This document shows, piece after piece, positions 1 to 64,000 of a DNA stretch of 64,000 nt (the first letter of the stretch is position 1; the number at the start of each line of letters is the position of its first letter). The stretch covers positions 496,001-560,000 of the forward strand of contig NZ_CP027806.1 in the NCBI RefSeq assembly GCF_003353065.1. Direction: 5' to 3'. The position numbers and the translations under genes are program-made. The notes under the pieces were generated by a model. The model did no database searches. It had not been told where the DNA came from and worked only from the letters and a program-made list of their open reading frames with translations. The stretch is from Cyclonatronum proteinivorum (GTDB lineage Bacteria > Bacteroidota > Rhodothermia > Balneolales > Cyclonatronaceae).

Positions 1-142
1 ACTCATAAACCGCATGATAAGGCAGCAGAATACGGTCGCCCCTCACCCGGATTTCAACGGGACTCCATACCCGCAGCAACACCTCTGCCAGCAGTAAGGC
101 TGCAAAAAGTCCCAGGAAAAATGCTGCAAGATTCTTCAGCAT
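1..142 (-). CDS. N-terminus of a membrane-anchored protein, cut by the window edge
   Basis: Only the first 47 codons are present; the gene continues past the left edge. It begins MLKNLAAFFLGLFAALLLAE, a hydrophobic segment with one early lysine, followed by VLLRVWSPVEIRVRGDRILL. This arrangement (one N-terminal membrane anchor, then an E-x-x-LR motif) resembles the start of membrane-anchored SGNH/GDSL hydrolase-like proteins, but no catalytic motif lies inside the window. Its ATG is 156 bases from the 3' end of the neighbouring S9 peptidase gene, which reads in the same direction. The family guess is weak; the reading frame and signal/anchor segment are reasonably clear. Confidence 0.5.
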   Translation of the reverse strand, partial: MLKNLAAFFLGLFAALLLAEVLLRVWSPVEIRVRGDRILLPYHAVYE

Positions 143-298
143 GACAGTATCCGGATTAATTTAATTGGCAAGTGCTGATCGGGGGAAATTTATGAGGCCC
201 ATGAAGTGCGCATTCCTGCTGTCAGCTTGCATGCAGGAAGAACATTTCAGGGGCTTTTATAGGGTGAGGCGTGCGTAATTCAAAACACGACCCGCTAA

Positions 299-2236
299 TC
301 AGTTTCGCAAATGGCGCGCAAAAAAGCCTAACATCGTTTTATAGAGTTCGATGCGGTTCTCTTCGTGCTGAAAGCCGTGCCCTTCGTTGTACTTCACCAT
401 ATAAGGCACGTGGAAACTGCGTGCACGCAGGTTGGCGACCATCTGATCGGACTCGTTGATGTTCACCCGCGGATCATTCGCGCCCTGTACCACATACACC
501 GGACGCGTAATTTTCTCTGTGTTCAGGGCCGGGGAAACCTGTTTCATAATTTCCTGATCGGTTTCATCTTCAAAATCGTACCACTGTGCGCGGAGCTGAC
601 CCATGAAGGGTTTCCAGTACGGCGGGAAGGATTCGTAGAAGGTGAAGAGGTTGGATACGCCCACGTAATCTACGGCGCAGCAGTACAGCTCCGGGGTTTT
701 GACGAGGGAGCCGAGTGCGGCGAGTCCGCCGTAACTGCCGCCGTAAATCGCAACACGCTGCGGGTCGATGCTAAAGTTTTCGAGGGCGAAAGCAACGCCA
801 TCTTCCAGGTCATCGAGCATGCGGCGACCAATTTGCTTGCTGCCGGCGAGGTAGAACTTCTTGCCGTATCCGCCGGAGCCGCGGTAGTTGATTTGCAGGG
901 TCGCATAGCCGCGGCTTGCAAAAAGCTGCGCCTCGGGGTTGAAGCCCCACTCGTCCCGCGGACCATACGGGCCGCCGTGCGGATTCACGATCAGCGGCAC
1001 TTTTCCTTCGGAAGCTTCGGCGGGCAGGGTGAGGTAGCCGTGCAGGGTGAGTCCGTCGCGGCTTTTAAACTGCACCGGACGCATCTCCGCCATGTCAGCC
1101 GGATTGAGGTGCGGCATCATCTCCGCGATTTTTTCGAAGCTGTCGGAGGCGGTGTCGTACAGGTAGTAGGCGCCGTAGTTGCGGTCGCTGCCGGCATACA
1201 GCAGGTAGCGGGATTCATCATCCGTGCGCCCGGCAACGCTGAATTCCATCCCCTGAAAATACGCGGTAAAAATGCTGTGAAGGCGCGTGAAGGTCTCACT
1301 CACGGGGATGATGATGTCTTTTTCACCGGTATAATAATAGAAGTCGATCTCGAAGCCGCGCTTGCGGGACGTTGTGAGGCCACCGGCATCGTAGGTTTCG
1401 TGCCGGAACAGGGTCTCGGTTTTGGTGCGGGTCGCAAGGTCGTAGCGGATGAGCTCTTCGGTGTCACTTTCGAGATTGGAGCTTACGTAGGCGAGGTGCG
1501 GGTTATCGGAGGTATAGTCGAATCCCAGTAGTCCGAAGCTGTCCTGCCAGCCGGTGCGCACGACTTCTTCAAAAGGCGCGTCTTCATCTTTACGATAAAG
1601 CAGCACGTATTCAACCCCGTTTTCCTGACGGGTGAGCGCCCGCAGCCGGCCGTCTTTGTCGAACTGATAGCCCATCACCGGCGACATCGGGTTGTCGTTG
1701 GTGTACAGCTTTTCGAGGGCGCCGGTGTTGACATTGATCTTGTAGGGCTCGAACAGCTGCGGGTTTTCCTTGTTCATCTGTATGATGATGTGTTCCGGAT
1801 CTTCCTTGAGCTGATTGAGCAGCATTACCTTCACCCCGTCGAAAGGGGTGAGCGCCTGAAAGCCGGTGCCGTCCACATTGATGCCGTAGAGCTGATGGTT
1901 TTCGTCCCCGCTTTTGTCCTGCACGTAGAGGAGGCGGTCGTCGGTGACCCACAGGTAGCCGTCAATCAGCTCGTCGCCTTCATCGAGCACTTTCCGGACT
2001 TCACCGGTTTCGAAGTGCCGGACGAAGATTGGGCGGCGACCGTGTTCGTCGCGCTCGCGGTAGGCGATCCAGGTGCCGCCGGGGGAGAGTTTAAAGGCCG
2101 AGAGGGCGGGCTTTCGGAAGTAGTCTTCTACAGAGTAGCGGTAGGTGCCGGTGTCGAGGGCGGCGAGGGACTGAAGTTCTTCTTGTGAGGAGGGCAGTTC
2201 CGGGTTACCGGGCAGCGTTGGGTTTTCTGTTTCCAT
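299..2236 (-). CDS. S9 family prolyl oligopeptidase-like peptidase
   Basis: A 645-residue serine peptidase of the prolyl oligopeptidase / acylaminoacyl-peptidase family, expected to cleave short peptides. The N-terminal ~370 residues form the beta-propeller-like part (repeated D-rich blades); the C-terminal ~250 residues form an alpha/beta hydrolase. The catalytic triad is readable: Ser501 in GGSYGG, Asp588 in QGANDPRVN and His620 in NEGHGF. The oxyanion region NPHGGPYGPRD is present. No signal peptide is visible at METENPTLPGNPELP, so a cytoplasmic location is inferred. Length is normal for the family. It is transcribed away from the rpmB operon and shares a divergent intergenic region with it. 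The exact substrate cannot be told from sequence. Confidence 0.93.
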   Translation of the reverse strand: METENPTLPGNPELPSSQEELQSLAALDTGTYRYSVEDYFRKPALSAFKLSPGGTWIAYRERDEHGRRPIFVRHFETGEVRKVLDEGDELIDGYLWVTDDRLLYVQDKSGDENHQLYGINVDGTGFQALTPFDGVKVMLLNQLKEDPEHIIIQMNKENPQLFEPYKINVNTGALEKLYTNDNPMSPVMGYQFDKDGRLRALTRQENGVEYVLLYRKDEDAPFEEVVRTGWQDSFGLLGFDYTSDNPHLAYVSSNLESDTEELIRYDLATRTKTETLFRHETYDAGGLTTSRKRGFEIDFYYYTGEKDIIIPVSETFTRLHSIFTAYFQGMEFSVAGRTDDESRYLLYAGSDRNYGAYYLYDTASDSFEKIAEMMPHLNPADMAEMRPVQFKSRDGLTLHGYLTLPAEASEGKVPLIVNPHGGPYGPRDEWGFNPEAQLFASRGYATLQINYRGSGGYGKKFYLAGSKQIGRRMLDDLEDGVAFALENFSIDPQRVAIYGGSYGGLAALGSLVKTPELYCCAVDYVGVSNLFTFYESFPPYWKPFMGQLRAQWYDFEDETDQEIMKQVSPALNTEKITRPVYVVQGANDPRVNINESDQMVANLRARSFHVPYMVKYNEGHGFQHEENRIELYKTMLGFFARHLRN

Positions 2237-2356
2237 GAGAATAGTATGGTATGGTACTAAAGGTCAGGTTGGGATGCCGGATCGGAGCGCCTGTTTGCTG
2301 TGCCCGCCGGCGTGATGGGTCCAAAATAAGGCACACCCGCAAGCTTTGAAATAAAA

Positions 2357-2387
2357 TTGGTTTTGATTTCATTTCCCCTTATTTTTG
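2357..2387 (+). promoter_or_regulatory. Bacteroidota-type promoter for rpmB operon
   Basis: A TTGG element (2357-2360) lies 19 bases upstream of TATTTTTG (2380-2387). The latter fits the TAnnTTTG -7 consensus described for the primary sigma factor of Bacteroidota, with the usual spacing to a TTG-type -33 element. Transcription would start near 2393, just before the leader hairpin. Confidence 0.55.
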
Positions 2388-2403
2388 CAATCTGTATAAA
2401 AAC

Positions 2404-2464
2404 AGGAAGCTTTGCAGCGCACAGGTATATCAGATTCGTTGTGCTGCTGCAAAGCTTCCTTTTT
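2404..2464 (+). promoter_or_regulatory. Leader hairpin with terminator form in front of rpmB
   Basis: Arms 2404-2422 and 2441-2460 (AGGAAGCTTTGCAGC against GCTGCAAAGCTTCCT, plus GCAC/GTGC beyond a one-base bulge) form a ~19-bp stem with an 18-base loop, directly followed by five T. This is the form of a Rho-independent terminator. It starts only ~10 bases after the predicted transcription start and ends 35 bases before the rpmB ATG, so it would act as an attenuator or end a short leader RNA. No upstream gene reads in this direction that would need a terminator here. Confidence 0.6.
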
Positions 2465-2499
2465 AACCAAGTATATCTCCATCCCAAAAAAGAAATCCC

Positions 2500-2733
2500 A
2501 TGTCACGCAGAGACGATATTACAGGGTCTAAAGCCATGAACGGCTACCGTTCATCGAAGGCGAACAATAAGACCAAGCGTCTTTTCCATCTTAACCTTCA
2601 GAAAAGAAAGTTCTACATTCCGGAAGAAGACCGCTGGGTAACGCTGAAGGTTAGCTCCAAAACCCTTCGCACCATCAACAAGAATGGAATTTACGCCGTG
2701 CTGAAGAAGAACGGATTACTTAACAAAATCTAA
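2500..2733 (+). CDS. rpmB: 50S ribosomal protein bL28
   Basis: A 77-residue basic protein with the bL28 pattern: N-terminal SRRDDITGSKAMNGYRSSKA, then the central NLQKRKFYIPEEDRWVTLKV and C-terminal TINKNGIYAVLKKNG. It is a structural component of the large ribosomal subunit. It is the first gene of a tight cluster with rpmG (20 bases downstream) and a DUF4295 gene, an order typical of Bacteroidota and relatives. The N-terminal Cys pair of zinc-type L28 is absent. Expression is probably set by the promoter and terminator-like hairpin just upstream. Confidence 0.97.
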   Translation: MSRRDDITGSKAMNGYRSSKANNKTKRLFHLNLQKRKFYIPEEDRWVTLKVSSKTLRTINKNGIYAVLKKNGLLNKI

Positions 2734-2753
2734 TTCGATAAAGGAGCTGCATT

Positions 2754-2924
2754 ATGGCAAAAGCAAAAGGCAACCGTATTCAGGTTATTCTGGAATGCAC
2801 CGAAAAGCCCGGTACTTCCCGCTATGTTACCACTAAAAACCGCAGAACGACCACCGGTCGTATGGAACTGAAGAAGTACAATCCTGTTCTGCGCAAGCAC
2901 ACTGTGCACAAAGAAATCAAATAA
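2754..2924 (+). CDS. rpmG: 50S ribosomal protein bL33
   Basis: A 56-residue protein ([20 protein letters not shown]... ending [12 protein letters not shown]). The [20 protein letters not shown] block followed by KYNPVLRKH is diagnostic of bL33. Only one cysteine is present, so this is the zinc-independent (C-minus) form. It sits 20 bases after rpmB and 33 bases before the DUF4295 gene, clearly one operon. The start is the only ATG that gives the family's usual N-terminus, preceded by a moderate AAGGAG sequence. Confidence 0.97.
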
Positions 2925-2957
2925 GTAATTCATTTTTAACCCGAAAGGTTATTTACA

Positions 2958-3128
2958 ATGGCTAAGAAGCAATCATTCGGTGAAAAAGTGCTTGCCGCTA
3001 AAATGGCACAGCGCAAAATGGCGAAAGTCATCATCGCACATAAATCCCAACAGGGCTCCGCGAAATTTAAGGAAGCAATCGTTGATGCAGATAAAATCAA
3101 TGATTTCATTTCTGCCAACCGCGCCTGA
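2958..3128 (+). CDS. DUF4295 family small protein, probable ribosome-associated
   Basis: A 56-residue basic protein, MAKKQSFGEKVLAAKMAQRK at the start and KINDFISANRA at the end. DUF4295 proteins occur directly downstream of rpmG in Bacteroidota, as here. I recall that a small Bacteroidota-specific large-subunit protein of this type has been described in a ribosome structure, but I cannot verify the name from sequence. Its position as the last gene before a strong terminator, together with the ribosomal genes, supports a ribosome role. Confidence 0.9.
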   Translation: MAKKQSFGEKVLAAKMAQRKMAKVIIAHKSQQGSAKFKEAIVDADKINDFISANRA

Positions 3129-3203
3129 TCTCTACCTGTTTTTTTGCAGTTACTGCCGCCCCCGCATTTTTTGTGACGTGTTGTAGTTGTAGTTGTAGTG
3201 AGT

Positions 3204-3246
3204 AAAAAGGTTGTATTCCTTCCGGAGTGCAACCTTTTTTATTTTT
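3204..3246 (+). terminator. Rho-independent terminator of the rpmB operon
   Basis: AAAAAGGTTG and CAACCTTTTTT pair around a short loop, and the T-run continues to ~3246. It lies ~75 bases after the DUF4295 stop codon. A small TTGTAG triplet repeat (3181-3198) sits just before it. Confidence 0.85.
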
Positions 3247-3345
3247 ACTGCACACGGTTTGGCAATTTGCTGAAACCTGCCGGATGAAAAGATCCGGAGC
3301 ACGCCCGGGTTGGTCGCCGAACGTATAGAGCGGTAAAGCCCGAAT

Positions 3346-3432
3346 AAAAAAAGCAAGGGCTTTATCTTAGGTTTGGGGGCTCGGGAGCTGACACCCCAAC
3401 TCCTGATGTTCACGGAGTTTTCCCAAAAAAAA
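3346..3432 (+). repeat. Dispersed ~87-bp repeat, copy 1
   Basis: Begins with an A-run and GCAAGGG, contains TTTGGGGGCTC, and ends TGATGTTCACGGAGTTTTCCC followed by an A-run. It shares these blocks with copies near 19.3, 31.0, 46.4, 51.4, 54.1 and 58.4 kb. This copy diverges in the middle (the ACGAAAGACC block is replaced). It lies in the 476-base spacer (3129-3604) between the rpmB operon terminator and metH; the rest of that spacer shows no gene and no riboswitch I recognise. Confidence 0.85.
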
Positions 3433-3604
3433 CACAAGACAGAAATGGCGGGATTGCCGGTCTCAGGCTTACCCTGAGGTAGCACTTCCCTGTCGAAAAT
3501 ATTGCAGCGGTCGCTGCTGAATTGCAGGCCGTTGTTTGCTGTTACGCCTGCTGTTTTAAGCGGGTGGTCTTCACCTGATATCTTGCCGGAAATCACTAAA
3601 AATT

Positions 3605-6600
3605 ATGTCTGATAACACTATTGCACCTGCCAAAACTGAAACCCTGAAAAACCTGCTGCGCACGCGCGTGCTGGTGCTCGACGGCGCGATGGGAACCATG
3701 ATTCAGAAGCACAATCTCGAGGAAGAAGATTTTCGCGGGACCCGTTTTCAGGACTGGCCGGTGAACCTGAAAGGCAATAACGACCTGTTGAGCATTACCC
3801 GGCCGGATATCATCAGGGGGATTCATGAGGCTTTTCTGGAAGCCGGTGCGGATATCATTGAGACCAATACTTTTAGCTCGAACCGCATTTCGCTGGCGGA
3901 TTATCAACAGGAGGCCTTCACGCATGAGCTGAACGTGGCCTCAGCCCGTCTTGCCCGTGAAGCTGCCGATGCCTTTACCGCGCAAAATCCCGATAAGCCG
4001 CGTTTTGTGGCCGGTGCGATGGGGCCGACCAACCGCACGCTCTCGATGTCACCGGATGTAAACGACCCCGGCTACCGCGCCGTGACCTTTGAGGAACTCA
4101 GCGCGGCCTATTATGAGCAAATCGAGGGTTTGGTGGAAGGCGGCGCTGACATCCTGCTGGTTGAGACCATTTTCGATACGCTCAACGCCAAAGCTGCGCT
4201 CTACGCCATTCAGCAACACGCGCAGCATACCGGCATGCAGCTGCCGGTGATGATTTCCGGGACCATTGTTGATCAAAGCGGACGCACGCTTTCCGGGCAG
4301 ACGACCCGCGCGTTCTGGACGTCTCTTATGCACACGCCCAACCTGATTTCCATCGGCCTGAACTGCGCGCTTGGCTCCAAACAAATGCGTCCGTTTATTC
4401 AGGAGCTTTCCAGGGTTTCGCATGTGTGCACGAGCCTGTACCCGAATGCGGGGCTGCCCAACGAGTTCGGGGAGTATGATGAATCTGCCGAGTACTTCGG
4501 GAATGCGATTCGCGACTATTTAAATGATGGTTTTCTGAACTTGGTCGGCGGCTGTTGCGGTACGACGCCCGAGCACATTGCTGCTGTGGCGCGACAGGCG
4601 GCACAGGCGAAACCCCGCGAACTGCCGCGTCCGACACGCCTGCTTTCGCTTTCGGGACTCGAGCCGCTTGTCATCACGCCTGAGACCAATTTTGTGAACA
4701 TAGGCGAGCGCACCAACGTGACCGGCTCACCCCGTTTTGCGCGTCTCATCAAAGAGGACAATCTCGACGAAGCCCTATCCGTGGCGCGTCAGCAAGTGGA
4801 GAACGGTGCGCAGATTATTGACATCAATATGGATGAGGGCATGCTCGATTCCGAGGCCCTCATGCGGCGCTTCCTGAACCTGCTCGCCGCCGAGCCGGAT
4901 ATTTCCCGCGTGCCGGTGATGATTGATTCCTCGAAGTGGAGCGTGCTGAAGGCCGGACTCGAAAGCACGCAGGGCAAGTGCGTGGTCAACTCCATCAGCC
5001 TGAAAGAAGGCGAGGAAGCCTTCAAAGCACAGGCCCGCGAAATCATGAAATACGGTGCGGCGGTGGTTGTGATGGCCTTCGATGAGCAGGGTCAGGCCGA
5101 TGTGTACGAGCGCAAAATTGAAGTCTGCGCCCGCGCCTACCGCATTTTGGTGGATGAAGTCGGCTTTCCGCCGCAGGATATCATTTTCGACCCCAACGTG
5201 CTGACCGTTGCTACCGGCATTGAAGAGCACAACTCCTATGCCCTCGATTTTATCCGGGCGACAAAGTGGATCAAAGAAAACCTGCCGCATGCGAAAGTGA
5301 GCGGCGGCATCAGCAACATTTCGTTTTCCTTCCGCGGCAACAATCCCGTGCGCGAAGCCATGCACTCGGCTTTCCTGTTTCACGCAATCCGTGCGGGTCT
5401 CGATATGGGCATCGTGAACGCGGGCATGCTCGAAGTGTACGACGACATCCCGCAGGACCTGCTCACGCATGTGGAGGACGTGCTCCTGAACCGTCATCCG
5501 GACGCGACCGAGCGGCTCGTGACTTTCGCCGAGAATTTTGTGTCCAACGGCAAACAGAAGGAGGTCAAAACCCTGGAATGGCGCGAGAAAAGCGTGGAAG
5601 AGCGCCTGCAGTACGCCCTGCTCAAAGGCATCGTGGATTTTGTGGAAGACGACACCGAGGAAGCACGCCTTAAATACCCGGAGCCGCTTCAGGTGATTGA
5701 AGGTCCGCTGATGGACGGCATGAACGTGGTCGGCGATCTTTTTGGCGAAGGCAAGATGTTTCTCCCGCAGGTCGTGAAAAGCGCCCGCGTGATGAAGAAA
5801 TCGGTAGCCGTACTTATTCCGTACATCGAAGAGGCGCAGCGTCAGGCGCAGACTTCAACGGCCAAAGCCAAGGTGCTGCTTGCAACGGTGAAAGGTGATG
5901 TGCACGACATCGGCAAAAACATCGTGGGCGTCGTGCTTGCCTGCAATAACTTTGAAGTGATTGATCTCGGGGTGATGGTGCCTGCCGAAAAAATTCTGGA
6001 AGAAGCACAGCGGCAACAAGTGGACGTGATCGGCCTGAGCGGACTCATCACGCCTTCGCTCGATGAAATGGTGCACGTGGCCAAAGAGATGGAGCGCCTC
6101 GGTATGAAGATTCCGCTGCTGATCGGTGGCGCGACGACTTCCCGCATTCACACCGCTGTGAAAATTGCCCCGCACTACTCCGGCCCGGTCATTCACGTGC
6201 TTGACGCCTCCCGAAGCGTACCGGTCGTGGGCAAACTTACCACCGAAAGCATGCGTGAGGGCTTCGCGTCGGAAGTCCGCAGCGAGTACGAAACCCTGGC
6301 CGAGGGGCACCGCAACAAGGGCGAGCGCGAAAGCTACCGCAGCTTTGCCGCAGCCGTCGCCAACCGGACCCCCATTAACTGGAAAGCTGAAGATCTGGCC
6401 AAACCCAACAAAACCGGGATTCAGGTTTTCGAAGATGTGGACCTTGCCGAACTGCGCCCCTACATTGACTGGACGCCCTTTTTCATCACCTGGCAGCTCG
6501 CGGGCAAATACCCCGCAATTCTCGAGGATGAAATTGTAGGCGAACAGGCACGGCTGCTGTTTCAGGACGCCAATGCGCTGCTTGATGAAATCATCCGCGA

Positions 6601-7315
6601 CAAAAGCCTGACCGCGAAAGCGGTAATGGGCATTTTCCCGGCCAACGCGGTGGGCGAGGATGTCGAGATTTACAGCGACGAGAACCGCACTGAAGTCCGG
6701 GCCGTATTCCGCATGCTCCGGCAGCAAACCCAGAAGCGCGCGGGTCAGCCCAACCGCTCCCTCGCGGATTTCATCGCACCCAAAGAAACCGGGCTGCCCG
6801 ACTACTTCGGCGCCTTCGCGGTCACTACCGGCATCGGCATCGAAACCCTGCTCGAACAATGCGCCCGCGAGAACGACGATTACAAATCCATCATGATTAA
6901 AGCCGTAGCCGACCGGCTCGCCGAGGCCCTTGCCGAGTACCTGCACGAGCGTGTCCGCCGTGAAATCTGGGGATACGCCCCGGAGGAAAACCTCACCAAC
7001 GACGAGCTCATCCGCGAGCACTACCGCGGCATACGTCCGGCGCCGGGCTACCCCGCCTGCCCTGATCATACCGAAAAACAGACCCTCTTCGACCTGCTGC
7101 TCGTGCCCGAAACCACGGGCATCAGCCTCACCGAATCCTTCGCGATGTACCCCGCGGCCTCAGTCAGCGGCTTCTACCTCGCCCACCCCGAATCGGCCTA
7201 CTTCCGCGTAGGACGCATACAACGCGATCAGATCGAAGACTACGCCGCCCGCAAAGGCACCTCCCCCGAAAGCTGCGAACGCTGGCTCGCCCCGAATTTG
7301 GGCTACGAACCGTAG
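3605..7315 (+). CDS. metH: Cobalamin-dependent methionine synthase
   Basis: A full-length 1236-residue enzyme that transfers the methyl group of 5-methyltetrahydrofolate through cobalamin to homocysteine. Modules in order: homocysteine-binding barrel (~15-335) with zinc ligands Cys254, Cys317 and Cys318 ([10 protein letters not shown]); pterin-binding barrel (~355-640, with [13 protein letters not shown]); cobalamin cap and Rossmann domain (~655-890) with the cobalt ligand His767 in DVHDIGKN; and the SAM-binding reactivation domain (~915-1236, with [12 protein letters not shown]). All are complete. It stands alone, with repeats on both sides. metF on the other strand at 16.4 kb supplies the methyl donor. 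No cobalamin riboswitch was recognised upstream. Confidence 0.98.
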
Positions 7316-7378
7316 GCAGGCCAAACCATTAGCGAAAGAGCAGGCGGGAAAAGCCTGCCCCCGGCATTTCAGGCATTT

Positions 7379-7685
7379 CCCGCATCCGGGCGTATCGTAG
7401 GGGCGTACCCTTGTGGTCGCCGCCTCGGAGGTCGGAATACGCACACACCCAAATTCCAACCCGAATGCCTGAAGCGCCCATCCCGGCATTAATGCGCATT
7501 TCCGACCAGGTTTATAGTCTGGTTATTAAGGCATCCAGGCCGAATCGCGCATTTTGGTGTATCCCGCATCCGGTGGTATCGTAGGGGCGCACCCTTGTGG
7601 TCGCCCATCGGAAGTTGGAATAAGCACACAACCAAATTCCGACCCGAATGCATTAATCCCATCCCCGAATGAACGCGCATTTCCA
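7379..7685. repeat. Direct duplication of ~130 bp, each unit carrying a REP-like palindrome
   Basis: Units at about 7379-7505 and 7560-7685 share, in the same order, TCCCGCATCCGG, a REP-like hairpin (7397-7421 and 7581-7606), a GGAATA-CGCACACA-type block, AAATTCC-GACCCGAATGC and GCGCATTTCC. Each hairpin has stem GGGGCG/CGCCCC plus ACC/GGT around a CTTGT loop. They fill most of the spacer between metH (7315) and gltB, which is otherwise free of genes. Confidence 0.8.
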
Positions 7686-7758
7686 AACCGAGCGAGATAA
7701 AGCTTTGCGCCCTATAGGGTTTTTGGTGTTGTCCGTAAAAATAAGATTATCGTTAAAA

Positions 7759-7766
7759 TATTTTTG
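7759..7766 (+). promoter_or_regulatory. Putative -7 element for gltB
   Basis: TATTTTTG matches the TAnnTTTG element of Bacteroidota promoters and is identical to the one before rpmB. The -33 partner is poor (a TTG lies 27 bases upstream). It is placed just before the twin palindromes at 7777-7807, as expected for a repressor-controlled promoter. Confidence 0.35.
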
Positions 7767-7776
7767 CAATATCGAA

Positions 7777-7807
7777 AAAGCGCTTTAGTAATCTAAAAAA
7801 GCGCTTT
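7777..7807 (+). promoter_or_regulatory. Twin palindromic operator candidate upstream of gltB
   Basis: The same perfect 10-bp palindrome AAAGCGCTTT occurs at 7777-7786 and 7798-7807, with centres 21 bp apart (two helical turns). They lie immediately after the putative -7 element, where a bound dimer pair would block RNA polymerase. The two could also pair with each other as an RNA hairpin. No regulator can be named. Confidence 0.5.
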
Positions 7808-8022
7808 CATGTAGTCTATGTCTTTGTTTTTGTGGAAGGTGAAGTTAAAGCCACTTGCAGCGGGGCTTATTTTTAATCAAATTAAAAGACCGTGGTAATT
7901 ACGAAATTTTATTTCAGATTACCCAAAAAAGGACCATTTGAGAGATGATTCGGCAAACTCTGAGCGCAATATGGTCTATATGTCAGCGACACTTTGTAAC
8001 ACTCTTCCACCAATTACGAGCG

Positions 8023-11000
8023 ATGAAATCAACACCTAAAAGCCATGCACCCGGACGCACACCGGACAAACAAGGTCTGTATGATCCGGTGCATGAACAC
8101 GATGCCTGCGGGATCGGATTTGTAGCCAATATCAGCGGGGAGGCCTCGCACGCCATTGTAAATCAGGCGATCCGGGTTTTGCACAACCTGAACCACCGCG
8201 GGGCAACCGGCGCGGAAGGCAACACCGGTGATGGCGCCGGGATTCTGATGCAGATCCCCCATGATTTCATGAAGCGCTCCTGCGAAGGGCTCGGCTTTCG
8301 GCTCCCTGAGCCCGGCAATTATGGCGTAGGAATGATTTTTATGCCGGGCGACCGCCGCGACCGTCTGCCGTGCGAGCGCATCATCGAGAAGGTTGTGCGG
8401 GAGGAAGGTCTGGAGGTGCTCGGCTGGCGCAAGGTGCGTACCGACAACGCGACCCTGGGCGATACGGCTCTGGCGTCGGAGCCTTCGGTCCGGCAGATTT
8501 TCATCGGCAGAGGCAGCGAGCTTGCCACAGAGCTGGATTTTGAGCGGAAGCTGTTTGTCATCCGCCGCCGTGCAGCACTTGCCGTTGCCGCAAGCAGGCA
8601 GCAAATCCGCGACAAAGATTTTTTCTACATTAACAGCCTCTCCTGCCGTACCATCGTGTACAAAGGGATGCTTACGCCGCATCAGCTCGACAATTATTAT
8701 CCCGAGCTGCGCGACCCCAACATGCAGACGAGCATCGCACTGGTGCACTCGCGTTTCAGCACCAACACTTTCCCGAGCTGGAAGCTTGCGCACCCGTACC
8801 GCTACATCATCCACAACGGGGAAATCAACACCGTGCGCGGCAACCAAAACTGGATGCACGCCCGCGAGGCTGCGTTTCAGTCGCCGCTGTTTGGCTCTGA
8901 CCTAAAGAAGGTGCTACCCATTGTGCAGGATGACGGCAGCGACTCCGCCAAGTTCGATCAGTGCCTCGAATTCCTGACCCTGAGCGGGCGCTCGCTTCCC
9001 CATGCCATGATGATGATGATTCCCGAGCCCTGGGAAAAGCACGAAACCATGGATGAAGCCCGCCGCGCCTTCTACGAGTATCACAGCTGTATGATGGAGC
9101 CCTGGGACGGTCCGGCTTCGGTTGCCTTCACCGACGGGCACATGGTTGGCGCGACCCTCGACCGGAACGGGCTGCGGCCATCGCGCTACTACATCACGCG
9201 CAGCAATATGATTGTGCTGGCCTCAGAAGCCGGCGTGCTCGACATCCCCGCGGATGAAGTGCTGACCAAAGGCAGGCTTCAGCCGGGGAAAATGCTGCTC
9301 ATCGACACCCGTCAGCAGCGGATCATCAGCGATGAGGAAATCAAGAATCAGGTCGTAACACAGCAGCCTTACGGGCAGTGGCTGCGGGACAATCTGGTCG
9401 TATTTGAAGACGTCACCCAAAAAGTGACCTATCAGGAGCCGCGCCTCGACCATGAAAAAGTGGTGCATCGTCAGAAAGTGTTCGGCTACACCTACGAGGA
9501 CCTGCGCATCAACATTGGTCCGATGGCTGAAAACATGCTGCAACCGATTGGCGCGATGGGCAACGACGCCCCGCTTGCGGTGCTATCGAATCAGCCGCAG
9601 CTGCTCTACAACTATTTCAAGCAGCTTTTTGCGCAGGTTACTAATCCGCCGATTGATCCCATCCGGGAGGAGCTGATTACCTCCACGGAAACCTATCTCG
9701 GTGCGAAGGGCAACATCCTCGATGAGTCACCGGAGCGCTGCCGTCAGATCAAGCTCACTTCGCCCATCCTCACAACCGAGGAAATGGCCGAGCTGCGCAA
9801 AACCGACCTGCCCGGCTTCCGGATAGAGGAGCTTCCGATTTTGTTTGAAGCCGGAACCGGCGGTGCCGGGCTGGAAAAAGCCCTCAGCAAGCTCTTCAAT
9901 GCCGCGGCTGAAGCCATCGGCTCCGGGGCGAACATCCTCATTCTTACCGATCGCGGCTTTACCCAAAAGCTGGCTCCTATCCCGGCCCTTCTGGCGGTCT
10001 CGGGCCTGCATCACCATTTAATCCGCAGCGGCAAGCGCACCGATGTGAGCATCGTCCTTGAATCCGGTGAGCCGCGCGAAACGCATCATTTTTGCACCCT
10101 GCTCGGGTACGGTCTCGATGCCGTGAATCCGTACATGGCCTACGAGAGCCTGTGCGATCTGCTGCAGCAGGGACTGCTCACGGGCATCGACTACAAGCGC
10201 GCGGTGAAAGGCTACAATAAAGCGGTCGTGAAAGGCATCGTGAAGGTGATGGCGAAGATGGGGATTTCCACCATTAAGTCGTATCGGGGCGCACAGATAT
10301 TTGAAGCGCTGGGGATCAGCACGGAAGTCATTGACAGCTACTTCACCTGGACCGACAGCCGCATCGGCGGCATCACGCTCGATACCATTGCACGGGAAGC
10401 CGAACTGCGGCACGAGAAAGCATACCCGAAAATTCAGCAGAACGGCACCGTGCTCGATGAGGGCGGACAGTACAAGTGGCGGCGCAACGGCGAGTACCAC
10501 ATGTACAATCCGAAAACGGTACACACGCTGCAGCTTGCGACGCGCACCGGCGATTACGGCCTCTACAAAGAATACGCCCGTCTGCTTGATGAACAGCACG
10601 ACCCGCCGCCGGCCCTGCGACATATGCTGGAACTCGATTACGGTCCGCGAACAGTGCCGATCGAGGAAGTCGAATCGGTCGAGTCCATCTGCCGGAGGTT
10701 CAAAACCGGAGCCATGTCGTACGGCTCCATCAGTCTGGAAGCGCACGAAGCGCTGGCGATTGCGATGAATCGCATCGGCGGACGCAGCAACACGGGCGAG
10801 GGCGGCGAGGATGCGAACCGCTATACCGAAGATGCCAACGGGGATTCGCGCAACAGCGCCATCAAGCAGGTCGCCTCGGGACGCTTCGGCGTAACGAGCG
10901 AGTACCTGACGCAGGCCAAAGAAATTCAGATCAAGATGGCGCAGGGTGCCAAGCCTGGCGAGGGCGGCGAGCTGCCGGGACGGAAAGTCTATCCCTGGAT

Positions 11001-12651
11001 TGCCGATGTGCGGCTCTCCACGCCGGGCGTAGGACTCATTTCTCCGCCCCCGCATCACGATATTTACTCGATTGAGGACCTTGCACAGCTCATTCACGAC
11101 CTCAAAAATGCGAATGATCAGGCCGACATCAACGTCAAGCTGGTTTCGCTGGCGGGGGTCGGGACGATCGCAGCGGGCGTGGCCAAAGCCAAGGCCGATG
11201 TGATTCTGATCAGCGGACACGACGGCGGTACCGGGGCTTCCCCGCAAACGAGCATCAAGCACGCGGGACTGCCGTGGGAGCTGGGACTGGCGGAGGTGCA
11301 TCAAACCCTTCTTCTCAACAACCTCCGCAGCCGCGTGAAGCTGGAAACCGACGGACAAATCAAAACCGGACGCGACATCGTGGTCGCCGCCCTGCTCGGG
11401 GCCGAAGAGTTCGGTTTTGGTACGAGCGCGCTAATCACGCTGGGTTGTATCATGATGCGGGTGTGTCACCTGAACACCTGCCCGGTCGGGGTCGCAACAC
11501 AGGACCCGCACCTTCGGCACAAGTTCACCGGCGACCCTGAATATGTGGTCAACTTCATGAAATTCGTAGCACAGGATGTGCGCGAGCACATGGCGGCCCT
11601 CGGTTTCCGCACCATTGATGAAATGATTGGCCGCACCGACAAGCTGCGTCAGAAAAAGACCAGTCACTGGAAAGCCAAACTTGTGGATTTGAGTCCGGTG
11701 CTGCACAGCCCCAAAGTGCCTCCGCTCACGGGCGTCCGCAAACTCACGCAGCAGCACCACGGCCTTGAAAACAGCATGGATGTGCAGATGCTCCTCGACC
11801 TGTGTGAACCGGCCCTGAGCGAGAAAATACCGGTGAAAGCCCGGCTGCCGATCCGCAACACCAACCGCGTGACCGGCACCATCCTCGGCAGCGAGATTAC
11901 GCGGATGTACGGGCAGGAAGGTCTGCCGGAGGACACCATCCATCTGAGTTTCCGCGGTTCTGCGGGGCAGAGTTTCGGCGCGTTTGGCGTGCCGGGCGTC
12001 ACGCTCGAGCTCGAAGGCGACGCCAACGATTATTTTGGGAAGGGCCTTTCCGGCGGCAAGCTCATTCTTTATCCCGATCGCGAGGCGCGTTTTCGTCCGG
12101 AGGATAACATCATCGTCGGCAACGTGGCCCTGTACGGGGCAACGCGGGGCGAGGCCTACATCCGGGGTCGTGCCGGTGAGCGTTTCTGCGTGCGGAACAG
12201 CGGGGCCTCCGCGGTGGTGGAAGGCACCGGCGATCACGGCTGTGAGTACATGACCGGCGGTCGCGCCGTGATTCTGGGACCGACCGGTCGCAACTTTGCC
12301 GCGGGGATGTCCGGCGGCATCGCTTACGTACTCGATCCCGACGGCAGCTTTCCGAGTCGTTGCAACAAGGAAATGGTGTATCTGGAGAAGGTCGATGCCG
12401 AATCCGATGCGCTCGAACTGAAGCGCCTCATCCGGCGGCACGCCGACTACACCGACAGCGTGCTCGCCTGGAAAATCCTGGCGAAGTGGGACGAAGTGCT
12501 GCCGCAGTTTGTGAAGGTCTATCCCAAGGATTTCAAGCGGATGACCGAGGCCATCCGGCTGGCAATCAAAGGCGGCATGGACGTGAAGAAAGCCGAGATG
12601 CACGCCTTTCAGGCCAATCAAATGGATGAGGCCCGCGCGGCTGGAAACTAA
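8023..12651 (+). CDS. gltB: Glutamate synthase (NADPH) large subunit
   Basis: A ~1542-residue GOGAT alpha subunit that forms two glutamates from glutamine and 2-oxoglutarate. Domains in order: N-terminal glutamine amidotransferase with nucleophile Cys29 in HDACGIGF (so the precursor would be cut before Cys), a central linking domain, an FMN/2-oxoglutarate barrel (with [19 protein letters not shown]) and 3Fe-4S cysteines in [12 protein letters not shown], then the C-terminal GXGXG beta-helix. The frame is open from 7945 (26 extra residues), but 8023 is preferred because family members have only a short prosegment before QGLYDP. gltD follows 93 bases downstream. The twin palindromes upstream suggest regulated expression. 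Confidence 0.97.
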
Positions 12652-12744
12652 AAAGCGGGACCTGTCACCCAGCCCGGATGCGGCCCGGAAGCCCATCCAT
12701 CGATAAAAAAACCAAAGATTACCGAAATTTAGGACAAGCAACAC

Positions 12745-14217
12745 ATGGGAAAGCCAACCGGATTTATGGAAATTGCGCGCAAAGACGCGCTCTCGAAAGA
12801 CCCCTCCGAGCGGGTGCAGGACTGGCGCGAGTTCGGTGTTCGTCTGCCCGACAGCGAACTGCAGCAGCAGGGGGCGCGCTGCATGGACTGCGGCATCCCG
12901 TTTTGCCAGACCGGCAGCACTACACCGAACGGCAAAGCGCTGGGCTGCCCCGTGTACAACCTCATCCCGGAGTGGAACGACCTCGTGTATCGCGGCAAGT
13001 GGCGGGAGGCCCTCAACCGCCTGCACAAAACCAATAATTTTCCGGAATTTACGGGTCGCGTTTGTCCTGCGCCCTGCGAGGGCAGCTGCGTGCTCGGGCT
13101 GATTGACAAGCCCGTAGCTATCAAAAGCATCGAGCAGGCCATCATCGACAAAGGCTTCGAGGAAGGCTGGGTCGTGCCGCAGCCGCCGGAAAGCCGCACC
13201 GGGAAGAAAATCGCGGTCGTTGGCTCGGGTCCTGCCGGACTCGCCGCTGCCGCGCAGCTCAACAAAGCGGGTCATCTCGTGACCGTGTTCGAACGCGCCG
13301 ACCGCATAGGCGGGCTGCTGATGTACGGCATCCCCAACATGAAGCTGGAGAAGGGCGTGGTTGAGCGCCGTGTGAAGCTGCTCGAAGCCGAAGGCATCAC
13401 TTTCGTAACCAACACCGAGGTTGGGAAGGATATCAGCGCGGAGGAAATCCGCGGGAAGTTCGACGCCGTGATTCTGGCCGGAGGCGCCGCCAAGCCGCGC
13501 GACCTCCCGATTGAAGGGCGTGATTCGGACGGCATTCATTTCGCGATGGATTACCTGCATGCCGACACGAAGAGCTTGTTAGACAGCGGTCATGCCGACG
13601 GCAATTACATCACCGCCAAAGACAAGCACGTGATCGTGATCGGCGGGGGTGATACCGGCACCGACTGTGTGGGTACCGCCATACGGCACGGCTGCGCGAC
13701 CGTCACACAGTTTGAAATCACGACGCGTCCGCCCGAAATGCGGGCTGACAGCAACCCCTGGCCCGAATGGCCGGGCGTGTACAAGCTCGACTACGGTCAG
13801 GAGGAAGCCCGCGCCAAATTCGGCGACGATCCGCGGCAGTATGAGGTCATGACCAAACAGTTTAAAGCCGACAAAAAAGGGCGGGTCAAAGAGCTGCACA
13901 CCGTGCAAATCCGCTGGGTGATCGGCGATGACGGCCGCATGAAGCCCGAAGAGGTCGAAGGCAGCGCACGTAGCTGGAAAGCCGACCTCGTGCTCCTCGC
14001 GATGGGCTTCACCGGCCCCGAAAACCCGCTCCCGGAAGCCTTCGGCGTCGAGCAGGACACCCGCAGCAACGTACGCGCCCGCTACGGCGACTTTGCGACC
14101 AACATCGAAGGCGTATTTGCAGCCGGCGACATGCGCCGCGGCCAAAGCCTCGTCGTCTGGGCCATCAACGAAGGCCGCGCAGTTGCAGAAGCCGTCAACA
14201 AATGGGTCATGCGGTAA
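12745..14217 (+). CDS. gltD: Glutamate synthase (NADPH) small subunit
   Basis: A 490-residue beta subunit that takes electrons from NAD(P)H through FAD and 4Fe-4S clusters to GltB. The N-terminal ~150 residues hold the cluster cysteines ([32 protein letters not shown]). Then come the FAD dinucleotide fold [13 protein letters not shown] and the NADPH fold [13 protein letters not shown]. The C-terminus [20 protein letters not shown] is intact. It is co-directional with gltB. A partial copy of its last exonic stretch lies ~500 bases further on (14706-14813), separated by palindromic repeats. Confidence 0.97.
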
Positions 14218-14269
14218 CGCGATGAGTTCCGGTTACACGGTTTGCCAGGTCAAACCGTATGGCCGCATT

Positions 14270-14296
14270 GTAGGGACGCACCCTTGTGGTCGCTCC
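14270..14296. repeat. REP-like palindrome
   Basis: Hairpin sequence GTAGGGACGCACCCTTGTGG continuing TCGCTCC, one of six copies in the window. It lies 53 bases after the gltD stop codon. Similar GC-rich intergenic palindromes are widespread in bacteria and are often tied to REP-associated transposases; none of those is in this window. Confidence 0.75.
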
Positions 14297-14381
14297 ACGA
14301 AACCCGAGACCACCACGGAAACCGGATTTGAAAGAAGCAGGGCACAAACGACGCCTGCTGTTGACCCCAAAATGCGCAATC

Positions 14382-14408
14382 GTAGGGGCGCACCCTCGTG
14401 GTCGCCCC
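14382..14408. repeat. REP-like palindrome
   Basis: Second copy downstream of gltD, with stem GGGGCG/CGCCCC and loop CTCGT. It shares the following CCACGAA block with the copy at 14270, so the two flanks are also related. Confidence 0.75.
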
Positions 14409-14493
14409 ACGAAGTCCGGAACAACAACGGAATCCCGGATCGTCGGCCAAAAGGTAGATATACAGCAAACCAGCGCGTCCTGTAGGGACGCCA

Positions 14494-14653
14494 TGTGGGT
14501 AGAAACGAACCGCCCCCCGAAATAACCGGAATGCCGCAGGCATGATGCGACCGTCGGAGCCCCCCGCATCGCGTTTATCCCAAACACCTGAAAACACATG
14601 GCGTACCTACGGCACGCTGATGTTTTTTCGCGGCGACCGGTTTTCTACCCACA
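14494..14653. repeat. Inverted-repeat segment downstream of gltD
   Basis: TGTGGGTAGAAA (14494-14505) and its exact inverse TTTCTACCCACA (14642-14653) bound ~136 bases without a credible gene. Further imperfect pairing extends inward (CGAACCG against CCGGTCG). This may be a decayed small mobile element. It is part of the 669-base gene-free stretch 14218-14886. Confidence 0.5.
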
Positions 14654-14705
14654 GAATGCCCCCTACAGGGCAGGATTAGTTTGTTAGTGGCATTGGGATC
14701 TCTCA

Positions 14706-14813
14706 GAAGCCCCCGGCGTCGAGCAGGACACCCGCAGACAAAGCCTCGTCGTCTGGGTCATCCACGAAGGCTGGGCAGTCGCAGAAGCCGTGGACAAGTG
14801 GGTCATGCGGTGA
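14706..14813 (+). pseudogene. Remnant copy of the gltD 3' end
   Basis: Reads EAPGVEQDTR then RQSLVVWVIHEGWAVAEAVDKW and VMR plus stop, matching the last 60 residues of gltD with a net in-frame loss of 25 codons between QDTR and QSLVV. Stretches of 19-22 bases are identical, and the 3' part differs at about one base in six. It has no start and no upstream coding sequence. It is evidence of a duplication or of displacement of the gltD end by inserted DNA. Confidence 0.85.
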
Positions 14814-14886
14814 TTTTGTTAAGTATGATTGCGGGAAAGTGGTTAGTTATATTTCAAAAAATAAATCACTAAAATCAACTTACATT

Positions 14887-15690
14887 ATGAATACTTACCT
14901 TTTTGCATGGAATCCCACAAAATGGTCGTGGACTGACCTGGCCCAGAATATTGAGAGTCTTAACCAGACCGGACGCGTTATTCAAAAATGGAGCTGCGTC
15001 AGTCATAAACAGGTTCGACTTGGTGACCGTGCATTTCTCGTTCGGCTTGGTACGGAGCCAAAAGGGATCATGGGTTCAGGCACCATAATCTCGGAGGCTT
15101 TTTTATCAGAGCACTGGAGCGGCGAAGATAAACTTGTGCACAGGGTTTTTATAGAGTTTGATACCCTACTCAATCCCATGAAGGAACCAATTTTAAGCCT
15201 GGAAGCTCTTGATATTGGAAAACTTTCAAGGCAGGTTTGGACCCCGCAAGCATCCGGTATTTCCATTAAACCAGACGTTACGAATGAACTTGAGGCTATT
15301 TGGTTTAATTTTTTAAATGATCGTGAACCTGAAGAAACCATAGCCGACGATGCTGCATCGGACAGCTATTTTGAAGGTGCAACAAGGGCAGTTATAAGTA
15401 CAAACCGTGAACGTAACCCACACGCAAGAGCTGCATGCTTAAGGCACTATGGATATAAATGTATCGTGTGTGAATTTGATTTCGAAAAAGTTTATGGCGA
15501 AGCTGGCCGTGAATTTATTCATGTTCATCATTTGAGCGAGGTGGCAAATAAAAAGGGTGTTTATAAAATCGACCCTATCGAAGACCTTCGCCCGGTTTGC
15601 CCTAACTGCCATTCCATCATTCACCGAAGAAAACCCGCATATTCCATTGCAGAAATGAAAGACATGATACAGGGCAATAGTTTTAAGTGA
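14887..15690 (+). CDS. EVE-HNH protein, probable modification-dependent (type IV) endonuclease
   Basis: A 267-residue two-domain protein. Residues ~1-140 look like an EVE/PUA-like fold (YLFAWNPTKWSW, then a long beta-rich stretch), which in related enzymes flips and reads modified cytosine. The C-terminal ~100 residues form an HNH nuclease with Cys192/Cys195, HVHH at 212-215, Cys238/Cys241 and His242/His246. Such fusions act as modification-dependent restriction enzymes against DNA of phages with altered bases. No methylase is nearby, as expected for a solitary type IV enzyme. The start at 14887 is preferred over 14839 because YLFAWNP is at the domain boundary. The gene is AT-richer than gltD and lies between short direct repeats, so recent acquisition is likely. 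Confidence 0.8.
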   Translation: MNTYLFAWNPTKWSWTDLAQNIESLNQTGRVIQKWSCVSHKQVRLGDRAFLVRLGTEPKGIMGSGTIISEAFLSEHWSGEDKLVHRVFIEFDTLLNPMKEPILSLEALDIGKLSRQVWTPQASGISIKPDVTNELEAIWFNFLNDREPEETIADDAASDSYFEGATRAVISTNRERNPHARAACLRHYGYKCIVCEFDFEKVYGEAGREFIHVHHLSEVANKKGVYKIDPIEDLRPVCPNCHSIIHRRKPAYSIAEMKDMIQGNSFK

Positions 15691-15791
15691 AAACGGGAGA
15701 TTTCAGTTTGGGAAAAACTGCCCCTACAGGGCAGGATTTGTCAATTGAATGGAATGGGAAAGCGTAAAGAGCCAAATCGTATGGGCCCATC

Positions 15792-15818
15792 GTAGGGGCG
15801 AACCCTTGTGGTCGCCCC
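15792..15818. repeat. REP-like palindrome
   Basis: Copy with stem GGGGCG/CGCCCC and loop CTTGT, followed by ATATCGTCGCCCCACGAAAC, in which the right half of the palindrome flank appears twice. It lies between the EVE-HNH gene and the nlpC-type gene, whose 3' end faces it. Confidence 0.75.
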
Positions 15819-15873
15819 ATATCGTCGCCCCACGAAACCCCAAACCACCCCAGAACCCGAACCCCACCAATAA

Positions 15874-16341
15874 TCACAAAACCCGGCGGGCCACGGTGAA
15901 GCGTTGTTGCCAGTAGGCTTGATTGAGCTCATCGATAATGACCCCCTGCGAAGTCGAAGCGTGCATGAAGCGCCCGCCGCTGAGCACAATGCCTACGTGC
16001 CGGGTGTTGCGTCCCGTCTGAAAAAAAACGAGATCGCCCACCCGCAGCTGTTGCGGGCGAATACGTGTGCCGTGCCGCATTTGCTGATCGGTCGTGCGCG
16101 GGATCTCAACTCCGAATCCGTTACGGAAAACCAGCATCACAAACGCGGAGCAGTCCACGCCTTGCTGCGTAATTCCGCCCAGCCGGTACGGCGTACCCCG
16201 CCATTGCTGATATTGCTGCATCAGGCGCTGTTCAACCTGACGACTGTCAGACCGGCTGCCCGAAGAACTCCCGCATCCACCCAAAAAAAGAGACAGGCCG
16301 AACAGCGACAGCAGCAGCAAAGGCAGGGAGTTGCTTTTCAT
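15874..16341 (-). CDS. NlpC/P60 family lipoprotein, peptidoglycan endopeptidase
   Basis: A 155-residue lipoprotein. The signal peptide ends in the lipobox LGGC with lipidated Cys23. The NlpC/P60 cysteine peptidase domain (~45-155) has catalytic Cys64 (GVDCSAFV), His115 (TRHVGIV) and a third residue His127 (FMHAST). It resembles Spr/MepS and NlpC enzymes, which cut peptide cross-links or stem peptides in the cell wall. It lies 18 bases downstream of metF on the same strand and is probably co-transcribed, although no functional link is known. Confidence 0.92.
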   Translation of the reverse strand: MKSNSLPLLLLSLFGLSLFLGGCGSSSGSRSDSRQVEQRLMQQYQQWRGTPYRLGGITQQGVDCSAFVMLVFRNGFGVEIPRTTDQQMRHGTRIRPQQLRVGDLVFFQTGRNTRHVGIVLSGGRFMHASTSQGVIIDELNQAYWQQRFTVARRVL

Positions 16342-16359
16342 GGCGGATTCAGATTTATA

Positions 16360-17328
16360 TCACACAGCGCGGGATTTGAGCCCGGTTTTCAGGTGGTCGA
16401 GCACATCAATTACGGCGCTTGGATTGGCCATTACGTAGAAGTGCAGGCCCTGAACGCCGTGATTAAGCAGCTCCTGACATTGCTGCACGCCCCATTCAAT
16501 GCCGATATCCCGGGCGCGATCGGGCTTGAGGGAGATCTCATGCGAAAGCGGCTCCGGGATGTTCAGGTGAAACGAGCGCGGCAACGTCGTGAGCTGACGG
16601 TAGCTCGTGATCAGCTTCAGACCCGGAATAATCGGCACGGTGATACCCGCTTCGCGGCATTTTGCTTCAAAGTCGAAGAATTTCTGATTATCGAAAAACA
16701 TCTGCGTCACGATGTAATCCGCGCCGGCTTCGACTTTCTCTTTCAGGCGCAGGATATCCCAGTTCAGGTTGGGGGCTTCGAAGTGTTTTTCAGGATAGCC
16801 CCCTACGCCTACGCAGAAATTGGTTTTGTCGGCTTCCATGAGTTGCTCGAGGTAAAGACCTCGGTTCATACGCTTCACCTGCCGCACGAGATCTACGGCG
16901 TATTCATTGATGGTGCGGTCGGCATTGTAGGGTTTCGGCGCCCCGTGATCGTCCCCGCGGATGGCCAGCACATTCTGAATCCCGAGGAAGTTCAGCTCGA
17001 TCAGCGCATCTTCGGTTTCCTCCCGCGTGAAGCCCTTGCACAGGATGTGCGGCACCGGCTCCACATTGTAGCGGTGCTTGATGGCCGCACAAAGCCCGAT
17101 CGTGCCCGGACGCTTCCGCCGGATGTGCCTGCGGATGTTACCGTTATCGAGTTCTTCGTAGTAGGCTTCGGCTGCGTGCGCGGTCACATCAATAAACGGC
17201 GGCCGGTAGGGCATTACCTGATCAAGCGCTTCAAAAATACTGTTGATGGATTTGCCCCGCTTGGGCGGAATAATTTCAAAGGAAATGAGCGGCTCGGAGC
17301 TCTGTGCATAAAAATCGGTAACTTTCAT
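16360..17328 (-). CDS. metF: 5,10-methylenetetrahydrofolate reductase
   Basis: A 322-residue FAD enzyme that makes 5-methyltetrahydrofolate, the methyl donor for MetH. The barrel shows the catalytic Glu18 (SFEIIPPKRG), IDVTAHAAEAYYEE, the NVLAIRGDDHG loop and the C-terminal LHFYVMANPSAVIDVLDHL. The frame is open from 17391, but the ATG at 17328 gives the family's normal start MKVTDFYAQ. A small hairpin-forming sequence (GCTCC-TTAG-GGAGC with flanking TTAGG/CCTAA, ~17362-17398) lies in the leader region. nlpC follows directly. Confidence 0.96.
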   Translation of the reverse strand: MKVTDFYAQSSEPLISFEIIPPKRGKSINSIFEALDQVMPYRPPFIDVTAHAAEAYYEELDNGNIRRHIRRKRPGTIGLCAAIKHRYNVEPVPHILCKGFTREETEDALIELNFLGIQNVLAIRGDDHGAPKPYNADRTINEYAVDLVRQVKRMNRGLYLEQLMEADKTNFCVGVGGYPEKHFEAPNLNWDILRLKEKVEAGADYIVTQMFFDNQKFFDFEAKCREAGITVPIIPGLKLITSYRQLTTLPRSFHLNIPEPLSHEISLKPDRARDIGIEWGVQQCQELLNHGVQGLHFYVMANPSAVIDVLDHLKTGLKSRAV

Positions 17329-17513
17329 CTGCGAAGCTTTGGAAGGTGTTAAATGAAAAAATCTGCATAGCTTAGGCTCCCTAAGGAGCAAGACCTAAAG
17401 GTAAGGATTGCTAACGGCAATAAAAGCAAACTTTGAAACAGGGTGAAATCGTGCGATGAGATCCTGTGGAGTATTTTATCAAAGACGAAATTAAAATATA
17501 TTAGGATTTTGAG

Positions 17514-17549
17514 TTAGTTTAATGTCAGTTTGTTTATAAATCGAACTAA
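17514..17549 (+). promoter_or_regulatory. Candidate operator of the hipBST operon
   Basis: TTAGTT (17514-17519) and AACTAA (17544-17549) form an inverted repeat in the AT-rich leader 12 bases before the hipB ATG. HipB-type repressors bind such palindromes upstream of their own genes. The arms are short, so support is modest. Confidence 0.3.
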
Positions 17550-17561
17550 AATTGAAATTTA

Positions 17562-17783
17562 ATGGGATTTCGTGAAGTCGGAGACGCTATCAGAAGGCAG
17601 CGTGTATTGCTGGGCGTTACGCAGCCAGACCTTGCGGAAATTGCAGGGGTGAGTGTGAACACGCTCTGCAATATCGAACGTGGTCAGGCCAACCCCACCT
17701 TAAAGGTGCTCCTTCAGCTTGCGGAAGTACTGGGGCTTGAACTCAAACTCATGATTAAAAGCCCGGGTGAGGTGACAAAATGA
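17562..17783 (+). CDS. hipB: HipB-type HTH antitoxin/repressor
   Basis: A 73-residue Cro/CI-type helix-turn-helix protein; the reader helix region is QPDLAEIAGVSVNTLCNIER, followed by GQANPTLKVLLQLAEVLGLE, a classic HipB-like pattern. It is expected to bind the operator in front of the operon and to form a complex with the kinase. It overlaps the next gene by 4 bases (GTGA/ATGA type overlap at 17780-17783), so translation is coupled. Confidence 0.85.
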   Translation: MGFREVGDAIRRQRVLLGVTQPDLAEIAGVSVNTLCNIERGQANPTLKVLLQLAEVLGLELKLMIKSPGEVTK

Positions 17784-18139
17784 GCAAAATACAGTCGGCT
17801 GTTGTGTACTGGAATGGAGAAGCTGCAGGGCTTTTGACCCGCCATCATCGCAGGCATTATGTTTTCGAGTATTTTGAAGAATGGTTCACAAACCCCGAAA
17901 AACCTGCCGTGAGCCTGACCCTGCCCAAGACAAAGCGAAGGTGGGAGGCGGATCATCTTTTCCCGTTTTTCTTCAATATGCTCTCTGAGGGATTTAACAA
18001 ACGCGTGCAGTGCCGTTTTTTCAGGATTGACGAGAACGATTTCTTCACGCACCTTGTCAAAACCGCGGGCTATGATACCGCAGGTGCAGTGACCATAAGA
18101 CCGGCAGATGAATCGGAGCAATTATATGCCGATGACTGA
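17780..18139 (+). CDS. hipS: HipS-like protein, HipA N-terminal subdomain
   Basis: A 119-residue stand-alone version of the N-terminal subdomain of HipA kinases (VYWNGEAAGLLTRHHRRHYV near the start, then PAVSLTLPK and LFPFFFNMLSEG). In two-gene hipBA systems this part is fused to the kinase; in tripartite HipBST systems it is a separate small protein that acts as antitoxin. It is translationally coupled to hipB and overlaps hipT by ~10-30 bases, depending on the hipT start. Confidence 0.8.
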   Translation: MSKIQSAVVYWNGEAAGLLTRHHRRHYVFEYFEEWFTNPEKPAVSLTLPKTKRRWEADHLFPFFFNMLSEGFNKRVQCRFFRIDENDFFTHLVKTAGYDTAGAVTIRPADESEQLYADD

Positions 18140-19148
18140 TATCCGATCCTGCCCCTGTACGCTTAAGCCCGGCTTTGATACTTTTAGCCCTAAAGCGCTG
18201 AAAAAAATGTTTGGCGGTGTGAAAGTCAGTCATATGCTTCCGGACAACTTTCCATCAAGAGCGGCGCTCGTGCAGCAAAGTCAAAAGTTCACCCTTAGAA
18301 AAATTTCTCTTTCCGGCGTGCAGCCTAAGTTTTCGGTTGATCGCCTGGGGCAGGAGATTGTTCTGACTTCTGGTTCAGCGTCCGGAAAGTTTATGCTTAA
18401 ACCCGCTCCCTTTGATTTGTCTCATGCTTCTGATGTTCCTGCCAATGAACATCTCACCATGCAAATTGCCGGACAGGTTTATGGAATCAATACCGCTGAG
18501 AATGCCCTGGTTTTTTTTCGAAATGGTGAGGCAGCATATCTAACCAAAAGGTTTGATTATGGGAAGGACGATCAGAAATATCCAGTTGAAGATTTTGCAA
18601 GCCTTGCCGGCAAGACTTCCGAAACTGCGGGGCAAGACTTCAAATATAGCGGGAGCTATGAAGATGCCGCAGATCTGATTTATCAATTTGTACCTGCGGC
18701 TAAAATAGAAATTGAAAAGTTTTTCAAACTTATCGTGTTCAATTTCCTTGCTTCCAATGGAGATGCACATCTCAAAAACTTTTCCATTATCGGAAATTTA
18801 TCAGGTCATTATCAGCTTGCACCGGCATACGACCTTACCAACACCAGTATTCACGTATCAAACCCTGAACTGGCACTTTTTGACGGATTGTTCAAGGATA
18901 ACTTTGAAACGGAAAGCTTTGAAGCCAACGGCTTTCGCGCGTATGACGATTTCTTAACTTTTGGGCTGAGGATCGGTATTCAGGAAAAGCGGGTAAAAAG
19001 AATGCTTGACTTTTACAGGCTTGACCGACCCGCTGTTTATCAGCTGATCGAAAACAGTTTCTTGGATAATGAGCTGAAATTACAGTATGCAGCGCACTGG
19101 AAGAAGCGGCTGAAGGCGCTCAACTATTCGTATATGAAGCACATTTGA
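18108..19148 (+). CDS. hipT: HipT-like serine/threonine kinase toxin
   Basis: A 346-residue HipA-fold kinase without the N-terminal subdomain. It contains a CPCTLKP motif near the start, a glycine-rich loop KISLSGVQPK with Ser67 and Ser69 (HipT toxins carry autophosphorylated Ser residues in this loop), ATP-contacting Lys98 (KFMLKP), PANEH, TKRFD, catalytic Asp219 in SNGDAHLKN and Mg-binding Asp242 in APAYDL. All key residues are present, so it is probably active. Related toxins phosphorylate aminoacyl-tRNA synthetases. ATGs at 18126 or 18132 are possible alternative starts, giving less overlap with hipS. The gene is AT-richer than its neighbours. Confidence 0.85.
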   Translation: MNRSNYMPMTDIRSCPCTLKPGFDTFSPKALKKMFGGVKVSHMLPDNFPSRAALVQQSQKFTLRKISLSGVQPKFSVDRLGQEIVLTSGSASGKFMLKPAPFDLSHASDVPANEHLTMQIAGQVYGINTAENALVFFRNGEAAYLTKRFDYGKDDQKYPVEDFASLAGKTSETAGQDFKYSGSYEDAADLIYQFVPAAKIEIEKFFKLIVFNFLASNGDAHLKNFSIIGNLSGHYQLAPAYDLTNTSIHVSNPELALFDGLFKDNFETESFEANGFRAYDDFLTFGLRIGIQEKRVKRMLDFYRLDRPAVYQLIENSFLDNELKLQYAAHWKKRLKALNYSYMKHI

Positions 19149-19283
19149 CAGATTTGTCTCAACAAGCGTGGTCGGAATCGTGTTATAGACAACCGGGTAA
19201 TCGACTGAGGACACGGGCTTGCGGTTTCGCGGCAGAATACAGAAGTGTGGGTCTGTTGTTGAAGAAATTATCCGCCCGCCCAC

Positions 19284-19370
19284 AAAAAAAAGCAAGGGAC
19301 CTATCTTTGATTTGGGGGCTCTAATCTGTCACGAAAGACCGTGATGTTCACGGAGTTTCCCCCAAAAAAA
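19284..19370 (+). repeat. Dispersed ~87-bp repeat, copy 2
   Basis: A well-preserved copy: A-run, GCAAGGGACC, TTTGGGGGCTC, TCACGAAAGACC, CGTGATGTTCACGGAG, TTTCCCCC and A-run. It fills much of the 306-base spacer between hipT and the convergent DCC-family gene. Outer arms TTTGGGGG/CCCCCAAA pair, and inside, CGTGA can pair either with the preceding TCACG or with the following TCACG. Confidence 0.88.
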
Positions 19371-19454
19371 CAAATGCTGAACCATTTCGCAGGCGGGGTG
19401 CAGGTTTGGGATGGGCTTTTCAGGATTTTGTTGCTGTGGAGTATCTGTTGTATG

Positions 19455-19889
19455 TCAGTCCAGAAAAAGTTCCCTGAGTTCGGGGGTGGGGATCATGCAG
19501 GCGTCTTGTTGGCCGAACCATTTGTAGCGGTTTCGGGCGATGAGGCGGTACACGGCGTCGCGAAGGAAGCGGGGGATGATGATGAAGCCGTAGAACAAGG
19601 GCCAGGCACCGCTGAGGCCGCGGGCGATGCGGAGGGCGGCGGCGGAGTGTGTGTACCAGCGGTCACCTTCTTTGAGGATGATGGTGTCGAAGCTTTCGGT
19701 GGGTTTGCCGTGCGTTTTCAGGAAGGCCTGACCGGCTTCCGACTGCAGGGGCGCGAAGCGGAAGGTTCGTTTGGGGTCGCGTTTGATGATGAAGGTGACC
19801 GATCCGTTGCACAGGTTGCAGACGCCGTCGAAGAAGATGACGGGGTTCTCTTTTGGATGTTCAGCAGTGTTGCTTTTGGGGCTTTGCAT
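19455..19889 (-). CDS. DCC family (DUF393) thiol-disulfide oxidoreductase-like protein
   Basis: A 144-residue protein of the DUF393/YuxK family, with the hallmark FFDGVCNLCNGSVTF (Cys24 and Cys27) and R-FRFAPLQSEAGQ. The family has a thioredoxin-like fold and is annotated as a predicted thiol-disulfide oxidoreductase, but its substrate is unknown. It follows glyQS on the same strand after a 105-base gap. A start at the first ATG leaves a short polar N-terminal extension before NPVIFFDG. Confidence 0.85.
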   Translation of the reverse strand: MQSPKSNTAEHPKENPVIFFDGVCNLCNGSVTFIIKRDPKRTFRFAPLQSEAGQAFLKTHGKPTESFDTIILKEGDRWYTHSAAALRIARGLSGAWPLFYGFIIIPRFLRDAVYRLIARNRYKWFGQQDACMIPTPELRELFLD

Positions 19890-19994
19890 GATGTGAGGGC
19901 GTTTTTCAGGCTGACATGCAAAAGGCCTTCCGTGACGCTGTTACGAAACAGCTTTGCACGAAAGGCCTTTGTTCATTTTGTGCGGATTTCCGGT

Positions 19995-21464
19995 TTAGTC
20001 TTCCGGCTGCCAGCTTTTGATTTGGTCGCGGATGTAGCGTTCGAGGCCGTCGATTGGGATGCGCTCCTGCGCCATGGTATCGCGGTGACGCACGGTTACG
20101 GCCTGATCTTCGAGGGTCTCAAAATCCACGGTGATGCAGTAGGGCGTGCCGGCTTCGTCGAGGCGGCGGTAGCGTTTGCCGATGGAGCCTTTCTCGTCGA
20201 ACTGCACGCGCCAGGTCTCGGAGAGCTCGGCCTGAATGGCGCGGGCTTTTTCCATGAGCTCGGGCTTTTTGATGAGCGGGAAGATGCCCGCGGTGATCGG
20301 GGCGAGCTTCGGGTGCAGTTTGAGCACGGTGCGGGTTTCGGTTTTGCCTTTCTCATCGGTCACTTCTTCTTCGCGGTAGGCGTCGCAGAGGGTCATGAGT
20401 ACGCAGCGGTCGAGGCCGATAGAGGTTTCGATTACGTAGGGCACGAAGCGCTCCTTGGTTTGCGGGTTGAAGTATTCGAGCTTCTTGCCGGAAAACTCCT
20501 GATGCTGACTCAGGTCGAAGTCCGTGCGGTTGTGAATGCCCTCGACTTCCTGCCAGCCAATGGGGAAGCGGTACTGTACATCGACCGCGCTTTTGGCGTA
20601 GTGTGCGAGCTTATCCTGCGGGTGATCGAGGAAGCGCAGGTTTTTTTCCCGGATGCCGATGCTTTTGTGCCAGCCGATGCGCTCTTCTTTCCAGCGCAGG
20701 TACCAGTCTTCGTCGGAGCCGGGTGCTACAAAATATTGCATTTCCATTTGTTCGAACTCGCGCATGCGGAACACAAACTGCCGGGCTACGACTTCATTCC
20801 GGAAGGCTTTTCCGATCTGCGCAATGCCGAAGGGGACCTGTTGCCGCGCGGTGTTCATCACGTTGTTGAAGTTCACGAAGATGCCCTGCGCGGTTTCGGG
20901 ACGCAGGTAAACTTTGGCGTCTTCGGTGTTGGCCGTTGCCCCGAACTGCGTGCTGAACATCAGGTTGAACTGCCGCACCTCGGTCCAGTTGAAGGCACCG
21001 GAATCCGGCGAGCGGATTTCTTCAGCCATGATGATGTCGTACAGATCCTCGGTCATGCTTTTGCGCGTGCCGCAGGTATCGAGCTGTTGCTGCAGGGCCG
21101 CGGCGCGTTCGGTATCGCCTTTTTCTTCGATTTTGCGGATGTGGTCTTCAATCAGCATGTCCGCGCGGTAGCGGCGCTTGCTCTCTTTGTCGTCGATCAT
21201 CGGATCGCTGAAGCCATCTACGTGACCGGAGGCTTTCCAGACTTTGGGGTGCATGAGAATGGCGGCGTCAACGCCCACGATATTTTCGTGCTTTTGGGTC
21301 ATGGAGGTCCACCATGCTTCATTCACGCGGCGCTTAAGTTCTACGCCGAGCGGGCCGTAATCGTAAACAGCGGCAAGTCCGCCATAAATTTCTGAGGATT
21401 GGAAGATGAAGCCCCGTGATTTTGCAAGTGAAACAATTTTATCAAGACTGTTGAGGTCAGACAT
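19995..21464 (-). CDS. glyQS: Glycyl-tRNA synthetase (dimeric, class II)
   Basis: A 489-residue enzyme of the eukaryote-like alpha2 type that charges tRNA-Gly. It starts MSDLNSLDKIVSLAKSRGFI, then SSEIYGGLAAVYDYGPLG; motif 2 is in the FRNEV region (GKAFRNEVVARQFVFRMREF), and motif 3 in ETSIGLDRC. The C-terminal anticodon-binding domain (KLHPKLAPITAGIFPL onward) is complete. It is transcribed with the DCC protein gene downstream. Length is typical for this family. Confidence 0.97.
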   Translation of the reverse strand: MSDLNSLDKIVSLAKSRGFIFQSSEIYGGLAAVYDYGPLGVELKRRVNEAWWTSMTQKHENIVGVDAAILMHPKVWKASGHVDGFSDPMIDDKESKRRYRADMLIEDHIRKIEEKGDTERAAALQQQLDTCGTRKSMTEDLYDIIMAEEIRSPDSGAFNWTEVRQFNLMFSTQFGATANTEDAKVYLRPETAQGIFVNFNNVMNTARQQVPFGIAQIGKAFRNEVVARQFVFRMREFEQMEMQYFVAPGSDEDWYLRWKEERIGWHKSIGIREKNLRFLDHPQDKLAHYAKSAVDVQYRFPIGWQEVEGIHNRTDFDLSQHQEFSGKKLEYFNPQTKERFVPYVIETSIGLDRCVLMTLCDAYREEEVTDEKGKTETRTVLKLHPKLAPITAGIFPLIKKPELMEKARAIQAELSETWRVQFDEKGSIGKRYRRLDEAGTPYCITVDFETLEDQAVTVRHRDTMAQERIPIDGLERYIRDQIKSWQPED

Positions 21465-21745
21465 GAAATTTGGTTTTGGATAAATTCAGGTTTTGGAAAG
21501 ACCGGAGAGGTTTTTAGGGTAAACTGAACGCTGTCCGGTAAATGGTGCAGTCAGCGCACCGATACATCAGGTAAAAAAATGCGTGTACCGGATTTTTTGT
21601 AAAGATTTGGAATATACGAAGTTTGAGGCACATCAGCCTGCGTGAACCCAAGGCTGCATTTAGCTTGCCTGAATTAATGCTTATATTGCGCGATTAATCC
21701 AAAACGGGCAGAAGAAGCCCGCTCCGTTTACCCAAAATTATTTTT

Positions 21746-23449
21746 ATGTCTGAATCAGCATCTGCGTCAGAAGCCCGCGTCTCCAAAAATTTTCTGGAAG
21801 AAATTATTGAAAAAGATCTGGCCGACGGCCGTCATCAGTCTATCCTGACCCGCTTCCCCCCCGAGCCGAACGGCTATCTGCATATCGGGCATGCCAAATC
21901 CATTACGGTGAATTTTTGTCTTGCGCAAAAATATGGCGGCAAGACAAATCTCCGCTTTGATGACACCAACCCGGTTACGGAGTCTGTCGAGTATGTGGAA
22001 AGCATTAAGCGGGATGTGCGCTGGCTCGGCTTTGAGTGGGCTGAGGAGCTTTACGCAAGCAATTATTTTGAACAGCTTTTTGAGTTTGCCATTAAACTGA
22101 TTCGGGATGGCCTGGCTTTTGTGGATGACTCCACAGCCGAAGAGATTGCTGCGCAGAAGGGTTCGCTCACGCAGCCCGGTACCCACTCGCCTTACCGTGA
22201 CCGTACGCCGGAGGAGAACGAAGACTTGTTCCGCCGCATGCGTGCCGGTGAGTTCCCGGACGGCGCCTGTACCCTTCGGGCAAAAATCGACATGGCGTCT
22301 CCGAACATGCACATGCGCGACCCGGTACTTTACCGCATTAAGCACGCGCACCATCACCGCACGGGTGATGCCTGGTGCATTTACCCGACCTATGATTTCG
22401 CACACGGGCAGAGTGACGCCATCGAAAATATCACGCACTCTATCTGTACGCTGGAGTTTGTACAGCACCGCCCGCTCTATGAATGGCTCATCGAAAAGCT
22501 GGGCATTTACCCGAGCCGGCAGTATGAGTTTGCCCGCCTGAACATGACCTACACCATCATGAGCAAGCGTAAGCTGATGCAGCTGGTGAATGAAGGGCAC
22601 GTTGCCGGCTGGGATGATCCGCGCATGCCGACCATTTCCGGGCTTCGCCGCCGCGGGTACACGCCTGCTGCCATCCGCGAGTTTTGCGCCCGCATTGGCG
22701 TGGCCAAGCGCGATAATCTGATTGATGTTTCCCTGCTCGAGTTCTGTACCCGTGAAGACCTGAACAAATCCGGCCTGCGCCGCATGGTCGTGTTTGATCC
22801 GGTGAAGCTTGTCATCACAAACTGGCCGGAAGGCAAGACCGAGATGCTCGAGAGCGAGAACAACCCCGAGGATCCGGAAGGCGGCAGCCGGGAAGTTCCC
22901 TTCAGCGGTACGCTTTGGATAGAGCGGGATGATTTTATGGTTGATGCGCCCCGCAAGTATTTCCGGCTTTCTCCGGGAAAAAGTGTCCGTCTCAAAAGCG
23001 CCTTTATCATCACCGGCGAGGATTATGATGCCGATGAAAACGGCAGGATCACGGAAATCCGCTGTACCTATCATCCGGACAGCCGCAGCGGCAGCGATAC
23101 TTCCGGTATCAAAGCCAAGGGTACGCTGCACTGGGTGAGCGCTGAACATGCGGTACCGGTTGAAATCCGCAATTACGACCGTCTTTTCCGGGAAGAAAAC
23201 CTGGCCGAAGCGGAAGGCGATTTCCTGGATCACGTGAATCCGGACAGCCTGATTACCATCCCGCAGGCCCTGGCCGAGCCCGGATTGCTGGATGATCTGG
23301 ATGCCGGTAATCCGGCGCGCCCGCATTTTCAGTTTATGCGCAAGGGCTATTATTATGAAGATGACGACTCCACGCCGGAGCGGCCAGTCTTCAACCAAAC
23401 CGTGGGCCTGCGCGATACCTGGGCGAAGGTGAGCAAGAAAAAGAAGTAA
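21746..23449 (+). CDS. glnS: Glutaminyl-tRNA synthetase
   Basis: A 567-residue class I synthetase that charges tRNA-Gln directly. The HIGH motif is [12 protein letters not shown] (His46 to His49), the KMSKS-like motif is TIMSKRKL, and the C-terminal two beta-barrel anticodon domains end in [31 protein letters not shown] and the [14 protein letters not shown] block fit GlnRS rather than GluRS. It is in a head-to-head arrangement with glyQS over a 281-base spacer. A weak hairpin (CCCGC/GCGGG) follows the stop codon. Confidence 0.97.
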
Positions 23450-23532
23450 GGCCCGCAAAGACTGCAGGCGGGTTTTCGGAAGAAAACCGGTGCAGGCTTC
23501 CCTATCCATCATAAAAAAAATCGGACAAGCGA

Positions 23533-26127
23533 ATGATGAAAAAACTACATCATCTGTTTTGGGTTCTGTTGGTGTTTGCTGTCTCAGCATTTCCGGCAGT
23601 CCTTTCAGCGCAGGTACAAACCTTTGAAGCCATTTCGGGTCACGCGGTAGGCGAGCGCGTTACCCTGAACCATCAGGTTGTGCGCTATCTGCAGCACCTT
23701 GATGAGGCTTCTGACCGGGTGAAGCTCTTCCGGATTGGTACGAGCTACAACAGGGAGCCGCAGTACGGTGTGGTGCTTACTGCTCCGGCAAATCATGCCC
23801 GGCTTGAGGAAATTCGTGAGAACGCACTCCGGCTCGATGATCCGCGTACGCTTTCCACAGCTGAGGCGGATCAAATCATCCAAAATCAGCCGGCCCTGCT
23901 GTACCTTGGCGGATCTATTCACGGCTTTGAGCTGTCCGGTACGGAAGGGCTGCTGCTCTTTCTGGAAGAATACACAACATCCGCTGAGCCGCATATCATG
24001 GAACATTTGGCCAACACGGTGATGATTATTGACCCGCTCATCAATCCCGACGGTCGTGATGCGTTCGCGCAGTTCAACCATCAGCGGCTCGGACGTACCG
24101 TTCATGACGATAACCATGACTGGTCGAATGATTTTGATGGCTGGGAAGCGCGGAAGTTTCGCACGAGTCACTACTACTTCGACCTGAACCGGGACTGGTT
24201 TGCGGGCACCCATCCTGAAACGCGTAACCGGGTTGCGCTGCTGCGTCACTGGCGCGTGCAGGCTGGTGTGGATGCGCACGAAATGGGCCCTAATACCGAG
24301 TTTTATGTGGATCCGCCAACGGATCCGGTCTCGCCTGTTTTTCCGCCTTTTGCAACCAAATGGTTTGAAAAGTATGGCCGCGCCCATGCCGACCGCTTTG
24401 ATGAACACCGTGTGGAGTACACCAAAGGGGAGATTTTCAACTTTTTCTTTCCGTCGTATTTCACAAGCTACATGAGCTATCAGGGGGCGGTAGGGATGCT
24501 GTACGAACAGGGTTCAAGCCGCGGACTTGCGATGCAGCGCTCTGACGGCACGACGCGTACGCTGTATGATGCGGCCTTTCAGCAATACCTGGCCTTCACG
24601 GCTATGGTTGGCCTGAGCTCCGACGAGCGGGAACAGCTGCTCACCGACTACTACCGCGCCAATGCAGAAGCCATCGAGCTGGGTCAGAGCGGCATTACCC
24701 GCTACTTCATTGAACCGACCGGAGATCCGCACCTGATTACCGAAGCCGTTAATATGCTGATGCGGCACGGTATTGAGGTGCATCAGCTTACACAGGAAAC
24801 GACCCTGCGTAATATGCGCGATCGTGAAGGACGTGATGCAGGTCGCGTAAACCTGCCGGCAGGCACTTTTGTGATTGAAGCCGCGCAGCCGCGTTACCGC
24901 TTCATCCGTGCGCTGCTTGATCCGGAGATTCCGGTACCGGCAACGTTTCTGGAGGAGGCGCGTCAGCGCGTTGACCGGGGAGAGAACCCGCGTTTTTACG
25001 ACACGACATCCTGGAGTTTGCCGCTGCTGTTCAATCTCACAGCCTGGCACAGCGGTGACCGCAGCCGGGTCAGCGCTGAGCGCATACATGAACCGCTGCA
25101 GCCCGGCATGGCTGAGGCTCCGGAAATGGCGCACTATGCCTACCTGATTGACGGTGCCCAAACCCGCGCACTTGCGGCGGTCCCCTATCTGCGGGCGCAG
25201 GGTATCCGGCTGCACCTGCTCACCAAGGCAACACAGGTGGACGGTCGCGGATTTGCTTCCGGTACGCTTGTGGTACGGGTTGATGATGATGCCGAAGCTG
25301 TGCATACAGCAGTGACCGGACTCGCAGCCCGGTTTGATCTCGAGGTGGTCGGGGTCAACAGTGGTCAGGCGGATGCGGGCTTTCCGCCGCTGGGCTCGGT
25401 GGAAGGCGGCCGGTTGAGCGAGCCTAAAATCGGGCTCATCACCAAAGGGCCGCTGGATGCGCTTTCTTTTGGCTGGGCCTGGCACACCCTTGACCGCACC
25501 TATGAAATACCCCATACGCTGATTCAAAGCCGAACGGTTGGACGCATTCCGCTGGAGCGTTTTAATACGCTCGTCCTGCCGGCTGTGACGAACGGCCGTG
25601 CCCTGGCTGAACTACTCGGCGAAGACGGCATGGCCCGCCTGCAGCGCTGGGTTCGGGACGGAGGCACGCTCATCGGTCTTGATACAGCGACGGATTTTAT
25701 TCTCAATCAGCTTGAAATGGGCAGCCTGAAATCGTGGTATGCGCTGGAAGAAAATGAACAGGCGCAGCGGATTACGACCCCGGGTGCATTCTTCCGCGTT
25801 ACGCTCGATCAGGAGCACTGGATGAGTTCCGGCTACACCGCCGCGCCACCCATGCTGGTGAATTCAAACCGGGTATATGTGGCACCTGAGGGACCGCCTT
25901 CACCTGCCCGAAACGCGGTGATTCAGGTACAGCGGGAGGATATCCGGATTTCGGGTCATGCATGGGCTGAAAACCTGGAGCGGCTGCCGGAGAGCGTGCT
26001 GCTTTGGCAGGAGCGCGTTGGTTCCGGGCAGATTATTCTCTTTACGGAAGACCCGAACTTTCGCGGGTACTGGCGCGGTGCCAACCGCTTGTTTCTCAAT
26101 GCTGTGATCTTGGGAACAAGCAGGTAA
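23533..26127 (+). CDS. Secreted M14 family zinc carboxypeptidase-like metallopeptidase
   Basis: An 864-residue exported peptidase. A signal peptide (MMKKLHHLFWVLLVFAVSAF then PAVLSAQ) is followed by an M14 carboxypeptidase domain (~35-360): zinc ligands His130 and Glu133 in GSIHGFE, INPDGRD, and His249 in VDAHEMG. A likely catalytic Glu lies in MLYEQGS near 331. The C-terminal half contains a class I glutamine amidotransferase/ThuA-like fold region (NTLVLPAVTNGRALAELLGE) and ends in DPNFRGYWRGANRLFLNAVI, a common tail in large Bacteroidota-type M14 proteins. The neighbouring downstream gene encodes an exported, probably outer-membrane protein. Confidence 0.9.
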   Translation: MMKKLHHLFWVLLVFAVSAFPAVLSAQVQTFEAISGHAVGERVTLNHQVVRYLQHLDEASDRVKLFRIGTSYNREPQYGVVLTAPANHARLEEIRENALRLDDPRTLSTAEADQIIQNQPALLYLGGSIHGFELSGTEGLLLFLEEYTTSAEPHIMEHLANTVMIIDPLINPDGRDAFAQFNHQRLGRTVHDDNHDWSNDFDGWEARKFRTSHYYFDLNRDWFAGTHPETRNRVALLRHWRVQAGVDAHEMGPNTEFYVDPPTDPVSPVFPPFATKWFEKYGRAHADRFDEHRVEYTKGEIFNFFFPSYFTSYMSYQGAVGMLYEQGSSRGLAMQRSDGTTRTLYDAAFQQYLAFTAMVGLSSDEREQLLTDYYRANAEAIELGQSGITRYFIEPTGDPHLITEAVNMLMRHGIEVHQLTQETTLRNMRDREGRDAGRVNLPAGTFVIEAAQPRYRFIRALLDPEIPVPATFLEEARQRVDRGENPRFYDTTSWSLPLLFNLTAWHSGDRSRVSAERIHEPLQPGMAEAPEMAHYAYLIDGAQTRALAAVPYLRAQGIRLHLLTKATQVDGRGFASGTLVVRVDDDAEAVHTAVTGLAARFDLEVVGVNSGQADAGFPPLGSVEGGRLSEPKIGLITKGPLDALSFGWAWHTLDRTYEIPHTLIQSRTVGRIPLERFNTLVLPAVTNGRALAELLGEDGMARLQRWVRDGGTLIGLDTATDFILNQLEMGSLKSWYALEENEQAQRITTPGAFFRVTLDQEHWMSSGYTAAPPMLVNSNRVYVAPEGPPSPARNAVIQVQREDIRISGHAWAENLERLPESVLLWQERVGSGQIILFTEDPNFRGYWRGANRLFLNAVILGTSR

Positions 26128-26213
26128 CGAACAGGTTTACAAAGAGACACTGTTTGTTGCGGAAAGTGTGAGGCGTTCTGATCCGTCACTTTTTGTTTCG
26201 GACGGGCTTTACT

Positions 26214-26228
26214 TGACAGCTTGTCAAC
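26214..26228. promoter_or_regulatory. Palindromic site upstream of the barrel protein gene
   Basis: TTGACAGCTTGTCAA is a perfect inverted repeat (TTGACA/TGTCAA around GCT) ~150 bases before the next gene. It resembles the palindrome at 61221, suggesting a related type of dimeric repressor. Further on, GTGAAAAATC (26252-26261) and GATTTTTCAC (26297-26306) form a second, longer-range inverted repeat. Confidence 0.35.
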
Positions 26229-26380
26229 ATGTTAAGACGTTATTCGTGAGGGTGAAAAATCATGCAGCAATGTGCGGGTTCAGGTTCATGTCTGCCGATT
26301 TTTCACTTTCCCCATCCGCAGGAACAAAGTCTTGTGAATAAGCAAAACGCAATCATTTGTCAGGCTTGAAGAAACCGAAA

Positions 26381-27940
26381 ATGCTGTTGGCCTTACGTTT
26401 TATTGGTATCGCTTTGTTCGTGCTTGCTGGTTTACTCGCGCAGACTCAGGAGGGAACTGCACAGTTCCTGCAAAGTGATCCTGAGCGGTTGGTTTTTGAT
26501 CCCCGGGTTGCGCAAGGCGAAGGGTTTCCGGCTGAGGCCGTGTCTGACCAAAGCGGTCTTCGTTTTTCTTTCGGGGCAGATCTGTTCAGCCGGTATCAGA
26601 GCGAAATTCACGGCATTAACATGGTTTCAATGGTTTATGCCTTCCCTTCCGGCATTTACGTCGGTAATAGCGTTTACTCGTCAGCTTTTGGTACAGGAGG
26701 CGGCTTCTTTGTGGGAGGGATTGAGACGGGATTCCGGTTACCTGTCAGCCGGCGAACCGGTATTCAGCTCGGTGCTTTTATCGGGGGCGGAGGCGGTGCC
26801 AATCAGGTTGGAGGCGACGGGCTGATGCTGCGTAGCCATGCGTCGTTTGCCGTGCAGCTTTTCCCTGGCTGGTGGTTTACTCCCGGTGTCTCCTACACTT
26901 CTGTCTCTGGTTCCGAAATCTCCACTGCAGCTTTGCACCTGGGGTTGACCCGAAACCTTAACCTTGCAATCAGCGATGGTTTTACACCACGGGATCGGCA
27001 GGATGACAGGGCCTTTCGCGTGACTTCCTTTAAGCCGGTCTACCGATTATACTTAACCGGAAGCAGTGAAAAACGGGATCCAGCGGGCCGGCCGCTTGAT
27101 AACATGCATACCATTGGGGCAGAAATTACCTTCAGCAATACCGATTGGTACGAAATTTTTATCCAAACGCATGGTGTCGTTGCCGGTGATGCCGAGGGCT
27201 ATGCTGACTGGTTTGCAGGCTACCGCTTGCTTTGGAATCTCAGCCCGTTTCGCTTATTCGCTTCTTTGGGCACGGGCAGCGCAGGCGGCGGGGCGGTGAA
27301 TTCCGGAGGCGGTCAGGTTTACCTGCTCGGAGCCGGACTCAGCCTGCCGGCATGGAGGGGAACAGGTCTTGAGCTTGAAGCCATGGCCGTGCGGTCGTTC
27401 AACGGAGATTTTACCACCGTTGCCCCCGGACTCCGGATAGTGCGGTATCTCAGCGGGGCTTTCGACCATAGGGCAGAAAAGGAAACCTATCGCTGGGCTG
27501 TTAATACAGGCATGGTAATGCACATCCCGAACAGCACGTACAGACAGTTCGGAGATCGTAGAGGGCCGCTGGTTTTTATGATTGAATCGGCTCTTGATCT
27601 GATGATAAGCCGGAATTTTTATATAACCGGACGGGGCTACACTTCTTTTATCGGGGATGCAGGCGGCTATCAGATCGGGTTGCTGGGCCCTGGCTTTGTG
27701 CACACCCTGCCCAATAAATGGCAGGTAAAAGCTGAAGTGTATATAGGCGCGGGAGGCGGTGCGCGTGTTGATACGCAGGGCGGACTCCTGACCGGTATGC
27801 GAGCGGAGCTTGGTGTGCCTGTTTGGCGGTCGCTTCACCTGACGGCTGGTGCCGGAACACTCACGCCGGTGCTTGGCAGGGGTATGAATCCCATCACCCT
27901 GCATACCGGCTTATCTGTTCCGTTCAGGACATATCATTGA
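26381..27940 (+). CDS. Exported protein, probable outer-membrane beta-barrel
   Basis: A ~519-residue protein not assigned to a family. It begins with a signal peptide (MLLALRFIGIALFVLAGLLA, cleavage probably near EGTAQF). The rest is rich in alternating hydrophobic/polar strands and glycine/aromatic turns (for example GIQLGAFIGGGGGANQVGGD, GLELEAMAVRSFNGDF), and it ends in TLHTGLSVPFRTYH, a pattern of transmembrane beta-strands. The TTG at 26357 would add a KKPK-containing n-region and is a possible alternative start. It follows the M14 peptidase after 253 bases and runs convergently into rnd. Function is unknown; a porin-like or assembly role would be a guess. Confidence 0.7.
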   Translation: MLLALRFIGIALFVLAGLLAQTQEGTAQFLQSDPERLVFDPRVAQGEGFPAEAVSDQSGLRFSFGADLFSRYQSEIHGINMVSMVYAFPSGIYVGNSVYSSAFGTGGGFFVGGIETGFRLPVSRRTGIQLGAFIGGGGGANQVGGDGLMLRSHASFAVQLFPGWWFTPGVSYTSVSGSEISTAALHLGLTRNLNLAISDGFTPRDRQDDRAFRVTSFKPVYRLYLTGSSEKRDPAGRPLDNMHTIGAEITFSNTDWYEIFIQTHGVVAGDAEGYADWFAGYRLLWNLSPFRLFASLGTGSAGGGAVNSGGGQVYLLGAGLSLPAWRGTGLELEAMAVRSFNGDFTTVAPGLRIVRYLSGAFDHRAEKETYRWAVNTGMVMHIPNSTYRQFGDRRGPLVFMIESALDLMISRNFYITGRGYTSFIGDAGGYQIGLLGPGFVHTLPNKWQVKAEVYIGAGGGARVDTQGGLLTGMRAELGVPVWRSLHLTAGAGTLTPVLGRGMNPITLHTGLSVPFRTYH

Positions 27941-27963
27941 AGGGAGCGGCAGAAACGTGCGCC

Positions 27964-29136
27964 TTAATTATTGGACCGCTTGGCTTCATCTACGGAGCCT
28001 TCTACGTGCATGCCCAGTGACATGGCGGTATGCTCGATGAGCTCGCGGCGGTAGGGCAGAATCTCTTCGGGCTTTTCTGATACATAGGCTTCAATCACCC
28101 GGTTGTTGAGGATAAAGGCAGCGGTGTTTTCACCGTACTCCCGGCCAATTTGCTGCTTTACAGGATTGAAGACTTCCTGCTTGAGGTGCCGGATGATATT
28201 CTGATACCGCTTGATGGAGGCAAGTTTTTCTTTGGAAAGCTTTTTCTCAGCCGGCTTCATGTCTGACAATCCCAGCTCTCTTGCTTCTTCAAGAGAATCT
28301 TCAACGAGCAACTGCGCTTCGTAGCCAGCGTTTTTGTTTCGCAGGGAAGGATGAACCCCCCTTTCCTGGTGCCAGACTTCTACGTAGCCGGGTTTGGTGG
28401 CAACAGCTCTCAGGAATGACTTGTCGATGACTTTGTAAGACGGCATGTTTTTTTTCTGTGCGATTTTTTCCCGGAATTCAATCAGCCGTGTGTACAGGTG
28501 CCAGGCCATTTCAGACATCCCTTTTCGGTCTTTGTCCTTGAGATAATCAACTTCACCTGTACCGGCAAAATCTTCTGTTTCCCAGACCTGATTTTCTTCT
28601 AAAATCCAGCTTGTAACGCCTTTTTTTTCGGCCTGATCCATCAGCTGTTCCCGTAATTCGGGCAGGAACATGACATCTTCAGCGGCATATTGCTTCTGAT
28701 GTCCCGTCAGCGGGCGTTTGTACCAGTTACTCATTTGGGCCGCTTTGCCGGTCCGTACGCCAAGAACTTCTATCAGAAGCTGGGTCAGCGACATGGGCTG
28801 GTAGTTTAGCAAATTTGCGGCGAGGCTGAGGTCGAGCACGTTTTTGGGGTAACAGCCAAGGGTATGTAACAGCCGGATGTCTTCGCCGAAGGCAAAACAG
28901 GTTTTTGGGATTTTGGGGTTTTCAAGCGGCTGAAAAGTGCGGTCGATCTCGATATCGTCGGAAAGCGGATCCACAAGATAACAGGTGGAGTCTGCCATAA
29001 CCTGCATGAGGCATAAATTGAAGCCATAGCGGTAATAGTTTTTGTCGAATTCGAGATCGATAGAGATTTCCGGGGCTGCGTGAAGGTGTTCAACAGCGGT
29101 GTTAAGTTCCTGCGGGGTTGCGGTGTAGCGAATCAT
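27964..29136 (-). CDS. rnd: Ribonuclease D
   Basis: A 390-residue 3'-5' exoribonuclease of the DEDD family, acting in tRNA 3' processing and RNA turnover. Exo I motif has Asp27 and Glu29 (SIDLEFDKNYYRYG). Later motifs include CFAFGEDIRLL, NVLDLSLAANLL and the DEDDy tyrosine in HQKQYAAEDVMFL. An HRDC domain follows (~210-290), with a second helical domain. The start MIRYTATPQELN at 29136 fits the family better than the open frame from 29184. The gene stands alone, convergent with the barrel protein gene. Confidence 0.92.
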   Translation of the reverse strand: MIRYTATPQELNTAVEHLHAAPEISIDLEFDKNYYRYGFNLCLMQVMADSTCYLVDPLSDDIEIDRTFQPLENPKIPKTCFAFGEDIRLLHTLGCYPKNVLDLSLAANLLNYQPMSLTQLLIEVLGVRTGKAAQMSNWYKRPLTGHQKQYAAEDVMFLPELREQLMDQAEKKGVTSWILEENQVWETEDFAGTGEVDYLKDKDRKGMSEMAWHLYTRLIEFREKIAQKKNMPSYKVIDKSFLRAVATKPGYVEVWHQERGVHPSLRNKNAGYEAQLLVEDSLEEARELGLSDMKPAEKKLSKEKLASIKRYQNIIRHLKQEVFNPVKQQIGREYGENTAAFILNNRVIEAYVSEKPEEILPYRRELIEHTAMSLGMHVEGSVDEAKRSNN

Positions 29137-29362
29137 AAATTTATTTTTGAGCATGCGCGCACTGTCTGAGCGGCGGCCATACAAGTCATTTGGGTATTAT
29201 GAATTTAAAAAAGAAGCCTGGGCGGAAAGTTCCGGTTTTAATGATCTGTGAGGACGGAGGGTGTACTTTATGAAACAGTTTATTCGGGCAAAATGACTGT
29301 TTTGCCTGCACGATCAGGATCTCCTGGAACAGATGTGGTTCAATCTCGCCGGGCTGCTCTTG

Positions 29363-30235
29363 CTAATGCTGCCCCCTTTTGTCGCGGATGTAAATGTGCC
29401 GCACATTGGAGCCTTTGGGCTGGCGCTCGTCAAATTCGAAGAGCTTGAGGTCTTTGAGTAAGGGGGTGAGTTTGGTGAAGCCGTAGTTGCGGGGGTCAAA
29501 AGAGGGTTCCTTTTTCAGAATCATGTTCCCGACTTCGCCAAGAAATGCCCAGCCATCTTCATCAGCTACATCTGAAACGCTGAGCCGCAGCATTTTTTTG
29601 ATGTGCCGTTCTACTGGTGTTTTCCGCTTCTTTTTGGCAGTGCTACGGCTGCTTTTGCTTTTTTGTGAAGTATCGTTTTCGGTGCTGCTGCTGCCGGATT
29701 TTTGGGCTGCACTGCTGTCTGAGGAACCGGAATCGTCGTCATCGTCCTGATCGGAGCTGTCGGCGAGCACTTCAATAAAGAGGAACCGGTCGCAGGCTGT
29801 GATAAAAGGTTTGGGCGTTTTCTTTTCTCCCATGCCGATTACGCGCATGCCCGCTTCGCGCAGACGTGTGGCCAGCCGGGTGAAGTCGCTGTCGCTTGAT
29901 ACGATGCAGAAGCCATCAACCTTGCCGGAATAGAGGATGTCCATGGCGTCGATAATCAGCGCTGAATCCGTCGCATTTTTCCCCTTGGTGTAGCTGTACT
30001 GCTGAATGGGCGTGATGGCGTAATCAAGAAGGACGTTTTTCCAGCCCGCGAGGTTGGGTTGGGTCCAGTCGCCGTAAATTCTTTTGAAGGTTGGCGTACC
30101 ATAGCGGGTTATTTCCACCATCATATTATTGATGTGGTTGTAGGAAATATTGTCTGCGTCGATTAGTACGGCAAGCCTGAGGTCGCTCAGGTTTCGGAGG
30201 GCCTGCATGGATGGTTCGCTGCTGTGAGGATTCAT
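29363..30235 (-). CDS. NYN domain protein with C-terminal LOTUS/OST-HTH domain
   Basis: A 290-residue LabA/DUF88-type protein. The NYN nuclease-like domain (~18-160) has the acidic residues of PIN-like folds: Asp26/Asp28 in LIDADNIS, Asp90 in NATDSALIIDAMD, and Asp115/Asp117 in SSDSDFTRLA. A serine- and acid-rich linker (~165-205) leads to an OST-HTH/LOTUS-like RNA-binding domain (~210-285, DGWAFLGEVGNMILKKEPSF). Such proteins are predicted RNases or RNA-binding factors. Its ATG overlaps the sixA stop by 4 bases (30232-30235), so the two are translationally coupled. Confidence 0.88.
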   Translation of the reverse strand: MNPHSSEPSMQALRNLSDLRLAVLIDADNISYNHINNMMVEITRYGTPTFKRIYGDWTQPNLAGWKNVLLDYAITPIQQYSYTKGKNATDSALIIDAMDILYSGKVDGFCIVSSDSDFTRLATRLREAGMRVIGMGEKKTPKPFITACDRFLFIEVLADSSDQDDDDDSGSSDSSAAQKSGSSSTENDTSQKSKSSRSTAKKKRKTPVERHIKKMLRLSVSDVADEDGWAFLGEVGNMILKKEPSFDPRNYGFTKLTPLLKDLKLFEFDERQPKGSNVRHIYIRDKRGQH

Positions 30236-30759
30236 ACCTGACGGACTTTTTTAACAATACGCGGGGTCAACATCCACCGGATAATGGCGTGATCGGCTCC
30301 CGCCTGCTTCCAGCTGCGCAGGTTCATGGTGAGGCACAGAAGCGTTCCGGTTGCGACATGTACAAGCTCATCGAGCCGGTGCCCGGAAACCAGGAATTCC
30401 GTTGTATCCTGTATAGAGGGGTTGTGGCCAACGATGAGGAGGTTATCGAAGGTGTCAGGCGTTTCTTTAATGACTTCCATATAAGCGCTGCGTCCGCTTT
30501 CATAGAGATTTTCATTCCAGTCGATGGCACCGCGGCGCGCTTCACTCCAATGCTGAATCAGGGGCTCTATGGTCTGTCGGGTACGAACGGATGGTGAGCT
30601 TGCAATGCAGGTTTCTGAGGGGGACAGCACGCTTCTAAGGATGTCGCACATCATGGGGGCGTCGCCGCGTCCCCTTTCGTTGAGCGGCCGGTCGAAATCG
30701 CGCTGAAAATCAGCGGACCAGTCGGATTTGCAGTGCCGGAATAGGTAAAGGGTTTTCAT
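30232..30759 (-). CDS. sixA: SixA-like phosphohistidine phosphatase
   Basis: A 175-residue histidine phosphatase. The RHG-type motif is LYLFRHCKSDW (catalytic His9 following Arg8), followed by RPLNERGRGDAPMM; the second conserved His lies in IVGHNPSIQDT. SixA enzymes remove phosphate from phosphohistidine on signalling or PTS proteins. It is the first gene of a two-gene unit with the NYN protein. Upstream lies a 412-base spacer holding repeat copy 3. Confidence 0.88.
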   Translation of the reverse strand: MKTLYLFRHCKSDWSADFQRDFDRPLNERGRGDAPMMCDILRSVLSPSETCIASSPSVRTRQTIEPLIQHWSEARRGAIDWNENLYESGRSAYMEVIKETPDTFDNLLIVGHNPSIQDTTEFLVSGHRLDELVHVATGTLLCLTMNLRSWKQAGADHAIIRWMLTPRIVKKVRQV

Positions 30760-30951
30760 GGATCGTTAGTGAGCCGGGTTTTTAGGAAATTCGAATATAA
30801 GTCTTTAAATATAGGAAAATCAGCGGAGTTTACGGAGGATGCTCAGGGATGGCCGTTCAGGTTTGTAAATGCGCGTCTGTTTTGTGAAGTCTCAGAAGAA
30901 AACCGGCTTTAGAGTGCGACTGCGTGTATGTTATCTGTTGTGAATCAAGCC

Positions 30952-31038
30952 AAAAAAAAGCAAGGGCCCCATCTTAGGTTTGGGGGCTCACAATCTGCTT
31001 CGAAAGACCGTGATGTTCACGGAGTTTCCCCCAAAAAA
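30952..31038 (+). repeat. Dispersed ~87-bp repeat, copy 3
   Basis: A nearly canonical copy with GCAAGGGCCCC, TTTGGGGGCTC, CGAAAGACC, GTGATGTTCACGGAG, TTTCCCCC and A-run. It lies in the divergent spacer (30760-31171) between sixA and the THUMP methyltransferase. The remainder of that spacer shows no gene. Confidence 0.88.
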
Positions 31039-31171
31039 TAAAAGAACAAAGAAATGCCTGCACAGCCGGGCTCAGGATACCCTTTTATTGACAGGCTTTC
31101 ATTATACTTAGTCGGTACCAAAACCCTGACCAATTTGAACCGGTCAGCGGTATAGTTTTCTAACGATTTAA

Positions 31172-32320
31172 ATGTATATGTCACTTTTCAGGAAGGAATC
31201 GGTAATTACATTGTCATGTCCGCGTAAACTTGCGCCTTACTTGCGGAAGGAAACCGAAGCCCTTGGGTTTCGGACAACTGATTTCAGAGAAACCGGCCTG
31301 GATGTCCGCGGCACGCTTAACGATTGTATCCGGCTGAACCTGCAGCTGCGCACCGCACACCGCGTACATTACCTGATTGCCGAAACCAAGGCCGATACGC
31401 CTGATGCGCTGTACACATGGCTCGCCGGTCTGGCCTGGGAGGACTGGGTGCCCGCTAACGGCTATATCGCGGTGACGTCAAGAGTGAATCATCCAACCAT
31501 TACAAACACGCAGTTTGCCAACCTGAAGGTGAAGGATGCAGTAGTTGACCGAATTCGTGCAAAGAAAGGGGTGCGACCCAATGCGGGGGCTGACCTGAAT
31601 AAAACGGTTTTGTTTTTGTACTGGGACGAAAAACAGGCCCGCATTTTTTTCGATACTTCCGGGGAGTCTTTGTCGCGGCGCGGGTACCGTGTAGAGAATA
31701 CCGAAGCCCCGATGCAGGAAAGCTTGGCGGCGGCGCTGGTGATGGCAAGCGGCTGGGCACCCGGCATGCATTTCATAAACCCTATGTGTGGCTCCGGTAC
31801 CCTTGCGATTGAAGCGGCCATGCATGCTGCGGGGATAGAGCCTGCCGCCCGCAGGCGGAATTTTGGGTTTATGCACATCAATGGCTTTGAGCGGGCCGAG
31901 TATAAAAAACAGCGCCTTGCGCTGCGTGCCGGACGCAAAGATGCAGTACCCGGTCAGATTATCGCTACCGATCACAGCCCGGATACGCTTGAAGCAGCAC
32001 GCCGAAACGCAAAAGCTGCGGGCGTGGAGGCGTTCATCACCTTTGCTTGCTGCGATTTTTCAGAAACGCCGGTGCCGGACGGAGAGGGCGTAATTCTGAT
32101 GAATCCCCCCTATGGCGAGCGCCTGGGTATCCGGCACAAACTGCAGCAAACCTACACAGAAATCGGCACGTGGATGAAGCATGAGGCCAAGGGAAAAACC
32201 GGCTATGTTATTACAAGCGACCCGGGCCTGGCGAAGAAAATCGGACTCAAGCCGATGGTTAATCAGACTTTTTTCAACACGACACTTGAGTGCAGGTTTC
32301 TTGGCTTCGAACTGTATTAG
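31172..32320 (+). CDS. THUMP domain class I SAM-dependent rRNA methyltransferase (RlmL N-terminal type)
   Basis: A 382-residue RNA methyltransferase. An N-terminal ferredoxin-like/THUMP region (~10-165) is followed by a Rossmann methyltransferase domain with NPMCGSGTLAIEAAM (SAM site) and MNPPYGERLG (NPPY motif for N2-methylation of guanine). The architecture matches the RlmL N-terminal half / YpsC-type enzymes that methylate 23S rRNA G2445. ATGs at 31172 and 31178 both fit. It is monocistronic by spacing. Confidence 0.92.
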   Translation: MYMSLFRKESVITLSCPRKLAPYLRKETEALGFRTTDFRETGLDVRGTLNDCIRLNLQLRTAHRVHYLIAETKADTPDALYTWLAGLAWEDWVPANGYIAVTSRVNHPTITNTQFANLKVKDAVVDRIRAKKGVRPNAGADLNKTVLFLYWDEKQARIFFDTSGESLSRRGYRVENTEAPMQESLAAALVMASGWAPGMHFINPMCGSGTLAIEAAMHAAGIEPAARRRNFGFMHINGFERAEYKKQRLALRAGRKDAVPGQIIATDHSPDTLEAARRNAKAAGVEAFITFACCDFSETPVPDGEGVILMNPPYGERLGIRHKLQQTYTEIGTWMKHEAKGKTGYVITSDPGLAKKIGLKPMVNQTFFNTTLECRFLGFELY

Positions 32321-32523
32321 CCCGCGCGCGGCATACGGCTGCGGCCTGCACTGCACACACTTTTACCCCTGCAAATTGTTATTATTTTGCGTTGTTCATT
32401 ATCTTAGGTTCGAAATTTAATCGTTAAACATCCGCTGCGGGAAAGCACTTTGCAAGGATCCCGCCCCTGACGTTGGGCATTTTGATGATGCCTGACTTCT
32501 ACACTTTTATTCAATTCAACACC

Positions 32524-33216
32524 ATGTCCAAGAAAAAAGACAATACAAAAAAACAAAGTAACCCGGTCATCTGGTTTGGTGCTACCGGCATTTTACTGGT
32601 TGTAGCCCTTGCGGTTGTGTACTGGGCCTACACTGAAAACGAGGCACAGGTTCAGGCAACGGCTGCCCCTTCTGCTTCAGAATCAGGGCTGCCGGCATAC
32701 AACCTTCCCAATTGGATTAAGGGCGACCCGGATTCAGAGCTGCGGCTGGTTGTGTTTTCCGATTTCGGCTGTATTCACTGCGCGCGCTTTCATACGGTAA
32801 TTGATGAGTTTTTTGAAGAATACGGCGAGCTCTTTGGGTATGAAATGCGTCATTTTCCGCTCGGAAACAATTTCCACTCACGTGCTGCGGCCGTTGCTTC
32901 GATAGCTGCCGGTAAGCAAGGCAAGTTTTGGGAAATGGTGAACCTGCTTTACTATAACACCGACCGCTGGCGGGTTGAAAATCCGCTGGAAGGATTTTTC
33001 GGAATGGCTCAGTTCCTGGAGCTCGATCTTGAACAGTTTGAGCGCGATGTGCTGGATGAAGATACCATGTACAATGTTGTGCGGGCACATCTTGGCGCGC
33101 AGGAGTTTGGCATCCGCGCTACCCCTACCGCCTATTTGAATGGCGAACCTTTTCAGGTGCCCCAAAATCCCCAAATGCTGTACCGCGCCCTTTTCGGGGA
33201 TGACGGTGAAAGCTGA
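32524..33216 (+). CDS. DsbA-like thioredoxin-fold protein, membrane-anchored
   Basis: A 230-residue protein with one N-terminal membrane segment (~14-36) and a thioredoxin domain outside. The active site is CIHC (Cys83, Cys86) in FSDFGCIHCARFH, followed by helical insertion and the cis-Pro loop RATPTAYLNG. This matches the DsbA/Com1-like family that introduces disulfide bonds. The start at 32524 (MSKKKDNTKK) places the basic region in front of the anchor; the open frame from 32473 is less likely. A VKOR gene ~230 bases downstream could reoxidise it, although a terminator lies between. Confidence 0.9.
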   Translation: MSKKKDNTKKQSNPVIWFGATGILLVVALAVVYWAYTENEAQVQATAAPSASESGLPAYNLPNWIKGDPDSELRLVVFSDFGCIHCARFHTVIDEFFEEYGELFGYEMRHFPLGNNFHSRAAAVASIAAGKQGKFWEMVNLLYYNTDRWRVENPLEGFFGMAQFLELDLEQFERDVLDEDTMYNVVRAHLGAQEFGIRATPTAYLNGEPFQVPQNPQMLYRALFGDDGES

Positions 33217-33282
33217 TTGATACAGCGCAGGACTCCGTCTCAATACACAGCCTGATTCCGGAGCTGCGTTTTAAAACAATTT

Positions 33283-33330
33283 AAAAGCGAACGGGAGAAC
33301 TTTTTAGGTTCTGCCTTCGCTTTTTTTATG
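33283..33330 (+). terminator. Rho-independent terminator after the DsbA-like gene
   Basis: AAAAGCGAACGGGAGAAC pairs imperfectly with GGTTCTGCCTTCGCTTTT around a short loop and is followed by a run of seven T. It separates the DsbA-like gene from the VKOR gene. Confidence 0.8.
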
Positions 33331-33446
33331 CAGTAAATCCGCAGGACACCCTTTTTGAAATACTACAACCCGCTGAAAATTCATCCCTTTTTTGCGCAGT
33401 TTTGCTATCATAGGGCAGGCTTTTATTCACAGAACAGGATACCGAA

Positions 33447-33881
33447 ATGAAGACCTTCTCACCCAAACCCTATTTTATAGCATTGCTGGTTTTTGCCTTC
33501 ATTGGCTTTACAGACGCAACGTACCTTACGGCAACGCATTTTATGGAAGCCCCACCCGGCTGTGGTGAAGATGGCGGCTGCGGAGAGGTCACTTCCAGCG
33601 AGTACTCAACCCTGTTCGGGCTGCCTATTGCGATGTTTGGATTGCTGTATTATCTCAGCGTAATATTTCTGAGTTTGCTGTGGATAGACCGCGAAATCAC
33701 GCTCATCCCCAAAATGATGATTGCGTGGACTGCCCCGGCTGTACTGATGAGTTCCTGGCTGGTATATCTGATGCTGTTCGTTATCGAAGCCATTTGCTGG
33801 TACTGCATGGGTTCAGCGGCAAGTTCGACACTCATCTTCATTACGTCAGCTTTGCTGTTCTTTAAAACAAAGGGAAGCTGA
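33447..33881 (+). CDS. Vitamin K epoxide reductase (VKOR) family protein
   Basis: A 144-residue four-helix membrane protein. Cys39 and Cys45 lie in the first periplasmic loop, and the active-site pair Cys117/Cys120 in CWYCMGSA begins the last helix. This cysteine layout is that of bacterial VKOR homologues, which replace DsbB and pass electrons from DsbA-type proteins to quinone. Neighbouring DsbA-like and TlpA genes support a disulfide-forming role. There is no fused thioredoxin domain, unlike in many bacterial homologues. Confidence 0.9.
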   Translation: MKTFSPKPYFIALLVFAFIGFTDATYLTATHFMEAPPGCGEDGGCGEVTSSEYSTLFGLPIAMFGLLYYLSVIFLSLLWIDREITLIPKMMIAWTAPAVLMSSWLVYLMLFVIEAICWYCMGSAASSTLIFITSALLFFKTKGS

Positions 33882-33907
33882 TTTTTTCGGGGGATGGCTG
33901 CCTGCCC

Positions 33908-34816
33908 CTATCCGGCTGCCTTGTAGTAAAAGCGGGTCATTATGCCGGCGTGCGGCAGGGTAAGTACTGAAATCAGAATAAAAAAGAGGAGCACAGGATT
34001 CACCTGCGCAAGCCAAAGCGGAGCGCTTAGCACCAGGATGACAATCCCGACTACAGAAATCAGGCTGAACGGCAGCATGTCTTTAATCATGTGCCGAAGC
34101 CCTGTCTGACCCGCTTCATACAGCTTTTCCTTAACCCGCAACAGGTTTACCCAGGCATGATGATGACAGAAGTACAGCAGAAATCCTTCCAGAAGGGGCA
34201 GGAAGAGCGCAGCAAACAGAACGAGCGCCAAACGAAGCTGATCGAACCAGGCAGAGCGTATCAGCAGTATCCGCAGACCAAGCGCGTAGAATTCTGTGAA
34301 TCTCAGCCAGCTGTGCGTTTCGGTGAGCTGCAGGAAGCCTGCAAGCACGGAGGATTCAACCAGCAGGCTTGATAAAATGTCAACGGTTTGCTGCGGGTCG
34401 TTGGCCAGCAGTCCGAAAAGCAGCAGACTTCCGTAAGTGAGCTGCAGAAAGCGGGCGGCAATATCAGAAAATGTTTGTTTGGGATTTTCTGTGACCAGGT
34501 CTGTTTCTCCGAAATGCCAGGCTGACATAAGCAGGAAGAACAGCAGGCTGAATGCGGGAAGCCATACCCAAAACAGGGCATAAACCAGCATGGTAAGCAG
34601 GTACAGCACCAGGAAGCGAATCAGAGAGAAAGAGCCGTCCCCTGTTTTTTCAGTTATCACGTGATCCAGGCTGCCGTGCGGAATACCAAACAGAATTAGT
34701 CCGGCAAGCGCGAATACCGTACCAACCCAAAACCCAGCGCCGGGAAGCAGAAGGTGCAGCACAACGATCACAAAAGCTGCGGGCAGAACGGCAGCATTCC
34801 AAAGGGTAAAATTCAA
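33908..34816 (-). CDS. blh: Blh/Brp family beta-carotene 15,15'-dioxygenase
   Basis: A 302-residue polytopic membrane enzyme that splits beta-carotene into two retinals. The iron-binding histidine motifs are visible: GIPHGSLDH, SAWHFGETD, CHHHAWVNLLRVKEKLYE and TLPHAGIMTRFYY. Length and helix pattern fit Brp/Blh proteins. Its ATG overlaps the lycopene cyclase stop by 4 bases (34813-34816), so beta-carotene production and cleavage are coupled. A rhodopsin gene is the usual partner of Blh, but none is in this window. Confidence 0.92.
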   Translation of the reverse strand: MNFTLWNAAVLPAAFVIVVLHLLLPGAGFWVGTVFALAGLILFGIPHGSLDHVITEKTGDGSFSLIRFLVLYLLTMLVYALFWVWLPAFSLLFFLLMSAWHFGETDLVTENPKQTFSDIAARFLQLTYGSLLLFGLLANDPQQTVDILSSLLVESSVLAGFLQLTETHSWLRFTEFYALGLRILLIRSAWFDQLRLALVLFAALFLPLLEGFLLYFCHHHAWVNLLRVKEKLYEAGQTGLRHMIKDMLPFSLISVVGIVILVLSAPLWLAQVNPVLLFFILISVLTLPHAGIMTRFYYKAAG

Positions 34817-35967
34817 AGCGGGTCTTTATTCGGTTGAAGTATTTTTTTGAACAGCTGTTTCAGGAAAGGGCGCCACGGTAAGGTGGCAAACATGCGGATA
34901 TCGTCGGTAAGCCGGCTTTCTTCGTCCAGGAAGCGGAATACGTGCTGGAACGGATTTCGTGTAAATAGCGCATGCATAATGCGGGAAACTTCTTCGGGTG
35001 ACTCTTCAATAATCCTAAGAAGCAGGGCGTCATAAAACGCAAAGCGCGGCGGCACGGACTGCGCAGGTACTGCGCCAAATTGTTGCTGAACATGCCGCAG
35101 AGATCGCAGAAACATATAGCCCGTAGAAGGCTTCACATTTCCGGCAGCGGTGCCCAAAGCCTGTGTCCCGTCAAAGCCCAGGCGACTGAAATCACGCTGA
35201 CTCATGGGGATGCGACCTTCCTCCGTATCCTTAATTTCGTAGTCTTTGGTTGTGATATACGTGCGAATGTACGTGCGCAGGGCTTCTTCGTAAGCAAACT
35301 GATCCCAGATTTGCTGCCCGAAAACCGTGCATTCAACCAGCGCATAATCGGCTGTGAAAGGCAGCACATAAAAAAACACGGCCCCATCACGCTGCGGGGT
35401 TCGGAAATCCATCAGCATGACTTCTTCCGGATCGAAGGCAGCTTCGCTTGTTTTGATGAACCATCCGCGGAAGTGCTGCCAGAGTTTCACCAGTGGTTTA
35501 TTTTCACTGAGATTGCGCAGCTTTTCAGTGCTCGGAACACTTGAAAGCACGTACTTTGCGCTGTATTGCCCTGTCTCACCATGAACTTCGGTTTGCCCGT
35601 TTACCTGATGCACCGCCTGCACGGTATCTGTTATGCGGTGCACGTTGCTTTTGCTGAGCAGCTCTTTGGAAGCCGCCTCAAAAAAATGACGGCCCGAAAC
35701 ATAGTGATAGCGGTAAGGCGAAACATCCTGCATTGTTTCACCCCAGGGGGATGCAAACCTGATCTTCGACCAGCTATGCGTAACAATGTTTTCATAGCCA
35801 TGTGGTTTGTTGCTCCAAAAGCACCAGGTCCGATCCGGAAATGCCTGATCTTTATCGACTACAAGAACTTGTTGCTGACCCGCCTCCTCCTGTTCCAGAA
35901 AAACACGAAGCCACTGCATGGCTGAACAGCCACCACCAATCAGGATGATGTCGTAGGGTGCTTCCAT
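34813..35967 (-). CDS. crtY: Lycopene beta-cyclase (CrtY type)
   Basis: A 384-residue flavoprotein that closes both ends of lycopene to form beta-carotene. The N-terminal FAD motif is DIILIGGGCSAMQWL; the conserved DRTWCFWSNKP block and YRYHYVSGRHFF are typical of CrtY/CrtL lycopene cyclases. Later, FAYEEALRTYI and STGYMFLRSLRHVQ agree. It is translationally coupled to blh. Upstream (101 bases) is a TlpA-like gene on the same strand, possibly in the same transcript. Confidence 0.92.
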   Translation of the reverse strand: MEAPYDIILIGGGCSAMQWLRVFLEQEEAGQQQVLVVDKDQAFPDRTWCFWSNKPHGYENIVTHSWSKIRFASPWGETMQDVSPYRYHYVSGRHFFEAASKELLSKSNVHRITDTVQAVHQVNGQTEVHGETGQYSAKYVLSSVPSTEKLRNLSENKPLVKLWQHFRGWFIKTSEAAFDPEEVMLMDFRTPQRDGAVFFYVLPFTADYALVECTVFGQQIWDQFAYEEALRTYIRTYITTKDYEIKDTEEGRIPMSQRDFSRLGFDGTQALGTAAGNVKPSTGYMFLRSLRHVQQQFGAVPAQSVPPRFAFYDALLLRIIEESPEEVSRIMHALFTRNPFQHVFRFLDEESRLTDDIRMFATLPWRPFLKQLFKKILQPNKDPL

Positions 35968-36068
35968 CAGAGAACAGTCGGTTGGAGTGTAGCCTTACGC
36001 TAAAGTCATGTATTGCGGAGGCGGAGTGCTGTCGGAAACCAGCATTACCCTGATTACGTTCAGCGCCC

Positions 36069-36665
36069 TCAGTCTCCGCGGTCGGCAACTTGCTCGATCC
36101 ACTCCTGAAAAGCCCGGGTAGCGTAATTTGCATAGCCGGTATGGCGATACACGATTTGCCCGCTTTTGTCAATCACATAAGTAGTCGGAATGCCTCTTCC
36201 CTGAAGCGGAGCGGGCAAGGGGCCTTCCGGAAACGTGTTGGGGATAGTAAACCGGCCCCGTTCCAGGTATTGCAGTGCACTCTCCTGCACATTATCCATA
36301 GAAAGCAGTAAAAAAGATATGTCGTCGCGGTGGGAAAGCGTGCGGGATAGGGTTTCAATAGTGGGATTGGTCTGCCGACAGGTTGTGCACCAGGAGGCCC
36401 AATAAGTAAGATGCAGCACCTGACCATCGAAGTCGCCCAGCCGTATCACTTCGCCTGTATTATCTGAGAGTGGTATGGCACGGATTTCATCCGTGATAAA
36501 CGGACCGCTTATTTCTGTTGGAGGCGGGGAATCAAACCAGCCTGTGCTGAGCACCAGATCCCTGAGTGCGCCTGTTGCGCCCAGCAGTACCAACACTGCC
36601 ACTACAACAGCCACAGCGACTTTCTTTACCTTATTGCGTTTTGAAACTTCTTCTGTTTCCTTCAT
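36069..36665 (-). CDS. TlpA/ResA-like thioredoxin family protein
   Basis: A 198-residue protein with a basic N-terminus and one membrane anchor (~16-34), then an AhpC/TSA-Redoxin-type thioredoxin domain. The active site is CTTC (Cys93, Cys96) in YWASWCTTCRQ, and the cis-Pro loop is GIPTTYVIDKSG. Such proteins reduce disulfides outside the membrane, for example during cytochrome c maturation. It lies 25 bases downstream of the exchanger gene on the same strand. Confidence 0.9.
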   Translation of the reverse strand: MKETEEVSKRNKVKKVAVAVVVAVLVLLGATGALRDLVLSTGWFDSPPPTEISGPFITDEIRAIPLSDNTGEVIRLGDFDGQVLHLTYWASWCTTCRQTNPTIETLSRTLSHRDDISFLLLSMDNVQESALQYLERGRFTIPNTFPEGPLPAPLQGRGIPTTYVIDKSGQIVYRHTGYANYATRAFQEWIEQVADRGD

Positions 36666-36690
36666 GCAGTCATTTTATTCAAAGTAGAGA

Positions 36691-37632
36691 TCAGGCGAAT
36701 AGCCAGATCATATAGCCTGTGTAGCAGCTTAACAGAATAAATCCGCTGAGCCGGCTTACAAGCTGAGAGTAGTAGAGCAGGGCTCCTACGCCGAGTGAAA
36801 AAAGCAGCATTACCCAAAGGTCAACCCAGGAAATATCACCGCCGTCAAGCGGGATGATGAGACCGGTAATACCGAGTACAGCCAGCACATTAAATATATT
36901 TGACCCGATAATGTTGCCCAGCGCCATGCCGGTTTGCTTTTTGAGAGCGGCCATAACGGTTGTAGCAAGTTCCGGCAGACTCGTACCAACGGAAATGAGC
37001 GTAAGGCCAATGACCGCGTCACTGATGCCGAGAACCTGCCCGATTTCAACAGCGCCAGCAAGAAAAGCTTCGGAGCCCAAATAGAGTGTACCGGCACCCA
37101 GGGTAATGTAGAACAGCGCGAGCCATACCGGCACTGTCTGATGCGCCCTGACCTCATCGGCTACCTCCTCAAACAAATCCATCTGCGCCCGTGCCAGCCT
37201 TATCTGATAGATCAGAAAGGCCATAAGCAGCAAAAACAGAGAGAAGCCTTCGAGGCGGGTAATCATGCCGTTGTACATCAGAATGAACAAAAAACCAACA
37301 ATGGCGATCATCAGCGGAAGCTCGCGGTTGGTGGTTTGGTAATCGCTTTTCACCGGATAAATCAGGGCTGTCGCGCCGAGCACAAGTCCGATGTTTGCGA
37401 TATTAGAGCCTACGACATTGCCAATGGCAATAGCGCTTTTTCCCTGAAAAGCAGCAACAAGACTTACCAATAGCTCAGGACTACTTGTAGCAAAGGCTAC
37501 GACGGTGAGGCCAATCAGAATAGGGGAAATGCCTGTGCGAAGGGCAAGTGCGCTACTGCCGGCAACAAGACGATCGGCACCATACGTAAGCAGCGCGATC
37601 CCGGCCAGTAGCCAAAAAACAGGAGTTAACAT
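36691..37632 (-). CDS. Calcium/sodium antiporter (CaCA family, YrbG-like)
   Basis: A 313-residue integral membrane protein with about ten hydrophobic helices. The two inverted alpha-repeats are clear: VVAFATSSPELLVSLVAAFQ with VVGSNIANIGLVLGATAL in the first half, and ISVGTSLPELATTVMAALKK with IIGSNIFNVLAVLGITGL in the second. The acidic residues in the two PEL motifs are the ion ligands. It exchanges Na+ for Ca2+ across the inner membrane. It is probably the first gene of a minus-strand unit with the TlpA-like gene. Confidence 0.94.
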   Translation of the reverse strand: MLTPVFWLLAGIALLTYGADRLVAGSSALALRTGISPILIGLTVVAFATSSPELLVSLVAAFQGKSAIAIGNVVGSNIANIGLVLGATALIYPVKSDYQTTNRELPLMIAIVGFLFILMYNGMITRLEGFSLFLLLMAFLIYQIRLARAQMDLFEEVADEVRAHQTVPVWLALFYITLGAGTLYLGSEAFLAGAVEIGQVLGISDAVIGLTLISVGTSLPELATTVMAALKKQTGMALGNIIGSNIFNVLAVLGITGLIIPLDGGDISWVDLWVMLLFSLGVGALLYYSQLVSRLSGFILLSCYTGYMIWLFA

Positions 37633-37804
37633 GAATTAAGGTAAGAGATAAAGAACACATGCAATAACCGGCATGTGGAATCAGTAGCGTTTACATCGAA
37701 ACGTACAGGCTTGTAAACCGCAAATGAGCTGTGAATGTTAGATGCGACGCCTTTGTTTTGGAAATTGATATAATTAAACCAAAGATATTCAGACAAATTT
37801 ATTT

Positions 37805-38605
37805 ATGAATCGCTTTTTTGTGCTTTTGTTGCCTGTGTTTATGCTGGGTGTACTGATTTTTGATAAGGGTGAATTTAAGGCTTCCTCCGTACAGACGGAA
37901 ATATCCGAAGAAGACCGTGCCCGTGCATTATTTGAAGATTTTGACGAGCGAAGACGGGCCATCACCTACGAAACCAGCCTGATGGAAATGCGCATTATTG
38001 ACCGCCGGGAGCGGGTAAGGAGCCGCAGCATGCGCACATGGAGCTATTCCGGAGCCGAAGCAAGCCGTAGCCTGACCCAATTTGAAGCACCGGCTGATGT
38101 ACGCGGCACCGGCTTGCTTACCCTCGAAGAAAACGGCAGCGAGCAGCAGCTTCTGTACCTGCCTGCAGTGGGACGGGTACAGACCGTGAGCGGGAGTCAG
38201 CGAACAGAGCGTTTTTTGGGTAGCGACTTCACTTTTGAAGATCTCGGAAACCAGAATCCGGATGACTTCGATTTCGAAATACTCACAGACACTGAAACAG
38301 AGTTAAAAATCAAAGCTGTTCCGAAAAGCGAAAGTCAGTATGCGTGGATTCATTTCCATCTCGATCCGCAGAAGATGGTGCTGAACCGTGCTGATTATTT
38401 TAATGACAGAGGTGAGCAGTTTAAGAAACTCACGGCTTCAGACTATCAGGAAGTGCGGGAAGGCGTTTGGCGCCCCGGCACCATGATTATGCGTGATCTC
38501 GAAGCAAACCGCCGGACGGAGATTCGCTGGAAAGAGCGTGTTTTTGATGAGCCTATTCCCTCCCGTTTTTTCACGGAGCGTCATTTGCAGCGGGGCGTGC
38601 AGTAA
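37805..38605 (+). CDS. LolA-like outer membrane lipoprotein-sorting family protein
   Basis: A 266-residue exported protein. The N-terminal segment MNRFFVLLLPVFMLGVLIF is a signal peptide or anchor. The body matches the outer-membrane lipoprotein-sorting/TP0789-like LolA-fold family: TWSYSGAEASRSLTQFEAPA, DVRGTGLLTLE, LYLPAVGRVQTVSGSQRTER, FLGSDFTFEDL and a late RTEIRWKERVFDEPIPSRFF. Related proteins often work next to RND-type exporters, but none is adjacent. A TTG-16-TATAAT-like promoter occurs at ~37752-37776. Confidence 0.85.
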   Translation: MNRFFVLLLPVFMLGVLIFDKGEFKASSVQTEISEEDRARALFEDFDERRRAITYETSLMEMRIIDRRERVRSRSMRTWSYSGAEASRSLTQFEAPADVRGTGLLTLEENGSEQQLLYLPAVGRVQTVSGSQRTERFLGSDFTFEDLGNQNPDDFDFEILTDTETELKIKAVPKSESQYAWIHFHLDPQKMVLNRADYFNDRGEQFKKLTASDYQEVREGVWRPGTMIMRDLEANRRTEIRWKERVFDEPIPSRFFTERHLQRGVQ

Positions 38606-38803
38606 AGACAGTTTCTTTCGCATGGCTCCTGCAACCATGGCGTATCCCAAAAAAGTATTGTTTGGGGATGACGGCACTTCAGGATAAAAGTTATTTTGGA
38701 TGCAGGGCACACTCATTTAGTCCGCGGCAAAATATTATCATGTTGTGAATCAAGCGGGTGCAAACAGTCAGTTCCCACAGTCTCAACCACTTATTATTGA
38801 TCT

Positions 38804-40177
38804 ATGGCTTTTCAGGCAGTTAATCCGGCAACAGGCGAACGCAGTCAGGAGTACCCCTTACATACCGATGCGGAGATTGAAAGCACCATTGAGGCCGGCC
38901 AAGCAGCCTGGCAGCAGTGGAAAAACGAAGAGCCTGAAAATCGTGCGGCCTGTTTACTAAAGCTGGCGGATTTACTCGAAAGTGATAAGGAAAAACTGGC
39001 ACGCCTGATGTGCGATGAAATGGGGAAGGTTCTGAAAGAAGGCTTGGCTGAAGCGGAAAAGTGTGCTTGGGTCTGCCGCTTCTATGCCGAAAACGGGGCT
39101 TCTTTTTTGAAACCGGAGCCGATCGAAACGGAGGCCGGCAGCAGCTATGTAACCTACCGTCCTTTGGGGCTCCTTTTTGCTGTTATGCCCTGGAATTTTC
39201 CGCTATGGCAGGTGTTTCGTTTTGGCGCGCCCTCGCTGATGGCGGGTAATACCATCCTCCTGAAACATGCCGAAAACGTACCCGGATGCGCTGATGCCAT
39301 TGTCCGACTCATAGATGAGGCAGGCTTTCCAACCGGGGCACTGGCTTCACTGCGGGTGACACACGATGTGGCTGCGGCAATTATCGCGGATGACCGCATT
39401 AGCGGGGTGACCCTTACCGGCAGCACGCGGGCCGGACGTAACGTTGCGGAAGTTGCGGCCCGCAATCTAAAGAAAACCGTACTGGAGCTGGGCGGTAGCG
39501 ATCCCTACCTCATCCTCGAAGATGCTCCGCTCGGCCAAACTGTTGAGGCATGCGTTACAAGCCGCATGCTGAATGCAGGGCAGAGCTGTATCGCGGCCAA
39601 AAGGTTTATCGTAACGGATAAAATTTATGAGGCTTTCACCCGGGCATTTACAGAAGCCCTGCAGAAAAAGGTAATGGGAGATCCGCGCCATGAATCCACA
39701 GATTTTGGACCGATGGCACGGGCTGATCTGCGTGATACCCTGCATAAACAAGTTGAGTCGTCACTTCAAAAAGGGGCACAACTTCTACTGGGAGGTCAGG
39801 TTCCTCCCGGCGCCGGTGCCTATTACCCGGCCACTGTACTTACGGATGTAACGCCTGGCATGCCCGCTTTCGATGAAGAGCTGTTCGGACCGGTAGCGGC
39901 CATTATTCGGGCAAAAGATACCGACGAAGCGGTGCGGCTTGCCAATCAAACCCGGTACGGGCTGGGGGCAGCGGTCTTTACAGCCGATACAGCGTTTGGA
40001 GAAAAACTCGCGGCTGAAAGCCTTGAAGCGGGCAGCTGTTTCGTAAATGATTTCGTGCGCTCCGATCCCCGGCTACCCTTCGGAGGAATCAGGGAATCCG
40101 GTTTCGGGCGGGAGCTTGCCCGCTGGGGCATGCACGAATTCGTAAATGTGAAAACAGTTTATGTGAAGCAGCGCTGA
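38804..40177 (+). CDS. NAD(P)-dependent succinate-semialdehyde dehydrogenase-like aldehyde dehydrogenase
   Basis: A 457-residue aldehyde dehydrogenase. The catalytic Cys262 is in NAGQSCIAAKRF, the general base Glu228 in VLELGGSDPYL, and the oxyanion Asn in MPWNFPLWQVFRF. The overall pattern (GSTRAGRNVAEVAARNLKKT, FGPMARADLRD, FVNDFVRSDPRLPFGG) fits the GabD1/Sad-like succinate-semialdehyde dehydrogenases, though the true substrate may be another aldehyde. It is monocistronic, with a MITE-like element just downstream. Confidence 0.9.
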   Translation: MAFQAVNPATGERSQEYPLHTDAEIESTIEAGQAAWQQWKNEEPENRAACLLKLADLLESDKEKLARLMCDEMGKVLKEGLAEAEKCAWVCRFYAENGASFLKPEPIETEAGSSYVTYRPLGLLFAVMPWNFPLWQVFRFGAPSLMAGNTILLKHAENVPGCADAIVRLIDEAGFPTGALASLRVTHDVAAAIIADDRISGVTLTGSTRAGRNVAEVAARNLKKTVLELGGSDPYLILEDAPLGQTVEACVTSRMLNAGQSCIAAKRFIVTDKIYEAFTRAFTEALQKKVMGDPRHESTDFGPMARADLRDTLHKQVESSLQKGAQLLLGGQVPPGAGAYYPATVLTDVTPGMPAFDEELFGPVAAIIRAKDTDEAVRLANQTRYGLGAAVFTADTAFGEKLAAESLEAGSCFVNDFVRSDPRLPFGGIRESGFGRELARWGMHEFVNVKTVYVKQR

Positions 40178-40204
40178 CGGCTACCGGGTGCGGGTTCACC
40201 TTAT

Positions 40205-40457
40205 CCCGCATTATTCACAATTAAGCAGAATTTATTTGCTAAATGTAAGTTAATTATGACTTAGTGAAAAAGAACGGTAGCCCAAATTTGGGTGAGGTTT
40301 AAAGACTGCGCACCGAGCGCAGCGATTCCCACGAAGTGAAATTTCCTCGCTGGCTACGTTGAAGTTGAAAACTCATGCTCAGGGTACTTGGGTACCCTTC
40401 CGCTGAGTTTTCAGCTTCGCCTTGCCAGCAAGAAAATTTCTTGGTGAATAATGCGGG
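40205..40457. mobile_element. MITE-like element with terminal inverted repeats and TTAT target duplication
   Basis: Perfect 14-bp terminal inverted repeats CCCGCATTATTCAC (40205-40218) and GTGAATAATGCGGG (40444-40457) are flanked by TTAT on both sides (40201-40204, 40458-40461). Inside, a ~105-base imperfect palindrome (~40336-40443) folds around GGGTAC-TTG-GGTACCC; its arms share GAAATTT, GCTGGC, GAAG and TGAAAACTC. No transposase reading frame fits, so it is non-autonomous. It occupies most of the 349-base spacer between the dehydrogenase and cvfB genes. Confidence 0.8.
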
Positions 40458-40526
40458 TTATGCCCCAAGAAAAAAGGCATGCCGGGCTCTATGTGAAATG
40501 ATTATCTTTCAAAGAAAACAAAAAGA

Positions 40527-41387
40527 ATGAATTGGTTAGGCGTTTGGCGGAAACATAAGGTGATAAAAGCAGAGCCACGCGGCTCTTATCTTGAAACACC
40601 GGAGGGCCCGGCTTTTCTGTCAAAAAAAGAAACGGGGGAGCATCCGGAGATCGGTACTGTTGTTGAAGCGCTAATCTATCATGATTATGATGGATACCTT
40701 ACCGCAACCGTACACAAACCGCTCACCGCAGTCGGACAGTTTGCAGCCCTGAGAATCAAGGCTGCCGGAGACAAGGGCGCTTTTGCTGACTGGGGGTTGC
40801 CTAAGGACTTGTTTATACCGCATGCCGAGCAGCTCGAGCCGGTGCGAAAAGGGGAAACATACCTGACCTTCACCTATGTTGATTCTCAAAGCGGCCGTAT
40901 TACCGCAAGCACACGGGTTGACCGCTTCGCAAGAGATGTTGTCGAAGAGGCAGACCGTGAGGCTTTTCCGAAAACCGGCGAGCCTGTGGAACTCATCATC
41001 TCCCGAAAAACGGATTTAGGCTATAAAGCTGTCATGTTACTTGACACCCCGTACAGCGGTACCATTTATCAAAATGAGGTCTTTCAGCCGCTCAAAACCG
41101 GCGATCAGCTGACGGGCTACATTAAGCTTTTACGTGAGGACGGCAAGATCGATCTCAGCCTGCGCAAGCCTGGTTTTGAAGAAGTCCTGGATTCGAAGGA
41201 ACAGATATTTACTCAGCTCGAAGCAGCGCCGGACGGCTTTTTGCCCTATCACGATAAATCTGAAGCTGCGGAAATACGCCGGGTATTTCAGATGAGCAAG
41301 CGAACGTTCAAAGCAGCAATTGGTGGCTTGCTCAAAGAAGGTCGAATTGATATCCTTCCAAATGGTATCCGGCTCCATCAGGAATAA
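40527..41387 (+). CDS. CvfB-like S1 RNA-binding protein
   Basis: A 286-residue protein of the CvfB/YitL family: consecutive S1-like OB domains (~1-70; ~75-140 with WGLPKDLFIPHAEQ; ~145-215 with YSGTIYQNEVFQ) and a C-terminal winged-helix (MSKRTFKAAIGGLLKEGRID). The segment GYIKLLREDGKIDLSLRKPG is diagnostic. Homologues bind RNA and affect virulence or stress gene expression. The start ATG is close to the right end of the MITE-like element (66 bases), so the promoter may have been changed by its insertion. Confidence 0.9.
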   Translation: MNWLGVWRKHKVIKAEPRGSYLETPEGPAFLSKKETGEHPEIGTVVEALIYHDYDGYLTATVHKPLTAVGQFAALRIKAAGDKGAFADWGLPKDLFIPHAEQLEPVRKGETYLTFTYVDSQSGRITASTRVDRFARDVVEEADREAFPKTGEPVELIISRKTDLGYKAVMLLDTPYSGTIYQNEVFQPLKTGDQLTGYIKLLREDGKIDLSLRKPGFEEVLDSKEQIFTQLEAAPDGFLPYHDKSEAAEIRRVFQMSKRTFKAAIGGLLKEGRIDILPNGIRLHQE

Positions 41388-41517
41388 TAAGGGGAAAGCG
41401 GATTTGCAGCTTCAATCTTTTTGAATAATTTTTCGTACAAAACTGCATATTCACCAAGATCTTAACCGGCCCGGAACCGGCTCTTTAACTCTCATTAACG
41501 TACAAACGGAATGTATT

Positions 41518-41703
41518 ATGGCAAAACTAAAGCGCTCAACATCTGATAAAATGCTATTTGGCGTTTGCGGTGGCCTGGCAAAACACTTTGATATGGACTC
41601 TACCCTTATTCGCGTAATATGGGCCATCTTTGTTTTAGTTGGCTGGGGATCGCCCATCATTATTTACGCAATTATGGCGATGATCATGCCGCCGGAGTAC
41701 TGA
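41518..41703 (+). CDS. PspC domain protein
   Basis: A 61-residue protein consisting only of a PspC domain: KLKRSTSDKMLFGVCGGLAK, then one hydrophobic helix (LIRVIWAIFVLVGWG, PIIIYAIMAMIMPPEY). PspC proteins sit in the inner membrane and take part in envelope stress responses; in phyla like this they often lack the rest of the Psp system. A strong bidirectional terminator follows. Confidence 0.92.
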   Translation: MAKLKRSTSDKMLFGVCGGLAKHFDMDSTLIRVIWAIFVLVGWGSPIIIYAIMAMIMPPEY

Positions 41704-41735
41704 AACGTACAACTGTGAAACAATCTAACCCGCAT

Positions 41736-41776
41736 AAAAAAACCGGCAGGAGTTTGAGTTCCTGCCGGTTTTTTTA
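41736..41776. terminator. Bidirectional Rho-independent terminator
   Basis: AAAAAAACCGGCAGGA and TCCTGCCGGTTTTTTT form a perfect stem around a nine-base loop, with T-runs on both strands. It serves the PspC gene and the convergent exported-protein gene, whose stop codon directly follows. Confidence 0.9.
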
Positions 41777-41777
41777 T

Positions 41778-42305
41778 TTATCTCGGGCTGCGTCCCGGCC
41801 TGTTCACCTGCCGGTAATCAATCAGGAATTCATCAACGAGCGCAAGAATTTCGGGCTTTAGCGTATCAACCCGGTTCACGCCGATAAAACCCAGTGAGCC
41901 GGTTTCCCAAGTCGTGGCAATGGACGAAATGCCATTATTCCGGACAGGAATTACTTCCTGTTTAAACCTGACTTCAGCCCTGTAGGAATAAAAACCAAGC
42001 TCGCTGCGTACGGTATTCAGATAAACGTACAAGTAAGGGACACCCGGCTGTCTTGACCATTCAACTTCATTCATCAGGCGAATACCTGCCCGGCGAAGAC
42101 GCTGCGCAACTTCAATTTCAAGGGCTGCCCGGTTTAACCCGTCGGTTTCAACCGTGTTTTCTTCGAACTCAACAACCAAAAGAAAGGCTGGTATGCCCTG
42201 AAGGCTTTGTTTCTGATCGGCGGTGAAACGCTGCTGCGCTTCTGCGGAAGCTGCTGAGAAGAGTAATAGCAGTGATATGAAAACAGCCAAAAGGGTGCGT
42301 TGCAT
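41778..42305 (-). CDS. Exported protein of unknown function
   Basis: A 175-residue protein with a clear signal peptide (MQRTLLAVFISLLLLFSAAS, cleavage near AEAQQ). The mature part has an alpha/beta pattern (LLVVEFEENTVETDGLNRAA, RLRRAGIRLMNEVEW, YLYVYLNTVRSELGFYSY) reminiscent of small periplasmic proteins; no family was recognised. The start at 42305 is preferred over the open frame from 42422 because it gives the signal peptide at the N-terminus. It is transcribed toward the shared terminator. Confidence 0.7.
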   Translation of the reverse strand: MQRTLLAVFISLLLLFSAASAEAQQRFTADQKQSLQGIPAFLLVVEFEENTVETDGLNRAALEIEVAQRLRRAGIRLMNEVEWSRQPGVPYLYVYLNTVRSELGFYSYRAEVRFKQEVIPVRNNGISSIATTWETGSLGFIGVNRVDTLKPEILALVDEFLIDYRQVNRPGRSPR

Positions 42306-42440
42306 AGCAATTGGGGAAATCATTTGAAATATGCGTGAAATGAAATGTAACTGAGAAATATAGGCATAAAAGCTGTCGATTTGATAAATTAAAAAAATCC
42401 AATATATATGACATGACCCCATAATCTACAGCTGTTTATT

Positions 42441-43658
42441 TTGAGCCAACTCCCGCCTGCAACACCATTACCGTGGTATATAAAGCTGACCTTCATTCTG
42501 GCTATGCTAAGCCTTGTTGTGTTCGGTATGGTTGTGGCGAAGTCTGTGCTCATTCCGCTTTTCTTTGCTGTCTTTTTTGCCGTACTGCTTTCCCCTTTAT
42601 GCGGTCGTTTGGAAGATTGGCATGTCCCCAGGGTTTTATCCGCATTGCTGAGTCTGTTTTTGGGTATTGGTTTGGTCGTCGTGACCGGGATTTTTATGTA
42701 CACGCAAATCGTAGGTCTTGCTGCCGATGCTGGTCTGGTTGAAGAACGCCTGCGTTCTTTACTCGAAGATTTTGAAGATTTAGCGGGAGAATACGTGGAT
42801 CTGGATATGAGTGCTTTTATCAGCACCATCCCGCAAAATGTTATCTCGTATGTCACGGACAATGTCGAATCTTTAAGCCGGGGAGTGCTTTCGGCAGCTT
42901 CAACGCTAACCGGCGTATTTATCATCCCGGTTTATGTGGTATTGTTCCTGCTTTTCCGGGATTTTCTCAAAGAGTTTATGATCCGGGCATTTTCAAACGG
43001 GGATGAAGCCCGCATGCAGCGCCTAATTGATAAAGTGAAGTCGGTCGTGCAAAATTACATCCTGGGCATGCTGATAGTCATCTGCATACTGGCTGTTCTG
43101 AACAGTACCATGCTGTGGGTGCTGGGTGTGAGACACGCGCTGTTTTTTGGGGTATTTGCAGCCATGCTGAACATCATCCCGTTTGTGGGACCCCTGCTGG
43201 GCTCCATTCTGCCTATTCTTTATGCCTTGCTCACGATGGATTCCCTGCTGATTCCGCTTTTGGTTCTGTTGGGATTTTACGTCATACAACTTTTTGAGAG
43301 TAATCTGTTTACGCCTTCCATTGTCGGCAGGCAGGTCAGTTTAAATCCGCTTGTTACCCTTATTGCCATATTTGTCGGAGCGCAAATATGGGGTTTGGTA
43401 GGCATGATTCTGTTCATACCTGCGAGTGCTGTGCTGAAAGTGATATTTGATGAATTCGATTCGCTCAAGCCGTACGGGTTTTTACTGGGCAAGGCTGACC
43501 TCAGGCACAAAAAAGGTAAAAGTAAACTGGCACTCAAAGTACAGGATATGTCGGAGCGCATAAGCGATAAAGCCAGTGAAATGATATCAAGCAATAAAGC
43601 GGAATCCGAGAAGGAATCGGCTCAACCATCAAAACAAAAAACGGACTCAGTTTCGTAA
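42441..43658 (+). CDS. AI-2E family transporter (PerM/TqsA superfamily)
   Basis: A 405-residue membrane protein with ~8 helices. The family pattern is present: FFAVFFAVLLSPL near the start, FIIPVYVVLFLLFRDFLKEF in the middle, then GVRHALFFGVFAAMLNIIPF-VGPLLGS and IVGRQVSLNPLVTLIAIFVG. Members export autoinducer-2 or work as Na+/H+ antiporters; the substrate here is unknown. The start is a TTG, because the frame closes at 42414 and no ATG fits. It heads an operon: the response regulator begins 22 bases downstream. The C-terminus is a charged, Lys/Ser-rich tail. Confidence 0.9.
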   Translation: MSQLPPATPLPWYIKLTFILAMLSLVVFGMVVAKSVLIPLFFAVFFAVLLSPLCGRLEDWHVPRVLSALLSLFLGIGLVVVTGIFMYTQIVGLAADAGLVEERLRSLLEDFEDLAGEYVDLDMSAFISTIPQNVISYVTDNVESLSRGVLSAASTLTGVFIIPVYVVLFLLFRDFLKEFMIRAFSNGDEARMQRLIDKVKSVVQNYILGMLIVICILAVLNSTMLWVLGVRHALFFGVFAAMLNIIPFVGPLLGSILPILYALLTMDSLLIPLLVLLGFYVIQLFESNLFTPSIVGRQVSLNPLVTLIAIFVGAQIWGLVGMILFIPASAVLKVIFDEFDSLKPYGFLLGKADLRHKKGKSKLALKVQDMSERISDKASEMISSNKAESEKESAQPSKQKTDSVS

Positions 43659-43680
43659 GTTATAGGAAAACTTTGGTTTA

Positions 43681-44055
43681 ATGAAAAAAATCCTCGTTGT
43701 CGAAGATGAAGTGATGCTGCAAATCGTCATTTCTAAAATGGTGGAGAAAGCTGGTTTTATTCCGGTAGGCAGGGTGAAATCTGCAAAAGCAGCGACGGAA
43801 GCCGTACATACCCACCGGCCTGATCTCATATTGATGGATGTGCAACTGATCGGTGAATCAAACGGCATAGCTGCGGCACGGGAAATCAGAACATTTAGTA
43901 AGGCACCGATTATTTTTCTCACGGGCTTTCATGATGCCCTTAAAGAGGCTGACCTGGACGGTCTTCAGCCCTGCACGCTGCTCACCAAGCCGTTTGATTA
44001 TCAGGAGTTGTCCGGGAAAATACAGCAGGCTTTCGAACGCGCTGAACAGCTATGA
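43681..44055 (+). CDS. Single-domain response regulator
   Basis: A 124-residue CheY-like receiver: acidic pocket Glu8/Asp9 (VVEDE), phosphoacceptor Asp53 (LILMDVQL), Thr81 (FLTGF) and Lys103 (LLTKPFD). It has no output domain, so it signals by protein-protein contact. No histidine kinase is in the window. It overlaps the following PLP enzyme gene by 4 bases (ATGA at 44052-44055), implying coupled translation. Confidence 0.92.
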   Translation: MKKILVVEDEVMLQIVISKMVEKAGFIPVGRVKSAKAATEAVHTHRPDLILMDVQLIGESNGIAAAREIRTFSKAPIIFLTGFHDALKEADLDGLQPCTLLTKPFDYQELSGKIQQAFERAEQL

Positions 44056-45017
44056 GTAAAGGGGATATCAGCGTTTTCGCGCCTGAGCGGGATGTTCTTA
44101 AAGCGGCTTCCCGCAGGATTCAGTCAAGCATCCGCCGAACACCGGTTCAAACAAGCAGCTGGTTTAATGCACGCTACGGCACAGAGCTGTTTTTTAAATG
44201 CGAGAACTTTCAGGTGACCGGCTCCTTTAAAGCCCGCGGAGCCGCACATGCTGTGCTTTCCCTATCTGATTCGGCGGCCCGGAAAGGGGTTGCCACGCAC
44301 TCCTCAGGAAATCATGCAGCAGCACTTGCCCGGGCAGCGGGGTTACGAAACATTCCTGCATATATCGTGATGCCGGAAAACGCGCCCAAGGTTAAGATTG
44401 AAGCCGTAAAAACCTATGGCGGTATTATCCGGTTTTGCGAACCTACCCTTGAAGCACGTGAAACCGGACTGCAGCAGCTTGTAGAAGAAACCAGCGCGAC
44501 TTTTATCCCGCCCTTCAATCATACAGATATCATTCTGGGGCAGGCATCCGCGGCGCTGGAGCTGCTGGAAGACGTGCCCGACCTCGATGTCATCATCGCG
44601 CCTGTAGGCGGAGGCGGGCTGCTGTCAGGGACCGCGCTCGCCGCGAAGCGCATCAATCCTGGAATTACGGTGTACGGGGCTGAGCCTGAGCAGGCCAATG
44701 ATGCCTTTCTTTCTCTGAGAGCCGGTCACATCATTCCCGCGCAGCCCGACACCATTGCCGACGGCCTGCGCACCTCGCTGGGTGACATCACCTTTGGTGT
44801 TATCCGTCGCTTTTGTGACGAAATTCTCACCGTCCCTGAGGACGCCATTATCACATCCATGCGGGATGTTTGGGAGCGTATGAAAATTATCATTGAGCCA
44901 TCCTGCAGCGTACCGGTCGCAGCCATTGGCCTTTATCCGGATCTTTTTGCCGGAAAGAAAACCGGCGTTATTCTGACGGGAGGCAATGTGGATCTCGACA
45001 AGCTCCCGTGGATGTGA
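44052..45017 (+). CDS. PLP-dependent threonine dehydratase / serine racemase-like enzyme
   Basis: A 321-residue fold-type II PLP enzyme. The cofactor Lys60 is in VTGSFKARGA, the substrate loop is THSSGNHAAALA, and the phosphate loop is GGGGLLSGTALA. The short length without an ACT domain fits catabolic threonine ammonia-lyase or serine racemase rather than biosynthetic IlvA. Close neighbours are a permease and response regulator, an unusual pairing; a D-serine/threonine signalling role would be speculation. Confidence 0.88.
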   Translation: MSKGDISVFAPERDVLKAASRRIQSSIRRTPVQTSSWFNARYGTELFFKCENFQVTGSFKARGAAHAVLSLSDSAARKGVATHSSGNHAAALARAAGLRNIPAYIVMPENAPKVKIEAVKTYGGIIRFCEPTLEARETGLQQLVEETSATFIPPFNHTDIILGQASAALELLEDVPDLDVIIAPVGGGGLLSGTALAAKRINPGITVYGAEPEQANDAFLSLRAGHIIPAQPDTIADGLRTSLGDITFGVIRRFCDEILTVPEDAIITSMRDVWERMKIIIEPSCSVPVAAIGLYPDLFAGKKTGVILTGGNVDLDKLPWM

Positions 45018-45042
45018 GAAAGGACCCTTCCTCCCCCCAAAA

Positions 45043-45267
45043 TCAAAAAAAACGGCGGAACAGATTGACGATGATGGTGAGTACAATACTCAGCAGAATC
45101 ATCGTAACTATCGGGAAGTACACCCGGGAACTGCCCCGCTCTATGCGGATATCACCGGGCAGATTGCCGAGCCAGCTCAGCTTACTGCCAAATACCGTAA
45201 TGATGAGTCCTAAGCCCAGCAGCACGAGTCCGGCATAAATCAAAAAACGACCAATTTCAGGAGACAC
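45043..45267 (-). CDS. DUF2905 family small membrane protein
   Basis: A 74-residue protein with two hydrophobic helices (FLIYAGLVLLGLGLIITVFG and FPIVTMILLSIVLTIIVNLF) separated by KLSWLGNLPGDIRIERGSSR, the DUF2905 signature. Function is unknown. It is convergent with the PLP enzyme gene, 25 bases between stops. Confidence 0.9.
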   Translation of the reverse strand: MSPEIGRFLIYAGLVLLGLGLIITVFGSKLSWLGNLPGDIRIERGSSRVYFPIVTMILLSIVLTIIVNLFRRFF

Positions 45268-45420
45268 TTTTTTTGGGTTTGATGGATGGGCGATGAAGTG
45301 AAGTGAAGCTGCGCGACAGGTTCGTAGTTTTGTCTTTCGGGGATGATTTATTTACCTTGATGTTTTGTAACACCGGATATCATCGGTCATTTCCTGAACT
45401 ACGAAAAAGAAAAATATAAA

Positions 45421-45804
45421 ATGATAACACTGGAAGATAAAACAACCCTGCTGAAAGCCGCAAAAGAACTGGGTGAGGCTTTAAAAGCATCCCCCGAGTA
45501 TGAGCAGTTTCGGGAAGCGCAGAAAGTATTTGATGCCGATGCCGATGTGCAGCAGCTTGTGCATCAGTACAATGAGGTCGTGCAGCAATTACAGCGGCTG
45601 CAGCAGATGCAGCAAAAAGATGAGGCACTGATGACCCGCTACCGCGACCTGAATCATCTTATCGAGACCCATCCGGTAATTCATGCACTAATGAATGCCC
45701 AAAAAGCATGGAAGAATACCGCTGCCGCTGCTAATGCTGCCCTAACTGAAAAGCTTGGCTATGACTTCGCAGATATGGCCAAAGCTGAAGGCGGTTGTTG
45801 CTGA
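45421..45804 (+). CDS. YlbF/YmcA family protein, paralogue 1
   Basis: A 127-residue helical protein (ALKASPEYEQFREAQKVFDA, long Gln-rich coiled helix, then RYRDLNHLIETHPVIHALMN). This is the YlbF/YmcA (Com_YlbF) fold. In Bacillus, YlbF-YmcA-YaaT form a complex that helps RNase Y mature mRNAs and carries Fe-S clusters. The C-terminus ends GGCC, offering two cysteines. The paralogous gene lies 66 bases downstream. Confidence 0.85.
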   Translation: MITLEDKTTLLKAAKELGEALKASPEYEQFREAQKVFDADADVQQLVHQYNEVVQQLQRLQQMQQKDEALMTRYRDLNHLIETHPVIHALMNAQKAWKNTAAAANAALTEKLGYDFADMAKAEGGCC

Positions 45805-45870
45805 CCCTGTCCATTCGTCTAGAGCGCTTCAATACCTGAATACTATCACCAAAACCTTCCAATAAAAAAC

Positions 45871-46254
45871 ATGAGTACCCTTTCCCCTGAGCTGCAGCAT
45901 CACATCCAGGCGTTTGCAGATGCACTGCTCGCTACCGAGCAATCCGACGATTTTGTAAAAGCCCGTACCACATTTGAAGGCGATGAAACTGCCATCGACC
46001 TGATGACCCGCCTCAATACCCTATCCTATGAACTCAGCCGCAAGCAGCATGCCGGCACCTTAGAGCAGCATGAAATTGCGCAGTATAAAGAGGTACAGGA
46101 AGAATTTATCAGCAATGAAGTTGTTGCAGAACTTGAACAGCGTGAGCGTATGCTTGTGGAGCTGATGCGCGAATGCAACCATGAGATAAGCGGTATGCTA
46201 GGACTTGATTTTGCTAAGGATGCCGCCCAATCGTCCTGCGGATGCAGCAGTTAG
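45871..46254 (+). CDS. YlbF/YmcA family protein, paralogue 2
   Basis: A 127-residue protein of the same length and fold as its upstream neighbour (LLATEQSDDFVKARTTFEGD, then a long helix ending EEFISNEVVAELEQRERMLV), though sequence identity is low. The C-terminus is SSCGCSS, again with a close cysteine pair. Two adjacent paralogues suggest a heteromer like YlbF-YmcA. No YaaT homologue was seen in the window. Confidence 0.85.
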   Translation: MSTLSPELQHHIQAFADALLATEQSDDFVKARTTFEGDETAIDLMTRLNTLSYELSRKQHAGTLEQHEIAQYKEVQEEFISNEVVAELEQRERMLVELMRECNHEISGMLGLDFAKDAAQSSCGCSS

Positions 46255-46408
46255 GCTGATGAAGCCCGGCACCGTTCTTTTTTGATCTTCGTGCATAGCC
46301 GAATTTTCCATCGCAAGGATGAAACCCCAAACAGTAAAGCGCACAGTAAATGACATGAAACATCTTCTGCGTGGTTAAGGCGGTTTTTCCGGTATCACTT
46401 CGGAGCCC

Positions 46409-46494
46409 AAAAAGCAAGGGACTCATCTTTGATTTGGGACCCTTGATCTGCCACGAAAGACCGTGATGTTCACGGAGTTTCCCCCCAAAAAAAA
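46409..46494 (+). repeat. Dispersed ~87-bp repeat, copy 4
   Basis: Contains GCAAGGGACTC, ATTTGGGACCC, CCACGAAAGACC, GTGATGTTCACGGAG, TTTCCCCCC and A-run. The left outer arm has only three G, so the outer stem is weaker here. It lies in the 319-base convergent spacer between the YlbF pair and hemN; nothing else was seen there. Confidence 0.88.
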
Positions 46495-46573
46495 GCCACA
46501 GCTGCGATGTGCAGGGTGCTTTTGCTGGTTTAAAAGAGCGGCACTCCTCACGAATACAGCGCGCTTTCGAAAA

Positions 46574-47938
46574 TCAAATGGTTTTGGAGAAGACCGGTTT
46601 TTCCTTGTGCTGCGGCATGTAGGCGTCGAAAATCATTGCAATATTGCGCAGGTAATGCCGGCCTTTGGCGTGGATGCGGATGCCTTCCTGTGTGATGCTC
46701 ACGATGCCGTCTTCTTCAAGAGGCCTGAGGCGGCGCAGCTCTTCACGGAAGTACTCTTTGCCGTTGATGTACCAGGTATCCCACAAATCGCGGAAGTTGA
46801 GGTTGCGGCTGCACATCAGCTGCATGATTACGCTGCGGCGAAGCTCGTCTTCGCGGGTGAGGCGCAGTCCCCGTACCCACGCATTGCCGCGGGTATCAAT
46901 GGCGGATTTCCAGTCAGCCAGCTCTTTTTCGTTTTGGAAATAGTACTCGCCGACCGAGCTGATGCTCGACATGCCGAGCGCGTACAGGTCGAGGCCGTTC
47001 ATGGTGCTGTAGCCCTGGAAGTTACGCTGAAGCGTGCGGTCGCGCAGGGCGACGCTGAGCTCGTCGTTGGGCTTGGCAAAGTGATCCATGCCGATGTGCT
47101 CAAAGCCGTTTTGTTCCATAAAGGCGATGCCGTCAAGCAGTAGCTGCAGCTTGAGGTCTGCGTCGGGCAGTTGTTTGTCTTCGAGCAGCTTCTGAGCCGG
47201 CTTAATCCAAGGTACGTGTGCATAGCTGTACATGGCAACGCGGTCGGGATTCAGGGTTTTGATGGCGTCCAGTGTTTTTGCGAAGCGCTCGCGGTTCTGC
47301 ATGGGCAGGCCGTAAATCACATCGAGGTTCACCGATGAGATACCGGCTTCCCGGAGCGTATCCATGCATTCCTGCACCATTTCCATGGGCTGAATGCGGT
47401 GTATGGCTTCCTGAACTTCATGGTTCACATCCTGAAATCCGATGGAGGCACGGTTCATGCCAAATGCCATCATGGCTTCGAGGTGCTCCCTTGTGAAGGT
47501 GCGCGGATCGAGCTCGACGCCGAATTCGGCCTTCAGTTCGATGTTGAAATGGGTGTGAAGCATACGCCCGAGGCGGCGCAGCTGATCGGGCGTGAGGAAA
47601 GTGGGCGTGCCCCCGCCGTAGTGAACCTGCCGGACCACGTGCTTGGGGTGAAGCAGGGCGGCATAGTACTGCATTTCTTTTTCGACATAATCGAGGTACT
47701 CGTCTGCCGCAGATTTCTTTTTGGTGATGACGGTCGTACAGCCACAGTACCAGCACAGGGAGGCGCAAAACGGTAAGTGCAGGTAGAGGGAAATCTCCCG
47801 GGGAGAGGTGTTGCGCTCTTTGAGATAACTTCCGAGGGTGACGGGTTCAATGGCGTCGAACTGCACCGCGGTCGGATACGAGGTGTAGCGCGGACCGGGA
47901 ACATTGTATTTTTTAATGAGTCGGGCGTTAGCAGACAT
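46574..47938 (-). CDS. hemN: Oxygen-independent coproporphyrinogen III oxidase
   Basis: A 454-residue radical SAM enzyme that decarboxylates coproporphyrinogen III in haem synthesis. The 4Fe-4S cysteines are Cys58, Cys62 and Cys65 (FCASLCWYCGC, where Cys67 is also typical of true HemN). Other marks are HYGGGTPTFL, GFQDVNHEVQEAIHR and the HemN C-terminal domain (IVSITQEGIRIHAKG). The full-length N-terminus (NVPGPRYTSYPTAVQF) distinguishes it from HemW. Monocistronic. Confidence 0.96.
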   Translation of the reverse strand: MSANARLIKKYNVPGPRYTSYPTAVQFDAIEPVTLGSYLKERNTSPREISLYLHLPFCASLCWYCGCTTVITKKKSAADEYLDYVEKEMQYYAALLHPKHVVRQVHYGGGTPTFLTPDQLRRLGRMLHTHFNIELKAEFGVELDPRTFTREHLEAMMAFGMNRASIGFQDVNHEVQEAIHRIQPMEMVQECMDTLREAGISSVNLDVIYGLPMQNRERFAKTLDAIKTLNPDRVAMYSYAHVPWIKPAQKLLEDKQLPDADLKLQLLLDGIAFMEQNGFEHIGMDHFAKPNDELSVALRDRTLQRNFQGYSTMNGLDLYALGMSSISSVGEYYFQNEKELADWKSAIDTRGNAWVRGLRLTREDELRRSVIMQLMCSRNLNFRDLWDTWYINGKEYFREELRRLRPLEEDGIVSITQEGIRIHAKGRHYLRNIAMIFDAYMPQHKEKPVFSKTI

Positions 47939-48213
47939 AATAGTAGCAGCGGTTTGAACGAGTTGCGTAGAAATCGGGGGTGTTTCGGAGGGTTTCAGTT
48001 CAGATCGAAAAGCCTATTTAAGACATTGATATTAGAATATAGGAAAAATTTGAGTGCTGTCCAATCCGTGGCTTTGAAATTATGCCCGTTAAACCGGGAA
48101 TATTGGAATAATACAGCCTTAACATATTGGGCCGTATATTGCTGGCTCATTGATTTACCCGGCAAGGCGCAAATCGCATGTTTTCAACCCTTAATCCCGA
48201 ATCCGGATTTCAG

Positions 48214-49974
48214 ATGACTGCACCAAATTTCAGATTCCTGACAACCCTTCTGATCTTCTTTTTCTTTTCGACACCGACAGCTGATGCCTGGCTTTCAGAC
48301 GACCGTCAGCCGCCCATGGAAGAGCCGGTCATGCCGGTTTTTTTGGTGATGGATGAGGCGGACCTGAACCGGCTTTACCGCCGGAATCCGCGCTCGGATG
48401 ACCGTCTGCCGGGTTTTGTGAGATGGAGCGAGCGGGGGCGGGCGCAGGGGCTGAACGGGGTTCGGTTTCGCGGCAATACCTCCCGCTATCATGTCCGGAA
48501 ATCTTTCAACATCCGCTTTAACCGGCCGCAGCGGGAGCTGTTCAGAAGCGACCGCCTCAACCTGAACGCGATGTTTACCGACCCCTCCGGGATGCGGGAG
48601 CGGCTGGCGTGGCAGATGTTTCATGAGGTGGGTCAGCCAGCTTCAAAAGTGCGCTATATGGCCCTGCACATCAACGGCAACTACGAAGGCCTGGGCATTC
48701 ACATTCAGCGGATTGATGAAAACCTTCTCCGGCAGAACGGCCTTGATCCGCGCGGAACCCTGATTCGGGACCTGACCCGCCGGCGCGGTGCTGATGCCGG
48801 ACTCGACCGTCGCTCCATTTTCGGATTCGACCTCAACAGTGTTCCGGATCAGCCTGCATTTCTTGCCGGCATGTTCGAGTCCCGCTGGTCGCCCGATTAC
48901 AACGCGATTGCCGAACTACTGCAATGGGTGCACGACACCCCCGCCGGTGACGCCTTTGAGCAGGGTTTGCGCGAGCGTTTCGATGTCGAAAACCTGACCG
49001 ACTGGCTCGCGATTCACTACATCATCGGTGATGTGGATGCCTTCGGCGACGATTTCTGGCTGTACCGCGGGCGCGGGGCAACCGATAAGTGGAAGATCAT
49101 CCCCTGGGATCACGACCTCAGTTTTGGCCGCAACGAACGCGATGGCCTGACCGAAAACCGGGAGCTCGGACAGTTCGGTCGCGGCCTCGTGCAGCTCAAC
49201 GATTTCTTTGCTTACGAATATCCGCTTGATGATGCGGGCTGGGACAATGCCCTCATCGTGAAATACCATCAGTCGCCCGGTCTCCGCGCGCAGTTTGAAG
49301 AACGCATTTTATTTTTGATGGATGAAGTCTTTACCGAAGCCTGGTTTGATGCACAAATTGAGACGCTGGAAGAAGTCATCGCACCCTACATGACCCGCAC
49401 CCGGAACGGCAGCGGCGCTTTTACCCTACACGAGCGGCAACATCACGGAGAGCCTGGACGCTGGGCTTATCACAAAGAAAACCTGCGCGATTTTGTGGAG
49501 CTGCGGTACGCGTTCATTCGAAGCATGCTCCTTTTTGATGAACCCACGGCCTTCCACAACTACGCGAAATTGCAGTTTGCGGAAGGACAAACAGGCCGAG
49601 TGCTCATCACCGATGATGCCGGCTGGACCTTCGGTGCCCTTGATCTCGAAGCCGGCAGCATAAGCGGAAATCCTGAATTGCTGATTTACCTGCGTACCGC
49701 CCCCGATAATGACGGCATTCTGAAAGACTATCATGTGGAAGTCACGGGCGGCCGCATAGCCGGGCAGCTCACGCTTTACTACCGCAACGACATTGCCCCG
49801 GACGGCCGCGACAACTGGTACAAATACCCCGAAGCCATCGGCCGCCAATGGCAACTCCGCGTGTTAAAGGATGAAGGTCAGCTGAACAGCCGCCCGAATC
49901 CGTTTTCTAACAAAATCACCGCAACAACTACCCTGAGCGGCACGCACCTGATTCAGATTTTGCACGCAGACTAA
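48214..49974 (+). CDS. Exported CotH kinase family protein
   Basis: A 586-residue protein with a signal peptide (MTAPNFRFLTTLLIFFFFST, then PTADAW). The CotH kinase fold shows GVRFRGNTSRYHVRKSFNIR (Arg/Lys for nucleotide binding), a long helical insert, and WKIIPWDHDLSFG with the metal-binding Asp pair. CotH proteins are atypical protein kinases, here probably acting on an exported substrate. The C-terminal ~120 residues look beta-rich, and the end is SGTHLIQILHAD. The start at 48214 fits the signal peptide better than 48178. Confidence 0.88.
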   Translation: MTAPNFRFLTTLLIFFFFSTPTADAWLSDDRQPPMEEPVMPVFLVMDEADLNRLYRRNPRSDDRLPGFVRWSERGRAQGLNGVRFRGNTSRYHVRKSFNIRFNRPQRELFRSDRLNLNAMFTDPSGMRERLAWQMFHEVGQPASKVRYMALHINGNYEGLGIHIQRIDENLLRQNGLDPRGTLIRDLTRRRGADAGLDRRSIFGFDLNSVPDQPAFLAGMFESRWSPDYNAIAELLQWVHDTPAGDAFEQGLRERFDVENLTDWLAIHYIIGDVDAFGDDFWLYRGRGATDKWKIIPWDHDLSFGRNERDGLTENRELGQFGRGLVQLNDFFAYEYPLDDAGWDNALIVKYHQSPGLRAQFEERILFLMDEVFTEAWFDAQIETLEEVIAPYMTRTRNGSGAFTLHERQHHGEPGRWAYHKENLRDFVELRYAFIRSMLLFDEPTAFHNYAKLQFAEGQTGRVLITDDAGWTFGALDLEAGSISGNPELLIYLRTAPDNDGILKDYHVEVTGGRIAGQLTLYYRNDIAPDGRDNWYKYPEAIGRQWQLRVLKDEGQLNSRPNPFSNKITATTTLSGTHLIQILHAD

Positions 49975-50093
49975 GGCTGCGAGCGCGGCACGACCGTCTA
50001 CATGAACCTGCAAACCCAAGTTAAAAACTCAGCCTGCAATGGTATTGCCACAGGCGCCAAACTGTCGTATATTTGGAATCTATTCTGAAACGA

Positions 50094-50177
50094 GCCCGGG
50101 TGGCGGAATTGGTAGACGCGTGCGTTTCAGGGGCGTATGTCGGCAACGACATGGGGGTTCGAGTCCCCCCCCGGGCA
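50094..50177 (+). tRNA. tRNA-Leu (anticodon CAG)
   Basis: A complete class II tRNA: acceptor GCCCGGG/CCCGGGC with discriminator A, D-arm GCGGAATTGGTAGACGC, anticodon loop TTCAGGG (CAG), long variable arm TGTCG-GCAA-CGACA typical of tRNA-Leu, and T-arm GGGGG-TTCGAGT-CCCCC. The CCA end is not encoded. Confidence 0.97.
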
Positions 50178-50190
50178 CACAATAAAACAG

Positions 50191-50231
50191 TAAAGCCCTG
50201 TAAACCTTGAGTTTGCAGGGCTTTCTTTTTT
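50191..50231 (+). terminator. Rho-independent terminator after tRNA-Leu
   Basis: AAAGCCCTGTAAAC and GTTTGCAGGGCTTT pair around CTTGA and are followed by CTTTTTTT, 14 bases after the tRNA. Confidence 0.88.
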
Positions 50232-50305
50232 TGTGTTACCAGCCAAACCCATAAAATCCTCTTGATCTGTCATGTGCCGGCAAGGTATCCCATTCAGGCT
50301 TAGGT

Positions 50306-51088
50306 TCACAAAGGAGTGCCGATAGGTTTTGGTATTGTCAGGCTCAGGCCTGCAATCACCTCATAAGGTTTGTACAGCGGACTCCCGCCCAGGTACTCCA
50401 TCTTCACCCGCAGTTCGCTTTCCGTGTGCTGCAGCCTGACTTTGGTGATGCTCATCGTGCCTTTATCGGGCAGCTCCATGGCAATGCTGTACGGCTGCGG
50501 TTTCGGCTCGGCCTGTTCATGCGCGTGCAGTAAGGCCGATTCGGGAATGAGTCCGCCGTGCTGCGTCCTGAGCTGATCGAAAACTTTTGCCCGGAGCCGC
50601 TGCGTCTTGTCCTGTTCGCGGCCGGCGGAGACAACCGGCATGGGCGGGTTGGGGATGGTTTCGAGGCATTCGCCGTTCCAGTGCCACATCTCGGGTTCGC
50701 GCAGTCCGCTGAAAGCAACAAGGTTGAAGGGATTGTACGGCATCGAAGCAGCCGACTGCCGGTTCATGTAGGTTCGCACGGCTTCCGGGCTACCGTCTTC
50801 CAGAGTGATGAGCTTGCGCACGAGCAAACCGCGGCTTTTGCTTTCGCCGGTGTAGTTGGCGGCGGATTTCCCCATGTAGTCGTTGAGCAGGCACAAAATC
50901 AGGCCGCGGTCGTTGGCCGCAATCCAGGTGCCCTCGCCCTGCGGATCAACCGGCGCCATGTACCGAATGCCGTTTCGGCTGAAAAACTTCGGCGGCTCAG
51001 CCTTCACCCGCACCCGCATCTCATCCCGGCTGAACACGAGATACAGTTCGTTTTGGGACGGATTGCGCTGCCAGCTGAGGGTACACAT
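50306..51088 (-). CDS. TANGO2/NRDE family protein
   Basis: A 260-residue protein beginning MCTLSWQRNPSQNELYLVFS-RDE, the N-terminal pattern of the TANGO2 family (usually MCT...NRDE). Other conserved parts are GEGTWIAANDRGLILCLLND and PFNLVAFSG. Eukaryotic TANGO2 affects haem or acyl-CoA handling; the bacterial role is unknown. The invariant N-terminal Cys2 suggests possible Ntn-hydrolase activity. Its stop lies close to the tRNA-Leu terminator, on the opposite strand. Confidence 0.88.
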   Translation of the reverse strand: MCTLSWQRNPSQNELYLVFSRDEMRVRVKAEPPKFFSRNGIRYMAPVDPQGEGTWIAANDRGLILCLLNDYMGKSAANYTGESKSRGLLVRKLITLEDGSPEAVRTYMNRQSAASMPYNPFNLVAFSGLREPEMWHWNGECLETIPNPPMPVVSAGREQDKTQRLRAKVFDQLRTQHGGLIPESALLHAHEQAEPKPQPYSIAMELPDKGTMSITKVRLQHTESELRVKMEYLGGSPLYKPYEVIAGLSLTIPKPIGTPL

Positions 51089-51273
51089 GGTTGAGTCGGG
51101 TCGGGGTCAGGATTTGGATTGGGGTTGGGAGCCCAATATAACAGATTCAGCCTGAAATGCCCTGATGCCCGAACGGTCCCCGACAATGGAACGCGGATTT
51201 ATCGGATCGGGCAGGATTCGCGGGGATTTTGTTTGGTCCGCGTGATGGTATCAGGGATGAATGGTGCCCCACC

Positions 51274-51300
51274 GTAGGGGTACACCCTTGTGGTTGCCCC
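51274..51300. repeat. REP-like palindrome
   Basis: Divergent copy (GTAGGGGTACACCCTTGTGG then TTGCCCC) in the 373-base spacer between the TANGO2-like gene and the amylase gene. Base changes appear on both sides of the stem (GGGGTA/TTGCCCC). Confidence 0.7.
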
Positions 51301-51366
51301 AGCGCGGTTTACGCACAAGTTATTCCCCCATTTGGGATTGTCATTTACATCACGAAACGCCGTCAC

Positions 51367-51451
51367 AAAAAGCAAGGGGACCAGCCGTAGGTTTGAGGGC
51401 TGTCGGGTTGCCGCTGCAGCCAGTGATGCGCACGGGGTTTCCCCCAAAAAA
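51367..51451 (+). repeat. Dispersed ~87-bp repeat, copy 5
   Basis: A diverged copy: GCAAGGGGACC, TTTGAGGGCTG, then GTGATGCGCACGGGG, TTTCCCCC and A-run. It ends ~10 bases beyond the amylase stop codon, on the opposite sense to that gene. Confidence 0.8.
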
Positions 51452-51461
51452 TAATGCGTCC

Positions 51462-53945
51462 TTATTTGATGAGCATCATTTTTCGGGTGAGCTGCTGACC
51501 CGCGGCGGTGAGGCGGTACAGGTAGAGGCCGCTTGCAAGGGCGGAACCGTCGAAGGCGAGCTGATGGATGCCGGACTGATGCAGGCCGTTCGCCAGGGTT
51601 GCGACCCGCTGCCCCTGCAGGTTGTACACGCTCAGGAAAACCTCCGAAGCTTCAGCCAGTTCGAAGCGGATTTGCGTGATGGGGTTGAAGGGGTTCGGGT
51701 AGTTTTGATGCAGCTGCATCTGTCGCGGGAGCTCGCCGGTCGGGGCGGTGCTGACCGGAACCATGCCGCCGATGCGCAGCACCATCGCGCCATGCGCGGC
51801 AAGGGCGGGAATGATGACGCGGTTCCCGGCTTCGACGGTTACGGTAAGGGTGTTGCCGCTGAGGAGCTCATCCACTTCCCAGGTACCGGGCTGCAGGGAA
51901 ATGCCGGGCATGCCGAAGGCCGCCTCGGTGACTGCCCCGCTGCCGGTGTTGACAGCGATCAGAAGCTGATCCTCCTCGTAGGTGCGCACGAAGCCGAACA
52001 GCGCGTTGCGGCTGACCTCCGCGGGCTGATAGTCGCCAATCCGCAGCGCGATTTCCTGATTGCGCACCTGAATCAGGCGCTGATACCAGTTGAGCAGGGA
52101 ATTGGGGTCTTCGGCCTGCACCGCCACGTTCCGGATGTGATAGTCGGGGTTCAGGTTAATCCAGGGCGTGCCGGTTGTGAAACCCGCGTTGGGGCCATCA
52201 GTCCACTGCATGGGCGTGCGGATCTGCGGATCAGGCTTGGCGCCGCGCATGCCGATTTCCTCGCCGTAGTACAAAAACGGCACGCCGGGCAGGGTGAGGT
52301 AAATGGACGCCGCCGTCCGCGCCTTGTTCCAGTCGTCGCCCAACTCGTTCATCACACGGTTCTGATCGTGATTGGTGAGGAAGGTCGCGTACTGCAAATA
52401 GGGGTAGCTGTTGTGCACTTTCTGCATCTGACTCCGCAGCGGACGCGCATCACCGTTGCGCGCGGCGTTGAGGATGGCCGAGGCCAGATCAAATTCGAAG
52501 GCAATATCGAGGCGGTCGTTGGTCACGTACGGGATGATGTTCTCCGTGCTCGTCCAGGCTTCACCCACAGTTACGGCTTCCGGATTGTTCGATTTCACGC
52601 GCTCATTGAACTCCGCCCAGAAAGCGAAGGTCTCTTCGGTGTGCTCGAGCTGACTCCCGTCCTCAAAAATATAAGTCACCGCATCGAGCCGGAAGCCGTC
52701 TATGCCCACATCGCTGAGCCAGAAATCGGCCGCCTGAAACAGCTTCTCCTTTACTTCTTCGTTGTGGAAGTTCACATCCGGCATGCCGCCCCAAAACAGG
52801 CCGTAGTAAAACCAGCCGCCATGCTGATGCCACACCGGCTGCCCCCACGGGCCGTTGTAGCCGGGATGCGTGGCCGACCAGCGGTAGTAGTCGCGGTAGC
52901 CGGGCACGTTGTTGCGGGAATTGATGAACCAGGGATGCTGCGAAGAGGTGTGATTGAGCACGAAGTCAATAATCACCCGTATGCCGCGGGCCTGCGCTTC
53001 TTCCACGAAGGTGCGGAACGTCTCCATGCTGCCGAAATCGCTGCTTACGGAGGTGTAATCGAGCACGTCATAGCCGTGATAATTCGGCGACGGATGAATG
53101 GGCATCAGCCAAATACCGGTGATGCCGAGGCTCTCCCCGCTTTCAGGGTCGCCGTCGTTGAGGTAATCGAGCTTCTCAATCATCCCCTGAAAATCGCCGG
53201 TGCCGTCGCCTGAGCTGTCAAAAAAGCTGCGGGCAAACATTTCATAAAAAACGGTATGATTCCACCAGTGCGTTGCCGTCGTTTCGCGCACCTGTACCTG
53301 CACAACATCGGTGAGACTTAGCGTATCGGCAAGATCCTGATGCCGGGCGATGAGGGTTACGCCATAGCTGCCTGCCTGCGGGTAGCTGATTACGGGGTTG
53401 CGCTGCTGCGAGCTTGCTGGTACGCCGCCTTCAAAGTGCCACTCCCATTCGGTGACTTCTCCGCCGGAAAGGTCGGAAAAGGACACAGCTCCGTTTTCAA
53501 AAATACTGACAGATTGGGGAGTGAAACCTGCAACGGGCGGCCCGTCGGGCGGCAGCTCGTCGTTGTACCACACGAGGATCTCGTTAGGCCCGCTGGTGAC
53601 GGTGTAGTTCCGGTTGGCCCCGCCACCGGGAAATTCTTCGCGCCCGTCCCAGGCTCCGTCGATGCGGAACTTAAACTGAATCGTCTGTCCGGGGGAAAAT
53701 CCATCAATCGTGAGGCTGTAAATGCCGTCGCCTTCGGGGTCGGCCAAAACCCGCGGCGTGCCGCCCCAGCCGTTAAACGTCCCGGCTACATCCACAAAAT
53801 TGAGGTCCGGATCGAAATTGCCGAGCGTGACCTGATGATTCATGTTCACCGAAAAGGTGACCTGTGTTTGCTGCGCTGTGACGGTTTGTGCAAAGAACAG
53901 CAGCGCGAAAAGCGCCGGGAAAAAGAAACGGTAGAAAAAAGGCAT
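51462..53945 (-). CDS. Secreted GH13 alpha-amylase with N-terminal CBM-like and PKD-like domains and a T9SS sorting domain
   Basis: An 827-residue exported enzyme. Order: signal peptide (MPFFYRFFFPALFALLFFAQ), a CBM48/CBM20-like beta domain (~25-125; VDVAGTFNGWGG), a PKD-like domain (~140-220), a GH13 barrel with nucleophile Asp421 (GFRLDAV), acid/base Glu462 (VGEAW) and Asp527 (NHDQN), a beta-domain, and a C-terminal sorting domain (QNYPNPFNPITQIRFEL, ending LTRKMMLIK). The last is the T9SS-type A sorting signal common in Bacteroidota-related phyla. It degrades alpha-glucans outside the cell. The start at 53945 gives a proper signal peptide; 53987 is open but less likely. Confidence 0.93.
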   Translation of the reverse strand: MPFFYRFFFPALFALLFFAQTVTAQQTQVTFSVNMNHQVTLGNFDPDLNFVDVAGTFNGWGGTPRVLADPEGDGIYSLTIDGFSPGQTIQFKFRIDGAWDGREEFPGGGANRNYTVTSGPNEILVWYNDELPPDGPPVAGFTPQSVSIFENGAVSFSDLSGGEVTEWEWHFEGGVPASSQQRNPVISYPQAGSYGVTLIARHQDLADTLSLTDVVQVQVRETTATHWWNHTVFYEMFARSFFDSSGDGTGDFQGMIEKLDYLNDGDPESGESLGITGIWLMPIHPSPNYHGYDVLDYTSVSSDFGSMETFRTFVEEAQARGIRVIIDFVLNHTSSQHPWFINSRNNVPGYRDYYRWSATHPGYNGPWGQPVWHQHGGWFYYGLFWGGMPDVNFHNEEVKEKLFQAADFWLSDVGIDGFRLDAVTYIFEDGSQLEHTEETFAFWAEFNERVKSNNPEAVTVGEAWTSTENIIPYVTNDRLDIAFEFDLASAILNAARNGDARPLRSQMQKVHNSYPYLQYATFLTNHDQNRVMNELGDDWNKARTAASIYLTLPGVPFLYYGEEIGMRGAKPDPQIRTPMQWTDGPNAGFTTGTPWINLNPDYHIRNVAVQAEDPNSLLNWYQRLIQVRNQEIALRIGDYQPAEVSRNALFGFVRTYEEDQLLIAVNTGSGAVTEAAFGMPGISLQPGTWEVDELLSGNTLTVTVEAGNRVIIPALAAHGAMVLRIGGMVPVSTAPTGELPRQMQLHQNYPNPFNPITQIRFELAEASEVFLSVYNLQGQRVATLANGLHQSGIHQLAFDGSALASGLYLYRLTAAGQQLTRKMMLIK

Positions 53946-54096
53946 GTAAAGCGGGAGTCCAATGAATGAAAATGTAAGCGCTTTCAAAATAGGGCTTCAG
54001 GCTTGTATTTCCAAAGCTGAAGCACAGCAGCAATCGCGGTCAGCTGAGGCAAAAAAAATAACCGGAATCTGACAGCATCGGCATTTCCCGCTTCTG

Positions 54097-54180
54097 TTTT
54101 TTTTGGGGGAAACTCCTTGCACATCACGGTCAGTCGTGACAGTTCAAAATCCCCAAGCCTGCGGGATGTCCCGTGCTTTT
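54097..54180 (-). repeat. Dispersed ~87-bp repeat, copy 6 (minus orientation)
   Basis: Read on the minus strand: GCACGGGAC, CTTGGGGA, TGTCACGACTGACC, GTGATGTGCAAGGAG, TTTCCCCC and A-run. It lies in the 457-base divergent spacer between the amylase and fadI; the rest of that spacer holds a palindrome at 54322 but no gene. Confidence 0.82.
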
Positions 54181-54321
54181 AGGGATGAACGCGAAGCACG
54201 CGAAGAAGGCAAAAAACGCAGCGCATGTATAATTCATAACACAAGTTGCGGCTTTTGCACCTTGGCTAACCATGAAAATCCAAGGGTCCGCAACCGCTCC
54301 TCAGGTTTTTATCCGGCTGTC

Positions 54322-54338
54322 TTGACAATATGCGTCAA
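54322..54338. promoter_or_regulatory. Palindromic site upstream of fadI
   Basis: TTGACAATATGCGTCAA contains inverted arms TTGAC/GTCAA with a 7-base centre, 64 bases before the fadI ATG. It could be an operator for a fatty-acid-responsive repressor. The arms are short, so this is tentative. Confidence 0.3.
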
Positions 54339-54402
54339 AAGCTTCATCTTCCAAAGATAACACCGTTAACCTTTGTTTAACCATCTACGCTAATTCTCTG
54401 GT

Positions 54403-55701
54403 ATGCAAACTGATCCCGCCACAACTCCCGTGTTTATAGACGGCGTACGCACGCCCTTTCTCAAATCGGGAAGCGATTTCAAGAAAATGCTGGCCTACGA
54501 CCTCGCAAGGGTCGCCATTTCCGGATTGCTGGGCAAAACCGGCATCAGTCCGGAAGCCGTTGACCACACTATCGTTGGTACAGTGATTCAGGAGGTGCGT
54601 ACCGCGAACATCGCCCGGGAAGCCGCGCTTGCTGCGGGCATCCCCGATTCCAAACCGGCGCATACGGTCACCATGGCCTGCATCTCCTCGAACCTCGCGC
54701 TTGCGCAGGCCGCAGACGCCATCCGCCTCGGACGCGCCTCCGCCGTGATTGCCGGCGGCACCGAAACCATGAGCGACGTGCCCATCCGCGTCTCCCGACG
54801 CCTGCGCGCCAAATTGCTGGAAGCGCAGAAATACAAGTCCCCCCTCGAATTCCTGAAAATCCTCAAGGGCTTCAAATTTGCGGACCTCAAGCCGGAACTG
54901 CCCGCAATCGCCGAATTCTCGACCAACGACACCATGGGCGCAAGCTGCGACAAGCTGGCAGCTATGTTCGGCATCAGCCGCGAAGATCAGGACGCCTTCG
55001 CGATTTCCTCCCACAAACGCGCCGCCGCCGCCTGGGAATCCGGCTACTATAATGATGAAGTCATTGCTATGCAGCCGCAGCCGGGCCGCGAAGTCGTACA
55101 CCACGACAACGGCATCCGCGGCGACTCAAGCCCCGACAAACTCGCCAAACTGCGTCCAGCCTTCGTGAAGCCCTACGGCACCGTCACCGCGGCCAATGCC
55201 TCCTTCCTCACGGACGGCGCCTCGGCAGGTCTCGTGATGTCGCTCAACAAAGCCCGGGCAAGCGGCCTCAAACCGATGGCCATCATCAAAGACTACATCT
55301 TTGTCTCGCAGGATCCCCGCCATGAGCTTTTGTTAGGTCCCGCTTACGCCACGCCGCGCATCCTCGAACGCAACGGCCTCAAGCCCGACGACATCGGCGT
55401 GTACGAGTTCCACGAGGCCTTCGCCGGACAGATTCTGGCCAACCTCAAAGCGCTGTCCACCGAAAGCTTCATGAAAGACAAAGTGAAGACGAGCATCAAA
55501 CCCTTCGACATGCCGATGGACCGCTTCAACCTGAAGGGCGGCTCGCTTTCCATCGGGCATCCGTTCGGTGCTACCGGCGTTCGGCTCGTGACGACCGCGG
55601 CCCGCCGCCTGCACGAAGAAAACGCGCGCTACGCGCTCATCGCGGCCTGTGCTGCCGGCGGACAAGGCCATGCCATGCTCTTAGAGCGATTCGACGGATG
55701 A
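54403..55701 (+). CDS. fadI: Acetyl-CoA acyltransferase (thiolase, FadI-type)
   Basis: A 432-residue thiolase for the last step of beta-oxidation. Nucleophile Cys93 is in TMACISSN, His in VYEFHEAFAG, and the second Cys in ACAAGGQGHAM; GGSLSIGHPFGATGVRL is also present. The insertion after the first Cys domain (SRRLRAKLLEAQKYKSPLEF) is typical of the trifunctional-complex beta subunit FadI/HADHB. The gene for the alpha subunit follows 119 bases downstream. Confidence 0.95.
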   Translation: MQTDPATTPVFIDGVRTPFLKSGSDFKKMLAYDLARVAISGLLGKTGISPEAVDHTIVGTVIQEVRTANIAREAALAAGIPDSKPAHTVTMACISSNLALAQAADAIRLGRASAVIAGGTETMSDVPIRVSRRLRAKLLEAQKYKSPLEFLKILKGFKFADLKPELPAIAEFSTNDTMGASCDKLAAMFGISREDQDAFAISSHKRAAAAWESGYYNDEVIAMQPQPGREVVHHDNGIRGDSSPDKLAKLRPAFVKPYGTVTAANASFLTDGASAGLVMSLNKARASGLKPMAIIKDYIFVSQDPRHELLLGPAYATPRILERNGLKPDDIGVYEFHEAFAGQILANLKALSTESFMKDKVKTSIKPFDMPMDRFNLKGGSLSIGHPFGATGVRLVTTAARRLHEENARYALIAACAAGGQGHAMLLERFDG

Positions 55702-55820
55702 GCCATCATCCCCCAACACAAAACACATAAACGGGAAAGGCCGCACAGGCTGATCAGGTCACGGGACCCATCACCCTGCCCCCTCCCATAAACACAGAAA
55801 CTGCAAAAACGACTGCGCAC

Positions 55821-57926
55821 ATGCTCACGCTCACACGGGAAAACGCCATAGCCTGGCTCACGCTGGATCAGCCCGGCGACAAAGTTAACACCCTCGGCAA
55901 GGAAATGATCTCCGGTTTCGGCAAACTGCTCGACGAGGTTCAGCAGGATGCCGGCATCAAGGCCGTCGTGCTCATCAGCGGCAAGGAGAACAATTTTATA
56001 GCCGGGGCCGACATCAAAATGTTCGATACCTTTACCACGCCGGAGGAATTTGGGGCCTTCATCAAAACCGGCACGGACCTGCTCGACCGAATCGAGAAAT
56101 TTCCCAAGCCGGTGATTGCGGCCATCAACGGCGGCTGCATCGGCGGAGGCCTCGAAGTTGTGATGGCCTGCCACTACCGCATCGCGACCGACGATCCCGC
56201 CACGAAATTTGCTGTGCCCGAAGTGAAGCTTGGTCTCCTGCCCGGCGCAGGCGGCACGCAGCGGCTGCCGCGACTCGTCGGCGTACCGACGGCCCTCGAC
56301 ATGATGCTCACCGGAAAAAACGTGTATCCGCGGCAGGCCAAACGCATGGGGCTGGTGCACGAACTCACGCACCGTCACGGCCTGCGTCAGGCCGCGCACT
56401 ACCGGGCCGAAAAGCTGATGAAAGAAAAGCCCAAATCCGGTAAGCTTCCGCTCGTCGCCAAGCTGCTCACCAACACCGCCGCGCGCAACATCGCCTTCAG
56501 CAAAGCCCGCGAAACCGTGATGCGGCAGACGCGCGGCAACTATCCCGCGCCGCTGCGCATCATCGACAGCGTGAAAGCGGGCCTCACCCAAAGCCGTGAA
56601 AAAGGCTTCGAAACCGAGCGCCGCCTGTTCAGCGAGCTGGCCTTCACCCCGGAATCTGCCGCGCTGCGCAGCCTGTTTTTCGGCATGCAAAGCGTGAAGA
56701 AAAATCCGTGGCAGGGCAAAGACCGCAAGGTCGAACGCATCGGCGTACTCGGCTCCGGACTCATGGGCGGCGGCATCGCCGACGTGAGCGCGGCCAACGG
56801 CTACCGGATCTCGCTCAAAGACCGCGACACGGCCTCGGCGGTGAAGGGCTTTGAAGCCATCCGGCGCGAAACCGACAAAAAGGTAAAAAAGCGCATCATG
56901 TCTTCTTTTGAGGGGGATGCGCACCTCGCCCGCATCACGCCCACCGGCTCGTACGAACATTTCCGGGACATCCCGATTGTGATCGAGGCCGTGTTTGAGG
57001 ACCTGAAAATCAAGCACGCCGTACTGAAAGAAGTCGAGGCCGTTTCGCCCGACGCCATTTTTGCAAGCAACACATCCTCGCTGCCCATCGCGGACATCGC
57101 GAAAGGCGCGAAAAAGCCCGAGAACGTGGTGGGCATGCACTATTTTAGTCCGGTGCAGAAAATGCCGCTGCTGGAAATCATCAAAACCGATCAGACCTCC
57201 GAAGAGGCCATTTCGACGGCCTACGAAATCGGGATTCGTCAGGGCAAAACCGTAATTGTGGTCCACGATGGACCCGGTTTTTACACGACCCGCATCCTCG
57301 CGCCCTTCATCAACGAAGCGCTGTTGCTGCTCGAAGAAGGCGCCGCGATAGAGGACATCGACCGGGCCATGAAAGACTTCGGCTTCCCGGTCGGGCCGAT
57401 TGTGCTGATTGATGAAGTCGGCATCGACGTAGCCGCGCACGTAGCCGATGTGCTCGGGCCCCTGTTCCGCGAACGGGGCGCGACGCCCTCAGATTCCGCG
57501 CGCAAGCTCTACGACGCCGGATTCCGGGGCCGGAAAAACGCCAAAGGCTTCTACCGCTACGGCGAAGGCAAGGGCAAGAAAAAGGAAATCAACCCTGATA
57601 TTTACGCGCACTTTGGCGGCACCTCCCGGAAGAAGATTTCGGCGGAAGTCATCCAAAAGCGCATGAGCACCGTGATGCTGAACGAAGCCCTGCTGTGCCT
57701 GCAGGAAAACATCCTCGACAGCGCCACCGACGGCGACCTCGGCGCGGTGCTCGGCCTCGGCTTCCCGCCCTTCCACGGCGGCCCCTTCCGCTACATCGAC
57801 CTCATGGGCGCGGAAGTCATCCTCAACCAACTCAAAACCCTCGAACAGGAACACGGCGCCCGCTTCACCCCGGCCAAACTGCTCGAAGAGCACGCGAAAG
57901 CCGGAAGGAAATTTCGGGAGGGGTAG
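55821..57926 (+). CDS. fadJ: Fatty-acid oxidation alpha subunit (enoyl-CoA hydratase / 3-hydroxyacyl-CoA dehydrogenase, FadJ-type)
   Basis: A 701-residue bifunctional enzyme. The crotonase domain (~1-190) has GGCIGGGLEVVMACHYRIAT and the second Glu in FAVPEVKLGLLPGAGG. The dehydrogenase (~305-620) has the NAD fold IGVLGSGLMGGGIADVSAAN and catalytic His in MHYFSPVQKMPLLEI. The C-terminal repeat ends in GLGFPPFHGGPFRYIDLMGA. Together with FadI it forms the trifunctional beta-oxidation complex. No acyl-CoA dehydrogenase is in the window. Confidence 0.96.
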   Translation: MLTLTRENAIAWLTLDQPGDKVNTLGKEMISGFGKLLDEVQQDAGIKAVVLISGKENNFIAGADIKMFDTFTTPEEFGAFIKTGTDLLDRIEKFPKPVIAAINGGCIGGGLEVVMACHYRIATDDPATKFAVPEVKLGLLPGAGGTQRLPRLVGVPTALDMMLTGKNVYPRQAKRMGLVHELTHRHGLRQAAHYRAEKLMKEKPKSGKLPLVAKLLTNTAARNIAFSKARETVMRQTRGNYPAPLRIIDSVKAGLTQSREKGFETERRLFSELAFTPESAALRSLFFGMQSVKKNPWQGKDRKVERIGVLGSGLMGGGIADVSAANGYRISLKDRDTASAVKGFEAIRRETDKKVKKRIMSSFEGDAHLARITPTGSYEHFRDIPIVIEAVFEDLKIKHAVLKEVEAVSPDAIFASNTSSLPIADIAKGAKKPENVVGMHYFSPVQKMPLLEIIKTDQTSEEAISTAYEIGIRQGKTVIVVHDGPGFYTTRILAPFINEALLLLEEGAAIEDIDRAMKDFGFPVGPIVLIDEVGIDVAAHVADVLGPLFRERGATPSDSARKLYDAGFRGRKNAKGFYRYGEGKGKKKEINPDIYAHFGGTSRKKISAEVIQKRMSTVMLNEALLCLQENILDSATDGDLGAVLGLGFPPFHGGPFRYIDLMGAEVILNQLKTLEQEHGARFTPAKLLEEHAKAGRKFREG

Positions 57927-57988
57927 AAGTCCGCGGAGCGAAAGCTATGAAGCTTGATGATTTGGTGTAAATATGCTACTATGCTTTT

Positions 57989-58261
57989 ATGCGGACAACC
58001 ATTGATATACCCGATACCTTATTCAAACAAGCGAAAATAAAAGCTGTTGAGGAAGGCATCACCATGAAAGAGCTTTTCATTAAAGCGCTCACGCGCGAGC
58101 TGAGCGAAAACCAGCTTGCGCAAAAGGGATCGTTTCCCTGGGAAAAACTGCGCGGCACCGGCAGCACGGCAGGCCTTCAGCCCGATGAATCCGGCTTCGA
58201 CGGCTACAACGGTCCCGACTTGCTCGGTGGCATGGCCGTCAACGATCCCTCACAAGATTAG
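57989..58261 (+). CDS. VapB-like ribbon-helix-helix antitoxin
   Basis: A 90-residue protein: MRTTIDIPDTLFKQAKIKAV-EEGITMKELF is the ribbon-helix-helix domain of DUF2191/VapB antitoxins. A longer C-terminal tail (GSTAGLQPDESGFDGYNGPD) would normally cover the toxin. A PIN-domain toxin gene follows, but 213 bases away instead of overlapping, with a terminator and a repeat copy between. It would repress its own promoter and inhibit the toxin. Confidence 0.8.
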   Translation: MRTTIDIPDTLFKQAKIKAVEEGITMKELFIKALTRELSENQLAQKGSFPWEKLRGTGSTAGLQPDESGFDGYNGPDLLGGMAVNDPSQD

Positions 58262-58288
58262 CCCTTACCCAAGAACCTGTTGAACTTC

Positions 58289-58326
58289 CGAAAAAGCGGA
58301 CTGTAGCGATACGGTCCGCTTTTTGG
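58289..58326 (+). terminator. Terminator between VapB-like gene and PIN toxin gene
   Basis: AAAAAGCGGAC and GTCCGCTTTTT form a near-perfect stem, ending in a T-run. It lies 30 bases after the VapB-like stop, so antitoxin and toxin are probably no longer co-transcribed. Confidence 0.85.
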
Positions 58327-58377
58327 TTAAAGGATATGAGCCCTTATGGCGGGCGACTTTGTTTTTCCGCTTGGTTT

Positions 58378-58424
58378 ATTTTTTGGGAAGAACTCCGTGA
58401 GCGTCACGCGGGCCTTGCTTTTTG
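58378..58424 (-). repeat. Dispersed ~87-bp repeat, copy 7 (short, minus orientation)
   Basis: Read on the minus strand: AAAAGCAAGGCCCGCGTGAC, then GCTCACGGAG, TTCTTCCC and A-run. The two ends match the family, and ~40 internal bases are missing. It sits between the VapB-like gene and the PIN toxin gene. Confidence 0.65.
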
Positions 58425-58474
58425 TTTGGCGCTCCTCATGTTTTGCAGCATACCTTATCTGAAACAAACACCTT

Positions 58475-58873
58475 ATGATTTTACTCGATACCCACATTTG
58501 GCTTTGGTGGCTACTGGGCGATGGTCCCCTGCAACAGTCAAACCGAAACAAACTGGATGAGCTGGCCCGAGAAGGTCTTCTTGCGATAAGCTGGGTAACT
58601 CTTTGGGAAACTGAAATGCTTGAGCGAAAGGGCCGCATCCGGTTCAAAATGCCATTCGAGGTTTGGCTGGAAAAGGCTACCGCACCCGAAATCTGCGAGG
58701 TCATCCCAGTGGATATTGACACTGTGCGTATGCAGCGAAAACTTCCGAAAGATTTTCATGCCGATCCAGCCGACAGGCTGATTACGGCTACCGCCCGGTA
58801 GCACAGTATTCATCTGTGTACCGCTGACCGCCGCATTCTCGACTCCGGTGCTGTATCTTTTTTTGATCTTTGA
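58475..58873 (+). pseudogene. VapC-like PIN toxin interrupted by an amber codon
   Basis: The PIN domain starts MILLDTHIWLWWLLGD (first Asp), followed by SWVTLWETEMLERKGRIRF (Glu) and DPADRLITATA (third acid). TAG at 58799-58801 then ends the frame after 108 residues. Without a shift, the frame continues HSIHLCTADRRILDSG-AVSFFDL to TGA at 58871-58873; TADRRIL is the usual end of the PIN domain and carries its fourth acidic residue. The length with read-through (131 residues) is the family norm. The gene is therefore probably inactivated by a single nonsense change unless TAG is suppressed. Confidence 0.8.
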
Positions 58874-59265
58874 GTTAATTTGCCGGATTCTTGTACCAAC
58901 GCTTGTTAAATAGGAAGGCTTCTTGAGCGGAATTCCAATTTCTACAGTTGCAACTTGAAAGAATGGCTAAAACGAGACCTCCGAAGAGTGCTTAAAATGA
59001 GGTCATCGATGCCGCGTGCTGGCTTAATCCGGGCAGCCATCATACACGAACGGAGAAATTTTCCGGGAGCTGATCCGGCATCCAAAAATGATAAAAAAAC
59101 AACAAAAAACCCTAATTTAACAGTCCAAGTGAGGAGTACCCGGACACATTTTTTGAGTACTATTTAGTTTGACCGGAATAGACGTTATGTTGTCAGTCGC
59201 TCAATAACACGATAGCGATACCAGTAAGTAACAGCTATCCTAAATTCACAGAAAGGAGTGGAAAA
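58874..59265. other. Gene-free AT-rich spacer
   Basis: 392 bases with no supported gene. A 70-codon frame at 58955-59167 has composition and residues unlike a real protein. No repeat family member or terminator was recognised. It marks the start of the AT-rich accessory strip. Confidence 0.4.
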
Positions 59266-59448
59266 ATGTCTCATAAGAAGAATTTTCAGAAGTACACAAT
59301 GATATCAATAGCGGGCCTTGGCATAAGTATTGGTGCGCTGACTCCGGTTATCCCGCTTCCCGCGCTGGTGATGTTTGGTGTTGGTATGGGCATTATGCTC
59401 GGAGGTGTTTTTAAAGGCTTATATGAGCTTGCTGAAAGAATGGAATAA
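59266..59448 (+). CDS. Small membrane protein of unknown function
   Basis: A 60-residue protein with two hydrophobic segments (YTMISIAGLGISIGALTPV and PLPALVMFGVGMGIMLGGVF) between a basic N-terminus (MSHKKNFQK) and a charged end (LYELAERME). An unusually good Shine-Dalgarno-like AAGGAG lies 9 bases before the ATG, rare in this window. No family was recognised. It stands alone in the accessory strip; a toxin-like or phage-derived small protein is possible but unproven. Confidence 0.5.
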   Translation: MSHKKNFQKYTMISIAGLGISIGALTPVIPLPALVMFGVGMGIMLGGVFKGLYELAERME

Positions 59449-59757
59449 AGCACTGCCTTTCCCCCCGGACTAGGTATTAAATGCGCCTTCGCAAATGGGA
59501 GCTGTAATCCTGTTGACGAACAATACGTGCCTAAGCAGATACTTTGCTCGCAAAGGTTTCAACCGGGCTCCGGAAAGCCTGGGGGTGCCTTAGACGGGTT
59601 AGCTTAGTGAGGGCGTCGGTTAACTCGAGCGTTATAGGGCAAGTTAAATTCTCCGTTAATACATATATTTTGGTTGATAAACTGACCAAAACAGCGTTGG
59701 AATTATGCCAGGGTTGGCATCAATTGTCTTCTGGTCTGAAAACCACTATATTTAAAC
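59449..59757. other. Gene-free spacer
   Basis: 309 bases with no supported gene. An 82-codon frame (59544-59792) runs into the next gene in another frame and lacks protein-like character. GCGTTATAGGGC near 59628 looks somewhat like an integron attC end, but no paired half-site was found. Confidence 0.35.
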
Positions 59758-59967
59758 ATGACAATCGAACAAAGGAAAATATCGCTTATTAACTGGATAA
59801 CAACTCTTGATGATGAGGTGATTCTCGATCAGATGGAAGGATTAAAGAACTCTTCTCTGGATGACCTTCCTGTTGCTATTGTTGAAATGCTAAAACTTGC
59901 AGATTCTGAACCAAACGAAAATCTCGTAAAGCATACAAGTGTTAAAGATTTTCTAAAAATGAAATGA
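59758..59967 (+). CDS. Probable antitoxin of a ParE/RelE-type module
   Basis: A 69-residue acidic, helical protein (MTIEQRKISLINWITTLDDE, then VAIVEMLKLADSE). It resembles small addiction-module antitoxins that precede RelE/ParE toxins. The stop overlaps the toxin ATG by 4 bases (59964-59967), the usual arrangement. No clear DNA-binding domain is visible, so autoregulation may depend on other factors. Confidence 0.7.
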   Translation: MTIEQRKISLINWITTLDDEVILDQMEGLKNSSLDDLPVAIVEMLKLADSEPNENLVKHTSVKDFLKMK

Positions 59968-60279
59968 AAGAAGTTCAGTGGACCGTAACAGCTATTAAAA
60001 CACTGCAAGAAACCTCAGATTTCATACTTGAAGTTTGGGGTACTGATGTCAATAAGCAATTTGTTGAGCAACTTGATTATCGGATTGAACAGCTTCAAAA
60101 TAATCCCGAACTTGCTCCGGCTTTCGAGAACACGCAATTCAGAAGATTGGTCGTACACAGAACGGTTTCCCTGTTTTATGTGAATACCCCTCAATTCATT
60201 AAAATTCTTGTAATTATGGGATAATAGACAAGACGCTGATAAACTCTTAGAAAAGTTAAATGATGGCAAAAGAGGCTGA
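59964..60279 (+). pseudogene. RelE/ParE-type toxin with a frameshift near its end
   Basis: The frame gives MKEVQWTVTAIKTLQETSDF, NKQFVEQLDYRIEQLQNNPE, FRRLVVHRTVSLFYVN and IKILVIMG, then stops at 60222-60224. One frame over, the sequence continues WDNRQDADKLLEKLNDGKRG and stops at 60277-60279. ParE-family proteins end in exactly such a LVxWDNRQDPxKL motif, so one extra base at about 60216 (ATTATGG instead of ATTTGG) explains the break. The last strand and C-terminal helix are lost in the predicted 86-residue product. Confidence 0.8.
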
Positions 60280-60493
60280 TTGGATAAATATTCCCTAATC
60301 ATACGTTAGCAACCTCTATAACACGGGCTTCTATCGGGCGGTTTTGCAATTATGTCCCAAACAAAGTTGGTCGCCTAATCACTTAAGCACGACATTATGA
60401 TAAGGATAACCAAACCTTTTTTCTACAAATAATTTTATAATCACAGATACACTTCACCCATTAAAGTGCTGACAAAAAAATTTAAGTGAAAAT

Positions 60494-60799
60494 ATGGATA
60501 CTGACGAGTTATCGACGGAGACTTACAATGGTATTATCATTGAAGCGGAAAAATTCAGTCATGATCTTACGCTTCAATTCGGGAGTTTAGCTTCGGGTTG
60601 CAAAGATGAGGAGGATTATCTGGAGAAATCCTTAAGCTTGATTTCCGAATTGCGGTCACTGGATGAGGATGAATTATATGAAGTCTTTTTCGCAAAACCG
60701 CCTAACAGGCAGTCTTTAAATAACGCACTTGATCGGATAGTATTAAACATTGCTACTATCAGAAAAATACCAAAAGAACAAAGACACTATGAGTTTTAA
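60494..60799 (+). CDS. Small acidic protein of unknown function
   Basis: A 101-residue acidic helical protein (SLSLISELRSLDEDELYEVF). No family was recognised. Its last 11 bases overlap the next gene, which starts in another frame at 60789. This coupling and the small sizes recall a toxin-antitoxin or two-protein module. Codon use is AT-rich, like its neighbours. It follows a 190-base gap after the broken toxin. Confidence 0.6.
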   Translation: MDTDELSTETYNGIIIEAEKFSHDLTLQFGSLASGCKDEEDYLEKSLSLISELRSLDEDELYEVFFAKPPNRQSLNNALDRIVLNIATIRKIPKEQRHYEF

Positions 60800-61055
60800 G
60801 GCAGAAAGTCCAGCAGATAATTTCAAATCCATTTCGGTTCATAAGTTCGTTAAGCTGTATAAGAAGAGCAATCCCCGTGAAGATGCAGAAATGTTGAAGA
60901 AAGACTTGATACACTTCAGATCTCTGAAATCAAATGGACAAAAATGTAATTGTGGCAACCCAATCTGGGCCATTGGTTCAGCAATTTCAGGAATGGGTTG
61001 TTTTACCTGCATAACCGGGGAAACAGACAGCAGTAACGACTACGAAATAGCATAA
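60789..61055 (+). CDS. Small protein with a four-cysteine zinc-ribbon-like motif
   Basis: An 88-residue protein with a basic first half (HKFVKLYKKSNPREDAEML) and a Cys motif: Cys53-x-Cys55 and Cys71-x-x-Cys74 in KCNCGNPIWAIGSAISGMGC followed by FTCITGE. The C-terminus is acidic (DSSNDYEIA). The cysteines could bind zinc. The start at 60789 is preferred because it directly overlaps the upstream gene's end; the frame is open from 60750. Function unknown. Confidence 0.6.
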   Translation: MSFKAESPADNFKSISVHKFVKLYKKSNPREDAEMLKKDLIHFRSLKSNGQKCNCGNPIWAIGSAISGMGCFTCITGETDSSNDYEIA

Positions 61056-61220
61056 GGCCTGCACCAAGAGTGAATAGCATAAATTCAGAATCAGCTACAA
61101 ATTACTTTATGGAAAGTATTTTACTCTGAAGTGTAAGTAATTGGTGGACATTGTTTAATGGTCAAATATCACCTCATCCCGCTGCGTAACGATGGGGGCT
61201 ACTACTTTTGTCAATTAGCT

Positions 61221-61254
61221 TTGACAATTGTCAAGTTAAGTTGACGATTGTCGG
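61221..61254 (+). promoter_or_regulatory. Paired palindromes upstream of the wHTH/nucleotidyltransferase genes
   Basis: TTGACAATTGTCAA (61221-61234, perfect palindrome) and TTGACGATTGTCGG (61241-61254, related sequence) have centres 20 bp apart, on the same helix face. A third half-site TTGTCAA lies at 61208-61214. They overlap the likely promoter, 42-75 bases before the first ATG, and are good candidates for self-repression by the winged-helix protein. Confidence 0.55.
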
Positions 61255-61295
61255 TTATACTTGTTATTTTGAGGCAAAAACTAACAAGCAAAAAA

Positions 61296-62267
61296 ATGGA
61301 TAGGTCAGAGAACCATATACAGAGTGCCTTAAAATACCCGCTAAGTTCGATATTGGGCTCAAAAGGTCATATTGCCGTGCTGCGGGAGTTGTTCAGTGCG
61401 GGATATCCGCTTGGTCATGGTTCGCTCCTGGAGCGAACAGGCCTTTCAAGGCAGGGGGTGTATGATGTGGTAAAGAGACTTGCTGAAACCGGAATTGTGG
61501 CCTATCAAGGCTCGGGCAGGCAGCAATTGATCGCTCTCCGTTCCGATTATCCTTTATATATGCAGCTTAAAGCAATGTTCTTTGCTGAAGCCGACAGATT
61601 TGATAATTTACTGCAAGCGCTTGGTCAGATAATTGAAGGCTTGTCTGTAAGGCCTGATTCAGCATGGATTTTTGGGTCTGTTGCCGCTGGTACCGATAGG
61701 TATGGGGATGCTTTGCAAATAGCGCTTCTTGGGAGGCTGAGCTCCATTGAGAATGTAGCTCAGGAGTTTAGCGTTGAACTTTCCAAAAAAAATACGGAAA
61801 TAACGTTTGATGTATCCATTGAATCAAGGGGCATTACCAAAGCTGACCTTATGACCAAACCTTATTTTACAGAGGGTACGATCATACATCTTTGGGGTGT
61901 GCACCCGCTATCAGACAATATCTCTTCTGGCAGCGGTCACCCGAAATGTCATCAGGAAATTGATCAAACACAGGCTTCAGATTCGAAGATCTGGTCAGAA
62001 CTTCTTGCTTTGTATCCGGAGATCATCCCAAGGACAATACGCTATCTTGAGCAGGAAATTCCGAAACATAGGACCGGGGAGAAGCTGGAGCTTGACGAAT
62101 GGAAGCGGATTCTTATGACTACTCCATTTCAGAGGCTTAAAAAGCTGCTCGAATCAGACTCTGAGAGAGCAATCAGACTCCGTCAGTCGCTTCCGTTCTG
62201 GCCTGTTTTAACTGAAGATGAAAGGGCGATGTTTATGTCGCTGAAAGGGCAAAAGTCGGGCGTATGA
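61296..62267 (+). CDS. Winged-helix protein fused to a degenerate nucleotidyltransferase domain
   Basis: A 323-residue protein. Residues ~15-85 form a MarR-like winged helix (GHIAVLRELFSAGYPLGHGS, LSRQGVYDVVKRLAETGIVA). Residues ~100-180 resemble the Pol-beta/MNT nucleotidyltransferase fold: WIFGSVAAGTDRYGDALQIA keeps Gly127-Ser128, but the following DxD is replaced by Asp-Ala-Leu, so catalysis is unlikely. The C-terminal ~130 residues are helical (YPEIIPRTIRYLEQEIPKHR) and unassigned. The stop overlaps the partner's ATG by 4 bases. The layout recalls type IV (AbiE-like) or MNT-type antitoxins. The start at 61296 is chosen over 61248, which would lie inside the palindromes. Confidence 0.7.
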   Translation: MDRSENHIQSALKYPLSSILGSKGHIAVLRELFSAGYPLGHGSLLERTGLSRQGVYDVVKRLAETGIVAYQGSGRQQLIALRSDYPLYMQLKAMFFAEADRFDNLLQALGQIIEGLSVRPDSAWIFGSVAAGTDRYGDALQIALLGRLSSIENVAQEFSVELSKKNTEITFDVSIESRGITKADLMTKPYFTEGTIIHLWGVHPLSDNISSGSGHPKCHQEIDQTQASDSKIWSELLALYPEIIPRTIRYLEQEIPKHRTGEKLELDEWKRILMTTPFQRLKKLLESDSERAIRLRQSLPFWPVLTEDERAMFMSLKGQKSGV

Positions 62268-62806
62268 ACATAGAACAATTAGCACACGCTATCCGCGCAG
62301 CTTGTAATGTAGCGGAAGATCAGGAGCTTTATATATTTGGTTCGCAGGCAATTTTAGGAGAATTCCCTGATGCACCTGAGGAGTTAAGGAAGTCAGTTGA
62401 AGTAGATGTAGTACCGGTAAATAAGCCCGATGCCGTAGACAAAATTGATGGCGCACTGGGTGAAAACTCTCCATTCCATCAGATGCACGGATTTTACGTT
62501 CATGGGGTTGCTCTTGAGACCGCGGTCTTGCCCAAAGGGTGGAAAGAAAGAACAAGAGTGGTTCGTGATTATTTAGACAAGAACAATATTGGCTATTGCG
62601 TCGAAGCCCATGATTTAGCTGCGAGCAAGCTTATTGCCTTTCGTGAAAAAGACACGGAGTTTGTGCGCTTTTTGATTCTAAGACAGATGATTAACCCTAC
62701 AGTGCTGCATGCGAGAATACAGCTTACACAGGTTGATTCAGTAGTCAGGCAGCGGGCATTGACCTGGACAGAACTAATCATTGAAAGCCTAAGTGATGAT
62801 GACTGA
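62264..62806 (+). CDS. DUF6036-type nucleotidyltransferase-like protein
   Basis: A 180-residue protein of the minimal nucleotidyltransferase superfamily: YIFGSQAIL (Gly26-Ser27) and, after an insert, VEVDVVPV with Glu46 and Asp48 as likely metal ligands. GWKERTRVV and the C-terminal CVEAHDLAASKLIAFREKD pattern are shared with DUF6036/AbiEii-like proteins. It is translationally coupled to the winged-helix protein. Unlike that partner it keeps the catalytic acidic residues, so it would be the active member. A toxin role is inferred, not shown. Confidence 0.7.
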   Translation: MNIEQLAHAIRAACNVAEDQELYIFGSQAILGEFPDAPEELRKSVEVDVVPVNKPDAVDKIDGALGENSPFHQMHGFYVHGVALETAVLPKGWKERTRVVRDYLDKNNIGYCVEAHDLAASKLIAFREKDTEFVRFLILRQMINPTVLHARIQLTQVDSVVRQRALTWTELIIESLSDDD

Positions 62807-62959
62807 CTTGCGCATTTTATGTACCCCAAATTGAGCGGTTAGCTGCATTTGGAAATTATTGACCCCTCCCATGTAACAATTGTGACTGAACCCGGGGGCT
62901 GCCCGGTCTTATATTAAGGTCAAAATTACAACCGCCGCTTTATTTTAGATGTATATCTC

Positions 62960-63199
62960 ATGATGAATCGTTTGCTCACCAACTGGCACATGCGCCGTGT
63001 ATTAGGTCTTGTGATTGGCCTTATTTTCCTTGTCCAAAGCATTACATTTGGGGAAGCATTGCCGGGTTTTCTGGCGCTTTTCTTTTTGCTGCAGGCCGGC
63101 CTTAATGTCGGTTGCTTCGGGGCGCAGGGATGTGCACCCGCGGCTTACGGGCCGGAAAAAGCTTCCGATGGTGAGATTCAGTACACGGAAGTCAAGTAG
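62960..63199 (+). CDS. YgaP-like (DUF2892) membrane protein
   Basis: A 79-residue protein with two membrane helices (VLGLVIGLIFLVQSITFG, GFLALFFLLQAGLNVGCFG) and a Cys pair in GCFGAQGCAP, the pattern of the YgaP transmembrane/DUF2892 family, which often accompanies rhodanese or thioredoxin genes. The thioredoxin gene follows 39 bases downstream, so they probably share a transcript. Confidence 0.85.
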   Translation: MMNRLLTNWHMRRVLGLVIGLIFLVQSITFGEALPGFLALFFLLQAGLNVGCFGAQGCAPAAYGPEKASDGEIQYTEVK

Positions 63200-63238
63200 C
63201 GGCACCTCATATTTCTGATCCCTTAACTTATTTTTCTT

Positions 63239-63550
63239 ATGGAAACCAAGCTTTCTTTCAAAGACCTCATCAATTCCGATACCCCTGTCCTGGTCGATTT
63301 TTACGCCGATTGGTGCGGTCCCTGCCGCATGATGCCGCCTATCCTCGATAAGGTGAAAAAATCATTCGGCGACGGTCTCAACATTATTAAAATTGACGTG
63401 GATAAGAATCAGCAGGCTGCGGCTGCCTACGGTATCCGCAGTATCCCGACTCTCATTCTGTTCCAGAATGGAGAAATCAAGTGGCAGCAGGCGGGCGTAC
63501 CGCAGGCCGCGCAGCTTGAGCAGGTGATTCGCGAAAAGGCGACCGTCTGA
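63239..63550 (+). CDS. trxA: Thioredoxin
   Basis: A 103-residue cytoplasmic thioredoxin: active site WCGPC in VDFYADWCGPCRMM, and cis-Pro in IRSIPTLILFQNG. No signal peptide. It lies directly after a YgaP-like membrane gene and before a Cys/Met PLP enzyme, a sulfur-related neighbourhood. Confidence 0.95.
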   Translation: METKLSFKDLINSDTPVLVDFYADWCGPCRMMPPILDKVKKSFGDGLNIIKIDVDKNQQAAAAYGIRSIPTLILFQNGEIKWQQAGVPQAAQLEQVIREKATV

Positions 63551-63649
63551 TTTTATTTCCGTTCGGCTGATTCCCAATTAGCATTTTAGCTTTGGTTTGT
63601 GGAAATTGACGCCTCACAAGGCCCTTCTTCACCAACCAAAGCTTTTTTT

Positions 63650-64000
63650 ATGCGTTTTGAAACCCGCGCCATTCACGGCGGTCTTGATCATGACAACCAT
63701 GCGCGCGCGATTGTGCCGCCCGTGTACCACAGCACGGTGTATGAGCTGAGCGAAGCCGGCAAGCAGGATGATGAGCTGTTATACTCGCGCCTCGATAATC
63801 CGAACCGGCGGCAGTGGGAAGCGCTCGCGGCTTCGCTCGAAGGGGGTGCCGGTGCCGCGGCTTTTGCGTCCGGCATTGCGGCGGCTACCGCGGTGCTTCA
63901 GGCGCTTGACCCCGGCGATCATGTGATCTTCCCCGACGACCTCTATTCCGGTCACCGGATGATGATCACCGGCCTGATGAACCGCTGGAACCTGCACAGC
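63650..64000 (+). CDS. Cys/Met metabolism PLP-dependent enzyme, N-terminal part
   Basis: The first 117 codons of a trans-sulfuration enzyme (cystathionine gamma-synthase / gamma-lyase / homocysteine synthase type), cut by the window edge. It begins MRFETRAIHGGLDHDNHARA, then IVPPVYHSTVYEL, YSRLDNPNR and EGGAGAAAFASGIAA, all typical of the family's cofactor and tetramer contacts. The PLP lysine lies beyond the edge, so the precise reaction cannot be chosen. It begins 99 bases after trxA. Confidence 0.92.
   Translation, partial: MRFETRAIHGGLDHDNHARAIVPPVYHSTVYELSEAGKQDDELLYSRLDNPNRRQWEALAASLEGGAGAAAFASGIAAATAVLQALDPGDHVIFPDDLYSGHRMMITGLMNRWNLHS

Follow-up and report, generated by a model that had tools for sequence, protein, structure and literature searches.

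The EVE-HNH nuclease gene behind gltD in Cyclonatronum proteinivorum is probably a former integron cassette gene that settled at this site and lost its attC; the gltD tail beside it appears to be a local duplicate, and the flanking repeats are REPs. The original prediction had taken these repeats and the tail as marks of an integrating element inserted at a gene 3' end. Reading repeats and a gene tail in this way is tempting but wrong, and the analysis corrects it. Defense genes can reside in integrons, and integron cassettes are a real carrier for EVE-HNH defense genes.

The gltD-nlpC interval and the EVE-HNH protein

The window is the 64,000-nt stretch of C. proteinivorum DNA (NZ_CP027806.1) that was analyzed, and all of the reported pieces were found downstream of an intact gltD gene.

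12745..14217, plus strand: intact gltD, glutamate synthase small subunit, 490 aa, with Pfam Pyr_redox_2 and Fer4_20 domains
14251..14436, plus strand: dispersed GTAGGGRCGCACCCTYGTGGTCGC repeat, present twice here and a third time at 15773-15859
14475..14680, plus strand: long palindromic REP-like element with inverted arms containing TGTGGGTAGAAA and the terminal hairpin TGCCCCTACAGGGCA(GG)
14660..14680, plus strand: 5' copy of the 21-nt repeat, which is the REP terminal hairpin
14700..14813, plus strand: pseudogene of the gltD 3' end, a putative decayed duplicate that has lost a net 25 codons internally
14815..14886, plus strand: AT-rich leader, 72 nt, 25% G+C, with a GTTAAGT core-like heptamer at 14818-14824
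14887..15690, plus strand: homolog of EVE-HNH modification-dependent nucleases, 267 aa, with its HNH and zinc residues retained
15719..15741, strandless: the REP terminal hairpin again (3' copy), standing alone where the EVE-HNH and nlpC genes converge and resembling a terminator on the minus strand
15874..16341, minus strand: nlpC/P60 gene, the first gene of a conserved nlpC-metF-DCC-glyS block

The predicted remnant of the gltD 3' end, with its net in-frame loss of 25 codons, is present 482 nt past the intact gene. It is followed, as had also been predicted, by an AT-rich EVE-HNH gene, which is an intact ORF starting at 14887 from ATG or at 14839 from GTG. The G+C content rises from 25% in the leader to 43% in the EVE-HNH gene, 53% in the window and 62% in gltD. 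An Rfam search of 14000-16400 gave no match, and no recombinase was found among the ORFs of the locus.

Pfam detects the HNH domain (PF01844) at 26.2 bits against a cut-off of 21.4. Its H-N-H and CxxC residues are intact (CIVC, HVHH and CPNCH) and are conserved in full-length relatives. The EVE domain scores 18.8 bits, which is under the Pfam cut-off of 23, and EVE matches were obtained for 11 of the 15 aligned family members. An AlphaFold model of the protein (mean pLDDT 75, about 90 for most of the EVE part) has the EVE structures 2eve and 2gbs and the VcaM4I structure 6yex among its top matches, and an N-terminal EVE (PUA-like) domain is assigned by fold despite the sub-threshold Pfam score. 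VcaM4I from Vibrio campbellii has the same arrangement of an N-terminal EVE domain followed by a C-terminal HNH domain (PMC7897488, PDB 6yex; Foldseek rank 2, E = 6.8e-05), but the two proteins are 11-12% identical with no sequence-level match, and the likeness is by fold alone. VcaM4I takes up a flipped 5mC or 5hmC base in its EVE pocket and cleaves with its HNH domain; a relative, TspA15I, shields E. coli from T4gt phage (PMC7897488). EVE-HNH enzymes are already in the literature, and the EVE-HNH type IV restriction enzymes of the EVE census have the same architecture and predicted role (PMC7641849). The fold and intact motifs make modification-dependent (type IV-like) restriction the likeliest role of the C. 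proteinivorum protein. In this role the EVE domain would flip a modified cytosine of incoming DNA to read it, leaving cleavage to the HNH domain.

Dispersed repeats and the displaced gltD tail

Near-identical repeats flank the gltD remnant and the EVE-HNH gene, as predicted. The copies (14660-14680 and 15721-15741) are identical at 20 of their 21 positions, which is far beyond chance, and they are two of many in the genome. A blastn search of 14450-14880 against the C. proteinivorum genome (4.29 Mb, one contig) returned 27 places, made up of the query itself, two gltD 3'-end segments that match the tail part, and fragments of the repeat element. Copies of the core TGTGGGTAGAAA number 15, compared to one for a reversed control. 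Thirteen other copies finish with TTTCTACCCACA-N3-TGCCCCTACAGGGCA or a close variant, the hairpin that forms most of the 21-mer. The REP-like element at 14475-14680 folds at -83.6 kcal/mol; the 5' 21-mer belongs to this nearly complete palindromic element and the 3' 21-mer is a lone hairpin. The GTAGGGRCGCACCCTYGTGGTCGC repeat was found at 12 places genome-wide with ≤2 mismatches, and its reversed control at none. Each flanking 21-mer is the hairpin that ends a dispersed palindromic element of the REP/REPIN type, a family with copies in at least a dozen unrelated places in the genome. Such ordinary dispersed hairpins cannot serve as evidence for att sites or a target duplication. The original prediction had itself named an ordinary REP at many unrelated sites as evidence against an inserted element. 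A tandem-duplication unit spanning both hairpins is not claimed because similarity outside the two 21-mers is marginal.

The tail reads LSEAPGVEQDTRRQSLVVWVIHEGWAVAEAVDKWVMR* in the gltD frame and ends in TGA. It consists of two blocks with 89% and 88% nucleotide identity to gltD 14029-14066 and 14136-14215, respectively. A three-way count with the gltD of a same-genus relative (G005) over 114 comparable sites gave 14 differences between the tail and its own gltD, 30 between the tail and G005, and 23 between the two gltD genes. Nine changes are private to the tail, 2 to the C. proteinivorum gltD and 18 to G005, and two states are common to the tail and G005 against the C. proteinivorum gltD. 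The tail-unique changes fall mostly at codon positions 1-2 and mainly change amino acids. None of the other gltD-bearing loci examined has a gltD tail. The simplest reading is that the tail is a local duplicate of the gltD 3' end made in the C. proteinivorum lineage and decaying without selection, because most of its states are common to the resident gltD and its private substitutions are mainly amino-acid-changing.

Within the reach of their contigs, the relatives examined from the genus and the family keep the nlpC-metF-DCC-glyS block, and among them only G005 also has gltD adjoining nlpC (L053). The 244-nt gltD-nlpC interval of G005 contains no tail, no EVE-HNH gene and no 21-mer, nor does it significantly resemble the 1,656-nt interval in C. 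proteinivorum. An empty site with a single repeat copy in a relative would have shown a mobile unit; this site has no copy at all. Another congener has after nlpC what we take, from reading the sequence, to be pdxJ-like and era-like genes. Farther into the block, a HipA-type gene consisting of two overlapping ORFs (Couple_hipA and HipA_C; 17780-19148) lies between metF and the DCC gene in C. proteinivorum, and the matching interval in G005 (L053:2988-3634) holds a PIN-toxin/small-antitoxin-like pair. The metF-DCC interval therefore looks like a toxin-antitoxin turnover site.

EVE-HNH relatives and integron cassettes

A scan of 84,980 species genomes identified 24 loci with relatives of the EVE-HNH protein. 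The full-length relatives are 44-57% identical and come from Bacteroidota, a Balneolales MAG and Desulfamplus. Of the 15 full-length relatives, 11 have ends of 8-9 bp that are complementary (GTT...ATG / ...AAC) and spaced as expected, most with P < 0.01 compared to shuffles. The end match of L074 is off the expected position, and there are no matched ends in the full-length L076, L081 and L083 or in the truncated relatives, although L081 sits among attC-like sites. These sites are arrayed on one strand in numbers well above the shuffled controls (14 vs 2.0 in L077, 14 vs 2.4 in L079, 8 vs 1.4 in L073, 6 vs 0 in L072 and 6 vs 0.6 in L080), with few on the opposite strand. In one Tenacibaculum genome, three copies of the gene share a 60-kb stretch immediately downstream of an IntI-like recombinase; a canonical integron integrase is encoded in the Desulfamplus genome. 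Neither the protein nor alignment A1 detected relatives among viral contigs, and phage records matched the HNH domain only. Plasmid matches were mostly HNH-only; three records reached at least 80% coverage, all at <40% identity. In Bacteroidota and Balneolota, as these relatives show, integron gene cassettes are the main vehicle of the EVE-HNH family.

The G005 copy carries cassette ends and is at a different locus, where its start abuts the G^TT of a cut PIN-toxin gene. The EVE-HNH cassette meets the start of this gene at the GTT after the antitoxin, and the first codons of the toxin break off (L054:80-1095). This arrangement, at one contig end, suggests to us an off-array insertion.

Most relatives are like integron gene cassettes in having one gene per cassette between attC-like sites; the window copy differs in lying outside any array and having no attC. 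No attC-like site is detectable near the gene, no integron integrase adjoins it, and the best match for complementary ends is 5 of 9 positions (P = 0.58). The GTTAAGT heptamer 4 nt after the tail stop fits the attC core consensus, a post hoc observation that is suggestive only, and no complementary end matches it downstream. A second core-like string, GTTAGTGGC at 14683, was dropped for want of a complementary end. In the tree, the window copy falls in a 12-row group with 10 rows labeled attC-associated (support 82/95), on a long branch (0.92) whose placement is weakly supported; clustering of the attC label around it is not significant compared to shuffles. With no attC remnant detectable at the window copy, only the relatives argue for its cassette past.

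Integron traces are present elsewhere in the C. proteinivorum genome. Two halves of an integron-like integrase are located at about 754.3 kb and 757.7 kb with a transposase gene between them, and past these halves are two attC-like sites with ends that pair up as those of a single cassette (GTTACCA / TGGTAAC). The cassette contains an Xre regulator and a C5-methyltransferase gene, the latter apparently truncated. This degraded platform (about 753-762 kb; L124:18003-20000, L125:1162-6624) is ~240 kb from the window copy at 510.9 kb. The broken integrase and attC-like sites indicate that the C. proteinivorum lineage once had an integron-like platform. The earlier statement that no integrase remains holds at the EVE-HNH locus, with a broken one elsewhere in the genome. 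A further integrase N-terminal fragment is found near the platform on the other strand, and six to seven tandem ~363-nt units stand beside a uvrB-like gene in the same genome (L124:14304-16951).

Origin of the EVE-HNH gene

Since its relatives are mostly in integron-type cassettes, the EVE-HNH gene is probably mobile by origin. Its mobility had been part of the original prediction, and this part stands insofar as the gene looks horizontally acquired and is absent from the gltD-nlpC site of the closest relative, G005; the repeat-bounded integrating unit does not. There is no element at the locus able to move itself now. We favor a sequence in which the cassette gene would have arrived behind gltD in the C. 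proteinivorum lineage and lost its attC site. Before or after these steps, the gltD 3' end would have been duplicated beside it and the copy would have decayed, and REP hairpins may have served as rearrangement endpoints.

A small integrating element at the gltD 3' end would account for the tail as the displaced gene end and for the 21-nt repeats as att sites or a target duplication, and both features exist, as does a G005 gltD-nlpC site without the EVE-HNH gene. An element that had displaced a gene tail would be found in the stretch from gltD to the tail. The EVE-HNH gene is beyond the tail, so this mechanism is not supported. The 21-mer is a REP hairpin at many sites instead of an att repeat, G005 offers no one-copy empty site, the tail matches the resident gltD with later decay, and the locus is without a recombinase. 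This account is already largely refuted and is very unlikely. The REP hairpins on both sides of the gene, together with five Y1 transposase (PF01797) matches in the genome, could instead point to a REP-associated or other transposase that moved the gene, with a REP copy on either side as the element end. The 3' hairpin stands alone, however, with the rest of the element missing, and REPs are so widespread in the genome that flanking copies are expected by proximity alone, which makes transposition of this type highly improbable.

Homologous import is unlikely, with more to be said for it. A gltD end, EVE-HNH gene and nlpC from a close relative would have recombined in and left a second gltD end, the EVE-HNH gene having been in the donor earlier. 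The 14 of 114 sites at which the tail departs from the resident gltD, the two states it has in common with the G005 gltD, and the start of AT-rich DNA right after the tail stop are consistent with this route. Most of the differences, however, are tail-unique and at codon positions 1-2, a pattern that decay after a duplication gives equally, and no donor genome was found.

The presumed former cassette gene may belong to a wider pattern, which we put forward tentatively and at somewhat less than an even chance. EVE-HNH would be recurrent defense cargo of little-recognized Bacteroidota and Balneolota integrons, whose integrases are without the IntI-specific segment and score below the canonical integron-integrase cut-off. 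Cassettes could move out of the arrays into ordinary chromosomal genes at G^TT sites and, having lost attC, be fixed there, and the window gene would be a defense cassette stranded in this way.

The large Bacteroidota attC arrays with integrases outside the canonical IntI definition are a lead in their own right. IntI-like integrases accompany the attC-like arrays (L126:1927-3114; L073, L077, L079, L080 and L072), and these integrases lack the segment at about 180-238 of TIGR02249 and score under its cut-off. Canonical integron criteria may overlook such arrays. The one complete integron that IntegronFinder 2.0 names for Bacteroidetes proper is in Salinibacter ruber M1 (PMC9024848), and the text of the EVE census makes no mention of integrons or cassettes (PMC7641849). 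The Tenacibaculum IntI-like integrase has the same orientation as the cassettes.
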